Assembly: GCF_025399835.1 (NCBI RefSeq)
Contig: NZ_JAODVR010000001.1
Location: forward strand, 3,410,001 to 3,474,000
Reading direction: 5' to 3'
DNA: 64,000 bases
From: Haloarchaeobius sp. HME9146
GTDB lineage: Archaea > Halobacteriota > Halobacteria > Halobacteriales > Natrialbaceae
Both the position numbers and the translations under genes were made by a program. How positions within the stretch are numbered: the first letter of the stretch is position 1; every line of letters begins with the position of its first letter. The notes beneath the pieces were generated by a model. It made no database searches. It had not been told where the DNA came from and saw nothing but the letters and a program-made list of their open reading frames with translations. Shown piece after piece: positions 1 through 64,000 of the stretch.

Positions 1-32
1 TCGTTCGGGTGGCTGGCTCTTGAATCTGCGCA

Positions 33-554
33 CTACCGAGAAGACCGCAAGACCGCGTAGAGGTGGCTATCGACGTGCTCGCCGTCGATGTACTCGTGTT
101 CCCGCAACACCCCTTCGCGCTCGAACCCGCACTTTTCCAGCACCCGCCCGGACGCCTCGTTGCTCGCGAGGGTGTCCGCGGTCACCTTGTGCAGGCGGAG
201 TTCGTCGAAGGCGTAGTCGACCACGAGGGTGACCATCTCGGTGGCGTAGCCCTGCCCCTGGTGCTCGGGGACGACCCAGTAGCCGAGGCGCGCCCGCCCG
301 GGGACGTGCTCAACGTCGAACAGCGCGACGAAGCCGACGCGGTCGCCGCCCTCGGTCGCGATGAACGCGAGATTGTCCCGAACTGTCACCGAATTCAGGA
401 ACGATTCGGCGTCGGAGATGGTCTGTGGGAACGCGCGGGTCAGTCGACCCCGGAGGTCGGGGTCGTTCTGGTACTGCCTGAGGAAGTCGAGGTCGGTCGG
501 TTCGACCGCCCGCAACGAGAGCCGGTCCCCCCTGAGGAACGTCGTGTCACCCAT
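33..554 (-). CDS. GNAT family N-acetyltransferase (RimJ/RimL type)
   Basis: A 173-residue protein covering one complete GNAT fold. It transfers an acetyl group from acetyl-CoA to an amine, probably a protein N-terminus or small molecule, in the cytoplasm. It opens with [20 protein letters not shown], typical of the RimJ/RimL branch. The acetyl-CoA loop is QGQGYATE near residue 108, followed by the late motif [13 protein letters not shown]. The reading frame stays open upstream to 755, but similarity begins at the ATG at 552-554, which I use as start. It is divergent from the cyclophilin gene, with 80 bp between them. The acceptor substrate cannot be read from sequence. Confidence 0.85.
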
Positions 555-634
555 GGCGCGTAGAGACGGGTGCAAAGAGGGTAAGCGTGCCGACAATCCA
601 CAACGTTTTCCCCCGGCAGGCCGTCGGTCCGAAC

Positions 635-1153
635 ATGAGTGACCTGACTGCCACCATCCACACGAACCGCGGCGACATCGAGGTAGAGCTGTACGACGAG
701 CGCGTCCCCAACACGGTCGACAACTTCGTCGGCCTCGCCACAGGCGAGAAGGCATGGTCCGACCCCGAGACGGGCGAGACCATCGAGGGCGAGCCGCTGT
801 ACGAGGACGTCATCTTCCACCGCGTCATCGAGGGCTTCATGATCCAGGGCGGTGACCCGACCGGGACCGGCCGCGGCGGCCCCGGCTACCAGTTCGACGA
901 CGAGTTCCACGAGGACCTCGGCCACGACGGCCCCGGCGTCCTCTCGATGGCGAACGCCGGCCCGAACACGAACGGCTCGCAGTTCTTCATCACGCTCGAC
1001 GCCACGCCGCACCTCGACGGCAAGCACTCCGTCTTCGGCAAGGTCATCGACGGCATGGACGTCGTCGAGGAGATCGGCTCGCTGCCGACCGACGCCCAGG
1101 ACAAGCCGACGCAGGACGTCGTCATCGAGTCCATCGACGTTCACGACGAGTAA
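635..1153 (+). CDS. Cyclophilin-type peptidyl-prolyl cis-trans isomerase
   Basis: A 172-residue single-domain cyclophilin that catalyses cis-trans isomerisation of X-Pro bonds during folding. Family landmarks are FHRVI with the catalytic Arg, [26 protein letters not shown] and [11 protein letters not shown]. No signal peptide is present, so it acts in the cytoplasm. The frame is open from 587, but homology starts at the ATG at 635 ([20 protein letters not shown]). An acidic insert around residues 45-55 ([12 protein letters not shown]) is typical of halophile copies. The gene stands alone between an acetyltransferase and a membrane protein. Confidence 0.93.
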
Positions 1154-1260
1154 GTCGCCACAGACACCCGCTTTCTTTCGACGCCACATCGACCAGCGGT
1201 GGCGCTCGCGGTCACTGGTTCGGAGATAGGGTTTACTACCGGGCCCCCGACAGGACGGGT

Positions 1261-1770
1261 ATGCTCCGTCGGCTCCGAGAGACCGGCCCCGCACTGCTGG
1301 TCCCGCTCGCGTGGACCTTCGCGACCCTGGCGCACCTAGAGGTTGCCAGCACGCACACGGTCCGCGTCGGGATGCTCGTGATGGACGTGTTGCTCGTCGC
1401 GTTCACCGTGCTGTCCTGGCAGGACATGCAGGAGGGCGTGTTGCTCGCGTGGAAGGTCGTCCTCGTCGTCGGGACCGCACTGAACCTGCTCGGCACCGTG
1501 GCCCTGTTCACCGACCCCGTGAGCACGACGCTCGCGGCCGTGACGGTCGTCGGCTGGATGCTCGTCCCGGCCGGGGGCTACGTCTACACCGGCCTGCACG
1601 TCGACCGGAAACCGCAGGTGTACCTCGCGGGTGCCGGGCTCAGCCTGCTCGGGGCGATTCTGTACATCGTGCCGGCGCTCGTGGGTGGGCTCGACACCGC
1701 CCTCTCCGGGTTCGCGCTCGTCGGTATCGGCCAGACGGGTGGGATTCTGGCCGCGGTCGTCAGTTACTGA
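1261..1770 (+). CDS. Small multispanning membrane protein of unknown function
   Basis: A 169-residue protein made almost entirely of hydrophobic helices. I count about five membrane segments, near residues 10-28, 35-52, 62-82, 88-110 and 120-165. It has no cofactor or catalytic motif I recognise. The final helices are Gly-rich (GAGLSLLGAILYIVPALVGG). It ends one base before the convergent beta-propeller gene ends, so the two mRNAs may overlap in their 3' ends. Function unknown; it resembles uncharacterised haloarchaeal membrane proteins. Confidence 0.7.
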   Translation: MLRRLRETGPALLVPLAWTFATLAHLEVASTHTVRVGMLVMDVLLVAFTVLSWQDMQEGVLLAWKVVLVVGTALNLLGTVALFTDPVSTTLAAVTVVGWMLVPAGGYVYTGLHVDRKPQVYLAGAGLSLLGAILYIVPALVGGLDTALSGFALVGIGQTGGILAAVVSY

Positions 1771-1771
1771 G

Positions 1772-2971
1772 TCACGAGAGCGCCAGCAGGTGGTACGTTT
1801 CTTCGCCGGTCTGGGCGACCACGTAGATGACGCCGTCGTCGATGACCGGGCCCGGCCCGACCTCGCCGTGGAACGACTTCGTCCACCGGGTCGCGGGGCC
1901 GTCGCCGAGCACGCCGCCACTGGGCGTCGGGTCCAGCGCGTACAGTTTGTCGCCGCCGACGAACAGGGTGTCGCGGGCGAGCACGGGCGCGGTGTGTCGC
2001 CAGTTCCCGGTGTCGTAGGTCCATCTCTGGCCGCCCGTCTCGGGGTCGATGGCGGTCAGCCCCCTGGTTCCGGCCGCGTAGAGGTTTCTCTTCACCGCGA
2101 GCCCGCCGTTGTTCCAGCCGGTCTCGGCCTGCCAGTCGACGTCGCCACGGGGCGAGTGCTCGGTCCTGATTCCCCGGGTCATCCCGTCGACGAAGTTGCA
2201 GTAGATACCGTCGGTGTCGGCAGTCGGGGGACTCTGCGGCCAGGCCGGAAACGTCCACTCACCTGCACCGACCCCCTCGGGCTCGAGCAGGAACAGCTTC
2301 CGCGCCCCGGTGACGACACCGACGTACCAGCCATCGACCAGGACGGGCGGCCCGACTATCGACCCGAACAGCCGGCGTGACCACGCCGTCTCGCCGGTCT
2401 CAAGGTCCAGCGCGAACAGCGTCTCGCCATCGGGGACGAACAGGCGGTCGTCAGGGTCCGCCACGGGAGTGCCGACGTGGCCGTGTTCGGTGAGTTCGCG
2501 CTCCCAGAACTGGTCTCCCGTCTGCGGGTCGACCGCCAGGAGCCGGTTCTCCACCGGAACGTACGCGGTGTCGTCGGTGACGAGCGGGAGCTTGTCCACG
2601 TCGGGGAGTCGCCAGCGGACGCTCCCGTCGCTCGCGTCGAGGGCGTGCAACGACCGGTCGTGGACGTGGTAGACGACGTCGTTCGCGACGAGCGGTTCCA
2701 GGCGACGGGTCAGCTGTGGCACCTCGACGCGCCACTTCTCGGTGACCCCGTCGACAGGTGCCTTTCCGTCGCTGACCTGTCGGGTGTGGCTCCGGTCGCT
2801 GCCGAAGCTTCCCCATTCGCCATCAGCACCGTAGATGTGGTCGTCGGGGTCGGGTATCGAGTCGACACCTGCCGGTGGTGGGTCGTCGGGGGACGACGTA
2901 CACCCGGCGAGCATCGTGAGTGAGGCACCGAGGCTGCCCAGGAGGGCTCGGCGGGAGGAGCGGGGGGACAT
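1772..2971 (-). CDS. PQQ-like beta-propeller repeat lipoprotein (secreted)
   Basis: A 399-residue exported protein. The N-terminus has a twin-arginine motif (SRRALLGSLG) followed by lipobox LAGC, so it is probably Tat-exported and lipid-anchored outside the membrane. The rest is a run of about seven beta-propeller blades with the PQQ/YWTD-like pattern, for example VYHVHDRSLHALDASDGSVRW and LFVPDGETLFALDLETGETAW. Such domains often act as binding or redox scaffolds; no quinone-ligand set proves an active dehydrogenase. I chose the ATG at 2969-2971 because it places the Arg pair correctly; the frame is open to 2998. Confidence 0.85.
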   Translation of the reverse strand: MSPRSSRRALLGSLGASLTMLAGCTSSPDDPPPAGVDSIPDPDDHIYGADGEWGSFGSDRSHTRQVSDGKAPVDGVTEKWRVEVPQLTRRLEPLVANDVVYHVHDRSLHALDASDGSVRWRLPDVDKLPLVTDDTAYVPVENRLLAVDPQTGDQFWERELTEHGHVGTPVADPDDRLFVPDGETLFALDLETGETAWSRRLFGSIVGPPVLVDGWYVGVVTGARKLFLLEPEGVGAGEWTFPAWPQSPPTADTDGIYCNFVDGMTRGIRTEHSPRGDVDWQAETGWNNGGLAVKRNLYAAGTRGLTAIDPETGGQRWTYDTGNWRHTAPVLARDTLFVGGDKLYALDPTPSGGVLGDGPATRWTKSFHGEVGPGPVIDDGVIYVVAQTGEETYHLLALS

Positions 2972-3073
2972 ACCGGAGAGTTCACAGATTCGAGACATAA
3001 GCCTTCTCCGTCAGGTCGGACACCGAACCCGGGACCGACACACGAAAGTCCCCCGCGCCCCGAACCCCCAGCA

Positions 3074-3415
3074 ATGAGCGACGCCGACGACGCCCACGCC
3101 CCCAGCGAGATCGGCGAGGCGAACGCCCCGCCCGTCGAGGAGAAGCCCTACAAGATAATCTTCGAGGCGAACAAGTGCTTCGGGGCGGGCAAGTGCGCCG
3201 AGGTCTCCGCGAACTGGGAGATGGACATCTCGACCGCCCTCGCCCGGCCGAAGACGTACTTCTTCGACGAGGACGAACTCGAGCACAACATCAAGGCTGC
3301 GGAGGCCTGCCCAGCGAAGAAGGGTGCCGGTATCATCCACGTCGTGGACCGCCGGACTGACAAGGAAATCTCACCAGACCCGCACGGGGACGGCACGCTG
3401 AGCGTGGACTGGTAA
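3074..3415 (+). CDS. Ferredoxin with a single Fe-S cluster (three Cys ligands visible)
   Basis: A 113-residue acidic electron-transfer protein. Around residues 31-40 it reads FEANKCFGAGKCAEVSANW and later EACPAKKGAG, giving Cys-x5-Cys plus a distal Cys-Pro. The second ligand position of a normal 4Fe-4S motif is Ala, so the site probably holds a 3Fe-4S cluster, or a 4Fe-4S cluster with a non-Cys ligand, as in small ferredoxins serving monooxygenases or P450s. A charged tail (HGDGTLSVDW) follows. No redox partner gene is next to it, so its acceptor is unknown. Confidence 0.8.
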   Translation: MSDADDAHAPSEIGEANAPPVEEKPYKIIFEANKCFGAGKCAEVSANWEMDISTALARPKTYFFDEDELEHNIKAAEACPAKKGAGIIHVVDRRTDKEISPDPHGDGTLSVDW

Positions 3416-3448
3416 ACGGATTCGTTTTCGGGGCGCGTTGCCCCTCGC

Positions 3449-3934
3449 CTAAGTGCGGATGGGCCTGCCGCAGCGACAGAGGACCCACCACGAATCGTTG
3501 ATTCCCTGCCCGTTCGCGTCGCCCGGCTTCTCGTCACCAGCGAAGCGGTAGAGCGGCCAGCCCTCGGCGGTGACCTGGGTCGTGCCGTCGGCGCGTTCGA
3601 TGGTCGCGACGCTGGCGGTGACGGTCGACGCGACCATCACACTGGCCTCGCCTTCGGTGAGAAGGGGCGGCCAGGCGTTCGCGCAGCCCCCGGTACAGGC
3701 GCTCTCGCCGCTCCCCTGCGTGTCCGCCTCGAACATGTAAAGGGTCATCCCGTCGCCGTCGACGAGTACCGGCTCTCCGATGCCCGAGACGGTCCCGGTC
3801 TGGAGCGTTGCGGCACCGGTCGCCAGCTGCGGGTCGGTCGGGATGGTGGCCACCGCACCGGCAACGCCGGAGACCCCGGCGAAGCCGAGGGAGGTGGCGC
3901 TCGCGAGCAGTACGGACCGACGTGTGTACGTCAT
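3449..3934 (-). CDS. COG4315 secreted repeat protein, Tat exported
   Basis: A 161-residue exported protein of the COG4315/PF03640 family. After a twin-arginine signal (TRRSVLLASATSLGFAGVSG, no lipobox Cys) come two copies of the family repeat, with MTLYMFEADTQGSGESACTGGCANAWPP and WPLYRFAGDEKPGDANGQGINDSWW as key stretches. The function of the family is not established. A paralogue at 5753-6346 is lipid-anchored. This copy ends WWVLCRCGRPIRT where the paralogue has WWVLRPDGTVVR, so two Cys replace the usual Pro-Asp-Gly turn. The alignment stays in frame, so I read this as divergence, not a frameshift. Confidence 0.82.
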   Translation of the reverse strand: MTYTRRSVLLASATSLGFAGVSGVAGAVATIPTDPQLATGAATLQTGTVSGIGEPVLVDGDGMTLYMFEADTQGSGESACTGGCANAWPPLLTEGEASVMVASTVTASVATIERADGTTQVTAEGWPLYRFAGDEKPGDANGQGINDSWWVLCRCGRPIRT

Positions 3935-4100
3935 ATCCGAGTGTAGGGGACCGGCGCGAATAGCGATTTTTTCGCCTGTGGCCGACAGTCGTCTCGAACC
4001 GAAAGTACGGCTGGTCAGTTCAGGTGACCGTGAGGACTCCCCCGCAGTGCTGCCTCGTAAGCGAAACCGTCTTAGGGGCGCTCCGAATACGCCAGACTGC

Positions 4101-4185
4101 GCGAGGGTGGCTGAGCTTGGCCAAAAGCGGCGGACTTAAGATCCGCTCCTGTAGAGGTTCGCGGGTTCGAATCCTGCCCCTCGCA
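4101..4185 (+). tRNA. tRNA-Leu (anticodon UAA)
   Basis: An 85-nt class II tRNA. The acceptor stem GCGAGGG (4101-4107) pairs fully with CCCTCGC (4178-4184), with A4185 as discriminator; leucine tRNAs of Archaea carry A here. The anticodon loop CTTAAGA is held by GCGGA/TCCGC and gives anticodon TAA, reading UUA and UUG. The long variable arm expected for tRNA-Leu is present, and the T arm is GCGGG-TTCGAAT-CCTGC. No 3' CCA is encoded and no intron is seen. Its 3' half is echoed in the repeats immediately downstream. Confidence 0.96.
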
Positions 4186-4187
4186 TA

Positions 4188-4527
4188 CCGTCTCGAACGC
4201 CAGTGAGAGACGTGTATGCGAGCAAAGGATTCCGAACCCTGCGAGTCGCAGCCCGGAACGGCGCGAAGCGCCGCATGCCCGGACCGTCTCGCTCTGGTTC
4301 GAATCCTGCTCCTCTTCCCCTCCCACACCGTTCCCGAACGCCAGTGAGAGACGTGTATGCGAGCAACAGATTCCGAACCCTGCGAGTCGCAGCCCGGAAC
4401 GGCGCGAAGCGCCGCATGCCCGGACCGTCTCGCTCTGGTTCGAATCCTGCCCCACCCTCTCCTCCACACCGCTCTCGAACGCCAGTGAGAGACGTAACTC
4501 CGAGCCCCGGATTCCTGCCCCTCGAAC
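4188..4527 (+). repeat. 140-bp tandem repeat with tRNA-Leu 3'-end fragments (about 2.4 copies)
   Basis: Units begin at 4188, 4328 and 4469 (spacing 140 and 141 bp); the third is partial. The first two are nearly identical. Each starts with a CGTCTC...GAGACG hairpin, then CTGCGA-G-TCGCAG (4239-4251 in unit 1) and CGGCGC-GAA-GCGCCG (4259-4273), and ends with GGTTCGAATCCTGC (4296 and 4437), identical to the tRNA-Leu T arm at 4164-4177. The partial third unit keeps TCCTGCCCCTCG (4513-4524), matching tRNA bases 4172-4183. The echoes look like tRNA 3'-end attachment-site remnants or serial tail duplications. Apparent ORFs here are repeat artefacts. Confidence 0.8.
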
Positions 4528-4600
4528 GTGCTACGACTCGAACTCGTCTTCACGGCGCACTCCGCTCGCAATCGGAGACGCTCCCTGCGGTCGCGTCTCC

Positions 4601-5677
4601 CTACTCCTCGAACACGAACGTCCCGTCCCGCTGCACCACCTCACCATCCACCTCGATGGTGGCGTCCTCGCTCACGTCGACGAGCATGTCCTGGTGGATG
4701 GCAGATTCGTTGCGTTCGCCGTCCTCACTCACCGTATCCTTGTAGGCGTTCCCGAGCGCGAGGTGGATGGTGTCGCCCATCTTCTCGTCGAACAGCATGT
4801 TGGCCGTGAAGCGGTCGATACCGCGGTTCATGCCGATGCCGAGTTCGCCGACCCGGCGGGCACCCTCGTCGGTGTCGAGCAGGGCGTCGAGGCTGTCCTC
4901 GTTCCTCTCGGCCGTGAAATCGACGACCTCGCCGTTCTCGAAGGTGAGTCGAACGCCATCGACTGCCTGGCCACGGACGAGGACCGGTTTGTCGAAGGCC
5001 ACCGTTCCCGCCACCGAGTCCGGGACGGGGGCGGTGTACACCTCGCCTCCGGGAAGGTTGACCTCGCCCGCATCGTTCTTGACGGGGTTGTCGTCCATGC
5101 GCATGCGGATATCTGTGTCACCGGTCTGGATGTGGACCTCCTCGCCTGCGTCCAGGATGTCGACCAGTTGCTGCTGGTGCTCGCGCTGGGCGGCCCAGTC
5201 ACGGTTGATAGCGTTCCAGACGAAGTCCTCGTAGGCGGCCGTGCTCATCTCGGCCTGCTGGGCGTTGGCCGGCGTAGGGAACTGCGTGAAGACCCAGCGC
5301 GTCTCAGACTGTGCCTCCTGAACGGGCTGGTGTGCCTTGCCGAAGGCAGTGCCCGTCTCAGGTGGGACATCACTGGTCCGGTAGGCGTTGTGGGTCGCCT
5401 TGATGTCGATGATGACATCGGCGGTCTCGACGAAGGCGAGGACGTGCTCCGGGGTATCGAGGGCGTCGGGGTCAACCGCCCGCAGGTACGCCCGGTGTGC
5501 TCGCCCGTCGAGCCAGGTCGTCGCCGGACGCGCTCCGCGCTCGCCGATTGCCTCGTGGAGCGCGACGACGAGGTCACGGCCGGCCTGCTGGCTCCGGATG
5601 ATGACGTGGTCGCCGGCCGCGATGTCGGTCGAGTGCTCGGCGATTATCTCGGCGTGTTGCCGGATGCGGGGGTCCAT
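4601..5677 (-). CDS. M29 family aminopeptidase (AmpS/AmpT-like)
   Basis: A 358-residue cytoplasmic metallo-aminopeptidase releasing N-terminal residues from peptides. The N-terminal half (DPRIRQHAEIIAEHSTDIAAGD) and the C-terminal metal site fit peptidase family M29. Candidate metal and catalytic residues are the Glu in LPGGEVYTAPVPDS near 208, the Glu and His in FDEKMGDTIHLALG near 300-310, and the His and Asp in NESAIHQDMLVD near 330. The start is the ATG at 5675-5677; the frame is open to 5746. It lies between the two COG4315 genes and downstream of the tRNA-Leu repeats, on the opposite strand. Confidence 0.9.
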   Translation of the reverse strand: MDPRIRQHAEIIAEHSTDIAAGDHVIIRSQQAGRDLVVALHEAIGERGARPATTWLDGRAHRAYLRAVDPDALDTPEHVLAFVETADVIIDIKATHNAYRTSDVPPETGTAFGKAHQPVQEAQSETRWVFTQFPTPANAQQAEMSTAAYEDFVWNAINRDWAAQREHQQQLVDILDAGEEVHIQTGDTDIRMRMDDNPVKNDAGEVNLPGGEVYTAPVPDSVAGTVAFDKPVLVRGQAVDGVRLTFENGEVVDFTAERNEDSLDALLDTDEGARRVGELGIGMNRGIDRFTANMLFDEKMGDTIHLALGNAYKDTVSEDGERNESAIHQDMLVDVSEDATIEVDGEVVQRDGTFVFEE

Positions 5678-5752
5678 AGCCGTGATTCGAGGGAATGTGA
5701 GAAAAAAGTACGCGGGGGCTGGAACCCACGTCCCAGGGAGTCGCAAGCGAAC

Positions 5753-6346
5753 TCAGTAGTACGGGTCGGTCGTCGTCTCCCCGCCGCCGCTCTCGGTCGG
5801 CGTCGCGGTCGCGGTGTCGGTGTCGCTCCCACGGACCACCGTCCCGTCGGGTCGGAGCACCCACCACACGTCGTTGGCACCCTGGCCGTTGGCGTCGCCG
5901 GGGGAGCTGTCGCTCGCGAAGTAGTACAGCGGCCACCCGGCGGCGGCGACCTGCATGTCTCCACCGTCACGCTCGAACGTGGTGAGGTCGGCGGTGACGC
6001 CATCGCCCGCCGAAGCCATCCCATCGACGGTGAGGGGTGGCCAGGCGCTGGCACAGCCGCCGCTGCAGGTGCTCGACCCGCTGCCCTGCGTGTCGGAATC
6101 GAACATGTAGAGCGTCATCCCCTCGGGGCCGACGAGGATGTCGCCGAGGTCCGGATGAGACGAAACCTGCACCGTGGGACCCATGGACTGGGTCTCGGTT
6201 GCGGTGGGAGTGGCGGTGTCCGTCGGGGCCGCCGTGTCGGTCGCGGTTGGGGTATCGGTCGCGTCGCCAGCCCCGTCGCCGAGACAGCCAGCGAGGGCCA
6301 GGGTGGTTCCCGTGGCGGCGAGCAGGGAGCGTCGTGTGCGTGCCAT
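5753..6346 (-). CDS. COG4315 lipoprotein, Tat exported
   Basis: A 197-residue membrane-anchored paralogue of the protein at 3449-3934. It starts TRRSLLAATGTTLALAGC, a twin-arginine signal with lipobox ALAGC, so it should be lipid-anchored outside the cell. A Thr/Ala/Pro-rich linker (residues about 28-52) acts as a stalk, probably O-glycosylated. The two family repeats carry MTLYMFDSDTQGSGSSTCSGGCASAWPP and WPLYYFASDSSPGDANGQGANDVWWVL. A second Thr-rich tail follows. The role is unknown. Only the aminopeptidase gene separates it from the other copy on this strand, but the products differ in anchoring. Confidence 0.85.
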   Translation of the reverse strand: MARTRRSLLAATGTTLALAGCLGDGAGDATDTPTATDTAAPTDTATPTATETQSMGPTVQVSSHPDLGDILVGPEGMTLYMFDSDTQGSGSSTCSGGCASAWPPLTVDGMASAGDGVTADLTTFERDGGDMQVAAAGWPLYYFASDSSPGDANGQGANDVWWVLRPDGTVVRGSDTDTATATPTESGGGETTTDPYY

Positions 6347-6459
6347 ACCCTATGCTGTAGCTGGATGGTGAAAAGCAGTTTCCGAACTGCGTCCAAAATT
6401 CGTCCCGAGTCGCCGAACACCAGCGGGACGATTCGGGGTCAGCGGGGTGTGGTTTGGGG

Positions 6460-6762
6460 TCAACGAAGCGTGAGGTGTGCCATGAACGCGAGTGCGACGA
6501 GTTCGAGCCCGCAGAGCAGGGTCACGCCGATCTGCACGTCGGTACCGGCAGCCTCGAACCACCCGATGAAGGCGGGGTGAAGCAGATAGAAGTAGAGCCA
6601 GAGCGCGTTCTCGACGAGGAGGAACGCGGCGAACACGAGCAGGCCGAGCGTGTGGCGCGCACCGTGACGGCGGTAGTTGCCCAGCCAGACCCATCCCAGG
6701 GCCAGCAAGAGCACGGCGTTCACGCCCGCGGCGATGCGGGCGGCCTCAAGCCACAGGGTCAT
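6460..6762 (-). CDS. Small haloarchaeal membrane protein, partner of upstream repressor
   Basis: A 100-residue protein with three predicted membrane helices (about 8-30, 35-60 and 72-95), joined by a basic loop NYRRHGARH. No catalytic motif is visible. It follows the winged-helix gene by 54 bp on the same strand. A similar regulator plus small membrane protein pair occurs at 44764-45407, which suggests a recurrent two-gene module. The ATG at 6760-6762 is preferred over upstream starts because the hydrophobic region begins right after it. Function unknown. Confidence 0.72.
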   Translation of the reverse strand: MTLWLEAARIAAGVNAVLLLALGWVWLGNYRRHGARHTLGLLVFAAFLLVENALWLYFYLLHPAFIGWFEAAGTDVQIGVTLLCGLELVALAFMAHLTLR

Positions 6763-6816
6763 CGTCCCTCCGTTGCATCGCGTCGAGTATAGGTGCTGTC
6801 CAAAATTCGTCCACAA

Positions 6817-7104
6817 TCATGGGTCCTCCGTGTCCACGACCGCGAGTATCTCTTCGACCACGTCCCAGTTCGACCGGAGCTGGTCGGTGAGCAGGTACAC
6901 CGCCGCGTAGTCGTCGTCGGTGCGCCGGAGCACGTTGTTCTCCAGCAGGATCTCCGTGTGGTGGCGGATGGTGGTGTAGTCGAGGTCGAGTTCGGTCGCG
7001 AGTTCGTTGGCGTTCCGTGGGCGCTGCTCGATGGCGCGGAGTATCCGGACCCGCGTCGCGGCTCCCCGCGAACTCGCCAGCAGGTGCCAGAGAACGCCCT
7101 CCAT
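6817..7104 (-). CDS. Winged helix-turn-helix transcriptional regulator
   Basis: A 95-residue DNA-binding protein of ArsR-like fold. Helices read RVRILRAIEQRPRNANELAT and LDLDYTTIRHHTEILLENNVL, the classic winged-helix recognition region, followed by a wing containing DDDYAAVYLLT. The acidic C-terminus may mediate dimerisation. The ATG at 7102-7104 has AGGTGA five bases upstream and is preferred to the GTG at 7113. It is the first gene of a two-gene unit with the membrane protein at 6460-6762 and probably regulates that unit, possibly itself. Confidence 0.82.
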   Translation of the reverse strand: MEGVLWHLLASSRGAATRVRILRAIEQRPRNANELATELDLDYTTIRHHTEILLENNVLRRTDDDYAAVYLLTDQLRSNWDVVEEILAVVDTEDP

Positions 7105-7159
7105 CCGACTCACCTACCCGGAGGGTGGTGAAAAAACTACGCGATACCGCCCATAGAAA

Positions 7160-7192
7160 GCGACTACCCGGGCATGGCAGCACGGTAGTCGC
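7160..7192. promoter_or_regulatory. Inverted repeat upstream of the winged-helix gene
   Basis: GCGACTACC (7160-7168) and GGTAGTCGC (7184-7192) form a perfect 9-bp inverted repeat separated by 15 bp. It lies about 55-90 bp upstream of the regulator start at 7104, a sensible place for an operator, and no ORF explains it. It could also form a hairpin in a transcript. The rest of 7105-7381 holds a 10-bp palindrome ATACATGTAT (7275-7284) and a TATA-like CTTATGAG at 7353-7360, about 25 bp before the next gene. Confidence 0.45.
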
Positions 7193-7381
7193 CGGTGACC
7201 AACACGATCAGATGTCATGACAGACAGTCGTCCTGGTCGATGGCCCCCGCGTACGCAGGAACCATTCGGTAATTATACATGTATCTGCTGTAAGTATGCT
7301 GGTTCGTGACAAATCTTGATAACGATTTGCGTCGCTGACACACAACATCGCTCTTATGAGCATGGATAGAGGAATAGGACC

Positions 7382-7765
7382 ATGGCGACCCTGTTGACCG
7401 AACGTGACGAGGACAGACTGGTGAGCGCGTGTCGAACGACCGTAGGCGACAGCCTCCGTTCCATCACGTACTTCACCCGCGACGACTTCGAGCAGCTCTA
7501 CCTGCGAAGCGACCTGGAGCGAGACGCCGACCTCTCGACGTTCGTCGGCCACGAGTGGCGGGAGTTCAAGACCACACAGGCCGCCTACGAGACATCCGAG
7601 CTGGGCGAGTACGAGTACACCATCCGGAAGTTCGAGAACGGCTTCCTCGTCCGGACCACCACCGACAGCGGCGGCGTGTTCGTCACGACCGACGGCCTGA
7701 CCCTGTCGAACTTCGACGAACTGGCGATGGCCGTCAAGGGCGTCCTCGCGGACCGCGAGAACTGA
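7382..7765 (+). CDS. Haloarchaeal hypothetical protein (resembles DUF7522)
   Basis: A 127-residue soluble alpha/beta protein. It has an N-terminal helical half (DEDRLVSACRTTVGDSLRSITYFTRDDFEQLYLR) and a C-terminal sheet with EYTIRKFENGFLVRTTT. No catalytic or metal motif is evident. From memory it matches a haloarchaeal domain of unknown function, DUF7522. The TATA-like element at 7353-7360 and the very short gap to the ATG suggest a leaderless or near-leaderless transcript. Confidence 0.72.
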   Translation: MATLLTERDEDRLVSACRTTVGDSLRSITYFTRDDFEQLYLRSDLERDADLSTFVGHEWREFKTTQAAYETSELGEYEYTIRKFENGFLVRTTTDSGGVFVTTDGLTLSNFDELAMAVKGVLADREN

Positions 7766-7826
7766 GGTCACGACACGAGGGGCGAGAGCGCAACGCCCTT
7801 GCCGGCTGGCACCCTAGCGGCGGCGC

Positions 7827-8357
7827 ATGAGCGAGATACCCGAGCCCGTCGACCAGGCGTTAGCGCGTCACGACGCGTTCACCGCCACGGAGTCGGGCTA
7901 CACCCTCGACACGACCGTGTTCGAGGCCGTCGTAACGGCCAGTAGCGCCGAGGGAAAGCGCGACGGCGAGTTCGCCGTCACCGTCCGCCTCCCCACACTC
8001 GACGCCGCGGTCACTGGCGAGACAGTCCACGAGGTCGTCGAAGACGGCTGGTTCGAGACGCTCGAACTGCGCCTCGAAGACACGTTCGACGTCGCCACCA
8101 CGTCCACCCACGACCCCCCGCAGGTCACCCGGACCGACGACGAGGTCGTGGTCGAACTCTCCTATATCGCCTGGAACGCCAGCGAGGGCGTCGAGGATGC
8201 AAAGACCCTCGTCGAGTTCGTCGAAGGGACCTACGCCCAGGGCATCGTCCCGGGGTACGAGTACCGGGGCGCTGCGGCTGAACTGATGCAGTCGGCGGTG
8301 CAGAACAGTGAAAACGCGGTCGACGGCGGTGGGTCGAGCGGCGGACCACCGCTGTAG
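7827..8357 (+). CDS. Conserved haloarchaeal protein (resembles DUF5813)
   Basis: A 176-residue acidic cytoplasmic protein. It has alternating strands (YTLDTTVFEAVVTAS, GEFAVTVRLPTLDAAV) and a C-terminal segment FVEGTYAQGIVPGYEYRG that I associate with the haloarchaeal DUF5813 family. No catalytic residues stand out. A Gly/Ser tail (DGGGSSGGPPL) ends the protein. It follows the DUF7522-like gene by 61 bp on the same strand and may be co-transcribed with it. Confidence 0.72.
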   Translation: MSEIPEPVDQALARHDAFTATESGYTLDTTVFEAVVTASSAEGKRDGEFAVTVRLPTLDAAVTGETVHEVVEDGWFETLELRLEDTFDVATTSTHDPPQVTRTDDEVVVELSYIAWNASEGVEDAKTLVEFVEGTYAQGIVPGYEYRGAAAELMQSAVQNSENAVDGGGSSGGPPL

Positions 8358-8406
8358 CGTCGGCACGACCCTCGTACCAGAACCACAGCGATGTCCGGGG
8401 CCGCGG

Positions 8407-8640
8407 TCAATCCATCGCGATGTACGTCTGTGTGTCCTCGACGCCGCGGATGCCCTGTATCTGCGAGGCGGCGATGTCCTTGACCTCGCCGGGCGTCTCG
8501 ACGTGGACCTTCGCGATGACGTCGACGTCGCCCGCGACGATGTAGGCGGATTCGACGCCCTCGATGTCTTCGATGCTGTCTCTGAGCCGGTCCGCCTCGC
8601 CCGTGTTCGCCTTGATCATGATGTATGCTGTGACTGCCAT
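8407..8640 (-). CDS. Stand-alone Lrp/AsnC ligand-binding (RAM) domain protein
   Basis: A 77-residue protein consisting only of the effector-binding RAM domain of Lrp/AsnC regulators, without the DNA-binding helix-turn-helix. Typical features are the start AVTAYIMIKANTGEADRL and the core GVESAYIVAGDVDVIAKV. Such single domains bind amino acids or nucleotides and oligomerise. It begins two bases after the TrkA stop, and its ribosome site AGGAGGAG lies inside the trkA 3' end, so the two are translated together. A regulatory link to potassium transport is a reasonable inference. Confidence 0.88.
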   Translation of the reverse strand: MAVTAYIMIKANTGEADRLRDSIEDIEGVESAYIVAGDVDVIAKVHVETPGEVKDIAASQIQGIRGVEDTQTYIAMD

Positions 8641-8642
8641 GG

Positions 8643-9329
8643 TTAGACTCCTCCTGCGGGTGCCGCACGACTCGTGTCACCCACGATGAGCTGCCGGACG
8701 TCGCCGAGCACGTCGAAATCCGCGAGGACGACGACGCGGTCCCCGAGTTCGAGCGACTCGTCCGGGTCGGGGATGCTCATCGAGTGACCCTGCTTGCCGA
8801 AGGCGATCATGGTCGCCGTCTTCGGGAGTTCCACCTCGGCGATGGAGTACCCCTTCATCGGGGATTCCTCCGTGACGCTGAGTTCGACCAGCTGGAGGTG
8901 CTGGGCGATGTCCGCGATGGCACGGATGTCACCGCCCAGCAGGGCGTTCTTCGCCCCGATCGCCCCCAGCCGCTCGGGGTAGACGACCTCGTCCACCGCG
9001 TCTGCGTACTTCCGGTAGATGTCCTCGCGGTAGTCCTCGTCGATGCGCATGACCGTCCGAGCCCCGTGGTGGTCGGCGATCATGCACGCCGCGAAGTTCG
9101 TGTTGAGGTCCCCCGTGAGTGCGCCGACCGCGTCGGCGTCTGCGACCCCTGCCTCGTTGAGGATGTCCTCACGTGACCCGTCGCCTTCGACGACTGTGAA
9201 GTCCTGGTCGCGAGCACGCTTGACCTTCCGCTCGTCGGTCTCGATGAGCGTCACCTCGTGTCCCTCGTCCCGAAGAACACGAGCCGTGCGGAGTCCGACT
9301 CGACCTGCGCCAATGATAACGAACCGCAT
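8643..9329 (-). CDS. trkA: TrkA family potassium channel/transporter regulatory subunit (KTN/RCK)
   Basis: A 228-residue cytoplasmic gating subunit for K+ transport. The N-terminal TrkA-N Rossmann domain (MRFVIIGAGRVGLRTARVL) binds NAD(H) or ATP, and D/E at the end of strand 2 (LIETDERK) contacts ribose. The TrkA-C domain (about 140-220) includes SIAEVELPKTATMIAFGKQG and DRVVVLADFDVL. No transmembrane partner (TrkH) is in the window. The ATG at 9327-9329 gives a proper Rossmann start. It is first in an operon with the RAM-domain gene, and a second RAM gene lies divergently at 9428. Confidence 0.88.
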   Translation of the reverse strand: MRFVIIGAGRVGLRTARVLRDEGHEVTLIETDERKVKRARDQDFTVVEGDGSREDILNEAGVADADAVGALTGDLNTNFAACMIADHHGARTVMRIDEDYREDIYRKYADAVDEVVYPERLGAIGAKNALLGGDIRAIADIAQHLQLVELSVTEESPMKGYSIAEVELPKTATMIAFGKQGHSMSIPDPDESLELGDRVVVLADFDVLGDVRQLIVGDTSRAAPAGGV

Positions 9330-9427
9330 ATCACTGTGTACGCTCACCCCCCTTGAATAACTTACCCCGGTGCCCTCCCCCGAACAGGGCAAAGGTTTTT
9401 GCTATGACAGAGACTACCACAGCACGA

Positions 9428-9658
9428 ATGGTTCACGCGTTCATCATGGTCAAGACGGCGGCAGGAAAGTCCGAAGAACTCCTCGACTCGATCCGTGGCC
9501 TCGGCCCGGTCAGCGAGGCCCACATCGTCGCCGGGAACTACGACATCATCACCGAGGTCGAAACCGAGGAGGTGTACGACGTCTTGCACACCGTTGTCGG
9601 CAAGTTACAGAAGTTAGACGGCATCGCCGACACCAAGACGTACATCTGCCTGCAGTAG
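9428..9658 (+). CDS. Second stand-alone Lrp/AsnC RAM domain protein
   Basis: A 76-residue single RAM domain, paralogous to the one at 8407-8640 (compare EAHIVAGNYDIITEVETEEV with SAYIVAGDVDVIAKV). No DNA-binding domain is present. The frame is open upstream; an ATG at 9404 would add eight residues, but the family normally begins MVHAFIMVKT, so I use 9428. It is divergent from trkA, with a gap of about 100 bp that must hold both promoters. Its position suggests control of, or effector sensing for, potassium transport. Confidence 0.87.
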   Translation: MVHAFIMVKTAAGKSEELLDSIRGLGPVSEAHIVAGNYDIITEVETEEVYDVLHTVVGKLQKLDGIADTKTYICLQ

Positions 9659-9666
9659 CGGGCCAG

Positions 9667-10710
9667 CTAATGTTCTAGTTCCTGCACGTCGTGTTCGTCC
9701 GCGAACGACCGTAACCAGTCGCGCTGTTTCTCCAGTTTCTTCGGCATCTCGGCGTACACCGAGTCGAACACCTCGTCCGGGTCCGCCGGCTCGCCAGATT
9801 CGGCACGCTCGACCGCGTCGGTCAGTTCCTCGTCGGCCTCCTCGTGGATGGTCTCGACGTAGTCGTCGGTGATGACGCCCTGCTCGCGGAGGTACTCCTC
9901 GTAGCGCTCCAGCGGGTCACGGGTCCGCCATTCCGGGAGGTCTTCGTCCTCGCGGTAGCGCGAGGGGTCGTCACTCGTGGTGTGGGCACCCTGCCGGTAG
10001 GTCATGCTCTCGACGAGCACCGGCTTCCCGTCTCGTGCTGACTCGAGCGCGCTCTGGACGAACTCTCGGACCGCCAGCGGGTCGTTCCCGTCGACCTGCC
10101 CGCCTTTGAAGCCGTAGGCTTGGGCGCGGTCGGCGATGGACGCCGCGGCGGTCTGCTTGCGACGGGGCAGCGAGATGGCCCAGTTGTTGTTCTCACAGAA
10201 GAACACCGTCGGCGTCTCGAAGACGCCGGCGAAGTTGAGCCCCTCGTGGAAGTCGCCCTCGGAGGTCGCGCCGTCGCCGAAGTAACAGAGGACTGCGCCG
10301 TCGTCGTCTTCGTAGTTCATCGCCATGCCCGCCCCGGTCGCGTGAGGAATCTGGGTGGCGATGGGGACCGCCTGCGGGAAGTTCGGCACGTCGTGGTCAG
10401 AGGTGTACTCGGGCTGGCCCCGGCGGAAGCGCAGGATGTCGCTCATGGGCACCCCACGGGCGATCTGCATCCCGTTGGAGCGGTAGGTCGGGAACAGCCA
10501 GTCTTCGGCCGCCATCGCGTGGGCGGCACCGACCTGCGAGGCCTCCTGGCCCTTGTACGGCGGGTAGCCACTCATCCACCCGCGGCGCTGGAGCGCCAGT
10601 GCTCGCTCGTCGAAGCGGCGGGCACGAACCATGTCGCGGTAGAGCGCGCGGGCCTCGTCGGGCGAGAATGGTGTGTCCGAGAGGTCGCGTTCTCCGATGA
10701 CTCGATGCAT
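9667..10710 (-). CDS. 2-oxoacid dehydrogenase E1 component, alpha subunit (orphan)
   Basis: A 347-residue thiamine-diphosphate enzyme subunit of the pyruvate or branched-chain 2-oxoacid dehydrogenase family. The ThDP motif is intact, with GDGATSEGDFHEGLNFAGVF and the closing ENNNWAIS. The alpha-subunit phosphorylation-loop region is TYRQGAHTTSDDPSRYRE. In classic clusters this subunit is followed by E1-beta, E2 and E3; here its neighbours are a RAM protein and a membrane protein, so the partner must be elsewhere or the enzyme is specialised. Substrate cannot be assigned. It converges on the RAM gene with an 8-bp gap. Confidence 0.88.
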   Translation of the reverse strand: MHRVIGERDLSDTPFSPDEARALYRDMVRARRFDERALALQRRGWMSGYPPYKGQEASQVGAAHAMAAEDWLFPTYRSNGMQIARGVPMSDILRFRRGQPEYTSDHDVPNFPQAVPIATQIPHATGAGMAMNYEDDDGAVLCYFGDGATSEGDFHEGLNFAGVFETPTVFFCENNNWAISLPRRKQTAAASIADRAQAYGFKGGQVDGNDPLAVREFVQSALESARDGKPVLVESMTYRQGAHTTSDDPSRYREDEDLPEWRTRDPLERYEEYLREQGVITDDYVETIHEEADEELTDAVERAESGEPADPDEVFDSVYAEMPKKLEKQRDWLRSFADEHDVQELEH

Positions 10711-10781
10711 GTGCTGTGCAAAACTTGCCCACTTGAAAGCCGTTCCGATACGTCAAAGGCCGTCCGTTTCCTAGGGACGGT

Positions 10782-11102
10782 ATGGTCTCACTCGTGGGCG
10801 TCATCGGCCTCGCAGTGCTCGTGGTCGTCAACACGGCCATCGCGGCCGTCTCGACGCGGTTCTTCCGCCAGCGACTCGACACCGACTGGGGTCCAATCGT
10901 CTACGTCGCCCTCATCACGCCCGTCCTGCTGTTCGCCACCACGCTGCTCATCTCCGGCGTGTTGCAACTCGGCGCGAACCTCGGCTCGCCACAGCTCGCC
11001 CTGCTCGTGAGCATCGCGCTTCCGCTGGTGCTCGGCGTCACGGTCGATTTCTTCTGGATGCCCGCACCGGACGAGATGGAGCTGCCCGAGACGATGCGAT
11101 AG
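10782..11102 (+). CDS. Small membrane protein, unknown function
   Basis: A 106-residue protein with three hydrophobic helices (about residues 3-25, 36-60 and 68-92), ending in a short acidic tail (PDEMELPETMR). Charged residues in the first loop (RFFRQRLDTDWGP) suggest a topology with this loop in the cytoplasm. No family motif is recognised. It is divergent from the E1-alpha gene, with about 70 bp between starts. Confidence 0.7.
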   Translation: MVSLVGVIGLAVLVVVNTAIAAVSTRFFRQRLDTDWGPIVYVALITPVLLFATTLLISGVLQLGANLGSPQLALLVSIALPLVLGVTVDFFWMPAPDEMELPETMR

Positions 11103-11142
11103 GCGGGACGGATAGCGGCCAATTTTCCCGACGACAGACCTG

Positions 11143-11148
11143 TTTATA
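11143..11148 (+). promoter_or_regulatory. TATA box of the methyltransferase gene (leaderless)
   Basis: TTTATA at 11143-11148 lies 24-29 bp upstream of the ATG at 11172. In haloarchaea transcription starts about 25 bp after the TATA box, so this mRNA should begin at or next to the start codon, and no ribosome-binding site is seen before it. Confidence 0.6.
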
Positions 11149-11171
11149 CACCGACCTATGAACGGTCGAAC

Positions 11172-11948
11172 ATGCAGGACGCCGACCCCCGGATTGCGCA
11201 CCACTACGACGAACTCGCCGCGCTCTGGGACGACATCGTCGCTGACCCGTCCAGAGAGCGACTGCTATGGGAGACGCTCGACGGGATGCTCCCGGACCTC
11301 GACGGCAAGCACGTGCTCGATGCGGGCTGTGGCTCCGGGTTCTACGCCGAACGGTACGTCGACCGCGGTGCCGACGTGACCGGCGTCGACCTCAGCGAAG
11401 ACATGCTCGACCGGGCGCGGCAGCAGGTCCCCGACGCCGAGTTCGTGCAGGCGGACCTGGGCGAATCCCTCGACTTCCTCGACGACGACAGCGTCGACGT
11501 GGTCGTCTGCCAGCACGTGTTCTCGCACCTGCCGGACCTCTCGGGTCCACTTTCGGAGTTCGCTCGGGTGCTCGTCGACGGTGGCGTGCTCGTCGTCTCG
11601 ACGCACAACCCGGTCCACGACTACGTTGTCGTCCGCGAGGGCGAGTACCCGACCGAGACGATGCCCGGCGACATGGAGGCGACCGTGGAGACCGAATCGG
11701 CGACACCCGTCTACGACGAGACCGAGCGCTACGACATCATATGGAATTCAGGGCCGGATAGCAACCGCGCCACGTACTACCGGCGGTCCATCGAAGGGTT
11801 GTTCTCGCCAGTTCTCGACGCTGGCTTCGAGATTCGAGACGTGGTCGAACCGACGCCGGACGAGGCGTTCACTCGTGAAAATCCCGAGATAGCGGCCGGA
11901 TTCAAGCAGGACGCGGCGAAGTCGGTCTGTCTGAAGGCGGTTCGGTAG
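11172..11948 (+). CDS. Class I SAM-dependent methyltransferase
   Basis: A 258-residue soluble methyltransferase. Motif I is HVLDAGCGSGFYAERYVDRG, the acidic ribose ligand follows in VTGVDLSEDML, motif II in FVQADLGESLDF, and motif III in ARVLVDGGVLVVSTHNPVHDYV. The C-terminal part (YYRRSIEGLFSPVLDAGFEI) is the usual cap and hints at a small-molecule substrate such as a lipid or quinone intermediate, but that is inference. The gene has its own promoter and converges on tmk. Confidence 0.88.
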   Translation: MQDADPRIAHHYDELAALWDDIVADPSRERLLWETLDGMLPDLDGKHVLDAGCGSGFYAERYVDRGADVTGVDLSEDMLDRARQQVPDAEFVQADLGESLDFLDDDSVDVVVCQHVFSHLPDLSGPLSEFARVLVDGGVLVVSTHNPVHDYVVVREGEYPTETMPGDMEATVETESATPVYDETERYDIIWNSGPDSNRATYYRRSIEGLFSPVLDAGFEIRDVVEPTPDEAFTRENPEIAAGFKQDAAKSVCLKAVR

Positions 11949-11970
11949 CAGGGCACCGGTGAAGGCGGCG

Positions 11971-12558
11971 CTACTCTTCTTCTAGAATCGCTTCGAAGAC
12001 CTCCTCGACCGATTCCAGCACCTCCTCTGGCGACCGCGTCGCGTCGATCTGCACGAACCGCTCGGGCTGGAACTCCATGAGCCGCTCGTAGTTCTGCTGG
12101 ACCTTCGTCAGGTACTTCGACTGCTCGAACTTGTTGGTCGCGCCGGAGCGCTGCATGGCGGTGTGGGGGTCGACGTCGAGGTAGATGGTCACGTCGGGTT
12201 CGATGGTGAACGGCTGGTGGACGCCGCGGATGTACTCCATCGGGCGCTTGATTTCGCCTTCGAGGGTCGCGCCCTGGTAGGCGTAGCGCGAGTCCGAGTA
12301 GCGGTCGGAGATGACGAGGTCGCCGTCGGCGAGCGCGGGTTCGACGACCCGCGAGAGGTGGTCGGCGTGGTCGGCGATGAACAGGAAGAGTTCGGCGAGC
12401 GGGTCGGCGGCGTCGTCCTCGATGGCGCGGTTGACCGACTCACCGTACCACGAGTTGGTCGGTTCGCGCGTGAACGTGGCGTCGGGGTAGGTGTCGTGGA
12501 GCGCCTCCCAGACGGTCGTCTTGCCGCTCCCGTCGAGTCCCTCCAGCGTGACGAGCAT
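11971..12558 (-). CDS. tmk: Thymidylate kinase (dTMP kinase)
   Basis: A 195-residue P-loop kinase that phosphorylates dTMP to dTDP in DNA precursor synthesis. The Walker A loop is GLDGSGKTT at the N-terminus. The DR[YS] motif appears as [18 protein letters not shown], and the lid and LID-proximal Arg cluster lie around [14 protein letters not shown]. Length fits the family. The start is the ATG at 12556-12558; a GTG six bases upstream is less likely. No partner genes are adjacent, and a gene-poor 533-bp stretch lies upstream. Confidence 0.92.
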
Positions 12559-13091
12559 ACCCACGGCTTTCGACGGAGGGGGTTTCTGTCTGTCGTCTCT
12601 GTGTCGGGGATGAGCGTCGGGACTGCTTGACTGTCCGAAGCGGGTGTGAATGGCGAGCAGACGGGACTGGCGCGGAGGCGACGCGAGGCTGTCCCGTGCA
12701 ACCGCTGGACCTCGCGCGGTGGGTCGTCAGTACATGGCGACTGTGGCCGCGTTCTGGTATTTGAACTCTCGTGGCTGTGAGAGTCGTCTCAGTCGTCGGT
12801 ACGGTCTGACTGTCGGTCATCGCGGTTCGCGACTTCGACAGGCAGTCCACTCGCGCTGGTGGCTGTGACCGCCACCGCTCCGAACCGCGGCCGCACCACA
12901 CCCTCCCCAGCCGACTGCGCTCCTCGCTGACGCTGCGGTGCTCGTCCCTCGCACGGCTTCGGTTCGCGGCCTCACGTCGCTCGGCACCCTCACCAGCGCG
13001 CGCCCGGTGGTTGGTCGCTCCCGTCGCTCACCCCGCTCCCCCACCCCCGTTTGGGGATGCCTTTATCAGAATCCCGGACTATCTATCAAAT
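12559..13091. other. Gene-poor stretch between tmk and the NAD-binding protein gene
   Basis: These 533 bases hold no coding region I can support. Open frames exist but look like chance Arg- and Ser-rich translations without a ribosome site. Recognisable elements are the 46-bp motif at 12726-12771, similar to one at 61585-61630, and a TATA-like TTTATC at 13062-13067, 25-30 bp upstream of the ATG at 13092, suggesting a leaderless transcript for the next gene. Confidence 0.55.
12726..12771 (+). repeat. 46-bp intergenic motif, copy A
   Basis: This 46-bp segment aligns without gaps to 61585-61630 with 34 identical positions, including GTCAGT at the left end, TGGCCGC in the middle, and TTGAA and TCTCG at the right end. 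Read on the minus strand both copies encode a similar short tail: here FKYQNAATVAMY then TGA, there FKYWKAASPGVH then TGA. Here no start codon precedes it in frame; the nearest ATG (12818-12820, minus strand) is in another frame. It may be a decayed small gene or a non-coding element. Confidence 0.45.
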
Positions 13092-14006
13092 ATGAAAGTA
13101 ATCGTCGCTGGTGGGACCGGCTTCATCGGGCAACGCCTCTGCGAAGAACTCCTCGACCGCGGCCACGAGGTGACAGCACTGGCCCGGCACCCGGACAGCG
13201 CCGACCTGCCGAACACGGTGAACACGGTCATGGGGGACGTGAGCGCGTACGAGTCCATCGTCGACGCCTTCGAGGGCCAGGACGTCGCGGTGAACCTCGT
13301 CGCGCTGTCGCCGCTGTTCAAGCCGAAGGGGAACGCGAGTCACGACTCGGTTCACCGCCAGGGAACCGAGAACGTCGTGCGTGCCTGCGAGGAGCACGAC
13401 GTCGGGAAGCTCGTCCAGATGTCGGCCCTCGGCGCGGACCCGAACGGGACGACCGCGTACATCCGCGCGAAGGGACAGGCCGAGGAGATCGTCACCGCCT
13501 CGGAGCTCGACTACGTCATCTTCCGGCCGTCGGTCGTCTTCGGCGAGGGTGGCGAGTTCGTCTCGTTCACGAAGAAGCTCTCGACGCCGGTCGTCACGGG
13601 GCTCCCGGGCGGTGGGAAGACGCGCTTCCAGCCCATCTGGGTTGGCGACCTCGTCCCGATGCTGGCCGACGCCGTCGAGGACGAGAAACACGTCGGGCAG
13701 ACCTACGAAATCGGTGGGCCCGAGGTGGTGACGCTGGCCGAGGTGACCGAGTTCGCCTACGAGGCCGCGGGGAAGTCCATCACCATCCTCCCCATCCCGA
13801 TGGCGATGGCGAAGCTCGGCCTGACCGTCGCGGGGCCGATCCCGTTCATCCCCTTCGGTCCCGACCAGGCTCGTTCTCTGAAGATGGACAACACTGTGAC
13901 GGACAACGATGTGACCGCGTTCGGTGTCGACCCAGCCGAGTTGACAACCCTGCAGTCGTACCTCGGACTGACACAGACCGCCGACGCACCGGCCTCACAC
14001 GCTTAA
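13092..14006 (+). CDS. NAD(P)-binding NDUFA9-like/atypical SDR protein
   Basis: A 304-residue Rossmann-fold protein of the atypical short-chain dehydrogenase group that includes the complex I subunit NDUFA9 and haloarchaeal sugar-epimerase-like proteins. The dinucleotide site is VIVAGGTGFIGQRLCEELLDRG, then ALARH, and VDAFEGQDVAVNLVAL near residue 65. It lacks a convincing YxxxK catalytic pair, since the region reads AYIRAKGQAEE with Tyr at a shifted place, so it may bind cofactor without classical dehydrogenase activity. The start is the ATG at 13092; upstream in-frame sequence is low-complexity. Confidence 0.83.
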   Translation: MKVIVAGGTGFIGQRLCEELLDRGHEVTALARHPDSADLPNTVNTVMGDVSAYESIVDAFEGQDVAVNLVALSPLFKPKGNASHDSVHRQGTENVVRACEEHDVGKLVQMSALGADPNGTTAYIRAKGQAEEIVTASELDYVIFRPSVVFGEGGEFVSFTKKLSTPVVTGLPGGGKTRFQPIWVGDLVPMLADAVEDEKHVGQTYEIGGPEVVTLAEVTEFAYEAAGKSITILPIPMAMAKLGLTVAGPIPFIPFGPDQARSLKMDNTVTDNDVTAFGVDPAELTTLQSYLGLTQTADAPASHA

Positions 14007-14092
14007 ATAGAGTGGCGAAATGTCACTGAAGAAAGGATTACGTTTCACCGACCATTTTCGGCGATAGAAGCGACCTCTCCCGTTTTTTCAGG

Positions 14093-14098
14093 CAGTCC
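14093..14098 (+). terminator. T-tract, probable transcription terminator
   Basis: CCCGTTTTTTCAG, a run of six T residues 87 bp after the stop of the NAD-binding protein gene and before the cetZ1 promoter. Archaeal RNA polymerase ends transcription at such T-runs. No strong hairpin precedes it. Confidence 0.4.
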
Positions 14099-14132
14099 TG
14101 ACACCTGTTAGAGAATCAGACCATCCAAAGGC

Positions 14133-14138
14133 TTATAT
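14133..14138 (+). promoter_or_regulatory. cetZ1 promoter TATA box
   Basis: TTATAT at 14133-14138, preceded by a purine-rich CCAAAGG that fits a B-recognition element. It is about 41 bp upstream of the cetZ1 ATG, so a short leader of roughly 15 nt is expected. GGAG at 14164-14167 precedes the ATG by about 11 bp and may serve as ribosome site. Confidence 0.65.
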
Positions 14139-14178
14139 CGATAATCCCATTCTTCACATCCAACGGAGACCCCCTTCC

Positions 14179-15351
14179 ATGAAACTGGCGATGATAGGAT
14201 TCGGTCAGGCCGGTGGGAAAATAGTCGACAGGTTCGTCGAGTACGACGAACGGACCCAGAGTGGCATCATCCGTGCTGCTATCGCTGTCAACACAGCGAG
14301 AGCCGACCTGATGGGCCTTGACAACATCCCGGACGAGAATCGTGTGCTCATCGGTCAGTCCCGCGTCAAAGGGCACGGCGTGGGCGCTGACAACGAACTC
14401 GGCGCGGAAGTCGCCGAGGAGGACATCGACGAGGTACAGGGAGCGATAGACTCCATCCCGACCCACGAGGTCGACGCGTTCCTCGTCGTCTCAGGTATGG
14501 GTGGTGGCACCGGCAGTGGTGGCGCACCCGTCCTCGCAAAGCATCTCAAACGCATCTACACCATCCCCGTCTACGGGCTGGGCGTCCTGCCCGGCTCCGA
14601 CGAGGGTGGGATCTACACCCTCAACGCGGCACGGTCCTTCCAGACCTTCGTCCGCGAGGTAGACAACCTGCTCGTCTTCGACAACGACGCCTGGCGCAAG
14701 GCCGGGGAGTCGGTCGAGGGCGGCTACGACGAGATCAACGAGGAGATCGTCCGCCGCTTCGGCGTCCTCTTCGGTGCCGGTGAGATCGGCGCTGGCGACG
14801 AGGTCGGTGAGAGCGTCGTCGACTCCTCCGAGATCATCAACACCCTCGCGGGTGGTGGCGTCTCGACCGTCGGCTACGCGACCGAGGAGGTCGAGATGGA
14901 GGACGACGGCGGCCTCCTCTCGCGCTTCACCGGTGGTGACGACGACCAGGTCGACACCGCACACACCACCAACCGCATCACGTCGCTCGTGCGCAAGGCT
15001 GCGCTCGGCCGACTCACGCTCCCCTGCGAGATCGAGGGCGCGGAACGCGCACTTCTCGTGATGGCAGGCCCGACGAAGCACCTCAACCGCAAAGGCATAG
15101 AGCGCGGGCGGAAGTGGCTCGAGGAGCAGACCGGCTCGATGGAGGTTCGCGGTGGGGACTACCCGCTCAACGAACCCCAGGTCGCGGCCTGCATACTCCT
15201 GTCAGGCGTGAACAACGTCCCGCGTATCAAGGAGCTGCAGCAGGTCGCAATCGAGGCACAGGACAACATCGACTCCATCCGTGAGGAAAGCGAAGAGAAC
15301 TTACAGAACCTAGTCGAAGATGACGAGGATGAACTCGAGCCACTCTTCTAA
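14179..15351 (+). CDS. cetZ1: CetZ1, tubulin/FtsZ superfamily cell-shape protein
   Basis: A 390-residue GTPase of the archaeal CetZ family, which forms dynamic filaments and controls cell shape and rod formation for swimming in haloarchaea. The N-terminus KLAMIGFGQAGGKIVDRF and the tubulin signature GMGGGTGSGGAP (near residues 106-117) bind GTP. The T7-like region and the acidic C-terminal tail ending DEDELEPLF are hallmarks of CetZ1, distinguishing it from FtsZ1/FtsZ2. From memory the whole sequence follows Haloferax CetZ1 closely. The gene for an exported, membrane-anchored protein overlaps its 3' end. Confidence 0.95.
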   Translation: MKLAMIGFGQAGGKIVDRFVEYDERTQSGIIRAAIAVNTARADLMGLDNIPDENRVLIGQSRVKGHGVGADNELGAEVAEEDIDEVQGAIDSIPTHEVDAFLVVSGMGGGTGSGGAPVLAKHLKRIYTIPVYGLGVLPGSDEGGIYTLNAARSFQTFVREVDNLLVFDNDAWRKAGESVEGGYDEINEEIVRRFGVLFGAGEIGAGDEVGESVVDSSEIINTLAGGGVSTVGYATEEVEMEDDGGLLSRFTGGDDDQVDTAHTTNRITSLVRKAALGRLTLPCEIEGAERALLVMAGPTKHLNRKGIERGRKWLEEQTGSMEVRGGDYPLNEPQVAACILLSGVNNVPRIKELQQVAIEAQDNIDSIREESEENLQNLVEDDEDELEPLF

Positions 15352-16144
15352 GTGGGCAACGCTTGCGGTCGTGGCCATCCTCGCGCTCGCGGCGGTCGGG
15401 ACAGCCACGGCTGTCCAGGTCACGAGCGACGACGTGTCCTCGGAAGCGCAGGTCGATGAGGACTACACCGCGACGGTGACACTCGGGGAGCTGTACCAGA
15501 ACCCCGACTACACGTCGTGGACGCTCCGCGGTGAGACCGAGCTGACCGACGTCACGTGGACGGTGACGACCACGGACACCGACACCGGGAACCAGATCGA
15601 CCGGCAGTCCTTCGACGGACAGTCGTTCAACTACTCGAACATCGACGCCGAGGCGAACGACGCCAACCAGATCACCATCGAGGTGACCGGGACCGTCCCC
15701 GAGGTCGAGAACTTCACCTACGCCGAAGAGGAGACGTTCGTCGTGGCCGCGCTGACCCAGGTCCGCGACGGTGGGACCTCGAACGAGATCGCAACGCGTG
15801 AGGCTCACCACTACACCGAGGACAGCCGGGCCGCGCGCCAGACGATCGCCGATGCCGAGGCTGCCATCGACGAGGCAGCGGCGGCCGGTGGCGACACCTC
15901 GACCGCCGAATCCTCGGTCGAGTCGGCCATCTCGGCGTACGAGGGCGAGAACTTCGAGAACGCACAGACGCTCGCCGAGCGTGCCCAGAGCGAGGCAGAG
16001 AGCGCCGAGCAGTCGGCCGCGTCGGCCCAGCAGCGTAACCAGCTGCTCATGTACGGTGGAGCCGCCGTCCTGGTGCTCCTCCTCGTCGGTGGGGGCATCT
16101 ACTGGTACCGGCAGCAACAGGACGACTACAGCCGCCTGGGCTGA
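15320..16144 (+). CDS. Exported protein with C-terminal membrane anchor, overlapping cetZ1
   Basis: A 274-residue protein whose first 32 bases overlap the end of cetZ1. It has an N-terminal hydrophobic signal (WATLAVVAILALAAVGTATA), an extracellular beta-rich domain (about 40-160, with repeated TVTL and TWTV strands), an Ala/Glu helical or coiled-coil region (about 170-240), and one transmembrane helix near 245-265 ending in a charged cytoplasmic tail WYRQQQDDYSRLG. Overlap implies translational coupling to CetZ1. A role linking CetZ filaments to the envelope is attractive but only inferred. The alternative ATG at 15329 cannot be excluded. Confidence 0.8.
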   Translation: MTRMNSSHSSKWATLAVVAILALAAVGTATAVQVTSDDVSSEAQVDEDYTATVTLGELYQNPDYTSWTLRGETELTDVTWTVTTTDTDTGNQIDRQSFDGQSFNYSNIDAEANDANQITIEVTGTVPEVENFTYAEEETFVVAALTQVRDGGTSNEIATREAHHYTEDSRAARQTIADAEAAIDEAAAAGGDTSTAESSVESAISAYEGENFENAQTLAERAQSEAESAEQSAASAQQRNQLLMYGGAAVLVLLLVGGGIYWYRQQQDDYSRLG

Positions 16145-16150
16145 GTCGTC

Positions 16151-16768
16151 ATGCGACTTCTCGTTCCGTTCGCGCCCGACCAGCCGAAGACTCGTCTCTC
16201 GCCAGTACTCACTCCCGAGGAGCGCGCCGACTTCGCGCGGGTGATGTGCGAGGACGTCCTCGCGGCTGTCCGCGCGGTCGGCCACGAACCGGAGTTGCTG
16301 TCGACGAAACCGCTCGACATCGATGCACCCGTCACCGTCGACGACCGGCCGCTCACCGACGCGGTCAACGCGGTCCTCGCCGCGACCAGTGAACCGGTCG
16401 CGGTCGTGATGGCCGACCTCGCGCTGGCCACGCCCGGGAGCCTCGACCGGCTTCTCACCATGGAAGGCGACGTGGTGCTCGCGCCGGGACGTGGTGGCGG
16501 CACGAACGCGTTCGTCGCCAGACACCCCGAGTTCCGGGTCGACTACCACGGCGCGTCCTACCTCGACCATCGGGAGGCCGCCACGGCGGTCGGTGCCGAC
16601 GTTTCTGTCGTCGACTCGCATCGCCTCGCGACCGATGTGGACGAACCCGCGGACCTCGTCGAGGTGCTGGTCCACGACGACGGCCGCTGTCGGCACTGGC
16701 TCCGCGAGCACGGGTTTCGAATCGAGCGTGGGAACGGCCGGGTGAACGTGACCCGAGTCGACGGCTGA
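16151..16768 (+). CDS. cofC: 2-phospho-L-lactate guanylyltransferase
   Basis: A 205-residue nucleotidyltransferase that activates 2-phospho-L-lactate with GTP to give LPPG, a precursor of coenzyme F420. The N-terminal LLVPFAPDQPKTRLSPVLTPEER is the family's GTP-binding start, with the Lys-Thr-Arg element. VVMADLALATP holds the metal-binding Asp, and VVLAPGRGGGTNAFVAR is the characteristic CofC loop. It lies 6 bp after the CetZ-associated gene and shortly before cofG, so the F420 genes are locally clustered. Confidence 0.92.
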   Translation: MRLLVPFAPDQPKTRLSPVLTPEERADFARVMCEDVLAAVRAVGHEPELLSTKPLDIDAPVTVDDRPLTDAVNAVLAATSEPVAVVMADLALATPGSLDRLLTMEGDVVLAPGRGGGTNAFVARHPEFRVDYHGASYLDHREAATAVGADVSVVDSHRLATDVDEPADLVEVLVHDDGRCRHWLREHGFRIERGNGRVNVTRVDG

Positions 16769-16810
16769 AACCGAGCGAACCCCTTTACGTGGGCCGCTCG
16801 TCCGGTGTAG

Positions 16811-16828
16811 TACACGAGGCCTCGTGTA
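16811..16828. promoter_or_regulatory. Perfect 18-bp palindrome upstream of cofG
   Basis: TACACGAGGCCTCGTGTA is its own reverse complement. It stands 43 bp after the cofC stop and 88 bp before the cofG GTG. It is long enough to be an operator for a dimeric regulator of cofG, though as RNA it would form only a tight hairpin. The segment between it and cofG contains a pyrimidine-rich run but no coding sequence. Confidence 0.45.
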
Positions 16829-16916
16829 GGGATAATCCACCAATCCTCCCTTTTGGCTTTCTCTCCGCGCGGTGCGGTGAGATACGCTTTTCTCGGTCGA
16901 ACACGCACGCCCAGTC

Positions 16917-18059
16917 GTGATACAGGGCGCTGACGAGTACGACATCGACATCACCTTCGACGACGCCGACGTAGCCGAGTTGCTCTCGGTCACGCCCGAC
17001 GACGTCGAGCCCGCCGAGGAACTCACCTTCGCCCGCAACGTCTTCCTGCCGCTGACGACCGCCTGCCGGTACACCTGCACCTACTGCACGTTCTTCGACC
17101 CGCCCGGGCAGGCGACGCTCATGGACGACGAGGACGTGAACGCGACCCTCGACACCGGGGCCGACGCCGGCTGTACCGAGGCGCTGTTCACCTTCGGCGA
17201 CGACCCGGACGACCGCTACGAGGAGGTGCACGCGCAACTGGACGCCTGGGGATACGACTCCATCCACGACTACCTGCGCGCCGTCTGCAAGCACACGCTG
17301 GAGCGAGGCGTGTTACCCCACTCGAACCCCGGCGACCAGACCCGCGAGCAGATGGCGCTCGTCGCACCCTACAACGCCAGCATGGGCGTGATGCTGGAGA
17401 CGACTGCCGACGTGTCGGCGCACGCCGGCCCGCGGGTGAAGTCGCCGGCCCAACGCATCAACACGCTCCGGAACGCGGGCGAGCTGAAGGTCCCGTTCAC
17501 CACGGGTATCCTCGTCGGCATCGGTGAGGACTGGCAGGACCGGGCGGAGAGCTTGCTCGCCATCCGCGACCTGCACGAGCGCTACGGCCACATCCAGGAG
17601 GTCATCGTCCAGAACGTCGTCCCGAACGAGCGCTCGCGGTTCGAGCAACCCGACGTCGAGACGATGCGCCGGGTGGTCGCGATGGCCCGGTACGCCCTGC
17701 CCGAGGAAGTGTCGGTGCAGGTGCCACCGAACCTCTCGCCCACCCGCGAGCTGCTGGACTGCGGCGTCGACGACCTCGGCGGGGTCTCACCCGTGACGGA
17801 CGACTACATCAACCCGGACTACGAGTGGCCGGCACTACGCGAACTGCGCGACATCGCCGACGAGGCCGGTGTCCCATTGCGCGAGCGCCTGCCGGTGTAC
17901 GAGCGCTACCTCCCGGCCGAGCTTCGGTCTCCGGACTTCGACGGCGAGCCTGCGCCCGGCGACGGCTGGCTCTCCGAGCCCATCCGCGAAGCGCTCACCG
18001 GTGACACGCCCGCGGGCCGACGCTACCGACGCGTGTTGCGCGGTGAGACGACGGTCTGA
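16917..18059 (+). CDS. cofG: 7,8-didemethyl-8-hydroxy-5-deazariboflavin synthase, CofG subunit
   Basis: A 380-residue radical SAM enzyme. With CofH it builds the 5-deazaflavin ring of F420 from tyrosine and a ribityl-uracil. The iron-sulfur motif is CRYTCTYC near residues 51-58, giving the standard Cys-x3-Cys-x2-Cys. Other CofG signatures are SNPGDQTREQMALVAPYNASMGVMLE and FTTGILVGIGEDWQDR. Translation starts at GTG 16917. It is on the same strand as cofC, while cofH is nearby but opposite (19423-20829). Confidence 0.95.
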   Translation: MIQGADEYDIDITFDDADVAELLSVTPDDVEPAEELTFARNVFLPLTTACRYTCTYCTFFDPPGQATLMDDEDVNATLDTGADAGCTEALFTFGDDPDDRYEEVHAQLDAWGYDSIHDYLRAVCKHTLERGVLPHSNPGDQTREQMALVAPYNASMGVMLETTADVSAHAGPRVKSPAQRINTLRNAGELKVPFTTGILVGIGEDWQDRAESLLAIRDLHERYGHIQEVIVQNVVPNERSRFEQPDVETMRRVVAMARYALPEEVSVQVPPNLSPTRELLDCGVDDLGGVSPVTDDYINPDYEWPALRELRDIADEAGVPLRERLPVYERYLPAELRSPDFDGEPAPGDGWLSEPIREALTGDTPAGRRYRRVLRGETTV

Positions 18060-18160
18060 CGGCGACGTCGCGCGGTGAGGCGGTGGGCTGGCAGTCTATC
18101 GAGTGGTCAGCCGCACTCCTAGTCGGATTCATGTTTGATGGTCACGTATGTCGAGGTGGG

Positions 18161-18430
18161 ATGGGAGAGAGTATCACGACGAACGTCCCGAGCGAGAAAG
18201 CGATTCTGAGCGCGCTGGACGCCGTCTCGTCGATGCACGTCGCGGAACTGCGACACGCACTCGGTGGCGACCCCGGTCCAGTCGGCTACCAGTGCACACA
18301 CCTCGAACGCGCCGGGTACATCCGGTCGCGGGACGGGGAGATCTACAGCATCACGAGCACCGGCGAACAGCGCTTGCGGGTCCTGCTCCGGGCGCGGGAA
18401 CCGGTGCAGGTGCACGACACCGGGCGCTGA
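18161..18430 (+). CDS. Winged-helix DNA-binding protein
   Basis: An 89-residue small regulator. The region EKAILSALDAVSSMHVAELRHAL followed by GYQCTHLERAGYIRSRDGEIYSITSTGEQRL is a winged helix: two helices, a recognition helix and a wing. No effector domain is attached. The frame is open upstream to 18083, and an ATG at 18131 is also possible; I chose 18161 because it begins just before the first conserved helix. It lies between cofG and a tiny DUF7557-like gene on the same strand; its target is unknown. Confidence 0.75.
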   Translation: MGESITTNVPSEKAILSALDAVSSMHVAELRHALGGDPGPVGYQCTHLERAGYIRSRDGEIYSITSTGEQRLRVLLRAREPVQVHDTGR

Positions 18431-18482
18431 AAATCATCCCGTCGTTTCTTGCGTGCTGACGACGTAGCTGTGCATGGGTATC

Positions 18483-18629
18483 ATGCCACACGATATAACC
18501 ATCTCCGACGACCTGAAGGCACGCCTCGACACGCACCTCGAAGAGGACGAGACCCACGAGGAACTCATCGAGGAACTGCTCAACATCTACGAGAGCACAC
18601 GGTTCGTGCAGGAAGGGTATTCGGAGTAA
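18483..18629 (+). CDS. Small antitoxin-like protein (DUF7557-like)
   Basis: A 48-residue acidic protein with the pattern PHDITISDDLKARLDTHLEE followed by ETHEELIEELLNIYESTRF. It looks like the N-terminal ribbon-helix-helix dimer of VapB-type antitoxins, and from memory fits haloarchaeal DUF7557. Strand (ITIS) plus two helices support this. No toxin gene (PIN domain) follows it; the next gene is convergent. An ATG at 18474 would add three residues. Confidence 0.65.
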   Translation: MPHDITISDDLKARLDTHLEEDETHEELIEELLNIYESTRFVQEGYSE

Positions 18630-18645
18630 GCGCGGTCACCCGGGT

Positions 18646-19041
18646 TCAGGCGCTCGGCGGCTCCTGTTCGACGAACTCGAACAGCGTGTCGTAGTCGTCG
18701 GGGAGCTGGCCGCGAACCTGGTCGAGTTCGCCCGGTGCGACGGTCTCGGCGACCAGGGCGACTATCTGCTGGGCGTGGTATATCGCGTCCGGCCGGTCGG
18801 TGTGACTCCGCCGGGCCACGCGGTCGGCGAACTCGTCGAAGTCGAAGCGCTGGCCCGACTCCGCGGTCGTGAGGAACCGGTCGATCTCCATCGGGAGCGA
18901 CGCCGCGAGGTCCTTGGCCTCGCCGGCTTGCAGTCGCTCGCCGAGCGTGCTGAGGGTCGCGCGGGTCGCCCGGAGCGCTTCCCCTTCGTCCGGGAGACTG
19001 AGACGATGCTGGACCTGACCGACGAACTCGCTGAACTTCAT
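18646..19041 (-). CDS. DUF2267 family protein
   Basis: A 131-residue helical protein with the DUF2267 pattern: KFSEFVGQVQHRLSLPDEGEALRATRATLSTLGERL and a second half repeating that arrangement (FDEFADRVARRSHTDR ... AIYHAQQIVALVAETVAPGEL). The family's biochemical role is unknown. The ATG at 19039-19041 follows a good purine-rich site (GAGGTGAG); an in-frame GTG six bases earlier is less likely. It is the last of three minus-strand genes beginning with cofH. Confidence 0.85.
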   Translation of the reverse strand: MKFSEFVGQVQHRLSLPDEGEALRATRATLSTLGERLQAGEAKDLAASLPMEIDRFLTTAESGQRFDFDEFADRVARRSHTDRPDAIYHAQQIVALVAETVAPGELDQVRGQLPDDYDTLFEFVEQEPPSA

Positions 19042-19104
19042 ACTCACCTCGAGATTACCGGGCTGGGCGTAAGAGACGAGCCTTGATTTCGCCCGCGAGA
19101 CGCC

Positions 19105-19392
19105 TCAGCTGTCGGAGACTGGCCTGACGACCCAGTGATTCTCGTCCTGTTTCGCGAGCACCGACGGCTCGCGCATCCGCACGACGTAGCCCGTCGGGTT
19201 CTGCTGGACCTCGTGGGCGGCGCGGACGCTCCCGAGGTCGCCGAGCAACTGCGCCGACGGCGGTTTCTGGGCCGCGGCGCAGTCGTAGATGGTGAGCAGG
19301 CCGCGCCCACCCTCGCGCTCGTAGACGACGATGTGGGCGTGCTGTGGCAGTCGCCACTGGTCGGCGGCGTCGGCCGGCGCGAGCGTGTTCAT
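19105..19392 (-). CDS. Hypothetical protein downstream of cofH
   Basis: A 95-residue soluble protein without a recognised domain. It has several short strands (AHIVVYEREGGRGLLTIYDCAA and TGYVVRMREPSVLAKQDENHWVVRPV) that could form a small beta barrel. It starts 30 bp after the cofH stop on the same strand, so it is probably co-transcribed with cofH. The ATG at 19390-19392 is preferred to an upstream in-frame start because the sequence before it is unstructured. No function is claimed. Confidence 0.62.
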   Translation of the reverse strand: MNTLAPADAADQWRLPQHAHIVVYEREGGRGLLTIYDCAAAQKPPSAQLLGDLGSVRAAHEVQQNPTGYVVRMREPSVLAKQDENHWVVRPVSDS

Positions 19393-19422
19393 GCCCGGTG
19401 GTACGGCGACCCGCGGCAAAAG

Positions 19423-20829
19423 TCAGTCGTCTGCGCTCGCCACGTCCCCGGCGGTCTCGGGTACCTCGCCGGGGTCGAGCAGCGGCGTCCCGTCCGCCTT
19501 CGGGCCGAGTTCGGGACCGAACGGGCCGTCGCCCTCGATGGTGCGCCGATGCTCGTAGTCGGTCGAGCGCTCGACCGGGACGCGCCCGATGGCCCGGATC
19601 ATCTCGACGTACTGGTCGAACGTCCGGAACTCGCCGTACCGGCCGCCGGCGCGCTTGGTTATCTCCTCGGAGAGGATGGTGCCCATGAAGTCGTCGGCAC
19701 CGCAGTTGAGCATCTTCATGCCGTGTTCGTCGCCGTACTTCACCCACGAGGACTGGACGTGCTCGATGTTGTCGAGGAAGAGCCGCCCGACCGCGATCAT
19801 GAGTTCGTCCTCGGCCCGGCTCGCGCCCTCGGTGACCACGCCGTGTTCGAACAGCGGCGTGTTCTCGTGGACGAACGAGAGCGGGACGAACTCCGTGATG
19901 GCCCCGTCGACGCGCTCTTGCAGGTCACGGAGCTCCTTCAGGTGCATGACGCGGTGGGCCGCGTTGTCGACGTGCCCGTACATGATGGTCGCGGTGAGGC
20001 CGAGGCCGACGTTGGCAGCGGCCTCCATCGCCTCGAGCCAGTCGTCGGTGCCGATCTTGCCCGGACAGATGACCTCGCGCACCTCGTCGACGAGTATCTC
20101 GGCGGCGGTGCCCGGAACAGAGTCCAGCCCGGCATCCTTGAGTTTCTGATACACGTCCTCGTAGCTCCAGTCGGTGCCGCGCTTCGCGTGGTACGCCTCC
20201 TCCGGCGTCATCGAGTGCAGGTGCACGTCGTCGACCGACATGGCCTGCATCTGCTCGACGTAGGTCCCGGGGTCGGTCACGTAGCGCTCGGGCGGCTTGT
20301 AGTTCGTCTCCTTCCAGTCGGACTGTCGCAGGATTTCGTGGTGCTCGTCGTCGAGTGCGAACCCCGGATGGAGACCCGAGACGGAGGTTATCTCGTAGAC
20401 ACCGCGTTCGACCGCGTCCGCGACGACACGCCGGGATTCCTCGGGGGTCTTCGTGAACCCGTCGTGCTCCCCGTCGTAGTCCTCCTCGAAGGTGTGCGCC
20501 GTGTTCTTGAAGTTACAGAAGAGGCAGCCCGTGTTACACGCCGTGGTGACGTTGTTGTTCAGGTTCGCGACGAAGGTGACCTCGTCACCGACCACGTCCT
20601 GGCGGCGCTCGTCGGCCGCCTGCAGCACCTTCTCCTTGCGGACCCGGTCGAACCCGTCGACGTCGGTCCCGGTCGTGATGAGTTCGATACCGTCTGCGAC
20701 CGTGAGCCGCTCGCCGTCACGGGCCTTCGCGAGCGCGTTCTCGAACGACTGGTCGGTCTCGGGAACGTGTGCGAAGTCGAACCCGTCCGACGGCAGGTCG
20801 GCCGCAGCGGTGTCGAACGTATCGGTCAT
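19423..20829 (-). CDS. cofH: 5-amino-6-(D-ribitylamino)uracil--L-tyrosine 4-hydroxyphenyl transferase
   Basis: A 468-residue radical SAM enzyme of F420 biosynthesis. It joins tyrosine-derived 4-hydroxybenzyl to 5-amino-6-ribitylamino-uracil, giving the intermediate that CofG cyclises. The cluster motif is CNTGCLFC near residue 100. Further markers are ITSVSGLHPGF, VHLHSMTPEEAYHAKR, LDSVPGTAAEILVDEVREVICPGK and GLGLTATIMYGHV. Length is slightly over family average because of an acidic tail (ADGTPLLDPGEVPETAGDVASADD). It is convergent with cofG and separated from it by four small genes. Confidence 0.95.
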   Translation of the reverse strand: MTDTFDTAAADLPSDGFDFAHVPETDQSFENALAKARDGERLTVADGIELITTGTDVDGFDRVRKEKVLQAADERRQDVVGDEVTFVANLNNNVTTACNTGCLFCNFKNTAHTFEEDYDGEHDGFTKTPEESRRVVADAVERGVYEITSVSGLHPGFALDDEHHEILRQSDWKETNYKPPERYVTDPGTYVEQMQAMSVDDVHLHSMTPEEAYHAKRGTDWSYEDVYQKLKDAGLDSVPGTAAEILVDEVREVICPGKIGTDDWLEAMEAAANVGLGLTATIMYGHVDNAAHRVMHLKELRDLQERVDGAITEFVPLSFVHENTPLFEHGVVTEGASRAEDELMIAVGRLFLDNIEHVQSSWVKYGDEHGMKMLNCGADDFMGTILSEEITKRAGGRYGEFRTFDQYVEMIRAIGRVPVERSTDYEHRRTIEGDGPFGPELGPKADGTPLLDPGEVPETAGDVASADD

Positions 20830-20912
20830 TATCCTTAACCGTCCCGTTCAAAGCGTAAAAACGTCGCGGGAGCGACGGCATCTCGCCGGTATCACTATCG
20901 ACTCGACGAGTC

Positions 20913-21551
20913 TCAGAGGTCCAGTCCGGTATCCTGGATCAGCGACTTGACACCGCGCCGGAGCCGCTGGGACGCAGCCGAATCACTGATTCCCATCTGG
21001 TCACCCAGTTCACCGAGTGTGGTGTCCCGGGGCACGTCCCAGTACCCTTCCTCGAACGCCAGGGCGATCATCTCGCGTTGCTCCTTCGTGAGCAGTGGGT
21101 CCCCCGTCGACGGCGCGGGGTTGAAGATTCGCCGAAGTTCGATCTGGACGCCATGCGCCAGGCAGTCCTCCCGGAACTTCGTGAGGTTCTTGCGCTCGGC
21201 GAACAGCAGTCGGAACGTCCACTCGTCGGCGTTTCCGACCGCCCGCAACACGTCGCCCTCGTTCTTCATGAGCGGCTGGATCACCCCGTTGACGTCCGAG
21301 CTCCAGACGATCTCGAACAGGCACCGGTCGTCGGTCTCGGTGAGGGACCGAACCGATTTGGTCAGGGCGTCGTCTGCGAGTGCCCGCTGGAGCCTCGCCT
21401 CGTCCGCCCCCGACATCCAGAACAACGGCATGATGCCCGTCTCTATCGGGACCAGCCGTTCGAGTTCGACCTCGATGTCGGGGAACGCGTCGAACAGCCG
21501 ACCGAGGGCGAACTGGGTTGCAGGAATCGAGATGTCGGCGATAACTGTCAT
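20913..21551 (-). CDS. Bacterio-opsin activator (HTH_10) family transcriptional regulator
   Basis: A 212-residue regulator with the haloarchaeal bat-type architecture. An N-terminal sensory domain (about 1-150) starts TVIADISIPATQFALGRLF. The C-terminal HTH_10 domain reads LTKEQREMIALAFEEGYWDVPRDTTLGELGDQMGISDSAASQRLRRG, the signature of this group. The start is the ATG at 21549-21551. It sits alone between cofH and the divergent purC; its targets are unknown. Confidence 0.9.
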   Translation of the reverse strand: MTVIADISIPATQFALGRLFDAFPDIEVELERLVPIETGIMPLFWMSGADEARLQRALADDALTKSVRSLTETDDRCLFEIVWSSDVNGVIQPLMKNEGDVLRAVGNADEWTFRLLFAERKNLTKFREDCLAHGVQIELRRIFNPAPSTGDPLLTKEQREMIALAFEEGYWDVPRDTTLGELGDQMGISDSAASQRLRRGVKSLIQDTGLDL

Positions 21552-21774
21552 GGTTCCCTCGTGTTGCGCGGAATCACCGGCCACAGGCCGTGCCACGCGC
21601 TATACGTACCGATACGTCCCCGGACGAGATATAGGTAATCGTCACGATATGTATTCGCCCCGACTACTTTGCGGGGCCACCGACCGGGGCCGCCTCACGA
21701 GCACGGAATGAAACCTTCTTGGTGGCGCACTCCGCGCTTTCGCACATGAGCACTCGCGTGCGGGGGTGTCCCCC

Positions 21775-22794
21775 GTGACGTCCGTCAAGGAGTTCCGCAT
21801 CGAGGAACCGGCGTCGGCCGACGAACTCGGCCTCGGCGCGTTCGTCTTCACCGACGACTACTCCGTGTTCGACTGGGGCAAGATGCCCGACCAGATTCCC
21901 AGCAAGGGTGCGTCGCTCTGTTCGATGGGCGCGTTCAACTTCGAGCTGCTGGAGGACGAGGGCGTCCCCACCCACTATCGCGGCGTCGTCGAGGACGGCG
22001 AGGTCGTTCCCCTGCGAGAGGCCTCGCGCCCGCCGTGGGAGATGGCCATCGACCTCACGCAGGTCCCCGACCTCCCCCACGAGGGTCGGGACTACGACTA
22101 CGACGCGTTCCACGCCGAGGCCGGCGAGAACTACCTCGTCCCTCTCGAGATCGTCTTCCGGAACCGCGTCCCCGTCGGCTCCAGTCTCCGGAGTCGCACC
22201 GACCCGGCCGACCACGGCCTCGACTTCGACTCGTGGCCCGACGAGGCCGTCGACCTCGACGAGCCCATCGTCGAGTTCTCCACGAAGTACGAGGAGTCCG
22301 ACCGCTATCTGAGTCGGGAAGAGGCCGACGACATCGCGGGCATCGCCCACATCGACGACCTCGAAGCTGTCGCGCGCGAGGTGAACCGTATCGTCACCGA
22401 GCAGGCTGCCGCGGGCGGGCTGACCCACGAGGACGGCAAGATAGAGTGCCTCTACTTCGACGGCGAGATTCGCGTCGCCGACGTGGTCGGCACCTTCGAC
22501 GAGAACCGCTTCAGCTACGAGGGCACCCAGATATCCAAGGAGGTCATCCGGCAGTACCACAAGCGAACCCAGCCCGAATGGGTCGAGGCTGTGGGTGCAG
22601 CGAAGGAGCAGGCCAAGGCCGAGAACATCGCGGACTGGCGGGAACTGTGTGAGGTCCAGCCTGACCACCTCGACGAGGACGTGCTGCAGGTCGCCAGCGA
22701 CATGTACACCGCCGGGGCGAACGCCTACACTGGGCTGGAACTGTTCGACGCGCCGCCCATCGACTCGGCCATCGGGGCCGTTCGGCGGCTCTGA
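21775..22794 (+). CDS. purC: Phosphoribosylaminoimidazole-succinocarboxamide synthase
   Basis: A 339-residue ATP-dependent ligase, joining CAIR with aspartate to give SAICAR in purine synthesis. Motifs include SVFDWGKMPDQIPSKGASLCSMGAFNFELL, YLVPLEIVFRNRVPVGSSL and IVEFSTKYEESDRYLS. The C-terminal part with YEGTQISKEVIRQYHKRTQPEW is longer than in bacterial enzymes but normal for haloarchaea. The start is GTG 21775; GTG 21766 in the same frame is possible. It belongs to a set of purine genes in this window (purU, purS, purQ) but is not adjacent to them. Confidence 0.93.
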   Translation: MTSVKEFRIEEPASADELGLGAFVFTDDYSVFDWGKMPDQIPSKGASLCSMGAFNFELLEDEGVPTHYRGVVEDGEVVPLREASRPPWEMAIDLTQVPDLPHEGRDYDYDAFHAEAGENYLVPLEIVFRNRVPVGSSLRSRTDPADHGLDFDSWPDEAVDLDEPIVEFSTKYEESDRYLSREEADDIAGIAHIDDLEAVAREVNRIVTEQAAAGGLTHEDGKIECLYFDGEIRVADVVGTFDENRFSYEGTQISKEVIRQYHKRTQPEWVEAVGAAKEQAKAENIADWRELCEVQPDHLDEDVLQVASDMYTAGANAYTGLELFDAPPIDSAIGAVRRL

Positions 22795-22827
22795 GACGGC
22801 TGGTTCTGGGTCTCTCGAGTCCGTTTT

Positions 22828-22965
22828 TCAGGCGCTGGCCAGCCCGATGATGAGCGCGAGCACGACCAAGCCGACGAACAGGACGACGAGCGCGACGAAC
22901 AGCAGGCGGACGACTCGCGGGAACACGTCGAGGTCCATCGCCATGGGGAGGCTGTTCGAGTCCAC
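22828..22965 (-). CDS. Single-helix membrane microprotein, candidate
   Basis: A 45-residue ORF (38 residues if the ATG at 22942-22944 is used) whose second half is one continuous hydrophobic helix, VVRLLFVALVVLFVGLVVLALIIGL, with no charge after Arg. GTG 22963-22965 is preceded by GGGGAG four bases upstream, a fair ribosome site. It fills the otherwise empty gap between purC and the histidine kinase, and ends at the T-run after purC. Codon use is ordinary. No family is recognised. Confidence 0.45.
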   Translation of the reverse strand: MDSNSLPMAMDLDVFPRVVRLLFVALVVLFVGLVVLALIIGLASA

Positions 22966-23119
22966 CTCTCCCCTCTGTACTGATAGGTGAAAAACCACCG
23001 CATCGGCGATATCTCCCTCCCACGCCGGGTTCGTCCACAGGCGCGACGGCTGCCGGTTGTCACTCGAACGAGACCAACCGCGTTACTTACACGCGCTGGT
23101 GTCGTACTTCCCACCTGAG

Positions 23120-24952
23120 ATGAGTATCGAAGGCAGGACAAACCGGGGGGACGGCGAGACCATCGACGTCCTGCTCGTCGCAGTCGAGTCCAGCACCCGT
23201 AGCCTGCTCACCGAGTCCCTCGAACGCGGCTGTGAGTCGGCGGTCGTCCAGTCGGTCGCCACCCACGAGGCCGCGTTCGACGCACTGGAAACTGACGGGG
23301 CGGATGTGGACTGTATCGTCACGGCGTTCTCCGCGCCGGACACAGGGGACCTCTCGTTCCTCCGCGAGTTCCGCCGACGGGAGTTGCCCACCCCGTTCAT
23401 CGTGTTCTCCGACGACGGGATCGAACAACACGTCGCCGACGCCTTCGCCTCGGGCGTCACGCACTACGTCCAGTGGAACGGGAGCGAATCCCTCGTACTG
23501 CTGGCGAAGCAGATAGAGCGGGCCGTCGAGGAGAACAGTCAGCACAGACTGGTCGCTCGCCAGCTGGACGCACTCGACAACGTCAACACGGGCATCAGCA
23601 TCGTCGACGCCGGGGGGCACTACATCTACGTCAACCACTACTACGCGGAGATGTACGGCTACGAACCGTCGGAACTCCTTGGCACCGCCTGGACCGTCCT
23701 CGAACGAGACGGAACGGACCCCGAGTACGCGGACATCCTGTCTGCGGTCCCCCGCGAGGGCGAGTGGACGGGCGAACTCACCCAGCGGCGCAAGGACGGG
23801 AGCGACATCCGGGCGGCCCACGCGATCTGGGACGCCGATTCGAGCGCGATGGTCGTCGTCGCCCGCGACCTCACCGACGCGGACAGGAACGAACTCGACC
23901 TGTTCGAGGAGCGCGAACGCTTCGACCTGCTGATAGAGGCCATCGAGAACTACGGCATCGTGGGCATCGACCCGGACGGGAACATCACCAGCTGGAACAC
24001 CGGCTCCGAGCGCATCAACGGTTTCCCCCGGGACGAGATAATCGACGCCAACATCTCCATCCTGTACACCGACGAGGACGTCGCGGCCGGGCTCCCAGCG
24101 GAACACCTCCGGCGGGCACGCGAGGACGGACCCGTCCACGAGGAGGGGTGGCGCGTCGAGCGGAACGGCGACCGCTACTGGGTGGATTTCACCCTCTCGG
24201 CGGTCGACGACCGCTCGGGCGACCACCGCGGGTTCGTCTGCGTGCTCCACGACAGGACCGAACAGGCGAAACGCGAACGACAGCTCCAGCGCCGCGTCGA
24301 ACAGCTCGGGCAGTTCGCGAGCGTCCTGAGTCACGACCTGCGGAACCCGCTCACCACGGCGTCGCTGCACCTCGAACTCGCCCGCGGGGACCCGGAAGAT
24401 GCGGGAGAGCACATCGAGAAGGCCGACCGCGCGCTCTGTCGCATCGAGACCCTCGTCGATTCGCTGCTGCGGCTCGCGAAGGAGGGCGAAATCGTCCAGG
24501 AGTTCGACGCCGTCTCGCTCACGGACACGGCCAAGCGCGCCTGGGACGTCGTCGATGCGCCGGACGCCTCGCTCGTCGTCGAGGCGGAACTCCCGTCCGT
24601 CCAGGGCGACCCCGAACGACTGCGTGCCCTGTTCGAGAACCTGTTCCGCAACAGTCTGGAACACGGGAAACCCGACGTGACGGTGCGCTTCGGCAGGGTC
24701 AACGGCGGGTTCTTCGTCGCTGACGACGGTCCCGGTATCCCGGAGAAGGAGCGAGAGAAGGTGTTCGAGTACGGGTACAGCACCGACGAGCACGGGACCG
24801 GCTTCGGGCTCAGCATCGTCGAGAGCATCGCCGTCGCCCACGGCTGGAACGTGACGGCGACCGAGAGCGAGTCGGGCGGGGCTCGCTTCGAGTTCTCGTC
24901 CATCCTGAACGAGCCCGCCCTGGAGTCCACGCAGGACACCACCCAAGAGTAA
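23120..24952 (+). CDS. PAS-domain sensor histidine kinase with a degenerate receiver domain
   Basis: A 610-residue cytoplasmic kinase. Residues 1-135 form a receiver-like domain, but where the phospho-acceptor Asp is expected (VDCIVTAFSAPDTGDL) Ala stands instead, so it probably cannot be phosphorylated there. Two PAS domains follow (about 150-260 and 270-390; GHYIYVNHYYAEMYGYEPSEL and GNITSWNTGSERINGF). HisKA has SHDLRNPLTTA with His near 404. The ATPase domain has NLFRNSLEH, DDGPGIPEKE and GTGFGLSIVES. No response regulator is adjacent; haloarchaeal kinases often lack one. Confidence 0.9.
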   Translation: MSIEGRTNRGDGETIDVLLVAVESSTRSLLTESLERGCESAVVQSVATHEAAFDALETDGADVDCIVTAFSAPDTGDLSFLREFRRRELPTPFIVFSDDGIEQHVADAFASGVTHYVQWNGSESLVLLAKQIERAVEENSQHRLVARQLDALDNVNTGISIVDAGGHYIYVNHYYAEMYGYEPSELLGTAWTVLERDGTDPEYADILSAVPREGEWTGELTQRRKDGSDIRAAHAIWDADSSAMVVVARDLTDADRNELDLFEERERFDLLIEAIENYGIVGIDPDGNITSWNTGSERINGFPRDEIIDANISILYTDEDVAAGLPAEHLRRAREDGPVHEEGWRVERNGDRYWVDFTLSAVDDRSGDHRGFVCVLHDRTEQAKRERQLQRRVEQLGQFASVLSHDLRNPLTTASLHLELARGDPEDAGEHIEKADRALCRIETLVDSLLRLAKEGEIVQEFDAVSLTDTAKRAWDVVDAPDASLVVEAELPSVQGDPERLRALFENLFRNSLEHGKPDVTVRFGRVNGGFFVADDGPGIPEKEREKVFEYGYSTDEHGTGFGLSIVESIAVAHGWNVTATESESGGARFEFSSILNEPALESTQDTTQE

Positions 24953-25005
24953 CGCGCGCCCCGACGACGAAACCACCTTCTCCCTCCGGCGACAACCACG
25001 GTGTA

Positions 25006-26859
25006 GTGACAGCCGACGAGTCCGAGTCTCCGCCCGACGAACCGACCGACGAGTCGGACGAGGTACCAGTAAACCGCTTCTACGACGCCCTCGAAGCCCA
25101 CGGCCAGCCGGTCATCACGGCGACCCAGCTCGCCCGCAAGCTCGACACCACGCAGGAGCGCGCCCTCCGCGCCCTCGAACAGCTGGAGCGTCGCGGCGAC
25201 GTCCAGCACCAGACGGTCGAGACCGACCCGACGGTGTGGTACGCGACCGACTGGGCCGAGATGGTCGACCGCGAAAGGGTCGTCTTCTTCCCGAACCGCC
25301 GCCGGCTCGTTGTGGACCAGCCGACGCAGTTCACCCGGGCGCAGTGCTCGCAGTTCGCCCACCTGGTCGACACCACCCGTTCCGGTGGCTATCTCTACGA
25401 GATTCGCCAGGAGGACATCTGGCAGGCCCCCTACGACGACTTCGAGAAGCTGATGCGGACCATCCGGCAGGTGATTCCGGAGCGCTCGCCGCACTTCGAG
25501 GAGTGGGTCGAGGACCAGTGGAAGCGCGCGAACCAGTTCGTCCTCTCGACCCACGAGGAGGGCTATACTGTCCTCGAAGCCGCCAGCGAGAACCTGATGG
25601 GCAACGTCGCCCGCCAGAAGCTCGACGACACCCACCTCAGGGCGCCCATCGACGACACGACGAGCTGGGTGGCCGACGAGAAGATAGCCGAGATAAAGCG
25701 GATTCTGTACGAGGCAGGCTATCCCGTCAAGGACGAGCGCGACCTCGAATCGGGAGACGAGTTGCCCATCGAGTTACTGCTCAACCTGCGAGACTACCAG
25801 CAGACCTGGGTCGACCGCTTCACCGAGCAGAAGTCCGGCGTGATGGTCGGGCCGCCGGGGAGCGGGAAGACGGTCGCCGCGATGGGCGCGATGGCCGCGG
25901 TCCAGGGCGAGACGCTGATTCTGGTCCCGTCGCGCGAACTCGCCAGCCAGTGGCACGAGGAGCTGCTCACGCATACGAGCCTGACCGAAGACCAGATCGG
26001 TGAGTACCACGGCGGCACCAAGGACGTCCGCCCGGTCACCATCGCGACCTACCAGACGGCCGGGATGGACCGGCACCGGCAGCTGTTCGACCAGCGGCGA
26101 TGGGGGCTCATCGTCTACGACGAGTGTCAGCACATCCCGAGCCGGGTGTTCCGACGGTCTGCAGACCTCCAGTCTCGCCACCGCCTCGGCCTCTCGGCCA
26201 CGCCGGTCAGGGAAGACGACAAGGAAGAAGACATCTTCACGCTCGTCGGCCCACCCATCGGGACCGACTGGGACGCCCTGTTCCAGGCCGGCTACGTGCA
26301 AGAGCCGGAAGTCTACATCCACTACGTCCCGTGGGCCGACGAGGACGCGCAGAACGAACACGCCAGCGCGGACCCGGGGCACGAGAAGCGCATGCTGGCG
26401 TCGATGAACCCCGCCAAAATCGAGGAGACGCGCCACCTGCTCGAGAAACACCCCGAGAAGAAGGCCCTGCTGTTCGTGGAGTATCTCGACCAGGGTGACG
26501 CCTTCGCCGAGGCGCTCGACGCCCCGTTCATCTCGGGCGAGATGCGCCACTCCGAACGCCGGAGGCTGCTCGACGAGTTCCGCCGGGGCGAGCGTCGCCT
26601 GCTCGTCATCTCCCGGGTCGGCGACGAGGGTATCGACCTGCCCGACGCCGAGTTGGCCATCGTCGCCTCCGGACTCGGTGGCTCGCGCCGTCAGGGTGCC
26701 CAGCGCGCCGGCCGGACCATGCGCCCCGAAGGGAACGCACTGATGTACGTGCTGGCGACGCGGGGCACCAGCGAGGAGGATTTCGCGAACCGACAGCTCC
26801 GTCACCTGGCATCGAAAGGTGTGAAGGTCCGGGACGGCCCGGCCGAGGCCGTCGAATAA
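25006..26859 (+). CDS. XPB-like superfamily 2 DNA helicase
   Basis: A 617-residue ATP-dependent helicase. An N-terminal winged-helix-like region (about 20-80; QLARKLDTTQERALRALEQL) precedes a family-specific domain. Motor motifs are Walker A GPPGSGKT near 285, motif II DECQ near 372, motif III LSATPVRE near 399, and motif VI QRAGRTMRPEG near 565. DECQ in place of DEAH is unusual but found in XPB-type archaeal helicases. It likely unwinds damaged or transcribed DNA. Translation starts at GTG 25006. It stands 53 bp after the kinase and may share its transcript. Confidence 0.88.
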   Translation: MTADESESPPDEPTDESDEVPVNRFYDALEAHGQPVITATQLARKLDTTQERALRALEQLERRGDVQHQTVETDPTVWYATDWAEMVDRERVVFFPNRRRLVVDQPTQFTRAQCSQFAHLVDTTRSGGYLYEIRQEDIWQAPYDDFEKLMRTIRQVIPERSPHFEEWVEDQWKRANQFVLSTHEEGYTVLEAASENLMGNVARQKLDDTHLRAPIDDTTSWVADEKIAEIKRILYEAGYPVKDERDLESGDELPIELLLNLRDYQQTWVDRFTEQKSGVMVGPPGSGKTVAAMGAMAAVQGETLILVPSRELASQWHEELLTHTSLTEDQIGEYHGGTKDVRPVTIATYQTAGMDRHRQLFDQRRWGLIVYDECQHIPSRVFRRSADLQSRHRLGLSATPVREDDKEEDIFTLVGPPIGTDWDALFQAGYVQEPEVYIHYVPWADEDAQNEHASADPGHEKRMLASMNPAKIEETRHLLEKHPEKKALLFVEYLDQGDAFAEALDAPFISGEMRHSERRRLLDEFRRGERRLLVISRVGDEGIDLPDAELAIVASGLGGSRRQGAQRAGRTMRPEGNALMYVLATRGTSEEDFANRQLRHLASKGVKVRDGPAEAVE

Positions 26860-26909
26860 TTGCCAGCGTCGTCGGGCTTGAAGCCCTGCGGGTCGTTCAG
26901 GAGAGTAGT

Positions 26910-27095
26910 ATGGTTGACCCGACTTCAGATTTGGGCGACGTCGATCCCGACGAAGCGCCCGCCTGTGCGGTCTGCGGCGCGGCGGTGACGGGGCAGGAAC
27001 ATCGCGTGCGCTCGTGGGTCGAGGATGGCAACGTCGAACACCGACACTTCTGCGACGACGACTGTCTGGACGAGTGGGACGGCGCAGGCGAGTGA
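26910..27095 (+). CDS. Small zinc-finger protein (resembles DUF7576)
   Basis: A 61-residue protein with CAVCGAAVTGQEHR and HFCDDDCLDEW, four Cys and His residues able to hold one zinc ion. Very short CxxC proteins of this kind are common in haloarchaea, and several affect gene expression or metabolism. The acidic flanks (TSDLGDVDPDEAPA, GAGE) are normal for the group. It follows the helicase gene by 50 bp on the same strand. Confidence 0.78.
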   Translation: MVDPTSDLGDVDPDEAPACAVCGAAVTGQEHRVRSWVEDGNVEHRHFCDDDCLDEWDGAGE

Positions 27096-27133
27096 CGGCG
27101 CTGCACCGACACCCGGCGTAACAGACCGATTCC

Positions 27134-27769
27134 TCAGTCCGCGACGACGCGTCCCTCGACGAGCGTGAGGTCCGCCTGCGAGTTCACGTTCTCGAAGGTC
27201 GCTGCGTCCGTCCGTGCACGAACGGTCTCCTCGTCGACGACCGTCGGGTCCAGTCGCGCCACGACATCGCGGAGACACTGCACTCCCGCCCCGAGCGCCC
27301 GCAGGCACACCGCGCTGGCGACCGTGGTTCGATACACGGCACACAGGGGCTGGCGACGCCCGTCGAACTCCGGCACCACGCCCGTCTCACCCGCCATCTC
27401 GGCGAACAGCGACCCCACGAAGTCGGGGTCCAGCCGCGGCATGTCGCAGCCGGTGACGGCGACGACCGGGGCGTCGCTCGCCCGGAGACCGGTCAGGAGG
27501 CCCCCCACGGGCCCCCGCTCTTGAACATCGTCGGCCACGACGCGCGTCTCGACGGCAGTGCCCGCGAGCGCCCGCCGAATCCCGGCGACCTGTGGCTCGC
27601 GGCAGGGAACCACGACCTCGTCGACGACTTCCTCGAGGCGGTCCACGACGTGGCGAACCAGCGGGACGCCATCGAGCTCGGCCAGCGCCTTGTCGGGCCC
27701 GCCGAAGCGCGTCGAGTGGCCGCCCGCGAGGACGATGGCACCGCGAGCCGAATCGGAAACGCCAGTCAC
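27134..27769 (-). CDS. mobA: Molybdenum cofactor guanylyltransferase
   Basis: A 211-residue nucleotidyltransferase that attaches GMP to molybdopterin, making the bis-MGD cofactor used by nitrate reductase. The GTP-binding start is GAIVLAGGHSTRFGGPDKAL. VTGCDMPRLDPDFV holds the metal-binding Asp, and RRQPLCAVYRTTV is another family mark. It starts at GTG 27767-27769, overlapping the stop of the upstream 46-aa gene as GTGA. As last gene of the nitrate operon it can supply cofactor to NasA as that protein is made. Confidence 0.92.
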   Translation of the reverse strand: MTGVSDSARGAIVLAGGHSTRFGGPDKALAELDGVPLVRHVVDRLEEVVDEVVVPCREPQVAGIRRALAGTAVETRVVADDVQERGPVGGLLTGLRASDAPVVAVTGCDMPRLDPDFVGSLFAEMAGETGVVPEFDGRRQPLCAVYRTTVASAVCLRALGAGVQCLRDVVARLDPTVVDEETVRARTDAATFENVNSQADLTLVEGRVVAD

Positions 27770-27906
27770 GCCAGGAACCCCGTCTGGCCGCTGAACGCGA
27801 GGTACAGCGAGAACACCGTGACGAGCACCGCGATGCCCATCTCGGCGTACAGGGCGACCTTGCCCCACCTGTACCACGAGTCGTACTCCGGCTCGGTTTC
27901 GGCCAT
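27766..27906 (-). CDS. 46-residue single-helix membrane protein in the nitrate operon
   Basis: A short protein, charged at the start (AETEPEYDSWYRWGK), then one transmembrane helix (YAEMGIAVLVTVFSLYLAF), ending FSGQTGFLA. Its ATG overlaps the narK stop by one base (TGATG) and its TGA overlaps the mobA GTG, so the gene is fully wedged between two certain genes and translation must be coupled. This, with its clean protein-like sequence, makes it a real gene. It may be a small accessory subunit of the NarK transporter; that is inference. Confidence 0.82.
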   Translation of the reverse strand: MAETEPEYDSWYRWGKVALYAEMGIAVLVTVFSLYLAFSGQTGFLA

Positions 27907-29249
27907 CAGTCATCACCCCCTGGCGTGGCCGTCGTGCTGCCCGACCCATCGCCGAGCCAGCGGTCGCGCGTCCCGATGCCGTGGGCCTCGATGCCGCTCC
28001 CGCTCCGCATCGCCCAGAAGTAGAACAGGATGATGGGCACGAAGAACACGAGCGCGGCGAGCGCGTAGCCCATGTGGATGTTCGGCACGTAGCCGAACAC
28101 CAGCGGGTAGATGATACCCCCGGTCGTGGAGATGCCACCGATGAAGCCCGACGCGGTGCCCGGCCGGTCCGGGAACATGAGCGGGACGATGGCGAAGACG
28201 CCGCCGGTCCCGAAGCTCACCGCGATGCCGAACATCGCGAGGACGACCACGGAGGCCGGCAGGAGGCCGGCGAGGCCGACCGCCGTCAGCAGGACCATCA
28301 TCACCGTGACGAGCAACAGCGCCGTCAGCAGCCAGTGCACGCGGGGTGCGTACTCCTGTTCGGTCGAGAGGATTGGATAGGGCGTCCAGCCCTTGCGCTG
28401 CCACAGGTCGGACATGTAGCCCGAGAACGGGCGGAACAGCGACGCGTTGAACGACTGGACGGCCGCGAACGTCCCCGCGGCGGTCTGGATGGCCGCCACG
28501 TCGGTGAAGCCGAGGTCACGGATGGACCCCGCGAAGCCCTCGGTGTAGTAGCTCGGGAGCCAGGAGTTCATCGCGATCTCCAGCCCGAACGTCATGGCGT
28601 ACGCCAGCATCAGCGCGATGGCGGCGTAGCGCGTCCAGACGTACAGCGTGTCGCCGAGCGACGTGTTCTGCTTCGCGATCTCGGCGGTCGCGACGTCACG
28701 TGCCGGTTCGCCACGTACCTTGTACAGCACGGCGACGAAGAGCGCGAGGATGCCGAGGTGCAGGAACGCGTCGGTGTAGTTGGTCCCGTAGATGCGCGGG
28801 AGCATGAGCGCGCCCACGCCGGCCCCGACGTTCCCGGTCCCGGCGTAGAGGCCCTCGGCCGTGCCAATCTCGTGCTCGTCGAACCACTGGGCGACGTGCT
28901 GGATGCCGACGACGAAGCTGATGCCGGCGGAGGCGACGACCAGCCGTTCGAAGAACAGTATCTCGTAGCTGGTCGCGAACGCCGACATGATGCTGACGAT
29001 GCCGGAGTAGCCGAGGATGATGGCGAACACGTTGTGCGCGCCGAGGCGGTCGGCCGCCCAGCCGGCGGCGACCCTCCCTGGCGGCGCGAGCCAGATGGCC
29101 GAACTCGCCAGCAGGCCCAGTTCGGCCGTCGTGAGCGAGAACGACTGCCCGATGGACGGGCTGAACGCGGCGGTCGAGAACCACAGCAAGAACGCGGTGA
29201 AGAAGCCGAGCGTCGCGATGAGCAGCTGCTCGACCTTGCGGGATATCAT
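27906..29249 (-). CDS. narK: Nitrate/nitrite MFS transporter
   Basis: A 447-residue major facilitator protein with 12 predicted helices that imports nitrate and may export nitrite. The nitrate-porter signatures are present: AGTGNVGAGVGALMLP in the first half and GTGGVFAIVPLMFPDR with FIGGISTTGGIIYP in the second. The MFS loop after helix 2 is GWAADRLGAHN. It starts at ATG 29247-29249, overlapping the nasA stop as ATGA, and ends in the small membrane gene. A poorly conserved Gly/Ser tail follows the last helix. Confidence 0.92.
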   Translation of the reverse strand: MISRKVEQLLIATLGFFTAFLLWFSTAAFSPSIGQSFSLTTAELGLLASSAIWLAPPGRVAAGWAADRLGAHNVFAIILGYSGIVSIMSAFATSYEILFFERLVVASAGISFVVGIQHVAQWFDEHEIGTAEGLYAGTGNVGAGVGALMLPRIYGTNYTDAFLHLGILALFVAVLYKVRGEPARDVATAEIAKQNTSLGDTLYVWTRYAAIALMLAYAMTFGLEIAMNSWLPSYYTEGFAGSIRDLGFTDVAAIQTAAGTFAAVQSFNASLFRPFSGYMSDLWQRKGWTPYPILSTEQEYAPRVHWLLTALLLVTVMMVLLTAVGLAGLLPASVVVLAMFGIAVSFGTGGVFAIVPLMFPDRPGTASGFIGGISTTGGIIYPLVFGYVPNIHMGYALAALVFFVPIILFYFWAMRSGSGIEAHGIGTRDRWLGDGSGSTTATPGGDD

Positions 29250-31348
29250 ACGCGCTCACCTCCCACGACCACGATCTCGGGCTGTGGAGCCACGAGCCGG
29301 ACCGCACACTGCTTGAGGTTCGGTTCGGCAGACCGCGGGTCGGTCGCGGGGCTCGTGAGCGCGTTCGTCGCCGGGTGGTGGATCGGCAGCCAGACCAGCC
29401 CCTCGGGGACGGCGTCGTCCGCGTCGACCCGGGCCGTGACGCTGGCGCGTCTCGTCTCCAGGGTGACCTGCTCGTCGATGCCGTCCGCCGGTTCGAGCCG
29501 GTCACTGTGCGCCTCGAGCGTGTCGGGGTGGACCCGCGCCCGCACCGGTGGGGCGTCCCCCGTGGACCCTCGCGAGCGAATCCCGGTGTTGTACCCGTCG
29601 GCCTCGCGGCCGGTCGTGAGCGTCAGGGGGTACTCCTCGTCAACTGGTTCGGGCAGCTCTCTTCCCGTGCCGCCGGCGAACCGCGCCCTGCCGGACGGCG
29701 TCGGGAACGACCAGTCCTCCGTCTCCTCGTCGTAGTACCGGTAGCCGCCGCTGTCTTTCGGCCCCGGGGCGGGCCACCGGACCGCGTACTCGGCCTCGAG
29801 ACGCTCGTAACTGATTCCCGAACAGTCGGCGAGGGTGCCCGCGGTGAGGTCGGCGAACTCCCGGAAGAGGGATTTCGGGTCGGTGGCCTCGCCGAAGAGG
29901 CCGTCCGCGAGCGCGTTCCCGATGCTCGTGATAATGTCGAGGTCGGTCCGCACCCCGCTTGGGACGTCGGTCGCGGGGCGCACCCGCGACACCGTCCGCT
30001 CCATGTTGATGGCGGTGCCATCCGATTCGCCCCACGTCGCAGCGGGCAAGACCACGTCGGCGAACTCGGTCGTCTCGGTCTCGAACGCGTCCTGGACGAC
30101 CAGGAACGCATCGTCGAGTTTCTCGGCGACCGCGGAGGCGTCGGGCATCCCAGCCACGGGATTGGTCGCGACGGCGTACACCGCCTCGACCGGGCCGTCG
30201 GCGATGGCGTCCATGGTCCCGACCGGCCCCGGGCCGGTGTCGTCGGGGAGCCGGTCGACCGGGACGTCCCATTCCGATGCGATGAGTTCGCGCTCGTCCG
30301 GGTCGGCGAAGTCGCGCTGGCCGGGCCACGAGCCCTTCGAGGAGCAGACGCGGGTGCCCATCGAGTTGGCCTGGCCGGTCAGCGAGAACGGGCCGTTGCC
30401 GGGGCCCATCGACCCCGTCGCGAGACAGATGTCGATGAGCGCGCCGGAGGTCTCGGTCCCCTGGACGCTCTGGTTGACGCCCATCCCCCAGTAGACGAGG
30501 GCGTCGTGGTCGAACGCGGCCGCGAGGGCTTCGACGTCCTCGAAGGGGACGCCGGCGCGCTCGGCGGCGACTTCCGGGTCGGGCAGGTTCTGCTTCAGGT
30601 CGTCGTAGCCGGTCGTCGACTCCTCGACGAACGCCTCGTCCACGCGCCCCGTCTCGCAGACCTGCGCGAGCACCGCCCGCGCGAGGTCGAGGTCCCCACC
30701 GGGGTCCGGGCTGACGTGGCGGTCCGCGGCCTCGGCAGACTCGGTCCGCACCGGGTCGACCACGACGAGTTCGCTGTCGTCCTCGTCCGCGCTGTTGGTT
30801 ATCCACCGGAACATCACCGGGTGGGCGACGGCCGGGTTCGCGCCCCAGACGACGTGCCGGTCAGCGTCCGGGATGTCGTCGTAGGTCGGCGGGGGCGCGT
30901 CGCTCCCGAACGCGTCGTAGTACGCCGTCACCGCGCTGGCCATGCACAGCGTGGTGTTGGCGTCGTAGAATCGGGTGCCGATGCCGCCCCGGGCGAGCTT
31001 GCCGAGGGCGTAGGCCGCCTCGTTGGTCTGCTGGCCACTCCCGAGGACGGCGATGCTATCGCGGTCGCCCGCCATCGCCTCGCGGAACTCGGTGACGACC
31101 CGGCCGAGCGCCACGTCCCACGTGGTCTTGCGGAGCTCGCCGTCGCTCCGGACCATCGGCTGGGTGAGCCACTCGCCCTCGGGGTCGGCCGTCTCGCTGA
31201 CGCCGCGCTGGCACGCGAGGCCGCGGTTCACGGGGTGCATCGCGTCGCCCCGGACCGTGTCCAGCCCGTAGCCGATGTCGACGCCGCGCTGGACGTGGCC
31301 ACAGCCGACGGCACACCGCATGCAGGTGGTCGAGACCCAGTCGGTCAC
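29246..31348 (-). CDS. nasA: Assimilatory nitrate reductase, molybdopterin catalytic subunit
   Basis: A 700-residue cytoplasmic molybdoenzyme reducing nitrate to nitrite. The N-terminal [4Fe-4S] site is CMRCAVGC (9-16) with a fourth Cys in GLACQRG. NTTLCMASAVTAYYDAFGSD carries the Cys that may ligate molybdenum. VVWGANPAVAHPVM and GMGVNQSVQGTETSGALIDI line the cofactor, and the molydopterin-dinucleotide domain is at the C-terminus (LTLTTGREADGYNTGIRSR). There is no Tat signal, which fits the assimilatory type. It starts at GTG 31348, linked through a 16-codon ORF to nirA. The electron donor is probably ferredoxin. Confidence 0.93.
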   Translation of the reverse strand: MTDWVSTTCMRCAVGCGHVQRGVDIGYGLDTVRGDAMHPVNRGLACQRGVSETADPEGEWLTQPMVRSDGELRKTTWDVALGRVVTEFREAMAGDRDSIAVLGSGQQTNEAAYALGKLARGGIGTRFYDANTTLCMASAVTAYYDAFGSDAPPPTYDDIPDADRHVVWGANPAVAHPVMFRWITNSADEDDSELVVVDPVRTESAEAADRHVSPDPGGDLDLARAVLAQVCETGRVDEAFVEESTTGYDDLKQNLPDPEVAAERAGVPFEDVEALAAAFDHDALVYWGMGVNQSVQGTETSGALIDICLATGSMGPGNGPFSLTGQANSMGTRVCSSKGSWPGQRDFADPDERELIASEWDVPVDRLPDDTGPGPVGTMDAIADGPVEAVYAVATNPVAGMPDASAVAEKLDDAFLVVQDAFETETTEFADVVLPAATWGESDGTAINMERTVSRVRPATDVPSGVRTDLDIITSIGNALADGLFGEATDPKSLFREFADLTAGTLADCSGISYERLEAEYAVRWPAPGPKDSGGYRYYDEETEDWSFPTPSGRARFAGGTGRELPEPVDEEYPLTLTTGREADGYNTGIRSRGSTGDAPPVRARVHPDTLEAHSDRLEPADGIDEQVTLETRRASVTARVDADDAVPEGLVWLPIHHPATNALTSPATDPRSAEPNLKQCAVRLVAPQPEIVVVGGERV

Positions 31349-31395
31349 GAGGCGACCACCTCCGTCGTGCTGTCGAACGAGGTCGCCCCGGTCAT
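31345..31395 (-). other. 16-codon coupling mini-ORF between nirA and nasA
   Basis: ATG at 31393-31395 overlaps the nirA stop (ATGA), and its own TGA (31345-31347) overlaps the nasA GTG at 31346-31348 (GTGA). The translated peptide, MTGATSFDSTTEVVAS, has no recognisable function. An exact double overlap can carry ribosomes across a 43-bp gap between two large genes. It may instead be chance, since the frame is open through the nirA region upstream. Confidence 0.5.
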
Positions 31396-33164
31396 TCGCC
31401 CTCCTCCGTCACCGTGATCGGTTCCGTCGGGACCTCCGGGGCCGGCGTGTCGTCGTCCACGAACGGGTACCACGACTGCTTCGCGTCGGTGAGACACGGG
31501 TCCTCGTACCCGTCGACCTCCTCGGGCTCGGCGAGTTCGATGAGCGTCTCCTGCCCGGTCGCGTTCACCCACTCGCGGAAGGTCTGGCCGTCCTGGCGCA
31601 GGGCGGCGTACGCCTCCACGAGGTTCTTGAGGAGGCCAGGGACCTCGTCGGCGGGCACGCGCTGGCGGACCCACTCGATGAAGGTTGGCTCCTCCCCGAT
31701 GCCGCCGCCGACACCGACGTCCATCGCCTCGACCATCTCGCCGTTCTTGCGGGCCCGCATGCCCTGGAGGCCGATGTCGGCGGTCATCGCCTGGCCACAG
31801 TCGGCGGTACAGCCCGAGAAGTGTATCTTGATGCGCTCGACGTCGTCGGGCAGTTCGACGTTGGCCCGGAGCCACCGGAGCATGATGGCCATGCGGGCCT
31901 TCGTCTCCGTGAGTGCGAGCGAGCAGAACTCGGTGCCCGTACAGGCCATCGCGCCGCGGACGAACGGGTTCGGTTCCGGCTTGTGCGTCTCGAGCAGGGG
32001 TTCAGCGAGCAACTCGTCGAGTGCCGCATCCGGGACGTCCACGACGACCGGGTTCTGCCGGCGGGTGAGTCGGATCTCCCCGGACCCGTACTCGTCGGCC
32101 AGGTCCGCGAGTTCGATGGTCTCCTCGGCGGTCATCCGACCGACCGGGACGTTCAGTCCGACGTAGTTCCGCCCGTCGCGCTGGTCGTACACGCCGACGT
32201 GGTCGTGCGCGCCGCGCTCGGTGGGCTTCCCGGCGTTGTAGGTGTACTCGCCGCGGAAGTCGGTGCCTGCGCGTTCCAGGTCGAAATCCAGACGTTCGTC
32301 CAGTTCTTCGCGGATGGCGTCGGTGCCCCAGTCGTCGACGAAGAACCGGGCGCGGTTCTTCGCGCGGTTCTGCCGGTTCCCCTCCTCGTGATACAGTTCG
32401 ACGAACGTCCGGACCGTCTCGACGGCCTGCTCCGGCCGAACGAACAGGTCCAGCGGGCGGGCAGGTCGGGGTTCACGACCGCCCAGGCCGCCGCCGACCC
32501 GGACGTTGAAGCCCGGCGTCTCCTCCCCGTCGATGAACTTGTGCGCCGGTTCGAGCCCCACGTCGTTGATGGAGTCCTGCGCACAGCCCTGGCGACAGCC
32601 AGTCACCGAGATGTTGAACTTCCGGGGCATGTTGCTGAGCGCGTCGTCGTTCCGGATGGTCTCCTGGATCTCGTCGAGGATTCCCCGCGAATCGACGTAC
32701 TCCTCGGCCTTCCCGGCGACGGGGCAGCCCGAGATGTTCCGCATCGTGTCACCGCCGGCAGACCGGGAGGAGACGCCTGCCGCCTCCAGTTTCTCCCAGA
32801 CCTCGGGGATGTCTTTCAGCTCGAGCCAGTGCAACTGGATGGACTGTCTGGTCGTGAAGTCGACCCAGCCGTTCCCGAACTCGGGGTTCTCTGCGGGTCC
32901 GGTCGCGTAGTCGCGGGCGACCTCGCCGATGGCCCGGAGCTGGCCCGGTTCGAGGATGCCCCCGCAGTTCGTCAGCCGCATCATGAAGTACGACTCCTGT
33001 CCCGAGCGCTGGTGGAACACGCCCCAGAACTTGAAGCGCGTGAACCACTCGTCGCGTTCGTCCTCCGGGATGGAGGCGAAGCCGCGCTCTGCGAACTCCT
33101 CTATCTTCTCCCGGACCGCATCACCGTACAGCTCGCCTTTCACGTCCTCTTTCTTGTGTGCCAT
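31392..33164 (-). CDS. nirA: Ferredoxin-dependent assimilatory nitrite reductase
   Basis: A 590-residue siroheme enzyme performing the six-electron reduction of nitrite to ammonium. It has the two-fold repeat of the nitrite/sulfite reductase family: SGCPVAGKAEEYVDSR and ISVTGCRQGCAQ in the first half, then the siroheme-[4Fe-4S] ligands ACTGTEFCSLALTETK near 408 and SGCTADCGQ near 450. It has no FAD/NADH domain, so ferredoxin is the donor. The start is the ATG at 33162-33164. It is first in the operon, with a promoter TATA at 33236-33241. nirA before nasA is the usual haloarchaeal order. Confidence 0.93.
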   Translation of the reverse strand: MAHKKEDVKGELYGDAVREKIEEFAERGFASIPEDERDEWFTRFKFWGVFHQRSGQESYFMMRLTNCGGILEPGQLRAIGEVARDYATGPAENPEFGNGWVDFTTRQSIQLHWLELKDIPEVWEKLEAAGVSSRSAGGDTMRNISGCPVAGKAEEYVDSRGILDEIQETIRNDDALSNMPRKFNISVTGCRQGCAQDSINDVGLEPAHKFIDGEETPGFNVRVGGGLGGREPRPARPLDLFVRPEQAVETVRTFVELYHEEGNRQNRAKNRARFFVDDWGTDAIREELDERLDFDLERAGTDFRGEYTYNAGKPTERGAHDHVGVYDQRDGRNYVGLNVPVGRMTAEETIELADLADEYGSGEIRLTRRQNPVVVDVPDAALDELLAEPLLETHKPEPNPFVRGAMACTGTEFCSLALTETKARMAIMLRWLRANVELPDDVERIKIHFSGCTADCGQAMTADIGLQGMRARKNGEMVEAMDVGVGGGIGEEPTFIEWVRQRVPADEVPGLLKNLVEAYAALRQDGQTFREWVNATGQETLIELAEPEEVDGYEDPCLTDAKQSWYPFVDDDTPAPEVPTEPITVTEEGE

Positions 33165-33235
33165 GCTCAGGCACACACCTCATCCGCACGCTGGACTTCT
33201 TCAGCCATTTTCGTTTTTTCAGTCCAAACGCCCAC

Positions 33236-33241
33236 ATATAT
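33236..33241 (-). promoter_or_regulatory. TATA box of the nirA-nasA-narK operon
   Basis: On the minus strand, ACCGATATATGTGG gives a clear TATA element at 33236-33241 with a plausible B-recognition element before it. Transcription should start near 33210, giving a leader of about 45 nt to nirA at 33164. A second AT-rich element, TTTATACAGTTAATATGATATG, at 33328-33348 lies further upstream and is not assigned. Confidence 0.6.
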
Positions 33242-33438
33242 CGGTTATCGTTAATCAAGTGTTGACAGTTACGAGACTACACAGGTCATGTGGTAACCCC
33301 GGGTATGGACAAGGAACTGGAAGGTGTTTATACAGTTAATATGATATGAACGTCCGTGTGAAATCCTGCCACAGGTCGGCGCGCCGGCGGTAGTGTCGCC
33401 ACTGGCAGGCCGAACACAGAGAAGTCCGCCGGGACCGC
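33242..33438. other. AT-rich intergenic region upstream of the nitrate operon
   Basis: About 200 bp with clearly lower G+C than the surroundings. It contains the AT-rich element at 33328-33348, and a 14-codon plus-strand ORF 33305-33349 (MDKELEGVYTVNMI) with no ribosome site. It is a natural site for nitrate or ammonium control elements, and could also hold a short divergent transcript running towards the purU 3' end. I see no certain gene. Confidence 0.4.
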
Positions 33439-34407
33439 CTAGTCGTCGGATGCGCCGCCGTCACCGGCGACGATGTCACCGAGACCGTCGACCGGCCGGT
33501 CCGGGTTCGCGTCGCGGGCCGCCGTCGAGAGGCCCAGCTGGTAGGAGTTCTCGTGCGCCTCGCGGAGCCGGGTCCGGCCGCGGTGGACCGACACGTCTCC
33601 GTTGAGGTGCAGGCGGACCGCCTCGAGGAGCGCCTCGGCCTCGAGGGGCTGGCCGCGCTCCTTGAGGTCGCCGATGCTCGCGTCGTCGGGGACGTCGAAC
33701 GCGCGCTGGGTGATGATGGGCCCCTGGTCGAGGTCCGTCGTCACGTAGTGCGCGGTGACGCCCGCGATGCGGACGCCCTCCTCCAGTGCCTGCCGGTAGG
33801 CCTTCGCGCCCGGGAACGCCGGGAGCAGGCTCGGGTGGATGTTGATGATGCGGTCCTCGTACCGGAAGACGACGTCCGGGCTGAGGATGCGCATGTAGCG
33901 TGCGAGGACGATGAGGTCCGCGTCGTACTCCGCGAGCAGGTCCAGTATCTCCTCCTCGTCGGGCGTCCCTTTCTCGTCACCGACGTCGTGGAACGGAATC
34001 TCGTACTTCTGGGCGAGGGGCTCGAGGTCGTCGTGGTTGGCGATAACGACCGAGATGTCCGCGCCGAGGTCGCCGCTGGCCCACGCCTGGAACAGGCGCT
34101 CGAGACAGTGGCTCTCCTGCGTGGCGAGGACGGCGATCTGCTGGGTCTCCCGGTCGCTCGGGAACCGGACCTGCACGTCCACGCCGAGGTCGTCCCCCAG
34201 GTCGTGGAGGTCGTCGCGCAGGGTCTCGGGCTTGCAGACCATGTCCGTCGTATCGACGTGCATGGTCATCCGGAAGATATCGTCCCGGACCGCCTGGTCG
34301 AGGTCCTCGATGTTGATTCCGCGCTCGAACAGCAACGAGGTGACGCGTGCGATGAGTCCAGTCTTGTCTCCTCCGATGACCGTAATTTCGGTCAAGTCAG
34401 TCGTCAT
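33439..34407 (-). CDS. purU: Formyltetrahydrofolate deformylase
   Basis: A 322-residue enzyme hydrolysing 10-formyl-tetrahydrofolate to formate and THF. The N-terminal ACT domain (residues 1-85; TEITVIGGDKTGLIARVTSLLFERGINIEDL) is typical of PurU and senses metabolites. The formyltransferase-like domain has the catalytic triad region: FHDVGDEKG, LARYMRIL, then INIHPSLLPAFPGAKAY, with Asn, His and the later Asp in TTDLDQGPIITQ. A 40-residue C-terminal extension (DANPDRPVDGLGDIVAGDGGASDD) is extra. ATG 34405-34407 has a strong GGAGGTG upstream. Confidence 0.92.
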   Translation of the reverse strand: MTTDLTEITVIGGDKTGLIARVTSLLFERGINIEDLDQAVRDDIFRMTMHVDTTDMVCKPETLRDDLHDLGDDLGVDVQVRFPSDRETQQIAVLATQESHCLERLFQAWASGDLGADISVVIANHDDLEPLAQKYEIPFHDVGDEKGTPDEEEILDLLAEYDADLIVLARYMRILSPDVVFRYEDRIINIHPSLLPAFPGAKAYRQALEEGVRIAGVTAHYVTTDLDQGPIITQRAFDVPDDASIGDLKERGQPLEAEALLEAVRLHLNGDVSVHRGRTRLREAHENSYQLGLSTAARDANPDRPVDGLGDIVAGDGGASDD

Positions 34408-34506
34408 CGACACCACCTCCTGATGCTGCTCGAAAGAGACATCACGATAGGCTCAGGCGACTGGGGGGCAAAAGACTTCGTATCCGTGCGAAGGTTACGC
34501 CCGGCC

Positions 34507-35124
34507 TCAGGAGATGGAGACCGCGACCTCGTTCTCCCGCATGAACGGCGGCGTCCACGGGTCGTCGTAGCCCATGAAGAACGGCTCGCCGGTGGGTTCG
34601 ATGCCGTGGCTCTCCAGGGTCCGGAGCAGTTCGTCCTCCTTCGCGTCGACCGTCTTCGAACTCGCCCAGCCCGAGAACGAGAGCACCGCGAGGTTGCGCG
34701 GGCCGACGAGTTCGAGCGACACGAGGTCGTCCAGCGGCTCCGGGGCGTCCTCGTAGTCGTAGTCTGCGGGCAGGTAGAACGACATGGTGACGCCCTCGGG
34801 GACCTGGCTCGACGTGACGGGGGCGGTCATCGGGATGGTCTCGCCCTCCATCGCGACGGGGGTGGTCATCGACACCTTCTCGCCCAGCGTGTTGTTCCCG
34901 GAGATGTACCGGAACAGCCGGCGGAACGCCTCGTCGCCGGAACTCGCGGTCGTACTGACCGCGATGGTCGCGGGGTACCGGCGGAGCTCGATACCGTCGA
35001 AGTGGGCGACGCGGTCGTACTGGACTCGTTCGGTCGTGTAGTCGACGTAGAGGCCCCAGGCCGTCCACAGGCCCAGCACACCCGCGAGGAACCCGGCTCC
35101 GGCGTAGAGGATGCGACGCTTCAT
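34507..35124 (-). CDS. SOUL family heme-binding protein with N-terminal membrane anchor
   Basis: A 205-residue protein of the SOUL/HBP family. Residues 6-26 (LYAGAGFLAGVLGLWTAWGLY) form one transmembrane or uncleaved signal helix, placing the domain outside the cell or anchored on the membrane. The domain shows YDRVAHFDGIELRRYPATIAV, then FRRLFRYISGNNTLGEKVSMTTPVAMEG and SFYLPADYDYEDAP. SOUL proteins bind heme or other tetrapyrroles, but no axial ligand is certain from the sequence. It stands alone upstream of purU. Confidence 0.88.
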   Translation of the reverse strand: MKRRILYAGAGFLAGVLGLWTAWGLYVDYTTERVQYDRVAHFDGIELRRYPATIAVSTTASSGDEAFRRLFRYISGNNTLGEKVSMTTPVAMEGETIPMTAPVTSSQVPEGVTMSFYLPADYDYEDAPEPLDDLVSLELVGPRNLAVLSFSGWASSKTVDAKEDELLRTLESHGIEPTGEPFFMGYDDPWTPPFMRENEVAVSIS

Positions 35125-35256
35125 ACCCTATAGTGGCACCGAGAGAGCATAACCCACGTGCCGAACACGCCAGGTCGCCCGCGAGTAGTATCCACGTTCG
35201 TGTCCATCCGGGCGCTTCCAAAACCCCTATCATGCATGACCACGCACCATCGACCG

Positions 35257-35511
35257 ATGACTGGCTACACCGCCACGGTGACCGTCCGACTCAAGCAGGG
35301 GGTGCTCGACCCCGAGGCCGAGACGACCAAGCGCGCGCTCGAACGCCTCGGCTTCGACCTGCAGGACCTCCGGTCGGCCGACCGCTTCGAGGTGGACCTG
35401 GACGCCGAAACCGACGAGGACGCCCGCGAACGCGCCTCGGAGATGGCCGAGCGACTGCTCGCCAACCCGACCATCCACGACTACGACGTGGAGGTCGCCG
35501 AGCAGGGATGA
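35257..35511 (+). CDS. purS: Phosphoribosylformylglycinamidine synthase, PurS subunit
   Basis: An 84-residue subunit of the FGAM synthase complex (PurL, PurQ, PurS), which converts FGAR to FGAM with glutamine. Its sequence TATVTVRLKQGVLDPEAETTKRALERLGF and FEVDLDAETDEDARERASEMAERLLANP is standard for PurS, which helps transfer ammonia from PurQ to PurL. ATG 35257 is chosen because the upstream extension has no similarity. Its stop overlaps the purQ start (ATGA). Confidence 0.93.
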   Translation: MTGYTATVTVRLKQGVLDPEAETTKRALERLGFDLQDLRSADRFEVDLDAETDEDARERASEMAERLLANPTIHDYDVEVAEQG

Positions 35512-36197
35512 CCGTCGCCATCATCCGCTTCGGCGGCTCGAACTGCGACCGCGACGCCCTGGGCGCGCTCACCGACCTCGATATCGACGCCGAGATCGTC
35601 TGGCACGAGGACGGCCTCCCCGAGGACACGACGGGCATCATGCTCCCCGGTGGCTTCTCCTACGGGGACTATCTCCGTGCCGGCGCGATGGCGGCCCGCT
35701 CCCCCGTGATGAACGAGGTCCGCGAACTCGCCAGCGATGGCGTGCCCGTCCTCGGCGTCTGCAACGGCGCGCAGGTGGGCTGTGAGTCCGGGCTCACCGA
35801 GGGCGCGTTTACCACGAACGCGAGCGCCCGCTTCCAGTGCGAACACGTCTATCTCCGCGTCGAGCGCGCGGACACCCCCTGGACCGAGGGGTACGAGGAA
35901 GGCGAGGTCATCCAGTTGCCCATCGCCCACGGTGAGGGCCGCTACGAGGTCGACGAGGACCGTCTCACCCAGCTGGAGACCGAGGACCGAATCCTCTTTC
36001 GCTACTGCGACGAGACCGGCGAACTGACCGAGGACGCCAACCCGAACGGGTCGAAGCACAACGTCGCCGGTATCCTCGGCGAGCACGACTCGGTCGCCGT
36101 CCTGATGCCCCATCCCGAGCGCGCGGCGCTGGAAGACATCGGCGGTATCGACGGTCGCCCCCTCCTTCGGGGGTTCGCCAGAGCCGTCGCGGAGTAG
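35508..36197 (+). CDS. purQ: Phosphoribosylformylglycinamidine synthase, PurQ glutaminase subunit
   Basis: A 229-residue class I glutamine amidotransferase that releases ammonia for PurL. The nucleophile elbow is VLGVCNGAQVGCE with catalytic Cys, and the His-Glu pair sits in LMPHPERAALED near the end. MLPGGFSYGDYLRAGAMA forms the oxyanion loop. It follows purS with a 4-bp overlap. purL itself is not in the window. Confidence 0.95.
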   Translation: MTVAIIRFGGSNCDRDALGALTDLDIDAEIVWHEDGLPEDTTGIMLPGGFSYGDYLRAGAMAARSPVMNEVRELASDGVPVLGVCNGAQVGCESGLTEGAFTTNASARFQCEHVYLRVERADTPWTEGYEEGEVIQLPIAHGEGRYEVDEDRLTQLETEDRILFRYCDETGELTEDANPNGSKHNVAGILGEHDSVAVLMPHPERAALEDIGGIDGRPLLRGFARAVAE

Positions 36198-36277
36198 CGC
36201 AGAACCGCCCGTAGCGACCCTATTCCTCGAGTATTTCCGACTTTTCCGGGCCGAACTCAGCAGCCGTAATGGCTCAA

Positions 36278-36287
36278 AGATATAAGA
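36278..36287 (+). promoter_or_regulatory. TATA-like promoter element before the large histidine kinase
   Basis: AAGATATAAG lies 62-71 bp upstream of the chosen ATG (36349). Transcription would start near 36310. A near-perfect ribosome site TTGAGGTGA (36304-36312) lies 9 bp before GTG 36322, so the kinase may instead start at 36322. Confidence 0.45.
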
Positions 36288-36348
36288 GTGTGCAGGGATA
36301 GGGTTGAGGTGAAACAGGGGTGTGGGGCTACCCCGACAGAGCCAGAGA

Positions 36349-39300
36349 ATGACGGATGGTGGAACACGCGTCCTCGTCGTCGGCTTCACGCCGGACGAGG
36401 CGAATCAGATGCTGCCCACGCCCCCAGAACGCGTCGTGACCGCGGCGGACACCGCGACCGCACTCGACGCTGTAACGAGCGATGGCGCAATCGACTGCGT
36501 CGTCAGCGACTACCAGCTCCCCGACGGCGACGCCTTCGACCTCTACGACGCGCTTTCCGACGGCACCGACACCGTCCCGTTCCTCCTCTACACCGCCGAG
36601 GGCGACGAAACGGTTGCCGGTCGCGCCCTCGCCGCCGGGATGGACGCCTACGTGCCCGCCAGCGACGGCGTCGACACCCTGCAGTCCCGACTCGCTGCCG
36701 CACTCGACTCGGAGGCGGCCACGGTCGACCGGGACCGCCTCGAACTCGTCTACGAGCAGGCACCACTCGCCATCGTCGAGTCCGATCCCGACGGGAACGT
36801 CGCCGCCTGGAACGATGGTGCGACCGACCTGTTCGGCCACACCCGCGCCGAAGCCCTCGGCGAGAACCTCATCGACCTGGTCGTCCCCCCGGAGGAACGC
36901 GCAGTCGTCCGGGAGGTGTGCGAACGGAACCTCTCGCGGGCCGCCGTCGACGTCAACGTCAACGGGAACGTGACGAAAGACGGCGACCGGCTCACGTGCG
37001 AGTGGTACAACACGTCCCTGACCGACGAGGACGGGAACATCGTCGGCTCGCTCTCGTTCGTCCAGAACGTGACCGACCGGGTCGGCCGCCGGGAGACCGT
37101 CGAGGACCTCCAGGCGATGTCGCGCGAACTCATCCGCATCGAAGAACGCGAGCGCGTCGCCGAGTTCGCGGTCGAGGCCGCCCGCAGCGTGCTCGACCAG
37201 ACGTACACGGCAGTGTTGCTGTACGACGAGTGCGAGGATGTCCTGGTCCCCGCAGCCACTACCGACGAGGCCGAAGCCATGCTGGCCGATACCGACGAGT
37301 TCGACGGCGACAAGAGCCTCACCTGGGAGGTGTTCGCGTCGGGTGAAGCGACCATCATCAACGAACGCGCCAACGAGCGGACGCTGCTTCCCGAGGACTC
37401 GGGCATGCAGAGCACGCTGGTCGTCCCGCTCGGCGACCACGGCGTGCTCGCGTTCGCCGACGAGGGCCCCGACGGGTTCGACCAGACCGAGGCGCACCTG
37501 GCCGGCATCCTCGCGTCGACCACGACGGCGGCTCTCGACCGGAGCGCCCAGGGCGAGGAACTCCGCCGCCAGCAGGCCATCGTCGAGGCCGCCGGCGACG
37601 CCGTCTTCGCGCTCGACGAGGACGCCTACTTCCGGACAGTCAACGACGCGATGACCGAGTTGACCGGCTACGACCGCGAGTCGTTGCTCGACATGCCCGC
37701 CTCGGAGATACTCGACGCCGAGTACCTCGAACGGGGGCGGACCGAACTCCTCGACCTCATCGACGACGACGACCGCGATTCGACCACCTTCGAGGTCGAG
37801 GTGCAGACCGCGGACGGGGACCGCGTCCCCTGCGAGGCCACCCTCGCCCTCCTGCCCGACGAGTCGAGCTTCGACGGCACCGCCGTCGTGGTCCGGGACA
37901 TCACCGAACGAAAACGCATGGCGGACGAACTCGTCGAGCAGAAACGCAAGATAGAGAACCTCCACGGGGTCGCCTCGGACCTCGACGACTGCGAGACTGA
38001 GGCCGAGATATGGGACCTCACCGTCGAGGCGGCCGAGGGCATCCTCGATTTCGACATCTGTGGCGTCGACCGCGTCGAGGGCGAGTACCTCGTCTCGGCC
38101 GGCATCTCCTCCGAGATAGAGCCACAGGGCTACAAGAAGCGCTCGCACGTCTCCGACGGCATCGCGGGCAAGACACACCGCACCGGCCGGTCGTTCCTCA
38201 TCGACGATATCCAGGGCGACAACGAGGCCACGCCCGAGCACCGGACCTACCGGTCGCTGCTGTCGGTCCCCATCGACGACAAGGGCGTCTTCCAGGCCGT
38301 CTCTGACGAGGTCGCCGGGTTCGACGAGTCCGACCTCGAACTCGCCGAACTCCTGGCGAGCCACGTCGCCGACGCCATCGAACAACTGCAGTTCGAGGCG
38401 CAACTGCTGAACGAGCGCGACCTGTTCGCGGCCCTGTTCGAGAACGTCCCCGACCCGGTGGTCTACGCCCATCACACGGACGACGAGCCCGTCATCCAGG
38501 AGGTGAACGCGGCGTTCGAGCGCGTCTTCGGGTACAAGCAGGCAGAGATCGCGGGCGAGCCGCTCGACGACCTCATCGTGCCGCCGGACCGCCACGCCGA
38601 GTCGGACTACATCAACGAGCGCTCGCAGGCCGGTGAACTGGTCGAACAGGAGGTGAAACGTCGGACGACGGACGGTCTCCGTGACTTCCTGATGACCGTC
38701 GTCCCGGTCGAGTTCGACGCGAAGAACCCCCGCACGTTCGGCGTCTACACCGACATCACCGAGCGCAAGGAGCGCCAGAAGCGCGTCGAGATACTGAATC
38801 GCGTCTTGCGACACGACCTGCGCAACGGGATGAACATCATCCGTGGCTCGGCCGAGATGCTCGCGGACGTGGTCGAGGGGACGACCGCCGTCGGCTACGC
38901 CGAGACCATCCTCAGCCGGGCGGACGACCTCGTCAGCCTCGCCGAGAAGACCCGGGCGGTCGAGCGCACGCTGGACCGCGACCACACGGCCACCGGCCCG
39001 GTCGACCTCCACGAGAGCGTCCAGACCGCCATCTCGCGGCTCACCCGGGAGTACCCGCAGGCGACCATCACCACCGACCTCCCCGAGGACGCCGCGGTCC
39101 GCGCCGACGACCTGCTCCGGACCGCCATCTACCACGTCATCGAGAACGCACTCCAGCACAACGACACCGACGACCCACACGTCCACGTCACGGCGCTCCA
39201 GGACGAGGGGTCGGACCAGTTCCTGCGACTCTCCGTCGCCGACAACGGCCCCGGCATCCCGGAGGAAGAGCGCGCACTCATCGCGGAAGAACAGGAGATA

Positions 39301-39468
39301 ACGCAGCTCAGACACGCCAGCGGGCTCGGCCTCTGGCTGGTCAACTGGGTGGTCACGCAGTGTGGCGGCTGGCTGTCGTTCGAGGACAACGACCCGCGCG
39401 GGACCGTCGTCACCATGACGGTCCCGCTCGCGGTCGCCGACGAGACCGTGCAACCGGCCGACGACTGA
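36349..39468 (+). CDS. Large multi-domain sensor histidine kinase (receiver-PAS-GAF-PAS-GAF-PAS)
   Basis: A 1039-residue cytoplasmic sensor kinase. Order: receiver (1-120; CVVSDYQLPDGDAFD keeps the phospho-acceptor Asp), PAS (132-245; GNVAAWNDGATDLFGH), GAF (255-405), PAS (410-525), GAF (535-690; YRSLLSVPIDDKGVFQAVS), PAS (695-820), HisKA with His in RHDLRNGMNIIRG near 822, and the ATPase (930-1035; IENALQHNDTDD, ADNGPGIPEEE, SGLGLWLVNWVV). The GAF domains suggest sensing of small molecules or redox state. The signal is unknown. GTG 36322 is an alternative start. Confidence 0.9.
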   Translation: MTDGGTRVLVVGFTPDEANQMLPTPPERVVTAADTATALDAVTSDGAIDCVVSDYQLPDGDAFDLYDALSDGTDTVPFLLYTAEGDETVAGRALAAGMDAYVPASDGVDTLQSRLAAALDSEAATVDRDRLELVYEQAPLAIVESDPDGNVAAWNDGATDLFGHTRAEALGENLIDLVVPPEERAVVREVCERNLSRAAVDVNVNGNVTKDGDRLTCEWYNTSLTDEDGNIVGSLSFVQNVTDRVGRRETVEDLQAMSRELIRIEERERVAEFAVEAARSVLDQTYTAVLLYDECEDVLVPAATTDEAEAMLADTDEFDGDKSLTWEVFASGEATIINERANERTLLPEDSGMQSTLVVPLGDHGVLAFADEGPDGFDQTEAHLAGILASTTTAALDRSAQGEELRRQQAIVEAAGDAVFALDEDAYFRTVNDAMTELTGYDRESLLDMPASEILDAEYLERGRTELLDLIDDDDRDSTTFEVEVQTADGDRVPCEATLALLPDESSFDGTAVVVRDITERKRMADELVEQKRKIENLHGVASDLDDCETEAEIWDLTVEAAEGILDFDICGVDRVEGEYLVSAGISSEIEPQGYKKRSHVSDGIAGKTHRTGRSFLIDDIQGDNEATPEHRTYRSLLSVPIDDKGVFQAVSDEVAGFDESDLELAELLASHVADAIEQLQFEAQLLNERDLFAALFENVPDPVVYAHHTDDEPVIQEVNAAFERVFGYKQAEIAGEPLDDLIVPPDRHAESDYINERSQAGELVEQEVKRRTTDGLRDFLMTVVPVEFDAKNPRTFGVYTDITERKERQKRVEILNRVLRHDLRNGMNIIRGSAEMLADVVEGTTAVGYAETILSRADDLVSLAEKTRAVERTLDRDHTATGPVDLHESVQTAISRLTREYPQATITTDLPEDAAVRADDLLRTAIYHVIENALQHNDTDDPHVHVTALQDEGSDQFLRLSVADNGPGIPEEERALIAEEQEITQLRHASGLGLWLVNWVVTQCGGWLSFEDNDPRGTVVTMTVPLAVADETVQPADD

Positions 39469-39489
39469 GCCGTCCTCGCGACTCCTCGC

Positions 39490-40566
39490 CTATTCGACCA
39501 GCGGCATGTTGAACGTCGTCTCGTTCTCGAGGACGTGCTCCCACGTCGCCTCGCACTCGCAGGAGACCTGCTCGAAGACGGTCGGGTCCTGGCGCAGGTC
39601 GAAGTCCTTGATGGCTTTCTGCACCCGGTCGTCGCACTCGCCGCAGTTGTGCGGGCCGCGCTCGGAGCCGTGGCCGACCGGGTCCGAGACGACGATGACG
39701 TCCTCGTCGGCGGTCGATTCGAGCACCCTGGCGACCGACCAGAGCCACGGCGGCCGGTAGCCACCGCGGAAGAACAGGTCGTCGACCATGGTGTAGCGCT
39801 GGACGTTACACGGGTTCATCGAGACGGTGTGACAGCCCTCGACGGCGGCACAGCGCCGGACCGAGGACTGCATATCCTCGAGTGCCTCCGGCTCCGAGAG
39901 GAACGGCGGCTTCATCAGGAGATAGGCCTTCACGCCGGCGTCGGCGGCGACGGCCTCGGCGCAGGCGTCCTCGAAGTCCGCGAAGTCGAAGTACTTGTTC
40001 ACGCAGTCGTGACGGACGCGGTCGGTGGCGGTCTCGAGGCCGACGGCCACGTCGGTGTCGAGACCCTGCTCGACGAACTCGTCGAGTTTCGCCTCGGTCA
40101 CGAAATCCGGGAGCGACTCGACGACGATGCGCTCGCGGTCGCCGAACGTCTCCGCGATGGCCTGGCGGGTCTCGGCCGGGACCTCGCGCTCGTCGAGGAA
40201 CGACCCGGAGGTGTAGATCTTGATGAGGCCCGACTTCTCGTCTGCTTCCTCGGCCTCGTGGTCGAGACAGACCTGTATCTGGTCCATCAGCGCCTCGTGG
40301 GAGACGGAGCCGCCCTCGACCGATTCCGCGACGTAGCCACACATCGTGCAGCCGCCGGCGCGGGCCCAGCGACAGCCGCCCGTGTTGAGGATGATGGTCA
40401 GCGACTGGTAGACGCCACTGGGCGTGTTGTCCTCGTCCAGCCAGACCCGCGTCGGCTCGTGCGGGTCGTACGTCTTGTCCTTCTTGGCGCGGATGTCGCG
40501 CATCACCTTGTTGTGCGCGTCCATCCCCTTGCCCTTCTCGTAGACCTCGGGCGTGGGCTTGCTCAT
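39490..40566 (-). CDS. raSEA: Archaeosine synthase radical SAM subunit RaSEA
   Basis: A 358-residue radical SAM lyase that works with ArcS to turn the lysine-adducted preQ0 at tRNA position 15 into archaeosine. Its iron-sulfur motif is the unusual Cys-x7-Cys-x2-Cys (GGCRWARAGGCTMCGY, about 65-77), the hallmark of this group. Further support comes from IYTSGSFLDEREV, DTDVAVGLETATDRVRH and KAYLLMKPPFLSEPEAL. The partners arcS (56908-58659) and tgtA (59476-60960) are in this window but not adjacent. Confidence 0.92.
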   Translation of the reverse strand: MSKPTPEVYEKGKGMDAHNKVMRDIRAKKDKTYDPHEPTRVWLDEDNTPSGVYQSLTIILNTGGCRWARAGGCTMCGYVAESVEGGSVSHEALMDQIQVCLDHEAEEADEKSGLIKIYTSGSFLDEREVPAETRQAIAETFGDRERIVVESLPDFVTEAKLDEFVEQGLDTDVAVGLETATDRVRHDCVNKYFDFADFEDACAEAVAADAGVKAYLLMKPPFLSEPEALEDMQSSVRRCAAVEGCHTVSMNPCNVQRYTMVDDLFFRGGYRPPWLWSVARVLESTADEDVIVVSDPVGHGSERGPHNCGECDDRVQKAIKDFDLRQDPTVFEQVSCECEATWEHVLENETTFNMPLVE

Positions 40567-40630
40567 TGGCAGAAACCAGCGGGTCGGCGCGTAAATCGGC
40601 TTCGGGTCGGGTCGTCGCCCGGGGCAACCG

Positions 40631-40858
40631 TCAGTGCCGGTCGCGCAGTTCGTCCACCAGCAGCCCGAACGGCAGGATCAGGGGTGCGAGCAGACCGAGC
40701 GAGAGCGTCCCGACGTTCGTCGTGATGGGCGGGGCGTAGCCGGCCTCTGGCGTCCCACCGAGAAGGACGAACCCGGCGGCGACGACGCCCGTGAGGGCGA
40801 GCGCGATGAGGACGGTCGGGAGCGGTTCCTCGGACTGTGATGCTCGTTGCGTCGACAT
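40631..40858 (-). CDS. Small two-helix membrane protein
   Basis: A 75-residue protein with two hydrophobic stretches, LPTVLIALALTGVVAAGFVLLGG (about 14-36) and TLSLGLLAPLILPFGLLV (about 50-67). The polar N-terminus (STQRASQSEEP) and C-terminus (DELRDRH) could both face the cytoplasm. The start is the ATG at 40856-40858. It follows no obvious operon. Function unknown. Confidence 0.65.
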   Translation of the reverse strand: MSTQRASQSEEPLPTVLIALALTGVVAAGFVLLGGTPEAGYAPPITTNVGTLSLGLLAPLILPFGLLVDELRDRH

Positions 40859-40980
40859 ACAGACGGTGCTATACACGCCACGGAAAAACGGGTCTCGACC
40901 GTTCCAAGCGGATGAGAATCGGGCCGCCACGGTGGGGGTCGCCCACAACAGTTTAGCACGCCTTCGTCGTAGCCGAGGCC

Positions 40981-42930
40981 ATGGTCGACGTTTCCGTCGA
41001 GAACGCGACGCTCCGCGCCGTCGACCGGGCGAACCGGTCGATAGAGCTCGGCGTCGTCGGATGGGACCAGCCAGCCGACGGACCGTCGATCCCCATCGAA
41101 CTCGACACGACGGTGGCCGGGCGCGTCCTCGAACTCGCCGTTCCCGACGTGCTCGTCGAGGTGTCGCTCGATGGGGACGGCTACGAGAAGCTCCCCGAGT
41201 ACAAGACCGTCCAACAGCTCGCCGACGGCGAGTACACCGTGAAGCTCTCCGGCGAGTTGACCGCCTACATCCGGTTCGACGGCGCGGCGACCCTGCGTCG
41301 GCGGGCCGGCGGGACGGCGGAACTCACGTTCGAGCATCCGACCGCGGTCACGCTGGGCTTCTGGACCATGGTCGACTATCCGGAGCACACCCTGACGGTG
41401 CCGCCGACACCGACCGGGGTGGCGACGGCGCTCACGCACCTCTCGAGCGCCCACATCCGGATGACACCGGACCGGACGCTGCCGGGCTGGCGCGAACACC
41501 CACCCCTGGTCGAACTCGGCGACGAGACCCACGTCCCCGACGCGGTCCGCGAGGCGACGCCCGAGACCGGCATCGAACTCGTCGTCCCGGACGCGCTGGC
41601 ACCGCTGTTCCCGGCGACCCCGCTGGTGCACTACCTCGGGGCGACGGTCCGCGTCGAGTCCGGGCGAGAGCGCCCCCTGCTGCGGGCACCCGCGGTCGAC
41701 ATCGCCCACGAGTTCTCGGCGCTGCCCGACTTCCAGTTCGAGGCCGCCGACCTCTTCGAGCGGGTGTTCTACCTCGACTGTATCATCCGGGCCGCGGGGC
41801 CGGATTCGCAGGGCGACCTCGTCGAACTCGACCTGCTGGCGGCCATCGACACCGACCTCACCGCGACCTACGACGCGTCGGTCGCCGAGCGGCTGGCGCA
41901 CGCCCTCGACCCGCAGGTCGCCGCCCTCGACGACCGGTTGCCGTCACGCAACTACGTACTGTTCGCGGAGCCAGCGCCCGAACACGTCCCGGTGCTCCCG
42001 TTCGCGATGTCCTACCTCGGGCGGGTGTACCTCCCGTCGGCGGCCGGCACGCTCGACCTGACCCGGGAGCGCCGCCGGGGAATCGTCGGCTGGCTCGGGG
42101 AGGGGAGCCACCCGGACGCCTTCGAGGCCCGCCCCCGGGCGTATCAGCATCGCCTCGAACACCTCGCCGCGGGCGACAGCGAGACGTCGATACTCGTGGT
42201 CGGTACGGCCGACCGTGCCGCCGCCATCCATGCCGTCGCCGACCGCTACGAGGCGGCCGTCGACGAGACGGCCGCGACCGTCTCCCGGCTCGTCGGGCCG
42301 ACCCGCGTCGCGCTCAGGGACGCCCTCGAGACCCGGACCGACCTCGTCCACTTCCTCGGCGACGCCACCGCCGGGTTCCACTGTGCCGACGGCACCCTCG
42401 CCGTCGAGGACCTCTTCGTCTCGAAGGCACGCACCGTCGTCCTCGACGGGCCGACCGACGCGGGACTCGCGGCCGGCCTCGTCGACCGCGGAAGCGTCGC
42501 TGGCGTGGTCCGGACGGACGAGGGGACGGCGGTTCCGACGACCCTCGTCGAGTTGCTCTCGAAGGGGTACGGCGTCGACCTCGCCACTCGAATCGCCCGC
42601 GAGTTCGGCGACGGCGAGACGTTCCGCGTCGTCGGCGACGGCACCAACGCGCTGCCCGAAGACGACAACGTGAGTTCGATTCCGCTCACCGTCACCGCCA
42701 ACGGCGACGCGACGTTCGAGGTCGTGGGCGAACCCGGCGGTGCCATCGCCGGCCTCGTGTGGCACCCCGACGTGGAGGGCGTCTCCCAGCGGCTGTTGAG
42801 CGGGCGACGCCCGTTCACCGTCTCCGCGATGGAACTCACGGCCATCCTCCGGGACCCCGACTACCTCGTCGTCAGCGACGGCGAGCTATCGTGGTCCGGC
42901 GACCTCGCACCGTTCTACCCCGTCGTGTGA
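40981..42930 (+). CDS. CHAT-like protein with apparently lost catalytic dyad
   Basis: A 649-residue cytoplasmic protein. Its first 340 residues (VDVSVENATLRAVDRANRSIEL; FEHPTAVTLGFW; ERVFYLDCIIRAAG) follow a haloarchaeal family I recall, which ends in a CHAT-type caspase-like fold. The C-terminal region reads LVHFLGDATAGFHCADGTLAV near 456 and VVLDGPTDAGLAAGLVDRGSVAGVV near 487. In CHAT relatives the first stretch has HYIGH and the second LNACGS, bearing catalytic His and Cys. Here Asp and Gly-Pro stand in those places, so it is probably inactive as a protease. It precedes a histidine kinase by 61 bp. Confidence 0.72.
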   Translation: MVDVSVENATLRAVDRANRSIELGVVGWDQPADGPSIPIELDTTVAGRVLELAVPDVLVEVSLDGDGYEKLPEYKTVQQLADGEYTVKLSGELTAYIRFDGAATLRRRAGGTAELTFEHPTAVTLGFWTMVDYPEHTLTVPPTPTGVATALTHLSSAHIRMTPDRTLPGWREHPPLVELGDETHVPDAVREATPETGIELVVPDALAPLFPATPLVHYLGATVRVESGRERPLLRAPAVDIAHEFSALPDFQFEAADLFERVFYLDCIIRAAGPDSQGDLVELDLLAAIDTDLTATYDASVAERLAHALDPQVAALDDRLPSRNYVLFAEPAPEHVPVLPFAMSYLGRVYLPSAAGTLDLTRERRRGIVGWLGEGSHPDAFEARPRAYQHRLEHLAAGDSETSILVVGTADRAAAIHAVADRYEAAVDETAATVSRLVGPTRVALRDALETRTDLVHFLGDATAGFHCADGTLAVEDLFVSKARTVVLDGPTDAGLAAGLVDRGSVAGVVRTDEGTAVPTTLVELLSKGYGVDLATRIAREFGDGETFRVVGDGTNALPEDDNVSSIPLTVTANGDATFEVVGEPGGAIAGLVWHPDVEGVSQRLLSGRRPFTVSAMELTAILRDPDYLVVSDGELSWSGDLAPFYPVV

Positions 42931-42991
42931 GTTCACGCGGTCGCTGACTCGCCGTAATCCTCAAGCCCTCGCGGAATCATCTGAGAGCGTA

Positions 42992-44767
42992 GTGGCAGAT
43001 TCGACGAAGATTCTGACCAGCGGCGGCCGGGTCGGCGACGCGCTCGCGGCGACGTACGACGTCGTCCGCAGCGCCGACCCGACGACGGCCGACCTCGGCG
43101 CCGTCGACTGCGCGGTCGTGGACGCGGCCGCCGTCCCCGCCATCAGGGGACAGACGGCGACGCTCCCGGTCATCGCGGTCGTCCCCACGTCGGCCGACGC
43201 CGCCACCGTCATCGAGGACGGCGCGACCGACGTCGTCCGAGCGGACGCGCCGGACGCCGTCGTCGTGGCTCGCGTCAAGTCCGTCCTCGCCGGGACGACC
43301 GGCGACACCGTCACCTCGACCGAGCAGCGCCTCGACGTGCTCCTCGAACGGACGACCGACTTCGACGCGCTCGACGCCGAGAGCGAGATATACGAGCACG
43401 CCATCTCGGTCGCCCGGACCGTCCTCGACCTCGACGCCTGTTCCATCTGCCGGACGGAGGACGGCGAACTCCGCCCGGTCGCGACCGTGGCCCGCCGACT
43501 CCACCCCGCCAGTTTCCACGCGACCGGGGAGGGCATCGCTGGCCGGACCATCGAGACGGGGACGACACAGCTGGTCGACGACGTGCGGGCCGACGCGGAC
43601 GCAAAACCGACCGCCGAGGACTACCGGGCGGTCCTCTCGGTCCCGCTCGGCGACGACGGCGTCTTCCAGGCCATCTCGACGACCAATGGGGCGTTCTCGG
43701 CGGCCGACCGCGAGCTGGCGGAGCTCCTCGTGGCGAGCGTCGAGCACGCACTCGAACGGGTCCGCTTCGAGGACATGGTCACCCGCGAACGCGACCGGTT
43801 CGCCGCGCTGTTCCAGAACGTGCCCGATGCGGCGCTCCAGTACACCTTCGTGGACGGCGAACCGTACATCGACCGGGTGAACTCCGCGTTCGTCCGCCTG
43901 TTCGGCTACGACCCCGACACGGCCGTCGGGCAGTCCGTCGCGGACCTCATCGTCCCGGAGTCGGACGGGGCGGAGACGCTGTATGCGGCCGTCGACGGTG
44001 GGAAGCGACTCGACCAGGAGGTCGTCCGCCTCACCGAGGACGGGGAACGCCCGTTCCTCCTCCGGAGCGTCCCCATCTCGACCGAGGACGACGAGCCGAC
44101 CGGCTACTTCATCTACACCGACATCGCCGACATGAAGGCACGCGAGCGCCGGCTCACCCGCCAGAACGAGCGCCTGGACGCGTTCGCCTCGGTGGTGAGC
44201 CACGACCTGCGCAACCCCCTGAGCGTCGCCAGGGGCTACACCGAGACCGCCTACGACGGCGATGACCCGTCCCTCCTGCCCGACGTGCTGGTCGAACTCG
44301 ACCGGATGGACCAGATGATACACGAACTCCTCACGCTCGCCCGCGAGGGCGACATCGTCGGCGAGACCGAACCGGTCTCGCTCGGCGACGCGGCCAGAGA
44401 GGCCTGGTCACACGTCGAGACGGCCGACGCGACGCTCTCGGTGGGCGACGACGTGACGCTGGAGGCGGACGCCGACCGACTGGAAGAACTGTTCGAGAAC
44501 CTCTTTCGCAATACGATAGAGCACGCGGGCGACGCCGCGACGGTCGTGGTCGGGAAGACGCCGGACGGCTTCTACGTCGCCGACGACGGGCCCGGCATCC
44601 CGGACGAGCAGAAGGAGGCGGTGCTGGAGATGGGGTACACGACCGCCACGGGCGGGACCGGGTTCGGGCTCGGTATCGTCTCCGAGATCGCGACCGCCCA
44701 CGGCTGGTCGGTCGCCGTGACCGACAGCGAAAACGGCGGGTGTCGCTTCGAGTTCCGGACCGACTAG
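42992..44767 (+). CDS. GAF-PAS sensor histidine kinase
   Basis: A 591-residue cytoplasmic kinase. The first about 105 residues resemble a receiver fold but with weak acidic pocket (VDCAVVDAAAVPA). A GAF domain (130-265) has EDYRAVLSVPLGDDGVFQAIS, closely paralogous to the second GAF of the kinase at 36349. PAS follows (270-385; PYIDRVNSAFVRLFGY). HisKA has SHDLRNPLSVARG with His near 402. The ATPase has NLFRNTIEH, DDGPGIPDEQ and GTGFGLGIVSEIA. It starts at GTG 42992 and overlaps by 4 bp, convergently, the membrane-protein gene at 44764. Confidence 0.88.
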   Translation: MADSTKILTSGGRVGDALAATYDVVRSADPTTADLGAVDCAVVDAAAVPAIRGQTATLPVIAVVPTSADAATVIEDGATDVVRADAPDAVVVARVKSVLAGTTGDTVTSTEQRLDVLLERTTDFDALDAESEIYEHAISVARTVLDLDACSICRTEDGELRPVATVARRLHPASFHATGEGIAGRTIETGTTQLVDDVRADADAKPTAEDYRAVLSVPLGDDGVFQAISTTNGAFSAADRELAELLVASVEHALERVRFEDMVTRERDRFAALFQNVPDAALQYTFVDGEPYIDRVNSAFVRLFGYDPDTAVGQSVADLIVPESDGAETLYAAVDGGKRLDQEVVRLTEDGERPFLLRSVPISTEDDEPTGYFIYTDIADMKARERRLTRQNERLDAFASVVSHDLRNPLSVARGYTETAYDGDDPSLLPDVLVELDRMDQMIHELLTLAREGDIVGETEPVSLGDAAREAWSHVETADATLSVGDDVTLEADADRLEELFENLFRNTIEHAGDAATVVVGKTPDGFYVADDGPGIPDEQKEAVLEMGYTTATGGTGFGLGIVSEIATAHGWSVAVTDSENGGCRFEFRTD

Positions 44768-45039
44768 TCGGCGTACAGCGAGTAGAGGATGACGCCGAAG
44801 CCGATGGTGGTGAGCGCACTCTCGATGGCCAGCGCGGTCGACTGGTCACCGGCGAACAGCTGGTCCAGTGCGCCAGCGATGGCCGCGCCGGCCGTGACGA
44901 TACCGAACCCGAGCGCGAGTGCCCGGAGCGCCGGGGAGCCTGTCCGGCGGTACGCCTTCGCGGCGAGGTAGGTGATGAGCCCGCCCATCACGAGCGTGAG
45001 CGTCTTGAACGCGACGACGAGTGGGGTGATGTGACTCAT
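44764..45039 (-). CDS. Small membrane protein (DUF7521-like) coupled to a repressor
   Basis: A 91-residue protein with three membrane helices (VVAFKTLTLVMGGLITYLAA, then LRALALGFGIVTAGAAIAGAL, and ALTTIGFGVILYSLY), separated by the basic loop KAYRRTGSP. From memory it belongs to haloarchaeal DUF7521. Its ATG overlaps the stop of the winged-helix gene upstream (ATGA), so the two are translated together. This matches the pair at 6460-7104. Function unknown. Confidence 0.75.
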   Translation of the reverse strand: MSHITPLVVAFKTLTLVMGGLITYLAAKAYRRTGSPALRALALGFGIVTAGAAIAGALDQLFAGDQSTALAIESALTTIGFGVILYSLYAD

Positions 45040-45407
45040 GTCTCCTTGCGCACCTCCTTCCACATCGAGGCGAGGCGTTCTTCCGGTTTCTCCGGCGGCC
45101 GTTCGATCCGCAAGTCGAGTGTGTGTTCGTCCGTGAGCATGATAGCAACGTTCTCGAAGTCGACCCGGTACATCGAGGTGTGGCGACCGTCCGAACGGAG
45201 CTGCGTCTCCTCCTTGAGGAGCGACGCCTCCGTGAGGAGGTCGAGCTTCCGGTAGGTCGTCGACAGGGGGATGTCACACGACTCGGAGATCTCGCTCGCG
45301 GTCATCGCCTCGGTGAGCGATTCGATGATGTCGTGGCAGTCCTCGTCGTCGAGGGCGTCGACGACCGCCTGGAACTCAGGCTCGTCGGCCCCGGACGGGT
45401 CGCGCAT
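45036..45407 (-). CDS. Winged helix-turn-helix transcriptional regulator
   Basis: A 123-residue DNA-binding protein. The helix-turn-helix reads TASEISESCDIPLSTTYRKLDLLTEASLLKEE, and the wing holds DGRHTSMYRVDFENVAI. The acidic N-terminus (PSGADEPEFQAVVDALDDED) and C-terminal helix (RLASMWKEVRKET) may form dimers. The ATG at 45405-45407 is used; GTG 45413 is in frame too. It is first in a unit with the coupled membrane protein at 44764-45039, which it probably regulates. Confidence 0.83.
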   Translation of the reverse strand: MRDPSGADEPEFQAVVDALDDEDCHDIIESLTEAMTASEISESCDIPLSTTYRKLDLLTEASLLKEETQLRSDGRHTSMYRVDFENVAIMLTDEHTLDLRIERPPEKPEERLASMWKEVRKET

Positions 45408-45508
45408 CTTCACAGGGTGGAGTGTACGCTCTGACGTAAAATCGATTCGGGTTTTCTCGTCGGTCGAGCAGAGAAGGCCTATCTCCCCCTATCCCCTCCA
45501 GATTCCCG

Positions 45509-46030
45509 ATGACACCCGATGTCAGGGGCGTCGAGTCGGTCGACGACATCTGGGCCGCCGAGGACGTGAACCGCGCGGCGTGGACGAGCGCCTTCGCGGA
45601 CGTGTTCTCGCCCCGCGTGCTCGCCACGGGCGGTGCGGCCGCCAGCGAGCCCTACATCCGTGCCCGGTACGAGGTGGTGCGGGACCACCCCGGCTTCGTC
45701 GTGGCGAGCGATGGTGCGGACGTGGTCGGCTACGCCTACGCCGACTGGACCGATACCGCCTCGTTCGTCGGCGACGACGAGGCCGAACTCGTCGAGCTGT
45801 ACGTCCACCCCGACCACTGGGGCCGGGGTATCGGGACCAGACTGCTCGACGCCATCGGTGAGGCGCTGCCCGCCGACCGGACCGCGCTGGTGCTCACGAC
45901 GCCCGAAGCGAACGACATCGGCTGTGCGTTCTACGAGGCACGCGGGTTCAGCCTCCGGGAGCAGCGAACCGGCATGGTCGGCGGCGAGCGCGTCCCGACG
46001 GTGGTGTACGCCCGCTACCTCCCGTGGTGA
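45509..46030 (+). CDS. GNAT family N-acetyltransferase
   Basis: A 173-residue acetyltransferase using acetyl-CoA. The conserved A motif is ELVELYVHPDHWGRGIGTRLLDAI near residues 92-115, where RGIG is the pyrophosphate-binding loop. The last motif is ANDIGCAFYEARGFSLREQRTG. The family acetylates small molecules or protein ends; no substrate can be read from the sequence. It converges with the VanZ gene on the other strand, with only one base between stops. Confidence 0.88.
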   Translation: MTPDVRGVESVDDIWAAEDVNRAAWTSAFADVFSPRVLATGGAAASEPYIRARYEVVRDHPGFVVASDGADVVGYAYADWTDTASFVGDDEAELVELYVHPDHWGRGIGTRLLDAIGEALPADRTALVLTTPEANDIGCAFYEARGFSLREQRTGMVGGERVPTVVYARYLPW

Positions 46031-46031
46031 C

Positions 46032-46421
46032 TCAGCGAGACGCCCTCTTTTGTCCCCAGGTGTAGCCAGCCCACACCGCGACACCGACCATCGCTCCCAG
46101 CCCGTTGACCGCGGCATCGGCGAGGCTGAACGTCCGGAACGGGAGTGGCCACTGGACGACCTCGACGCCGAAGCCGAACAGGGCGACACCGGTGACGACG
46201 AGGAGACCGGAACGCAGGACGCGGGGACGGACCGCCCGTGCCACGAGGACGGCCAGCGTCGCGTATCCCAGCGCGTGGAACACCTTGTCGAACGCGAGGA
46301 GACCGGCTGTTCCCCCACCACCGCTCCCCGGTGGGTCGATAACCGACGCGACCAGGACGACGCCAGCCCACGCCAGAACCGGAAGCCAGGGGCGGTCGGC
46401 TGCCCGCGAACCGCGATTCAT
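46032..46421 (-). CDS. VanZ family membrane protein
   Basis: A 129-residue protein with about four transmembrane helices. The VanZ motif is FDKVFHALGYATLAVLVARAV, with an Asp-Lys-x2-His in the second helix, and the end has FRTFSLADAAVNGLGAMVG, the Asp-x2-Asn typical of the family. VanZ-like proteins are linked to glycopeptide tolerance in bacteria, but their activity in archaea is unknown. It is divergent from the SRPBCC gene; AT-rich GAATAAAAAC at 46442-46451 may serve one or both promoters. Confidence 0.83.
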   Translation of the reverse strand: MNRGSRAADRPWLPVLAWAGVVLVASVIDPPGSGGGGTAGLLAFDKVFHALGYATLAVLVARAVRPRVLRSGLLVVTGVALFGFGVEVVQWPLPFRTFSLADAAVNGLGAMVGVAVWAGYTWGQKRASR

Positions 46422-46545
46422 GCCGGTACTCGCCGCCCCGAGAATAAAAACTCGCCGTCGCGGAAGAAAGCGAGATTGTATGTTCGTCTGTCACGTACCT
46501 CGGGTCGTGCCGACGGCTGCAGGGTCACGGGGGGAGTTCATCACC

Positions 46546-46905
46546 GTGGTGGCGAGCCGCCGGTTCGTCCGGGTCTCCCCGGACGAGGTCTGGGCCGCCA
46601 TCGCCGACCCGGCAGCCATCGAACGGGCGCTGACGCTCGTCGACGCGACCGCGACCGTCAGCGAGCAGGCGTACCCGCGCATCACGTTCGACGTCGACGG
46701 CGACGGGGACTACGGTGGCCTCACCGGGACGGTCGGACTGACGGTCGACAGCAACGAGTTCGCTGCCGTGCTTCGCTGGGAGAGCCGACTCCGCCCCTCT
46801 GGTGACCTCGCAACCATGCGACCGCGGAACTTCCGACCGACCGTGACCCGCTTCGTGGACCGGTACGCCGGTGAGCTTGCGGACCGCCTGCCTGCGGAGA
46901 GGTAA
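46546..46905 (+). CDS. SRPBCC (START/Bet v1-like) family protein
   Basis: A 119-residue lipid- or ligand-binding fold. VSPDEVWAAIADPAAIERALTLVDATATV is the usual first helix after the strand, and GGLTGTVGLTVDSNEFAAVLRWESRL is the curved sheet. Cavity residues cannot be interpreted. The GTG at 46546 has GGGGGAG about 10 bp upstream; ATG 46480 would add 22 residues with no similarity. The AT-rich stretch at 46442-46451 could be its promoter. It precedes the aldehyde oxidoreductase gene by 71 bp. Confidence 0.68.
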   Translation: MVASRRFVRVSPDEVWAAIADPAAIERALTLVDATATVSEQAYPRITFDVDGDGDYGGLTGTVGLTVDSNEFAAVLRWESRLRPSGDLATMRPRNFRPTVTRFVDRYAGELADRLPAER

Positions 46906-46956
46906 CCGAAACCAGTTACACCCGCTTTGCCAACGACTAACAGAGTCCCGTCCGTA

Positions 46957-46969
46957 CCTAATGATTAGG
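46957..46969. promoter_or_regulatory. 13-bp palindrome next to the aldehyde oxidoreductase start
   Basis: CCTAAT-G-ATTAGG forms a perfect inverted repeat around one central base, ending 7 bp before the ATG of the oxidoreductase gene. At this place it would overlap a transcription start or the leader, so a bound dimer could block initiation. It stands out as AT-rich in a GC-rich region. Confidence 0.45.
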
Positions 46970-46976
46970 GATTACA

Positions 46977-48908
46977 ATGACAGACATCGGTGGCTTCCAG
47001 GACCACGTCGCACGGGTCGACCTGTCCTCGGGAGATGTGAACTACGAGGGTATCGACGACGAAGACGCCAAGAAGTACATCGGGGCCCGCGGCCTCGGTG
47101 TGAAGTACGTGTTCGAGCAAGGGGCAGACGTGGACCCGCTCGGGCCGGACAACCTTCTCGCGTTCATGAACGGCCCACTCACGGGCACACAGACGGTGAT
47201 GAGCGGGCGAATCGCGGTCTGTACGAAATCACCGCTGACGAACACCGTCACGGACAGCCACCACGGCGGCTGGTCCGGCGCCCGCCTCAAGTGGGCCGGC
47301 TTCGACGGCCTCCTGTTCGAGGGCCAGGCCGACGACCCGGTGTACGCCGTCATCGAGGACGGCGAACTCGAACTCCACGACGCCAGCGACCTCTGGGGCA
47401 AGACCGTCCACGAGACGCGTGACACGCTCGAAGAGCGCCACGAGGGCAGCTACGGCAAGAACATGTCCATGATGGCCATCGGGGCCGGTGGCGAGAACGA
47501 GGTCCGCTACGCCTGTATCGTCAACGAGGACGACCGCGCCTCGGGCCGCGGCGGCACCGGCTGCGTGATGGGCAACAAGAACCTCAAGGCCATCCTCATC
47601 AAGTCGGGCACGAAGATGCCCAAGCCGAAGGACCCCGACACCTTCCAGAAGGGGCACCAGCAGGCCATGCAGGCCATCCAGGAGTCCGACGTGACCGCCC
47701 CGAACGAGGGCGGCCTCTCGATGTACGGGACGAACGTCCTGATGAACATCACCGAGGAGATGGACGGGCTGCCGACGCGGAACGGAAAGTACACCTCGAC
47801 GAGTTCCGAGGCCGAGGCGGACCCGAGCGAGCCCAACATCGACTCCGAGAAGGTCTCCGGCGAGAACGTCCGCGAGAACATCCTCGTGGACGAACCGACG
47901 TGTCACTCCTGCCCGGTCGCCTGTAAGAAGGAGGTCGAGGTCACCTACACGCACAAGGGCCAGGACATGAACGTCCGCGGGGAGTCCTACGAGTACGAGT
48001 CGGCGTTCGCGCTCGGCCCGAACTCGATGAACGACGACCGCGACTCCATCGCCGTGATGATCGACCTCTGCAACCAGCACGGCATCGACACCATCGAGAC
48101 CGGGAACATGATCGCGATGGCGATGGAGATGACCGAAGAGGGCAAGCTCGACGACCTCGGCGAAGGCGTCGAGTGGGGCGACAAGGAGGCGATGATCGAC
48201 CTCATCACCGACATCGCGAACCGCGACGGCGAACTCGCGGACCTGCTCGCCGGCGGCGCGAACCACGTCGCCGAGGAGATGGACGCCCACGACAACTCGC
48301 TGGCCGTCAAGGGCGAGACCATCCCGGCCTACGACCCGCGCTGCATGAAGGGTATGGGCATCGGCTACGCGACCTCGAACCGCGGTGCCTGCCACCTGCG
48401 TGGCTACACGCCGTCGGCCGAGATCCTGGGCGTCCCCGAGAAGGTCGACCCCTACGAGTGGGAGGGCAAGGGCCAGCTCACCGCGACCTTCCAGGACCTG
48501 CACTGCATCTCGGACTCCTTCGACATCTGCAAGTTCAACGCCTTCGCGGAAGGCATCGAGGAGTACGTCCTGCAGTGGAACGGCATCACCGGCCTCGAGT
48601 GGACCGAGGACGACCTCCTCGAAGCCGGCGAGCGCATCTACAACCTCGAACGCTACTACAACAACCTCGTCGGCTTCGACGGCGACGACGACTCGCTGCC
48701 GGAGCGCTTCCTCGAGGACGGCGTCCGCGGCCAGGGAGCCAGCGAGGGCGAGTACTGTGAGCTCGAGGAGATGAAGGCCGAGTACTACGAGCACCGCGGC
48801 TGGGTCGACGGCGTCGTCCCGGACGAGAAGCTCGACGACCTCGGCATCGACATCGGCCCGGGGACCGGCGTCAGCTCCGGCGACTCGGCCGCACCGGCAG
48901 ACGACTGA
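46977..48908 (+). CDS. Aldehyde ferredoxin oxidoreductase (tungsten/molybdopterin)
   Basis: A 643-residue pterin enzyme of the AOR family, oxidising aldehydes to acids with ferredoxin. Cluster ligands are CHSCPVAC near residues 306-313, plus a fourth Cys near DSFDICKFNAF around 515. Pterin-binding stretches include KYIGARGLGVKYVFE, GRIAVCTKSPLTNTVTDSHHGG and DDRASGRGGTGCVMGNKNLKAI. The Ser/Glu-rich insert (about 275-290) and acidic C-terminal tail are halophilic features. Substrate unknown, and no tungstate transporter or pterin-synthesis gene is beside it. A palindrome precedes its start. Confidence 0.9.
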   Translation: MTDIGGFQDHVARVDLSSGDVNYEGIDDEDAKKYIGARGLGVKYVFEQGADVDPLGPDNLLAFMNGPLTGTQTVMSGRIAVCTKSPLTNTVTDSHHGGWSGARLKWAGFDGLLFEGQADDPVYAVIEDGELELHDASDLWGKTVHETRDTLEERHEGSYGKNMSMMAIGAGGENEVRYACIVNEDDRASGRGGTGCVMGNKNLKAILIKSGTKMPKPKDPDTFQKGHQQAMQAIQESDVTAPNEGGLSMYGTNVLMNITEEMDGLPTRNGKYTSTSSEAEADPSEPNIDSEKVSGENVRENILVDEPTCHSCPVACKKEVEVTYTHKGQDMNVRGESYEYESAFALGPNSMNDDRDSIAVMIDLCNQHGIDTIETGNMIAMAMEMTEEGKLDDLGEGVEWGDKEAMIDLITDIANRDGELADLLAGGANHVAEEMDAHDNSLAVKGETIPAYDPRCMKGMGIGYATSNRGACHLRGYTPSAEILGVPEKVDPYEWEGKGQLTATFQDLHCISDSFDICKFNAFAEGIEEYVLQWNGITGLEWTEDDLLEAGERIYNLERYYNNLVGFDGDDDSLPERFLEDGVRGQGASEGEYCELEEMKAEYYEHRGWVDGVVPDEKLDDLGIDIGPGTGVSSGDSAAPADD

Positions 48909-48951
48909 GCAGACGACCGAGCAGGCGACGACGACACACCACCGATTCGTC

Positions 48952-48957
48952 TTTTTT
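48952..48957 (+). terminator. T-tract terminator after the aldehyde oxidoreductase gene
   Basis: Six T residues (CGTCTTTTTTCGG) 44 bp after the stop. This is the classic archaeal termination signal. Downstream, 48960-49150 is a 190-bp leader region with a TATA-like CATAAGTAAT near 49083 and the ribosome site GGGGGA just before the next ATG. Confidence 0.5.
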
Positions 48958-49150
48958 CGGCTATTCCACGCCGGTAAGGGTAGCTTACCGACTGGTAACC
49001 CCGCAGAACGGGCTGTTCGCGGCTGAATAGCAACGGCGCCACGAGGCGGGCTAATCCGTCGTTCGGTCGGCACGATGCAAGTCATAAGTAATCTGTTGTA
49101 TCGAGTATGTCCAGTAGGCGTGACACCACGACGTCACGCGAAGGGGGACC

Positions 49151-50809
49151 ATGCATTCACCAGAAGACGATTCACAGGGAGTGCTCCGCCGGACCGTACT
49201 GGCCGGCCTCGGAGCAGCAGGCGTACTGAGCACCGTCGGCACCGCGGCGGCGACACCACACGGCCGAGGGACGAACAGGGGGAACCGACCGACCGACACG
49301 CCGGGGTCGAAACACGAGCGGATGATGTCGACGTACCGGCTCCGGACGAACGCCGCGCGGGACCACTGCTTGCAGGGGAAGCCGCCCGCGTGGAACCAGA
49401 ACGAGGACGAGGCGCGATTCGGGACGGCCGCGATGTTCACCAAGACGCTCCCGCACGACGACCAGGGTATCGCTGACGAGTCGGCCTACCTCGCGCTGGT
49501 CGACGCGCTGTACGGGCACGGGTCGCTCGACGCGGTCCCGCTCGCACCCGAAGCCGACCGGAAACTCGCGAACCCGGCCGCTGCGGGCTCGTACGACATC
49601 ACCGGGCCGGACTCGCACGCGCTGACGATGCCGCCGGCCCCCGCCTTCGACAGCGACGAGACGGCCGCCGAGATGGTCGAACTCTACTGGCAGTCGTTGC
49701 TTCGGGACGTTGCCTTCGCCGACTACGCGACCGACCCGGGAGCGCAGGCCGCCGCCGCAGAACTCTCGGCCCTCGCCGGCTACCCCGGCCCGACCGACGG
49801 GAGCGGGACCGTGACCACGGACCTGCTGTTCCGTGGCAGCCTCGCCGGTAGCGAGGTCGGCCCGCACCTCTCGCAGTTCTTCTACCACGACGTGCCTCGG
49901 GGCGACGGCATGGCCCAGCCGCAGGTCTACCGGGTCGCGAAGGAGGGCACGGACTACATGACCGACTGGGAGTCGTGGCTGGCCATCCAGCGCGGTGCAG
50001 CGCCCGACTCGGGCGACCAGTACGAGGCCACCCACCGCACCCTCCAGACGGGGCGCGACCTCGCCACCTACGTCCACCGGGACTACGTCTACCAGTCCTA
50101 CCAGGATGCCGCGCTCATCCTGCTCGGCCTCGGCGTCCCGCTCGGGCCGAACTTCCCGACCTCGCCGACGTCGGGCTACTTCGTCGACTTCGGCGTGGCC
50201 GACGTGCTCGACGCCGTCGTCGCGGTGAGCCACCCAGCCCTGCACGCGACCTGGGTACAGAAGTGGCTGGTGAACCGACGACTCCGCCCCGAGACGTACG
50301 GCGGGCGGGTCCACGACCAGTTGACTGGTGACGCGGATTACGGCCTCCCGGCGGCCCTGCTCGACTCGGCCGCGCTGGCTGCGTCGTTCGACGAGTACGG
50401 CACCTACCTGCTCTCGCAGGCGTACCCGGAGGGCTCGCCGACGCACCCCTCGTATCCCGCTGGCCACGCCGTGCTCGCCGGAGCCTGTGTCACCGTCCTC
50501 AAGGCGTACTTCGACGAGGACGCGGCGGTCCCGTACGCCGACGCGAGCCCCGAATCCGGACCCGACCTCACCGTCCGCGGCGAACTCCACAAGCTCGCCG
50601 ACAACATGGCCGTCGGGCGCAACTGGGCGGGTATCCACTACCGCTCCGACGCCGACGACGGCTACCGCCTCGGTGAGGCGGTCGCGTTCGGCTACCTCGT
50701 CGACCGCGCCAAGACGTACGACGAGCGATACGGCTTCGACGGGTTCACGCTGACCACGTTCGACGGCGAGCCCGTCCGTATCACGCCCGACGGCGTCGTC
50801 CCGGCCTGA
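49151..50809 (+). CDS. Vanadium-dependent haloperoxidase-like phosphatase-fold protein, exported (copy 1)
   Basis: A 552-residue protein of the vanadium haloperoxidase/PAP2 fold, oxidising halides with peroxide or acting on phosphate esters. A twin-arginine signal (VLRRTVLAGLGAAGVLS) gives export by Tat. Vanadate or phosphate ligands: the basic stretch WLVNRRLRPE (about 375-384), SPTHPSYPAGHAVLAGAC (near 428-445), and GRNWAGIHYRSDADDGY (near 488-504), holding the Arg and two His. These match the bromoperoxidase-type motif. A close paralogue follows at 50973. Activity must be tested; PAP2 folds cannot be told apart safely. Confidence 0.87.
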   Translation: MHSPEDDSQGVLRRTVLAGLGAAGVLSTVGTAAATPHGRGTNRGNRPTDTPGSKHERMMSTYRLRTNAARDHCLQGKPPAWNQNEDEARFGTAAMFTKTLPHDDQGIADESAYLALVDALYGHGSLDAVPLAPEADRKLANPAAAGSYDITGPDSHALTMPPAPAFDSDETAAEMVELYWQSLLRDVAFADYATDPGAQAAAAELSALAGYPGPTDGSGTVTTDLLFRGSLAGSEVGPHLSQFFYHDVPRGDGMAQPQVYRVAKEGTDYMTDWESWLAIQRGAAPDSGDQYEATHRTLQTGRDLATYVHRDYVYQSYQDAALILLGLGVPLGPNFPTSPTSGYFVDFGVADVLDAVVAVSHPALHATWVQKWLVNRRLRPETYGGRVHDQLTGDADYGLPAALLDSAALAASFDEYGTYLLSQAYPEGSPTHPSYPAGHAVLAGACVTVLKAYFDEDAAVPYADASPESGPDLTVRGELHKLADNMAVGRNWAGIHYRSDADDGYRLGEAVAFGYLVDRAKTYDERYGFDGFTLTTFDGEPVRITPDGVVPA

Positions 50810-50972
50810 ACGGTTCGGACGCCCTCGCGGGGCAGATATGACACTTCTCAGAATTTCGTTGGAACCAGCGCCGCCGTTCGTTTCTGTCCCGTAACCTTGT
50901 GTTTCTGTTATATCCAAACCTCGCATCTTCTGTGACAGGTAGGCGGGCCATCGCCCGCCTCGACAGGAAATC

Positions 50973-52775
50973 ATGAGTACATCGAAACGCGAGGGGAACG
51001 AATCGACGCCGCTGCGAGTCGGGCGGCGCACCGTGCTGGCAGGGCTCGGTGCGTTGAGCCTCCTCGGCGGAGTCGTCGGTGCGAAACCGGGGAAATCGAA
51101 CGGCAAGAAGAACCAGAGTGCGGTCGGGGGCGGCGGGGGAACCGGCGTCGCGACCGCCATCGAGCAGAACACGCTGAAACAGCGGTTGACTGCTGTCTAC
51201 CAGTTCCGCCAGCAGACGGCCCACGACGACGTGATGCCGCCGCAACCGCCGGCACAGCTGAACAACGGCGACCGCGAGCTGGGCTCGTGGGCGGTGTACG
51301 GGAAGTGCCTGAAGCACGACATCGTCGAGGAGGACGGGGAGCCGGTGTTCGGCTATCCGAACCCGGACGCGGTGGAACGGATGATCGGCGAAATCGAGGG
51401 AACTGGAACGCTGCACCCCGACGACGTCGTAGGGGACCGCGGGCTGGTGAACCCACGGGCGGCGAAGACGTACGGGCTGGTCGGTCGCGACTGGTACGAC
51501 GTCACCATCCCGCCCGCACCGTCCGTCGCCAGCGACGAGACCGGTGCGGAGATGGTCGAACTGTACTGGCAGTCGCTCTTGCGAGACACCCCGTTCCTCG
51601 ACTTCCGCGACGACGAGACGGCGAAACACGCCGCGATGGAGCTGGCCATGCTCGACTCCTTCACCGGGCCGGCGCCGGTGGTTGCGGACGACGGGACCGT
51701 GCCCATCGAGGCCCCACCGGACCTGCACCTGTTCAGGGGGACACTACCCGGCAGCACCATCGGGCCGCACGTCTCGCAGTTCCTGGTCCACGGCATCCCC
51801 CGGACTGAAGGGCTGATTCAGGACCAGAAGTACTTCCTCGCCCCCGAGGCGGACTACATGACCGACGTGGCCGACTGGCTCTCGGTCCAGCAGGGCGTGA
51901 CACCCCAGGCGTTCACCCTGAACCAGGACGACCGGCGGCACATCCACGACGGGCGAGGGTTGACCACCGCGGTCCACTTCGACGCCATCTTCGAACTCCC
52001 GATGAACGCGGCGCTCATCCTGCTCGGCGACGGCTACGTCAAGGAGGGCTCGGCGCTGGCGTTCGACCTGCTGGGCAAGACCGGTACGGAGGAGGGGTTC
52101 GTCGACTTCGGTATCGGTGACGTCCTGACCGCGGTGGCGGACGTCTCGCGCCCCGCGCTCCACGCGGCCTGGGTCCAGAAGTGGGACGTCCACCTGCGGC
52201 CGCGTCCGGAAGCACTCGGCGGGGCGGTCAACGCGACCATGCAGGGCTACGTCGACTACAGCGACCACCTGTCCTCGACCGTCCTCGACTCCTACGCACT
52301 CGAGGCGTCCGAGGAAGCCAACGGGAGCTACCTGCTCTCGCAGGCGTTCCCCGAGGGCTCGCCGTGTCACCCGTCGTATCCCGCCGGCCACTCCACGTTC
52401 GCCGGTGCCTGCGTCACCGTGTTGAAGGCGTTTTTCAACGAGGACGCAGAGATTGCGAACCCGATTTTCCCCGACCCGGACGGCACGCAACTCCTCGACT
52501 ACACTGACGACCTGCCGTGGTACGACGGCCCCCTCACCGTCGGCCACGAGTTGAACAAGCTCGCGGACAACATCGCCATCGGCCGCAACTGGGCGGGGAT
52601 CCACTACCGGACCGACGCGACGGCCGGCTACCGGCTCGGCGAGGCCATCGCGCTGGCGTATCTCCTCGACCGGGCGCGGACCTACGCGGACTCGTACGAG
52701 TTCGACGGGTTCTCCCTGACGACCTTCGACGGGGAGAAGGTGCACGTCACCGCCGACGGCATCGAGTATCTCTGA
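50973..52775 (+). CDS. Vanadium-dependent haloperoxidase-like protein, exported (copy 2)
   Basis: A 600-residue paralogue of the upstream gene. The signal is RVGRRTVLAGLGALSLLGGVVG (Tat). The mature protein repeats the same motifs: ALHAAWVQKWDVHLRPRPE (about 395-415), SPCHPSYPAGHSTFAGACVTV (near 463-483) and GRNWAGIHYRTDATAGYRL (near 537-555). It has an extra low-complexity Gly-rich segment after the signal (GGGGGTG) and a longer acidic insert. A TATA-like TTATATCC at 50908-50914 allows its own promoter. The pair looks like an old tandem duplication. Confidence 0.87.
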   Translation: MSTSKREGNESTPLRVGRRTVLAGLGALSLLGGVVGAKPGKSNGKKNQSAVGGGGGTGVATAIEQNTLKQRLTAVYQFRQQTAHDDVMPPQPPAQLNNGDRELGSWAVYGKCLKHDIVEEDGEPVFGYPNPDAVERMIGEIEGTGTLHPDDVVGDRGLVNPRAAKTYGLVGRDWYDVTIPPAPSVASDETGAEMVELYWQSLLRDTPFLDFRDDETAKHAAMELAMLDSFTGPAPVVADDGTVPIEAPPDLHLFRGTLPGSTIGPHVSQFLVHGIPRTEGLIQDQKYFLAPEADYMTDVADWLSVQQGVTPQAFTLNQDDRRHIHDGRGLTTAVHFDAIFELPMNAALILLGDGYVKEGSALAFDLLGKTGTEEGFVDFGIGDVLTAVADVSRPALHAAWVQKWDVHLRPRPEALGGAVNATMQGYVDYSDHLSSTVLDSYALEASEEANGSYLLSQAFPEGSPCHPSYPAGHSTFAGACVTVLKAFFNEDAEIANPIFPDPDGTQLLDYTDDLPWYDGPLTVGHELNKLADNIAIGRNWAGIHYRTDATAGYRLGEAIALAYLLDRARTYADSYEFDGFSLTTFDGEKVHVTADGIEYL

Positions 52776-52854
52776 GCCGTCGCCAGGTCCGACCATCGCT
52801 TGTTCGACCATCGAACCGGGAGAGCCATCTTCGCCAATCCCGAAGGCACTCCCG

Positions 52855-53262
52855 ATGGCTGCTGGCACCTACACCCTCCTCCTCGAACTGGACCGCGACG
52901 CGACCATCGAGGTCGGCGCGCTCGGCCCCATCGACTTCGATTCTGGATGGTACGCCTACACCGGGAGCGCGTTCGGCCCGGGCGGGTTCTCACGGGTCGA
53001 CCGGCACCACGAGCTGGCAGCGGGCGAGCGCGATACCAGACACTGGCACGTCGACTACCTGCTCGGGCATCCCGACGTGACGCTCCGGACCGACGTTCGG
53101 ACGGTCGACGCCGACGTGGAGTGCGTCGTCGCGAGCCAGCTCAAGACCGTGGTTCCCGGCTTCGGCTGTTCGGACTGTGACTGTGACTCCCATCTCGCGA
53201 CCGCCAGCGACCGGGAAACGCTCGTGGCCCAGGTCACCGACGCTCACGACGGGGTCGAGTGA
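52855..53262 (+). CDS. GIY-YIG nuclease family protein (DUF123)
   Basis: A 135-residue protein of the DUF123/GIY-YIG-related family. The start AAGTYTLLLELDRDATIEVG and GWYAYTGSAFGPGGFSRVDRHH correspond to the GIY and YIG strands and the following Arg/His helix. Later, HWHVDYLLGHPDV and CVVASQLKTVVPGFGCSDCDCDSHL are typical of DUF123. The Cys cluster (GCSDCDCDSH) could bind a metal. The biochemical role is not known. Its 3' end overlaps by 29 bp, convergently, the gene at 53234-53656. Confidence 0.85.
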   Translation: MAAGTYTLLLELDRDATIEVGALGPIDFDSGWYAYTGSAFGPGGFSRVDRHHELAAGERDTRHWHVDYLLGHPDVTLRTDVRTVDADVECVVASQLKTVVPGFGCSDCDCDSHLATASDRETLVAQVTDAHDGVE

Positions 53263-53656
53263 CCGGCTGCTCGGCGACGTCGGTCGCCGGGTCCTCCGAG
53301 TCCTTCCCGATGAGGACGCACTCGCGGATGTCGAGGGCGGCGTCGAACTCCTCGCGACGGTCGGTCTCCCGTCCGAGTCGCATGAGCTGTTCCGTGTGGG
53401 CCCGCTGGACCGCCTCGTAGTCCCGCCGGTCGAAACCGAGCCGCCTGCCGATGTCGTTCCAGTGACCCGATTCGACGAAGAACGCGGCGTACTTGTCGTC
53501 GTCGTGGATACACTCGTAGCTGACGCGGTAGTCGTCGACGCGAAGCCGGAGGTCGGCCTGGACGAGGTCGACCAGCTCGGGGAGTCGGTTCGGCGGGACG
53601 CTCGCCTTCGCGGCGGTGACCAGTAGCACCTGCCCCTCGATCGGGAACCCGTCCAT
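53234..53656 (-). CDS. Haloarchaeal hypothetical protein, third gene of the SAMP3 operon
   Basis: A 140-residue soluble protein. Strands and helices are clear (EGQVLLVTAAKASVPP; LVDLVQADLRLRVDDYRVSYECIHDDDKYAAFFVESGHW), with an acidic-basic C-terminus, but I recognise no family. It starts one base after the stop of the 85-residue gene. The ATG at 53654-53656 is preferred; GTG 53665 also fits. Being the last of three tightly packed genes with SAMP3, it may act in ubiquitin-like modification or in molybdopterin sulfur transfer, but this is inference. Confidence 0.72.
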   Translation of the reverse strand: MDGFPIEGQVLLVTAAKASVPPNRLPELVDLVQADLRLRVDDYRVSYECIHDDDKYAAFFVESGHWNDIGRRLGFDRRDYEAVQRAHTEQLMRLGRETDRREEFDAALDIRECVLIGKDSEDPATDVAEQPVTRPRRERR

Positions 53657-53657
53657 C

Positions 53658-53915
53658 TCAGCCACCGGCCCGCATGGCCTTCTGGGCGAACCGCTCGATG
53701 AGTGGGTCGAGCACGTCGTCGTCGCCCTCGAAGCGGACGGTGACCTCGGTTATCTGGAGCGTCGGGCCGATGCCGACCTTGTCACTCGACAGGGTAGCTC
53801 GCCAGTCGTCGGCGACCACGGTGTCGTCGTCGGCCTGCTCACCGCCGAGGTTCGTGAGGTAGTGGATGGCGAGTCGCTTCGAGATACCGCGCCAGGCGCG
53901 TTCTCGGGCCATCAT
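53658..53915 (-). CDS. 85-residue protein ending in Gly-Gly, coupled to SAMP3
   Basis: An 85-residue protein with helix RERAWRGISKRLAIHYLTNLGG followed by a beta sheet (GIGPTLQITEVTVRFEGDDD) and a last helix FAQKAMRAGG. It resembles small domains (DUF1952-like) found beside or fused to MoaD proteins. It ends in Gly-Gly, like ubiquitin-like modifiers. Its ATG overlaps the SAMP3 stop, so translation is coupled. Whether the Gly-Gly tail is activated by the E1-like enzyme UbaA is an open and testable point. Confidence 0.76.
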   Translation of the reverse strand: MMARERAWRGISKRLAIHYLTNLGGEQADDDTVVADDWRATLSSDKVGIGPTLQITEVTVRFEGDDDVLDPLIERFAQKAMRAGG

Positions 53916-54193
53916 CCACCCGCGACCGGCGGGAAGACAGAAAGTGTGTCGCCGTCTTCCAGCGCGGTCGCCGTCCCCTCCATGTGGACCACGTCACGGC
54001 CGTTCTTCAGGACGCTGAGCTGTGGCCGTATCTCGCCGTCCTCGAGGAGTTCGCCGTCGAGCCCCTCGAACTCGGCTTCGAGCGCGGTTAACACGGTTTC
54101 GACCGTCGCGGCTTCGTCGTCGTACTCCCGCGTGATGGTCTTCTGACCGACCGCCTCACGGAAGTTCGCGAAGAACCGCAACTCGAGGTTCAT
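53912..54193 (-). CDS. samp3: Ubiquitin-like small archaeal modifier protein 3 (MoaD family)
   Basis: A 93-residue beta-grasp protein whose C-terminus ends FPPVAGG, the conserved di-glycine tail. Such modifiers are adenylated by UbaA and linked to lysines, or serve as sulfur carriers. Its start, NLELRFFANFREAVGQKTI, and SVLKNGRDVVHMEGTATALEDGDTLSVFPP follow, from memory, the SAMP3 (HVO_2177) sequence of Haloferax volcanii more than SAMP1. The start is the ATG at 54191-54193. It opens a three-gene overlapping operon. Confidence 0.86.
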   Translation of the reverse strand: MNLELRFFANFREAVGQKTITREYDDEAATVETVLTALEAEFEGLDGELLEDGEIRPQLSVLKNGRDVVHMEGTATALEDGDTLSVFPPVAGG

Positions 54194-54318
54194 TGTCGGT
54201 AGAACTCGTCCGGGCTGTATAAAACCACGCCGCAACCAGTTGGCCATGCACGACCGAATACGTTCCAGAACTGAGAACCATAACAGATTTTTGAGGGCGG
54301 CGGCGAGTCCGAGTCGTC

Positions 54319-54906
54319 GTGTACACAGGACTCGTCGCGGGCACCGGGACGGTGCTCGCTGCCGACCCCGAACAGGAGGGGTATCGATTGCGAATCGAGC
54401 CGAACGGCTTCGTCGCGCCAGAACCGGGTGACAGCGTGAGCGTGCAGGGTGTCTGTTTGACTGCGGACCGGGTCGGCGACGGCTGGTTCACAGCGTTCTG
54501 CTCGGAGACGACGCTGGCGAAGAGCACCCTCGGTTCGCTGGAGCCGGGCGACGCGGTCAACCTCGAATCCCCAGTAGCCGCCGGCGACGCGCTCGATGGC
54601 CACCTCGTCAGGGGTTGCGTCAAGACGACGACCGAGGTGCTGGCCGTCGAGTCGACGGGCGCTGGGTGGCGATACACACTCGCGATTCCTGACGGCTTCG
54701 CGGGCTACCTCGTCACGGAGGGCCCCATCACCGTCGACGGCGTGAGCCTGACTGTCGCCGAGTTGACCGAGCAGACCGTGACCATCACCGTGATTCCCGA
54801 GACCGCCGAGCGAACGACCCTCGGCGACACCGAACCAGGCGACCGCGTCAATCTCGAATCCGACCCGGTTGCAAAGTACGTGGCCCGGCAGGAGGCGGTG
54901 GCCTGA
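54319..54906 (+). CDS. ribE: Riboflavin synthase, alpha-type (RibE)
   Basis: A 195-residue enzyme that dismutates two 6,7-dimethyl-8-ribityllumazine to riboflavin and a ribityl-uracil. Two lumazine-binding repeats are visible: YTGLVAGTG with AVNLESPVAAGD in the first, and GHLVRGCVKTT with VDGVSLTVAE in the second. It starts at GTG 54319. Most archaea use a different enzyme; the alpha-type is found in haloarchaea. It is followed by GTP cyclohydrolase III with one base between stop and start. Confidence 0.93.
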   Translation: MYTGLVAGTGTVLAADPEQEGYRLRIEPNGFVAPEPGDSVSVQGVCLTADRVGDGWFTAFCSETTLAKSTLGSLEPGDAVNLESPVAAGDALDGHLVRGCVKTTTEVLAVESTGAGWRYTLAIPDGFAGYLVTEGPITVDGVSLTVAELTEQTVTITVIPETAERTTLGDTEPGDRVNLESDPVAKYVARQEAVA

Positions 54907-54907
54907 G

Positions 54908-55639
54908 ATGCAGTGGACACTGTTTCAACTGGACGACTACGGCCCGTGGACGACGACGCCGCACCCCCGGCGCGAGATGGACCTCCAGACCCTCCAGTCC
55001 CGCATCTACGCGACGCTCGCGACCGGCGTCGACAGCGTCGACGGCTACGTGTTCCCGACGCGCTGGGACAACCTGCTCGCGGTGACGAACGGCCTCGACC
55101 GCGAAGGGCACGAACGACTCCAGACCCGCGTCCGGAACCGGTTCCCGGTCACCCTGAGCTGTGGCGTCGGGGTCGACGAGACCCCCGCGACCGCCATCGC
55201 GGACGCGACCGCTGCCCTGCAGGACGCCGGGAGCGCCCAGGGCGACCGCCGTGAGGCCCTCCGCGGCTCGTTCGGCGAGGACACCGGCGACCTCACCGTC
55301 GCCCACTTCGACGTGGTGGACGCGACCGGGACCTACACCGACCGCGACGACGCCTACTCGGCCCACCGGACCATCCGCCGCGGGTGTGACGCGCTGGCCG
55401 ACGAAATGCACGAGCGCCACGGCGCGCTCACCTTCTTCGTCGGCGGCGACAACGCCATCGCGGTCTGTCCCGCGGGCACCACCGAGTTCGGCACGACCAT
55501 CGACCGGGTACAGGAACGGACCGGTACTCACTGGCGCGTCGGGGTAGGACACGGCGCGACCGCTCATGAGGCCGGGATGGCAGCAAAACACGCGCTCGAA
55601 GCGGGGCGAGAACGAGCAGAAGCCGTCGTCGAAGCCTGA
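54908..55639 (+). CDS. arfA: GTP cyclohydrolase III (GTP cyclohydrolase IIa, ArfA)
   Basis: A 243-residue archaeal enzyme that hydrolyses GTP to a formylated pyrimidine triphosphate product, first step to riboflavin and F420. It begins QWTLFQLDDYGPWTTTPHPRREMDLQ and has the two-domain, GGDEF-like fold; FFVGGDNAIAVCP carries the metal-binding Asp. Residues VTNGLDREGHERLQ line the nucleotide site. ATG 54908 lies two bases after the ribE stop codon. The two genes form a short flavin operon, and its product feeds F420 synthesis through cofG and cofH. Confidence 0.93.
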   Translation: MQWTLFQLDDYGPWTTTPHPRREMDLQTLQSRIYATLATGVDSVDGYVFPTRWDNLLAVTNGLDREGHERLQTRVRNRFPVTLSCGVGVDETPATAIADATAALQDAGSAQGDRREALRGSFGEDTGDLTVAHFDVVDATGTYTDRDDAYSAHRTIRRGCDALADEMHERHGALTFFVGGDNAIAVCPAGTTEFGTTIDRVQERTGTHWRVGVGHGATAHEAGMAAKHALEAGRERAEAVVEA

Positions 55640-55648
55640 CCCGAGCGT

Positions 55649-56035
55649 CTACTTGTCGCTGAGTCGGATGCCGTCTTCGACCAGCCGGGCGTTGCGCTCG
55701 CGGTCGAGGTTCTCCGCCACCTCCTCGTGTTCGTACAGCTGTTGGATCATGTCGGCGTTCAGGTTCCGCCAGGCGATGGCGTAGATCGGCGACTGCCCCC
55801 ACGCGCGCAGTTCGGGGACGAAGTCGTCGAACCGCTGGACGCGGTCCTCCATGCGCTCGACGGCGTCGGCGACGAAGGCGGCTGCCTCGCGCTCTGTCTC
55901 GGCCTCGTCGATAGCCCGGTTGATTCGCTGCTCCCAGGTCGCGACAGCTCGCTGCATGTCGGAGGCTGCCGGTTCGCCGTCCTCGGGAAGCGAGTCGAGA
56001 ATCTGCTGTGGGACACCCAGTGACACGTGGTCCAT
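55649..56035 (-). CDS. Hypothetical helical protein
   Basis: A 128-residue soluble, mostly helical protein. Segments such as QRAVATWEQRINRAIDEAETEREAAAF and YEHEEVAENLDRERNARLVEDG look like amphipathic helices, with charge typical of halophiles. No domain or motif is recognised. The ATG at 56033-56035 is the natural start, since upstream in-frame residues are an antisense of the neighbouring gene. It follows the GIDE-domain gene by 40 bp on the same strand and may be co-transcribed. Confidence 0.66.
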   Translation of the reverse strand: MDHVSLGVPQQILDSLPEDGEPAASDMQRAVATWEQRINRAIDEAETEREAAAFVADAVERMEDRVQRFDDFVPELRAWGQSPIYAIAWRNLNADMIQQLYEHEEVAENLDRERNARLVEDGIRLSDK

Positions 56036-56075
56036 ACCGCGGGGAAAGTGGCCGAGGGTGAAAAAGGCACGCCGG

Positions 56076-56864
56076 TCAGAGGACCCCAGCCGCGACCAGC
56101 AACCCGAGATAGGACGCGCCCGCGACCAGCCCGCCGAGCGTGACGCCGTCGACGACCCGCCCGCGGACCCGGTCCGGGAACCCTCCGTCAGCGACGAGCT
56201 TCGCGTGTATGCGGTCCGCCCGCTCGCGACCGAGGACGAACACCTGTTCACGCGGTCGGACAACTGCCTCCTCGAACCGATAATGCGCCTCGTCGCTCCG
56301 GCTGAATCCGATCCTGGTACAGCCCGCCTCGATGTGGACGGGGAGTTCGTCACCTGCGGCCGTGGCGGCGACCTGCTCGAACGAGCCGGGGCGAAGCGTC
56401 GCGTCACTCGGCTCGACCGGGAGGGTGCGCCCGTCCCACCGAACCTCGAACGGTGTCGCTTCGGCCCGGCGCGTGGCGAGCGACCAGTTCCGCTCGTCCT
56501 CCACCGCCGGCTCCTCGTCGACCGAGTTCTCCAGCACCCTGGCGACGTACAAGACCGCGTCCTCAGCGCTGAACGGTGTCCGGAGGGGTGCCTCGGCCCG
56601 ACACCAGCCGGTAGCTGCCATCCGGCCGTCGACGACCGAGGCGAGCCTGATGCGCACCAGTCGTGGCAGGTTCGCCAGCGCCACGGCGACACCCAGCAGG
56701 CCGACGCCGTAGCCGAGCATCGTGACGAGAACCAGCAGCCGGTCAGTGTCGACGTTCCCCACAATCGCAGCGCCCGCGATGCCACCTGCGAAGAGGACGA
56801 CGTACAGCACGATACCGCCGATGCCGACGCCTGCTCGTTGTTCCAGGTCGGCGACGACTGCCAT
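56076..56864 (-). CDS. Membrane protein with GIDE (BAM, E3-ligase-associated) domain
   Basis: A 262-residue protein with two N-terminal transmembrane helices (about 14-36 and 45-66), a domain matching the GIDE/BAM region of mitochondrial E3 ligase MUL1, and a last helix (GGLVAGASYLGLLVAAGVL). The GIDE pattern is GWCRAEAPLRTPFSAEDAVLYVARVLE, then RNWSLATRRAEATPFEVRWDGRTLPVEP, with the conserved Pro-Phe-Ser, Tyr and Trp. No RING finger follows, so it is probably not a ligase by itself. The role in archaea is unknown. Confidence 0.75.
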   Translation of the reverse strand: MAVVADLEQRAGVGIGGIVLYVVLFAGGIAGAAIVGNVDTDRLLVLVTMLGYGVGLLGVAVALANLPRLVRIRLASVVDGRMAATGWCRAEAPLRTPFSAEDAVLYVARVLENSVDEEPAVEDERNWSLATRRAEATPFEVRWDGRTLPVEPSDATLRPGSFEQVAATAAGDELPVHIEAGCTRIGFSRSDEAHYRFEEAVVRPREQVFVLGRERADRIHAKLVADGGFPDRVRGRVVDGVTLGGLVAGASYLGLLVAAGVL

Positions 56865-56907
56865 CGCTGTCTCGGTCTCGGGCGGCCGGGAAAAGTCTCT
56901 CGGCGGA

Positions 56908-58659
56908 CTACTTCTCTTCGACGTGACGCACGGAACTCGCCTCCCCGCGCGTGCTCTCGACCATCGCCTCGCCGTGCATCTGGGCCCGGCCGATACCGAA
57001 CGCCCTCGGGCCCTCGATGACGACCTCGTCGCCGACGCGGATGTCCTCGTCGGCGTCGATAACGCCCGGCGCGAGGACGCTCCCGTGGGGGACGAACCCG
57101 TCGATTTCGACGCGCTTCGTCGGGACGTCGGAGTCGTCCCAGCGCTTCGCGCCCTCCAGCGTCAGCGACAGGGTCCCGTAGTTCGGGACCTGCGTGGCGA
57201 GCTGGGTTCCATCCGGATCGCGAACCTGTATCTTCGGGTACCGGCTCGTCGTCTGGAAGTCGCCGAACACCGAATCGCCCGCGCCGTCGCCGAACTGGTA
57301 GTCCGCGATGGCCCGGACGGTGTTGTGCTCGCGTTCACGCTTCGAGTACTTCAGCTCGCCCGAGAGCGCATCGCGCAGGTTCGAGAGGCTGGCCGAGGTG
57401 GTCGGGTGGTCCTCGACAGTGTACTCGATGTCCACGTCGACGTCGTCCTCGACGGCCTCGACGATGGGGCGGTAGTCCTCGGGGAGGTGCGCGATGACCC
57501 GCGGGTAGTCGTTGCGCTGGAGGTACCGGCGGAGCACCTCCGTGACGAACTCGAGTTCCCCGGCGGTCCACGAGCCAGTCACGACGGAGTCGTAGTGCTG
57601 TGCAGGATAGGTCGTCTCCAGTTCCTGCGGGACGACGCCGATGGGAGAGGTCATCGACACCATGTGGCCGCGGAAGTTCACCGCCTCCATGTACTGGCGG
57701 TGGCTCTGGGACTCGCTGTAGGGCTTTCGTGCCGAACACGGCACGAGTACCAGGGGATGACCGTCGAAGCGGTTCGTGTACCGGGCGGTGATGCGGTCGG
57801 CGAAGCGCTGAATCTCGACGCGCTTGAGCGTGTCCTCGGTGGTCGCGTCGAGGTCGGCTTCGCGGTACAGTGGCGTCCGCTTCTCCAGATAGCCGTACTG
57901 CTGGTCGAGTTCGCGAAACAGCGCGGTGAGCCACTGGTCCTGACGCGCCTGCCCCTCGATGTAGTCGCGCAGGCGACCGTCGCGGATGCGCCGACGGACC
58001 CGCGACAGTTCGGCCGCGAGGGCGTTGACGTTGTGCTCGGCGCAGGCCGCCCGGTCGAACTCCTCGCGGGTGACCTGACAGGCCGGGCAGGAGCAGGGCA
58101 GTTCGTCGAGGTCCTCGAGGAAGTACCGGTCGTCGGTCGTGAGGTACTCGCCCTGAAGCCCCTTCGCCCGGGCCTTCGTCTCGTCGAACAGGTCGACGCC
58201 GGCGTAGGCGAGGACGGCGACGTTCCGGGGCGTGGCGACGCCGGAGAGATAGAGACCGGTGTCGTCCGGGACCGCGTCCTTGACGGTGAGGATGGCGTCT
58301 TTCATGCCCTTCCCGTGGCCGACGGAGCCCTGCGCGTCGGAGAGGACGTACACGTCAGCGCCGTAGTCTTCAGCCGTATCGGTCGAGACGACGACCGCAT
58401 TCGGGAACTCGACCTCGGGGTAGTCCACCTTGAACGAGTCCTGCACCTCGTCTGCGGTGCCCGCTGGCAGCCCGCGGTGTGGCAGGATCGTCAGTGTCGA
58501 CTCGTCGCCCTCCGGCAGCTCTCGCTCGCCGGGCCAGAGGCTCCCGGCGTCCGCGACCACGTCGTCCACGAGCGCCGGCGTGGTGACCGGCTCGGACAGG
58601 CGCAGCTCCGCCCGTCGGGCCGCACCGTCGCGCTCGTGAACCTCGAAGTACTCGGTCAT
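56908..58659 (-). CDS. arcS: Archaeosine synthase subunit ArcS (TgtA2-like)
   Basis: A 583-residue tRNA-modifying enzyme. It attaches lysine to preQ0 at position 15, after which RaSEA yields archaeosine. The TGT-like N-terminal domain has LSDAQGSVGHGKGMKDAI and the zinc-type cluster CSCPACQVTREEF near 190. The archaeosine-synthase-specific region has VLVPCSARKPYSESQSHRQY near 345. A C-terminal PUA domain (FVPHGSVLAPGVIDADEDIRVGDEV) binds tRNA. The start is the ATG at 58657-58659. It is on the same strand as tgtA but separated from it by an insert. Confidence 0.93.
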   Translation of the reverse strand: MTEYFEVHERDGAARRAELRLSEPVTTPALVDDVVADAGSLWPGERELPEGDESTLTILPHRGLPAGTADEVQDSFKVDYPEVEFPNAVVVSTDTAEDYGADVYVLSDAQGSVGHGKGMKDAILTVKDAVPDDTGLYLSGVATPRNVAVLAYAGVDLFDETKARAKGLQGEYLTTDDRYFLEDLDELPCSCPACQVTREEFDRAACAEHNVNALAAELSRVRRRIRDGRLRDYIEGQARQDQWLTALFRELDQQYGYLEKRTPLYREADLDATTEDTLKRVEIQRFADRITARYTNRFDGHPLVLVPCSARKPYSESQSHRQYMEAVNFRGHMVSMTSPIGVVPQELETTYPAQHYDSVVTGSWTAGELEFVTEVLRRYLQRNDYPRVIAHLPEDYRPIVEAVEDDVDVDIEYTVEDHPTTSASLSNLRDALSGELKYSKREREHNTVRAIADYQFGDGAGDSVFGDFQTTSRYPKIQVRDPDGTQLATQVPNYGTLSLTLEGAKRWDDSDVPTKRVEIDGFVPHGSVLAPGVIDADEDIRVGDEVVIEGPRAFGIGRAQMHGEAMVESTRGEASSVRHVEEK

Positions 58660-58988
58660 GGACGCGACTCCGTGGCCGACGCTCAAGGGTCTTGCTTTCC
58701 ACCCCTACCTAAAGGGTGGAGCTGTGAAGGGAGCATCTCATCAGCCTCCCCTGGGTACGAAGTGATGGGTGCAAGCGACGCGGGACGCACCCGGATGGCA
58801 ACGGATGGCATGCTGGCGGTGCGCGGTCGAGGGCACTCCCTTCGACGACTAGCTAACAACCTTGCCGGTCGGGTCGACGGTGGGCGTCGACCCGCCACAC
58901 CTCGGTTCTTCCCCCTTCATCTCCCCCCTTCGGGACGACGACCGAACCAGCACAAAGATGATACCGTGCTAGCAGGTACTGTCGTCGT
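58660..58988. other. Intergenic stretch separating tgtA and arcS, with hairpins
   Basis: These 329 bases contain no ORF I can support. A stem TCCACCC (58698-58704) with GGGTGGA (58714-58720), loop of 9 nt, lies just upstream of arcS; short hairpins like this occur at ends of IS200/IS605-type elements, but no transposase remnant is seen. GGATGGCA is repeated at 58793 and 58803. The promoter of the lipoprotein gene and of arcS must lie here. The region looks like an insertion between two genes that are usually adjacent. Confidence 0.5.
58871..58893. repeat. Inverted repeat in the tgtA-arcS insert
   Basis: GGGTCGAC (58871-58878) and GTCGACCC (58886-58893) form a perfect 8-bp stem with a 7-nt loop, 95 bp before the lipoprotein start. 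It may be an operator, or part of a structured transcript. Confidence 0.4.
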
Positions 58989-59474
58989 ATGGAGCGGACA
59001 CGGCGCAGGCTGCTCGCAGCGACGGCGAGCGCGGCAGCCACGGGACTCGCGGGCTGTACGGGACTGTTCTCGGACTCGGAACCACCGACGACAGAGCTTC
59101 GACGAATCGGATATCGGAACTACCTGTCAGAAAACCATACAATTCGGATAGAGGTATACAGCGACGACGAACAGGTGTTCGAGCGAACCGTCGACCTCCC
59201 ACCAGCCTCGACGACCGAGAAGGGAAATTTGGCCATTACTGGCGGCAGCATCACCGAGGGTCTCCCGGCGGACCGAGGACAGTTCGAGGTCGTCGGGACC
59301 CTCGTCGGCCCGAACGCCCCGGAGTCGACGGTCACCGACCGACTCGAACTCCCGTGGAGGGCATCCGAAGACCAACCGTGCAGTGACTGCACGGTCGCGA
59401 TTCAGGAAGGACCAGCACTCGCGTTCAAGACACGGCCGGGCTGTGGCTCCGGGACGACAGAGAAGCGAGACTGA
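58989..59474 (+). CDS. Tat lipoprotein, unknown function
   Basis: A 161-residue exported protein. ERTRRRLLAATASAAATGLAGC is a twin-arginine signal with lipobox LAGC, so it is lipid-anchored outside the cell. The mature part is beta-rich (NHTIRIEVYSDDEQVFERTVDLPP; FEVVGTLVGPNAP) and probably one immunoglobulin-like sandwich. CSDCTVAIQEG may be a disulfide or metal-binding pair. Its stop falls one base before the tgtA stop, convergently. It stands inside the arcS-tgtA pair on the opposite strand. Codon use in residues 35-60 is somewhat AT-richer than in its neighbours. Confidence 0.78.
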   Translation: MERTRRRLLAATASAAATGLAGCTGLFSDSEPPTTELRRIGYRNYLSENHTIRIEVYSDDEQVFERTVDLPPASTTEKGNLAITGGSITEGLPADRGQFEVVGTLVGPNAPESTVTDRLELPWRASEDQPCSDCTVAIQEGPALAFKTRPGCGSGTTEKRD

Positions 59475-59475
59475 C

Positions 59476-60960
59476 TCAGGGCAGTCGTTCACTGCGGTCG
59501 GCGAGGTTGACCAGTTCGACGCCGTCGGGAACGAGTTCCAGCGCCGTCTCGGGCCAGTCGTCGTGGGCCAGCGTGAATTCGGTCTCGGGGTTCAGGTCGA
59601 CCAACCGAGCCACGCCGCGGGCAGCTTGCTCGTAGGCATCGTCGTCGAGTCGGTCCGGAATCTCCGCCGTCAGCGGGTACGTGTTGCGCAGCGCCTTCGG
59701 GAACGGCCCGAACGGCGGCACGACCTTCCACGACTCGTCGAAGCCCTTGGAGTGGTCACCCGCGGTGAGGAGCACGTCCCCCTCGGGCGAGAGGCGGGCC
59801 AGTCGCTCCTGGTGGCGAAGCACCTCGGGCCGGTGGGCGCTCTCGTTCGAGAGGTAGAAGAACGCGCCCTTCGACACCGGGTCCGTCTCCTCGAGCTGGT
59901 CGGCGTGGTCGGTCATCGCCCGGAGTCCGTCGAGCATCGCCGGGTGCGAGCGAGCGCGCTCCTCGACGAGTTCGAGCAGGTTCCCCTGTCGGATGGCCTG
60001 CTTGATGCGGCGGATCTCCTCGAAGGTGACGTGCAGGTTGTGCGCGGCGAGTTCCTCCTCCTGCTCGCGCTCGGACAGGTCGCGCAGTTCGGCGGGGGTG
60101 TACTCGGTACACACCGGACACGAGCACGGGAAGTAGTCGAGGTCGTCGAGGTGTTCGGTTCCCCGCACCGTCAGGTAGCGGCCGTCCCGGGCGTACAGAG
60201 CGTACGCCGCACTGTCGAACAGGTCACAGCCCATGGCGACCGCGAGCGCGAACATCATCGGGTGGCCCGCGCCGAACAGGTGGACCGGGCAGTCCTGGTC
60301 GAGGCCGCGCTTCGCCCCGGCGACCACGTCGACCATGTCGCCGTAGCGGTAGTCGTTCATCAGCGGGACGACGGCGCCGACCGGGAACACGTCGAGGTCG
60401 GTCGCGGCGGCGTGGGAGCCTGCTTCCTCGCGGAGGTCCGGATAGGTCGAACCCTGCACCGGCGCGTTGACCAGCATGTCGCCCACGTCGACCGTTTCCG
60501 CAAGTTCGAGGCGCTCCTGCGTCGTCGCGAGTTCGTCCTCGGCCTGCTCGCGGGAGACGTCCGGCGGCGTCGGGATGTCCACCGGCGTACCGATGTCGCT
60601 CCCGATGTCGTGCTGGAACTGCAGGATCTCCTCGGTCGTGGTGTCTATCTTCCCGTACTCGGCGAGCTGGAAGCTCCCCGAGTCGGTCATGATGGCCCCG
60701 TCGAAGTCGAGCAACTCGTGCAGCCCGTCTTCGAGGGCCTGCTCGCGGATGTCCTCGGTCGTCTTGATGATGTAGGAGTTGGTGATGAGGATCTCCGCGC
60801 CGAACTCCTCTTCGAGGCGCTTCGGCGGGATGGTGATGATGTTCGGGTTGATGACCGGCAACAGCGCCGGCGTCTCGACGGTGACGTCCGCCCGGGGGAC
60901 GGTCAACTCCCCGATGCGGCCGCCCGCGTCGGCGTCCCGAAGCTCGAAGTGGTCTCTCAT
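59476..60960 (-). CDS. tgtA: tRNA-guanine(15) transglycosylase
   Basis: A 494-residue enzyme that swaps guanine 15 in the D-loop of tRNAs for preQ0, the first committed step to archaeosine. The N-terminal TGT core shows the Asp catalytic pair: [14 protein letters not shown] and [11 protein letters not shown] with [27 protein letters not shown]. The zinc site is [16 protein letters not shown] with a His further on ([13 protein letters not shown]). ArcS on the same strand should follow, but a lipoprotein gene in the other direction lies between. The remaining C-terminal part (about 370-494) is the archaeal extension without PUA. Confidence 0.94.
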
Positions 60961-60999
60961 TGGCCTCGGTTATCCGGGCAGCGCCGGTAAGGGTGTCGT

Positions 61000-61182
61000 T
61001 TAGGCGCGGTGGCGGTAGTAGTGCCGCAGGCCGTTCAGCCGCGTGCTGGCCCAGGTCGCCAAGAGCACAAGTACCAGCACCGGCGGGGAGAGCAGCTCCG
61101 TGCCGAACAGCACCGACAGGACCAGACATTCGGCCGTGAGCACCACGAACGCCTGCTTCTTCGTTACGACGGGGTCGGCCAT
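61000..61182 (-). CDS. Small two-helix membrane protein
   Basis: A 60-residue protein with two hydrophobic stretches, FVVLTAECLVLSVLFGTELL and PPVLVLVLLATWASTRL, then a basic tail GLRHYYRHRA. The charges place the N- and C-termini in the cytoplasm. It is 39 bp upstream of tgtA on the same strand and may share its transcript, but a link to tRNA modification would be guesswork. Confidence 0.6.
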   Translation of the reverse strand: MADPVVTKKQAFVVLTAECLVLSVLFGTELLSPPVLVLVLLATWASTRLNGLRHYYRHRA

Positions 61183-61240
61183 AGATTAGTAGACTGATAG
61201 ATGTTGCATAAACCGTTCGGCCGTGGCTGGGTCACCGACG

Positions 61241-61453
61241 CTACCGATGCTCGCGCCGGGCGAACCAGACGGTCCCCGGCCGCCGAATCTCCAGGTAGAC
61301 CGACGCCGCGGCCGCGACGGCGAACCAGAGGCCGCCACCGGCGAGGAACCCGTACACCAGCAGGACGAGGAAGCCCAGGAACCGGATGATGGTCTGCTGG
61401 CGGAACGAGAGGAACGAATCAGTCACTGATATCTCTAGGCGCTGGTGCGACAT
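61241..61453 (-). CDS. Small membrane protein
   Basis: A 70-residue protein with a basic-amphipathic start (SHQRLEISVTDSFLSFRQQ), a hydrophobic region IIRFLGFLVLLVYGFLAGGGLWFAVAAAASVYLEI that can span the membrane twice, and a basic tail (RRPGTVWFARREHR). The ATG at 61451-61453 is chosen; the frame is open upstream without similarity. Function unknown. It lies upstream of the 60-residue membrane protein on the same strand. Confidence 0.6.
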   Translation of the reverse strand: MSHQRLEISVTDSFLSFRQQTIIRFLGFLVLLVYGFLAGGGLWFAVAAAASVYLEIRRPGTVWFARREHR

Positions 61454-61584
61454 AACCACTGTGCCACCAGATACCACGGGTGGCGGGAAGTGGGCCGCTG
61501 GACACGACAGGATGGCGAACAGGCGACGCGAACAACGGACACCGGGCGGAGCGTCGCACACCCGCGAACCGCCCGGCGGCAGAA

Positions 61585-61630
61585 GTCAGTGCACGCCGGG
61601 GCTGGCCGCCTTCCAGTACTTGAAGTCTCG
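61585..61630 (+). repeat. 46-bp intergenic motif, copy B
   Basis: A second copy of the motif at 12726-12771, 34 of 46 positions identical. It abuts the stop of the Nudix gene (61631-61633), and in the minus-strand frame of that gene it continues after the TAG as RDFKYWKAASPGVH and TGA. It may therefore be a stretch once translated, or a small non-coding element near the 3' end. Confidence 0.45.
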
Positions 61631-62218
61631 CTACTCGTCGTCGCCGAACAGCTCGTAGTACAGCAGGCCGGTCATCGCCCTGCCGTCTCGCAACTCGCCC
61701 GTGCGAGCCTCGGCCAGCAGGTCGTCGTATTCGGCCGTATCGACCCGGATGCTCTCGTTGAAGTCGAGCTCCTGCCCGCCGACGTCCTCGCAGTCGTAGG
61801 CGACGAAGTAGTGGAAGAGGGAGTTCCCGATGCCGTTGGCCGGCTCGACGCTCGTGAGGTGTTCGACCCGGTCGGCCTCGTAGCCCGTCTCCTCCGTGAG
61901 TTCGCGGCGGGCGGCCACCGCGAGGTCGTCGTCGTGCTCCTCGACGCTGCCCGCGGGGAGCCCGCGGTTGACCCGACCGACGGCGTGCCGCCACTCCTCG
62001 ATGACAACCACGTCGCCGTCGCGGGTGAACGGCAGGACCACCACGGCCTCGGGCTCGACGAGGTAGTCGTAGTCCGTCTCGGTGCCGTCGGGAAGCCGGA
62101 CCTCGTCGTGGACGATGTCGAAGCCGGGGCACTCGTAGCCCACCCACGAGTCGGTTATCTCCCAGGCGAGCGGGTCGTCGCTCTCGGGCGAGTCGGCGTC
62201 GTCGTGCGCGTCGCTCAT
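61631..62218 (-). CDS. Nudix hydrolase (ADP-ribose pyrophosphatase-like)
   Basis: A 195-residue pyrophosphatase that cleaves nucleoside diphosphates linked to another group, for instance ADP-ribose. The Nudix box is GSVEEHDDDLAVAARRELTEETGYEA near residues 93-118; the RELTEETG core is exact, while the first half has one extra residue and Asp where Glu is expected. VVIEEWRHAVGRVNRGLPAG before it is a common pattern of the ADPR group. An acidic N-terminus (DAHDDADSPESDD) is a halophilic feature. The substrate cannot be fixed from sequence. Confidence 0.87.
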   Translation of the reverse strand: MSDAHDDADSPESDDPLAWEITDSWVGYECPGFDIVHDEVRLPDGTETDYDYLVEPEAVVVLPFTRDGDVVVIEEWRHAVGRVNRGLPAGSVEEHDDDLAVAARRELTEETGYEADRVEHLTSVEPANGIGNSLFHYFVAYDCEDVGGQELDFNESIRVDTAEYDDLLAEARTGELRDGRAMTGLLYYELFGDDE

Positions 62219-62254
62219 GTCCGAGTAGTCGGGTCGACGCGTAGAAAAAGTACC

Positions 62255-62410
62255 CTATCGACCCTCGAACTGGAGTTCCTTCTCCGGGTTCTCCGCGACC
62301 ATCCACCAGTGGACGTCCGCCTTCGGATGGCGTCGTTCGACGTGTTCCTTGAGGCTCCCGCCCTCGTCGAAGTCCTTCCCACAGATGTTGCAGCGGTTGT
62401 GGTGTGCCAT
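62255..62410 (-). CDS. Small C2H2 zinc-finger protein
   Basis: A 51-residue protein with one C2H2 finger: CNICGKDFDEGGSLKEHVERRH, spacing Cys-x2-Cys-x12-His-x4-His. The tail (KADVHWWMVAENPEKELQFEG) contains two Trp and forms a likely extra helix. The gene is too short for most gene finders. Archaeal C2H2 proteins of this size are known in haloarchaea, and some influence growth or biofilm formation. It lies between the Nudix gene and the hydrolase, all on the minus strand. Confidence 0.85.
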   Translation of the reverse strand: MAHHNRCNICGKDFDEGGSLKEHVERRHPKADVHWWMVAENPEKELQFEGR

Positions 62411-62434
62411 ACCCACTCTAGGGTGGCAGGGCGT

Positions 62435-63328
62435 TTATTCGTGTATCCGGATGAACCTGAGGAGTTCCTCGGTCACCGTCTCTGGCGCGTCGAACTGGAC
62501 CCAGTGGCTCGCGCCGGGGATCCGGACGACCTCGATGTCCGCGACCCACCGGTCCAGTCCTTCGGTGAGTTCGAGTTCGAGCGCGTCGTCCTGCTCGCCC
62601 CACAGCAGCAGGGTGGGCACGTCGACCTGCGTCTCGGCTGTCGCGGCCGAGACGAACGGAATCTTGTCTTTGAGGCCCTCTCGAAAGAGCGCCCGGTAGT
62701 AGTTGATTGCCGAGGTGGCCGCACCGGGCCGTGAGAACGCCTCCTTGTACCGGGCCACGTCGTCGTCGGTGAACGCGCCGGGGGTGACGGTCCCGTCGCG
62801 CAGCATCGAGCCGAGGGCGAGGCAGTTCAGGCCGGTGATGAATTTCTCGGGGAGCCACGGGAGCTGGAAGAAGAACATGTACCACGAACGCTTTCGCTGA
62901 CTCGAACTCGTCCGCAACACCTCCTCGAACCGCCCCGGATGCGGCGCGTTCATGACGGTGAGCGTCTCCACGACCTCGGGCGTCCGGGCGGCAACGTCCC
63001 AGACGACACCACCGCCCCAGTCGTGGCCGACGAGGTGGACCGGCGCGTCGAACGCCCGACAGAGGTCGGCGATGTCCGCCGAGAGTTCCGTGATCCGGTA
63101 GGCCGCCACGCCGTGGGGTTTCTCCGAGCGGTTGTACCCGCGCATATCGGGCGCGATGACGTGATAGCCCGCGTCCGCGAGGGTCGGAATCTGGTGGTGC
63201 CACGAGTACCAGAACTCGGGGAAGCCGTGGACCAGGACGACCGTCTCGTCATCGGGGTCGCCGGCCTCGACGTAGTGGAGGCGCACGTCGTTCACGATGG
63301 TCTGGCCGTGGGTCCAGTCCGTGGTCAT
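62435..63328 (-). CDS. Alpha/beta hydrolase, epoxide hydrolase-like
   Basis: A 297-residue alpha/beta hydrolase of the epoxide hydrolase/haloalkane dehalogenase group. The oxyanion motif is VLVHGFPEFWYSWHHQIP near residue 33; the nucleophile is Asp in LVGHDWGGGVVWDVAAR near 104; the cap region spans about 145-215 with conserved Tyr (INYYRALFREGL); acid and His are in LLLWGEQDDALE and PGASHWVQFDAPE. This points to epoxide opening by water. ATG 63326-63328 is used; the frame is open far upstream but without similarity. Confidence 0.9.
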   Translation of the reverse strand: MTTDWTHGQTIVNDVRLHYVEAGDPDDETVVLVHGFPEFWYSWHHQIPTLADAGYHVIAPDMRGYNRSEKPHGVAAYRITELSADIADLCRAFDAPVHLVGHDWGGGVVWDVAARTPEVVETLTVMNAPHPGRFEEVLRTSSSQRKRSWYMFFFQLPWLPEKFITGLNCLALGSMLRDGTVTPGAFTDDDVARYKEAFSRPGAATSAINYYRALFREGLKDKIPFVSAATAETQVDVPTLLLWGEQDDALELELTEGLDRWVADIEVVRIPGASHWVQFDAPETVTEELLRFIRIHE

Positions 63329-63446
63329 GATTGGAATTGCACGGGGAGAGATGAAAAGCGCAGGTGATGACGCCTGAGAGACAGACACGACTCGATGCCA
63401 GGGCACCGATAGGTTCATTCGACGCTCAGTAGTTATTTTCACGATA

Positions 63447-63743
63447 GTGTCCGTGGACAGGAGTCTGGTCGAAACCGCGTTCTGGGCGTGTATCGCGAGT
63501 AGCAACCTCTGTCTCGGAGTGAGTTTGCTGCGAGAGGACGTGAACGTCGGCCTGCTCTTCGTCGTCCTGTCATTCGGCTTTGTCGCACTCGCCGTGCGGG
63601 GATACTCGAACGCCCACGAACCGGCCCGGAGTCCCTTCGTCAGGCGTGCGAGCACCGTCACACTGTCTGTCGTTCTGGGACTCGGCGTGGCCACGGTGCT
63701 CCTTTCGACGTGGATGCTCTGGGTGACGCTCACAGCCAGCTAA
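63447..63743 (+). CDS. Small membrane protein
   Basis: A 98-residue protein with three hydrophobic helices (FWACIASSNLCLGVSLL, NVGLLFVVLSFGFVALAV and VTLSVVLGLGVATVLLSTWMLW). A polar loop GYSNAHEPARSPFVRRAS joins the second and third. It starts at GTG 63447. No motif is recognised. It is divergent from the epoxide hydrolase-like gene, and converges with the permease at the right edge. Confidence 0.62.
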   Translation: MSVDRSLVETAFWACIASSNLCLGVSLLREDVNVGLLFVVLSFGFVALAVRGYSNAHEPARSPFVRRASTVTLSVVLGLGVATVLLSTWMLWVTLTAS

Positions 63744-63766
63744 AGACGGAAAACCAGCCGCGACTG

Positions 63767-64000
63767 CTAGTCCATCAGGCCGTAGCCGCGCTTGAGCAAC
63801 AGCACGTCGACGGTGAAGATGACGGCCGTGATGGCGAGCAAGATGCCGAGCGAGAGGTTGGGGTCGACCTCAGAGAAGTCGAGGAAGCCGTACCGGACCG
63901 CGTTCACCATGTACACCATCGGGTTCAGGAACGAGAGGGAGTACCAGATGCCGGTTCCCTCCAGCGCCGCGAGGGGGTAGAAGACGCCGCCGAAGAACAC
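63767..64000 (-). CDS. ABC-2 type transporter permease, C-terminal fragment (gene runs past window)
   Basis: The last 77 residues of an ABC-2 permease; the N-terminus lies beyond 64000. Two hydrophobic helices and the signature FFGGVFYPLAALEGTGIWYSLSFLNPMVYMVNAVRYGFLDFS, the ABC-2 loop near the end, are visible. Such permeases export drugs, lipids or polysaccharides together with an ATPase usually next to them. The final helix TAVIFTVDVLLLKRG and a short tail close the protein. Confidence 0.85.
   Translation of the reverse strand: MFFGGVFYPLAALEGTGIWYSLSFLNPMVYMVNAVRYGFLDFSEVDPNLSLGILLAITAVIFTVDVLLLKRGYGLMD

Follow-up and report, generated by a model that had tools for sequence, protein, structure and literature searches.

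Genes and domains at the locus

The window analyzed here is a 64,000-bp stretch of the genome of Haloarchaeobius sp. HME9146. Its plus strand carries an open reading frame of 649 amino acids (positions 40981–42930), hereafter the pseudo-CHAT gene, whose ATG start is consistent with the nearest relative, L040 (MVDVGLSDATLRAVDR). The initial annotation described the product as a CHAT-type caspase-like protein that seemed to have lost its catalytic His and Cys; the reading frame was present, and the two peptides quoted for it corresponded to residues 455–473 (LVHFLGDATAGFHCADGTL) and 486–510 (VVLDGPTDAGLAAGLVDRGSVAGVV). Models, fold search, and conservation delimited an N-terminal beta-sandwich (residues 1–132, positions 40981–41376, plus strand). 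The fold search on the model gave it a weak, borderline likeness to galactose mutarotase (best Z 8.2), and the conservation analysis located the clade-specific residues GWD (27–29) and R48 in it. A middle alpha/beta region is visible in the models (residues 140–320, positions 41398–41940, plus strand) but is without a fold assignment, and fold search together with a profile match placed a predicted CHAT/caspase-fold domain behind it (residues 324–561, positions 41950–42663, plus strand).

A histidine kinase gene of 591 codons lies on the same strand (positions 42992–44767); its GTG start is 61 bp past the pseudo-CHAT stop codon, the spacing that had been reported initially. The kinase has the architecture GAF-PAS-HisKA-HATPase and contains an SHDLRNPL motif, the N-box Asn, and a G1 box of the DDGPGI type. 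It was identified as the partner on the basis of Pfam matches, linkage, trees, and motifs. According to hydropathy, neither protein has an evident membrane segment.

Fold and family assignment

The AlphaFold2 model of the window protein, built on a 29-sequence alignment, had a pLDDT of 89.6 and a pTM of 0.89. Residues 324–561 matched the folds of gingipain (Z 18.1), DdvA (15.4), SAVED-CHAT (14.8), separase (14.3), and Csx29 (12.6). At the sequence level, the family profile matched SAVED-CHAT with an E value of 0.0013, and the HFIGH and LNAC of that protein aligned with the family motifs; a profile made from dyad-bearing members alone did not find PDB relatives. Neither Pfam, its CHAT model included, nor NCBIfam gave a convincing match for the window protein, and the family was therefore built up from relatives. 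One paralogue from the same genome matched PF12770 at an E value of 2.7e-4, below the model cut-off, and some records of dyad-bearing paralogues are annotated as CHAT domain-containing or caspase family proteins. Fold and homology assign the window protein to the CHAT/caspase fold (clan CD) as a high-confidence prediction. The caspase-like fold proposed at the outset is thus predicted for residues 324–561 by both the model and its fold matches.

A p20 pseudo-orthocaspase was also considered and rejected, as there was no Peptidase_C14 match in Pfam and the sequence relatives were CHAT proteins. A back-translated pattern search of the genome contigs gave no match. Residues 330–552 of the model resemble a domain of DdvA (PDB 8rw5, Z 15.4), a signaling protein that acts as a transmembrane anti-sigma factor.

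Loss of the catalytic dyad

Thirteen positions of the CHAT domain were tabulated for 51 dyad-bearing sequences and 46 sequences of the dyad-less clade. The window protein aligned without gaps across both motifs. Asp461 (positions 42361–42363, plus strand) stands at the place of the dyad His, and Asp489-Gly490-Pro491 (positions 42445–42453, plus strand) replaces Asn-Ala-Cys, with Pro491 at the dyad Cys; the substitution by Asp and Gly-Pro had been read correctly from the sequence. All 51 dyad-bearing relatives retained both catalytic residues, whereas the His was found in 1/46 and the Cys in 0/46 of the dyad-less clade. Chance or misalignment can be ruled out, since the window protein belongs to a set of 46 in which the Cys is missing throughout and the His occurs once. 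The same motif evidence speaks against an active CHAT protease.

Invariant in the 51 dyad-bearing relatives were Asn409, Met412, Glu415, His457, His461, Cys468, Asn489, Cys491, Thr511, Ala515, Gly519, and Tyr548, and position 490 was Ala in 50 of them. Their motifs read HYIGH, HFIGH, HYVGH, or HFVGH, and LNAC (once LNGC). The HYIGH and LNACGS motifs that the initial annotation had attributed to related haloarchaeal proteins are real, with representatives in three paralogues of the same genome and in 51 dyad-bearing relatives in all. Among the tabulated positions, only His457 and Cys468 survived in the dyad-less clade (43/46 each); Met412 was absent, and Thr511 was not among the residues listed. 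No newly fixed His or Cys column was found in the 46 members, the highest remaining below 60%. Because the dyad-bearing relatives likewise have His457 and Cys468 without exception, next to an intact dyad, the alternative His and Cys sought by alignment do not represent a relocated dyad.

Some residual chemistry could nevertheless be retained, given that His457 and Cys468 persist in 43/46 members. Enzymatic activity might then continue through these two residues or through acidic residues at positions 461 and 489, the latter being Asp or Glu in 45/46. We consider this very unlikely: the equal invariance of His457 and Cys468 beside the full dyad shows that they serve a different purpose in those proteins, residue 461 varies (D, E, N, R, P, T, or S), and conservation of the CHAT domain is reduced. 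Acidic residues do end both former dyad strands: position 461 is Asp or Glu in 31/46 members, and position 489 is Asp in 42, Glu in three, and Pro in one. Together with the frequent Arg511 (20/46), they raise the idea of a receiver-like phospho-acceptor or a metal site serving the kinase. Such a role is very doubtful in our view; if real, it would mean that a protease fold had come to serve as the response partner in two-component signaling.

The data support the view that the window protein is a pseudo-protease without the His/Cys dyad, and it probably has no protease activity. This was also the view of the initial annotation, and it agrees with the disappearance of the dyad and most other invariant active-site residues across an old clade under purifying selection.

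Phylogeny and distribution of the dyad-less clade

Matches to the family were present in 54 of the 61 genomes sampled. The search for an active paralogue recommended initially yielded three in the same genome, each of which has kept both dyad residues. On a first tree, computed with the two motif stretches removed and with L052 excluded, the dyad-less members occupied one side of a single branch (SH-aLRT 100); with shuffled labels, about 27 changes were needed. A more careful tree of 44 thinned rows, from which four active-site stretches had been removed, recovered the clade with 100/100 support, and every one of 200 bootstrap trees needed only one change of state. The clade was nested, with dyad-bearing groups outside it on every side and a dyad-bearing sister group (93/88). 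This position indicates that the direction of change was loss, which requires a root outside the dyad-less clade, and the long branch to a distant dyad-bearing group suggests such a root. The trees point to one ancestral loss of the dyad; long diversification under purifying selection followed. The distant relative L052 (L052:2080-4575), absent from the later sets as well, has HCDLA and SGC at the motif places and may represent a separate loss.

A full-length profile of the clade cannot separate dyad-less from dyad-bearing members, and the distribution was mapped with a profile of residues 1–60, which separated both classes in held-out tests except for rows with a trimmed N-terminus. This profile detected the clade in 31/125 genomes and 10/29 genera of the family of the window, as well as in two genomes of a further family (f7). 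Class-wide matches below approximately 60 bits were not counted as dyad-less, since at least one of them (G414, 54.7 bits) has the dyad. The module of dyad-less CHAT protein and kinase belongs to Natrialbaceae and one further family, and the dyad-less family is old and still maintained in salt-loving archaea.

One member (L042, from genome G006, which is classed in the same family as the window) coincides with a plasmid gene of Natrononativus amylolyticus, and this identifies the family as Natrialbaceae. The plasmid gene is annotated as “hypothetical protein” and lies directly downstream of a gene annotated as “ATP-binding protein.” In genus g26, the kinase gene lies directly upstream of the dyad-less genes. 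The proteins of this genus (L199–L205) have a long, variable, low-complexity stretch ahead of the CHAT motifs.

Selection and shift of conservation

The dN/dS values, obtained by Nei-Gojobori counts with our own script, were 0.14–0.39 in nine close pairs of dyad-less genes. They were near those of the partner kinases (0.13–0.32) and above those of dyad-bearing pairs (0.09–0.16). Among pairs of 30–45% overall identity, the CHAT domain was the best conserved part of dyad-bearing proteins (0.49) and a weak part of dyad-less ones (0.32), whereas conservation of residues 1–132 rose from 0.27 to 0.36. Residues G27, W28, D29, R48, P120, R261, Y646, and P647 were fixed specifically in the dyad-less clade. 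The shift of conservation and the newly fixed residues fit a role in binding better than one in catalysis. The missing dyad and the faster divergence of the CHAT domain relative to dyad-bearing relatives might also be expected of a decaying gene without function. That explanation is strongly disfavored, however, by the 46 full-length frames in one deep clade, the low dN/dS, the newly fixed residues, and the universal linkage to a kinase.

Linkage to a histidine kinase

A same-strand histidine kinase gene adjoined the dyad-less gene in 45/45 cases in which both flanks were available, directly or via tandem dyad-less copies, and none of 37 dyad-bearing genes had such a neighbor. Genes were called with our own untrained codon-score script, and opposite-strand calls shorter than 100 amino acids between tandem copies were skipped. 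The kinase was upstream in 36 cases and downstream in nine, including the window, and many of the pairs overlapped by 4 bp. In Pfam, the window kinase and ten others all had GAF, PAS, HisKA, and HATPase domains, and the H-box His, the N-box Asn, and the D-x-G-x-G of G1 were intact in 37/37 module kinases.

Within its taxonomic family, the window kinase had its best matches mostly among kinases of other modules. On the kinase tree, the 37 module kinases clustered together and separately from similar kinases encoded elsewhere, with an SH-aLRT of 89, slightly below the usual 95; the second kinases of the window, L080, and L082 also carry the label “cassette” there, as they lie within four genes of the module. 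Patristic distances of kinases and dyad-less proteins were correlated over 36 pairs (r 0.86) and after thinning to 25 pairs (r 0.85), and 0/5000 permutations reached these values in either case. At least two diverged modules were found in each of the genomes G015, G077, G006, G075, and G076. In these genomes each kinase tracked its neighbor and not the genome it came from, as would be expected if the two genes had been duplicated together. The linkage of the dyad-less CHAT gene and the kinase as a co-inherited module is well supported by these comparisons. The tie to the adjacent kinase suspected in the initial annotation was borne out, as the adjacency was universal in the clade and absent from dyad-bearing relatives, and the trees matched.

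Tandem arrays on one kinase gene were observed twice, with three dyad-less CHAT genes (L041:2601-9540) and with two (L078:4689-8868). In the window, the module is flanked by a radical-SAM gene (positions 39490–40566, minus strand) and by a second, possibly associated histidine kinase gene (positions 36349–39468, plus strand) of the architecture REC-PAS-GAF-PAS-GAF-PAS-HisKA-HATPase. A relative of the second kinase with 57% identity immediately precedes the module in L080, as does a close homologue in L082, but the gene is not found clade-wide. A radical-SAM gene also flanks the module at both loci, where the gene order is different from that of the window. This suggests an older four-gene neighborhood of the second kinase, the radical-SAM gene, and the module.

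Proposed function

In our favored interpretation, which we hold to be probable, an ancestral CHAT protein underwent a single loss of its His/Cys dyad and of most of the conserved pocket around it. It then became dedicated to a single lineage of soluble GAF-PAS histidine kinases as their partner, and inheritance and duplication have kept the two genes together ever since. The two proteins would be co-produced and in contact with each other. Their N-terminal side may recognize a ligand or some third protein through the N-terminal domains of the CHAT partner, whose dyad-less CHAT domain may provide a docking surface, setting the activity of the kinase or relaying its state. Of the scaffold or sensor roles proposed initially, we favor a sensing adaptor that would set kinase activity. 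Physical contact, the direction of signaling, and a ligand are conjectural parts of this model.

Next in standing, and unlikely, is a role as the output of the kinase, which would modify or switch the protein so that it acts elsewhere, for example by competition with dyad-bearing CHAT paralogues for partners or substrates in the manner of cFLIP and caspase-8. In its favor, dyad-bearing paralogues are present in the same genome, and kinase and partner form a conserved, co-inherited pair without a response regulator; however, the dyad-less clade shows no conservation on the substrate side of the CHAT pocket, which makes the protein ill-suited to compete for the same substrates.

Every case examined adjoins one particular kind of kinase gene, which suggests the conversion of an inactive enzyme into a signaling component. 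The clade is an archaeal caspase-fold group that lost its dyad once and became the fixed, apparently co-duplicating companion of a motif-intact histidine kinase; it would be a natural example of how two-component signaling can recruit an enzyme fold. For many haloarchaeal kinases no response partner is known, and the pseudo-CHAT protein is a concrete candidate partner for one kinase lineage. A search of openly licensed full text found no published description of haloarchaeal CHAT proteins with kinases.

Comparison with known systems

The human protein cFLIP(L) is a pseudo-caspase whose inactive caspase fold is retained for regulation (for a review, see PMC7586951). It differs from the window protein in belonging to an unrelated lineage and in acting on caspase-8, and it is not known to have a kinase partner. 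Bacterial pseudo-orthocaspases are dyad-less members of the p20 family, mostly with Tyr or Ser replacements, which are described as scattered and convergent in phototrophic bacteria (PMC6426788). They share with the window protein a dyad-less prokaryotic caspase fold with a presumed origin from active relatives, whereas the present group is archaeal and kinase-linked, belongs to the CHAT family, has a replacement of the Asp-Gly-Pro type, and forms one clade. In the same survey, which dealt with p20 caspase homologues, each of the 93 archaeal sequences had the dyad, and there were no archaeal pseudo-variants (PMC6426788), and an earlier survey gave the same result for archaeal metacaspases (PMC3501461). 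As both surveys were limited to p20 families, the dyad-less CHAT clade extends rather than contradicts them.

SAVED-CHAT (PDB 8tl0) and Csx29/TPR-CHAT share the predicted CHAT fold of the window protein (Z 14.8 and 12.6), but they are CRISPR-linked proteases with a working dyad. Csx29 uses H615/C658 as its catalytic pair and has, besides the active CHAT2, a pseudo-caspase domain, CHAT1 (PMC10028731); a likeness to the window protein is seen in this pseudo-caspase domain ahead of the active one. PADLOC defense models gave no matches at an E value of 0.01 for the pseudo-CHAT protein, the kinase, or five relatives, and no CRISPR or defense link of the window module was found with them.

The dyad-bearing haloarchaeal CHAT paralogues have the same domain layout as the window protein and 22–36% full-length identity to it, but differ in their full His/Cys site. 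Among 32 LNACGS genes with both flanks, none had a kinase neighbor, glyA was on the upstream side in 28, and tbsP was downstream in 26. These members, L206 and L207 among them, thus mostly lie between glyA and the transcription regulator gene tbsP.
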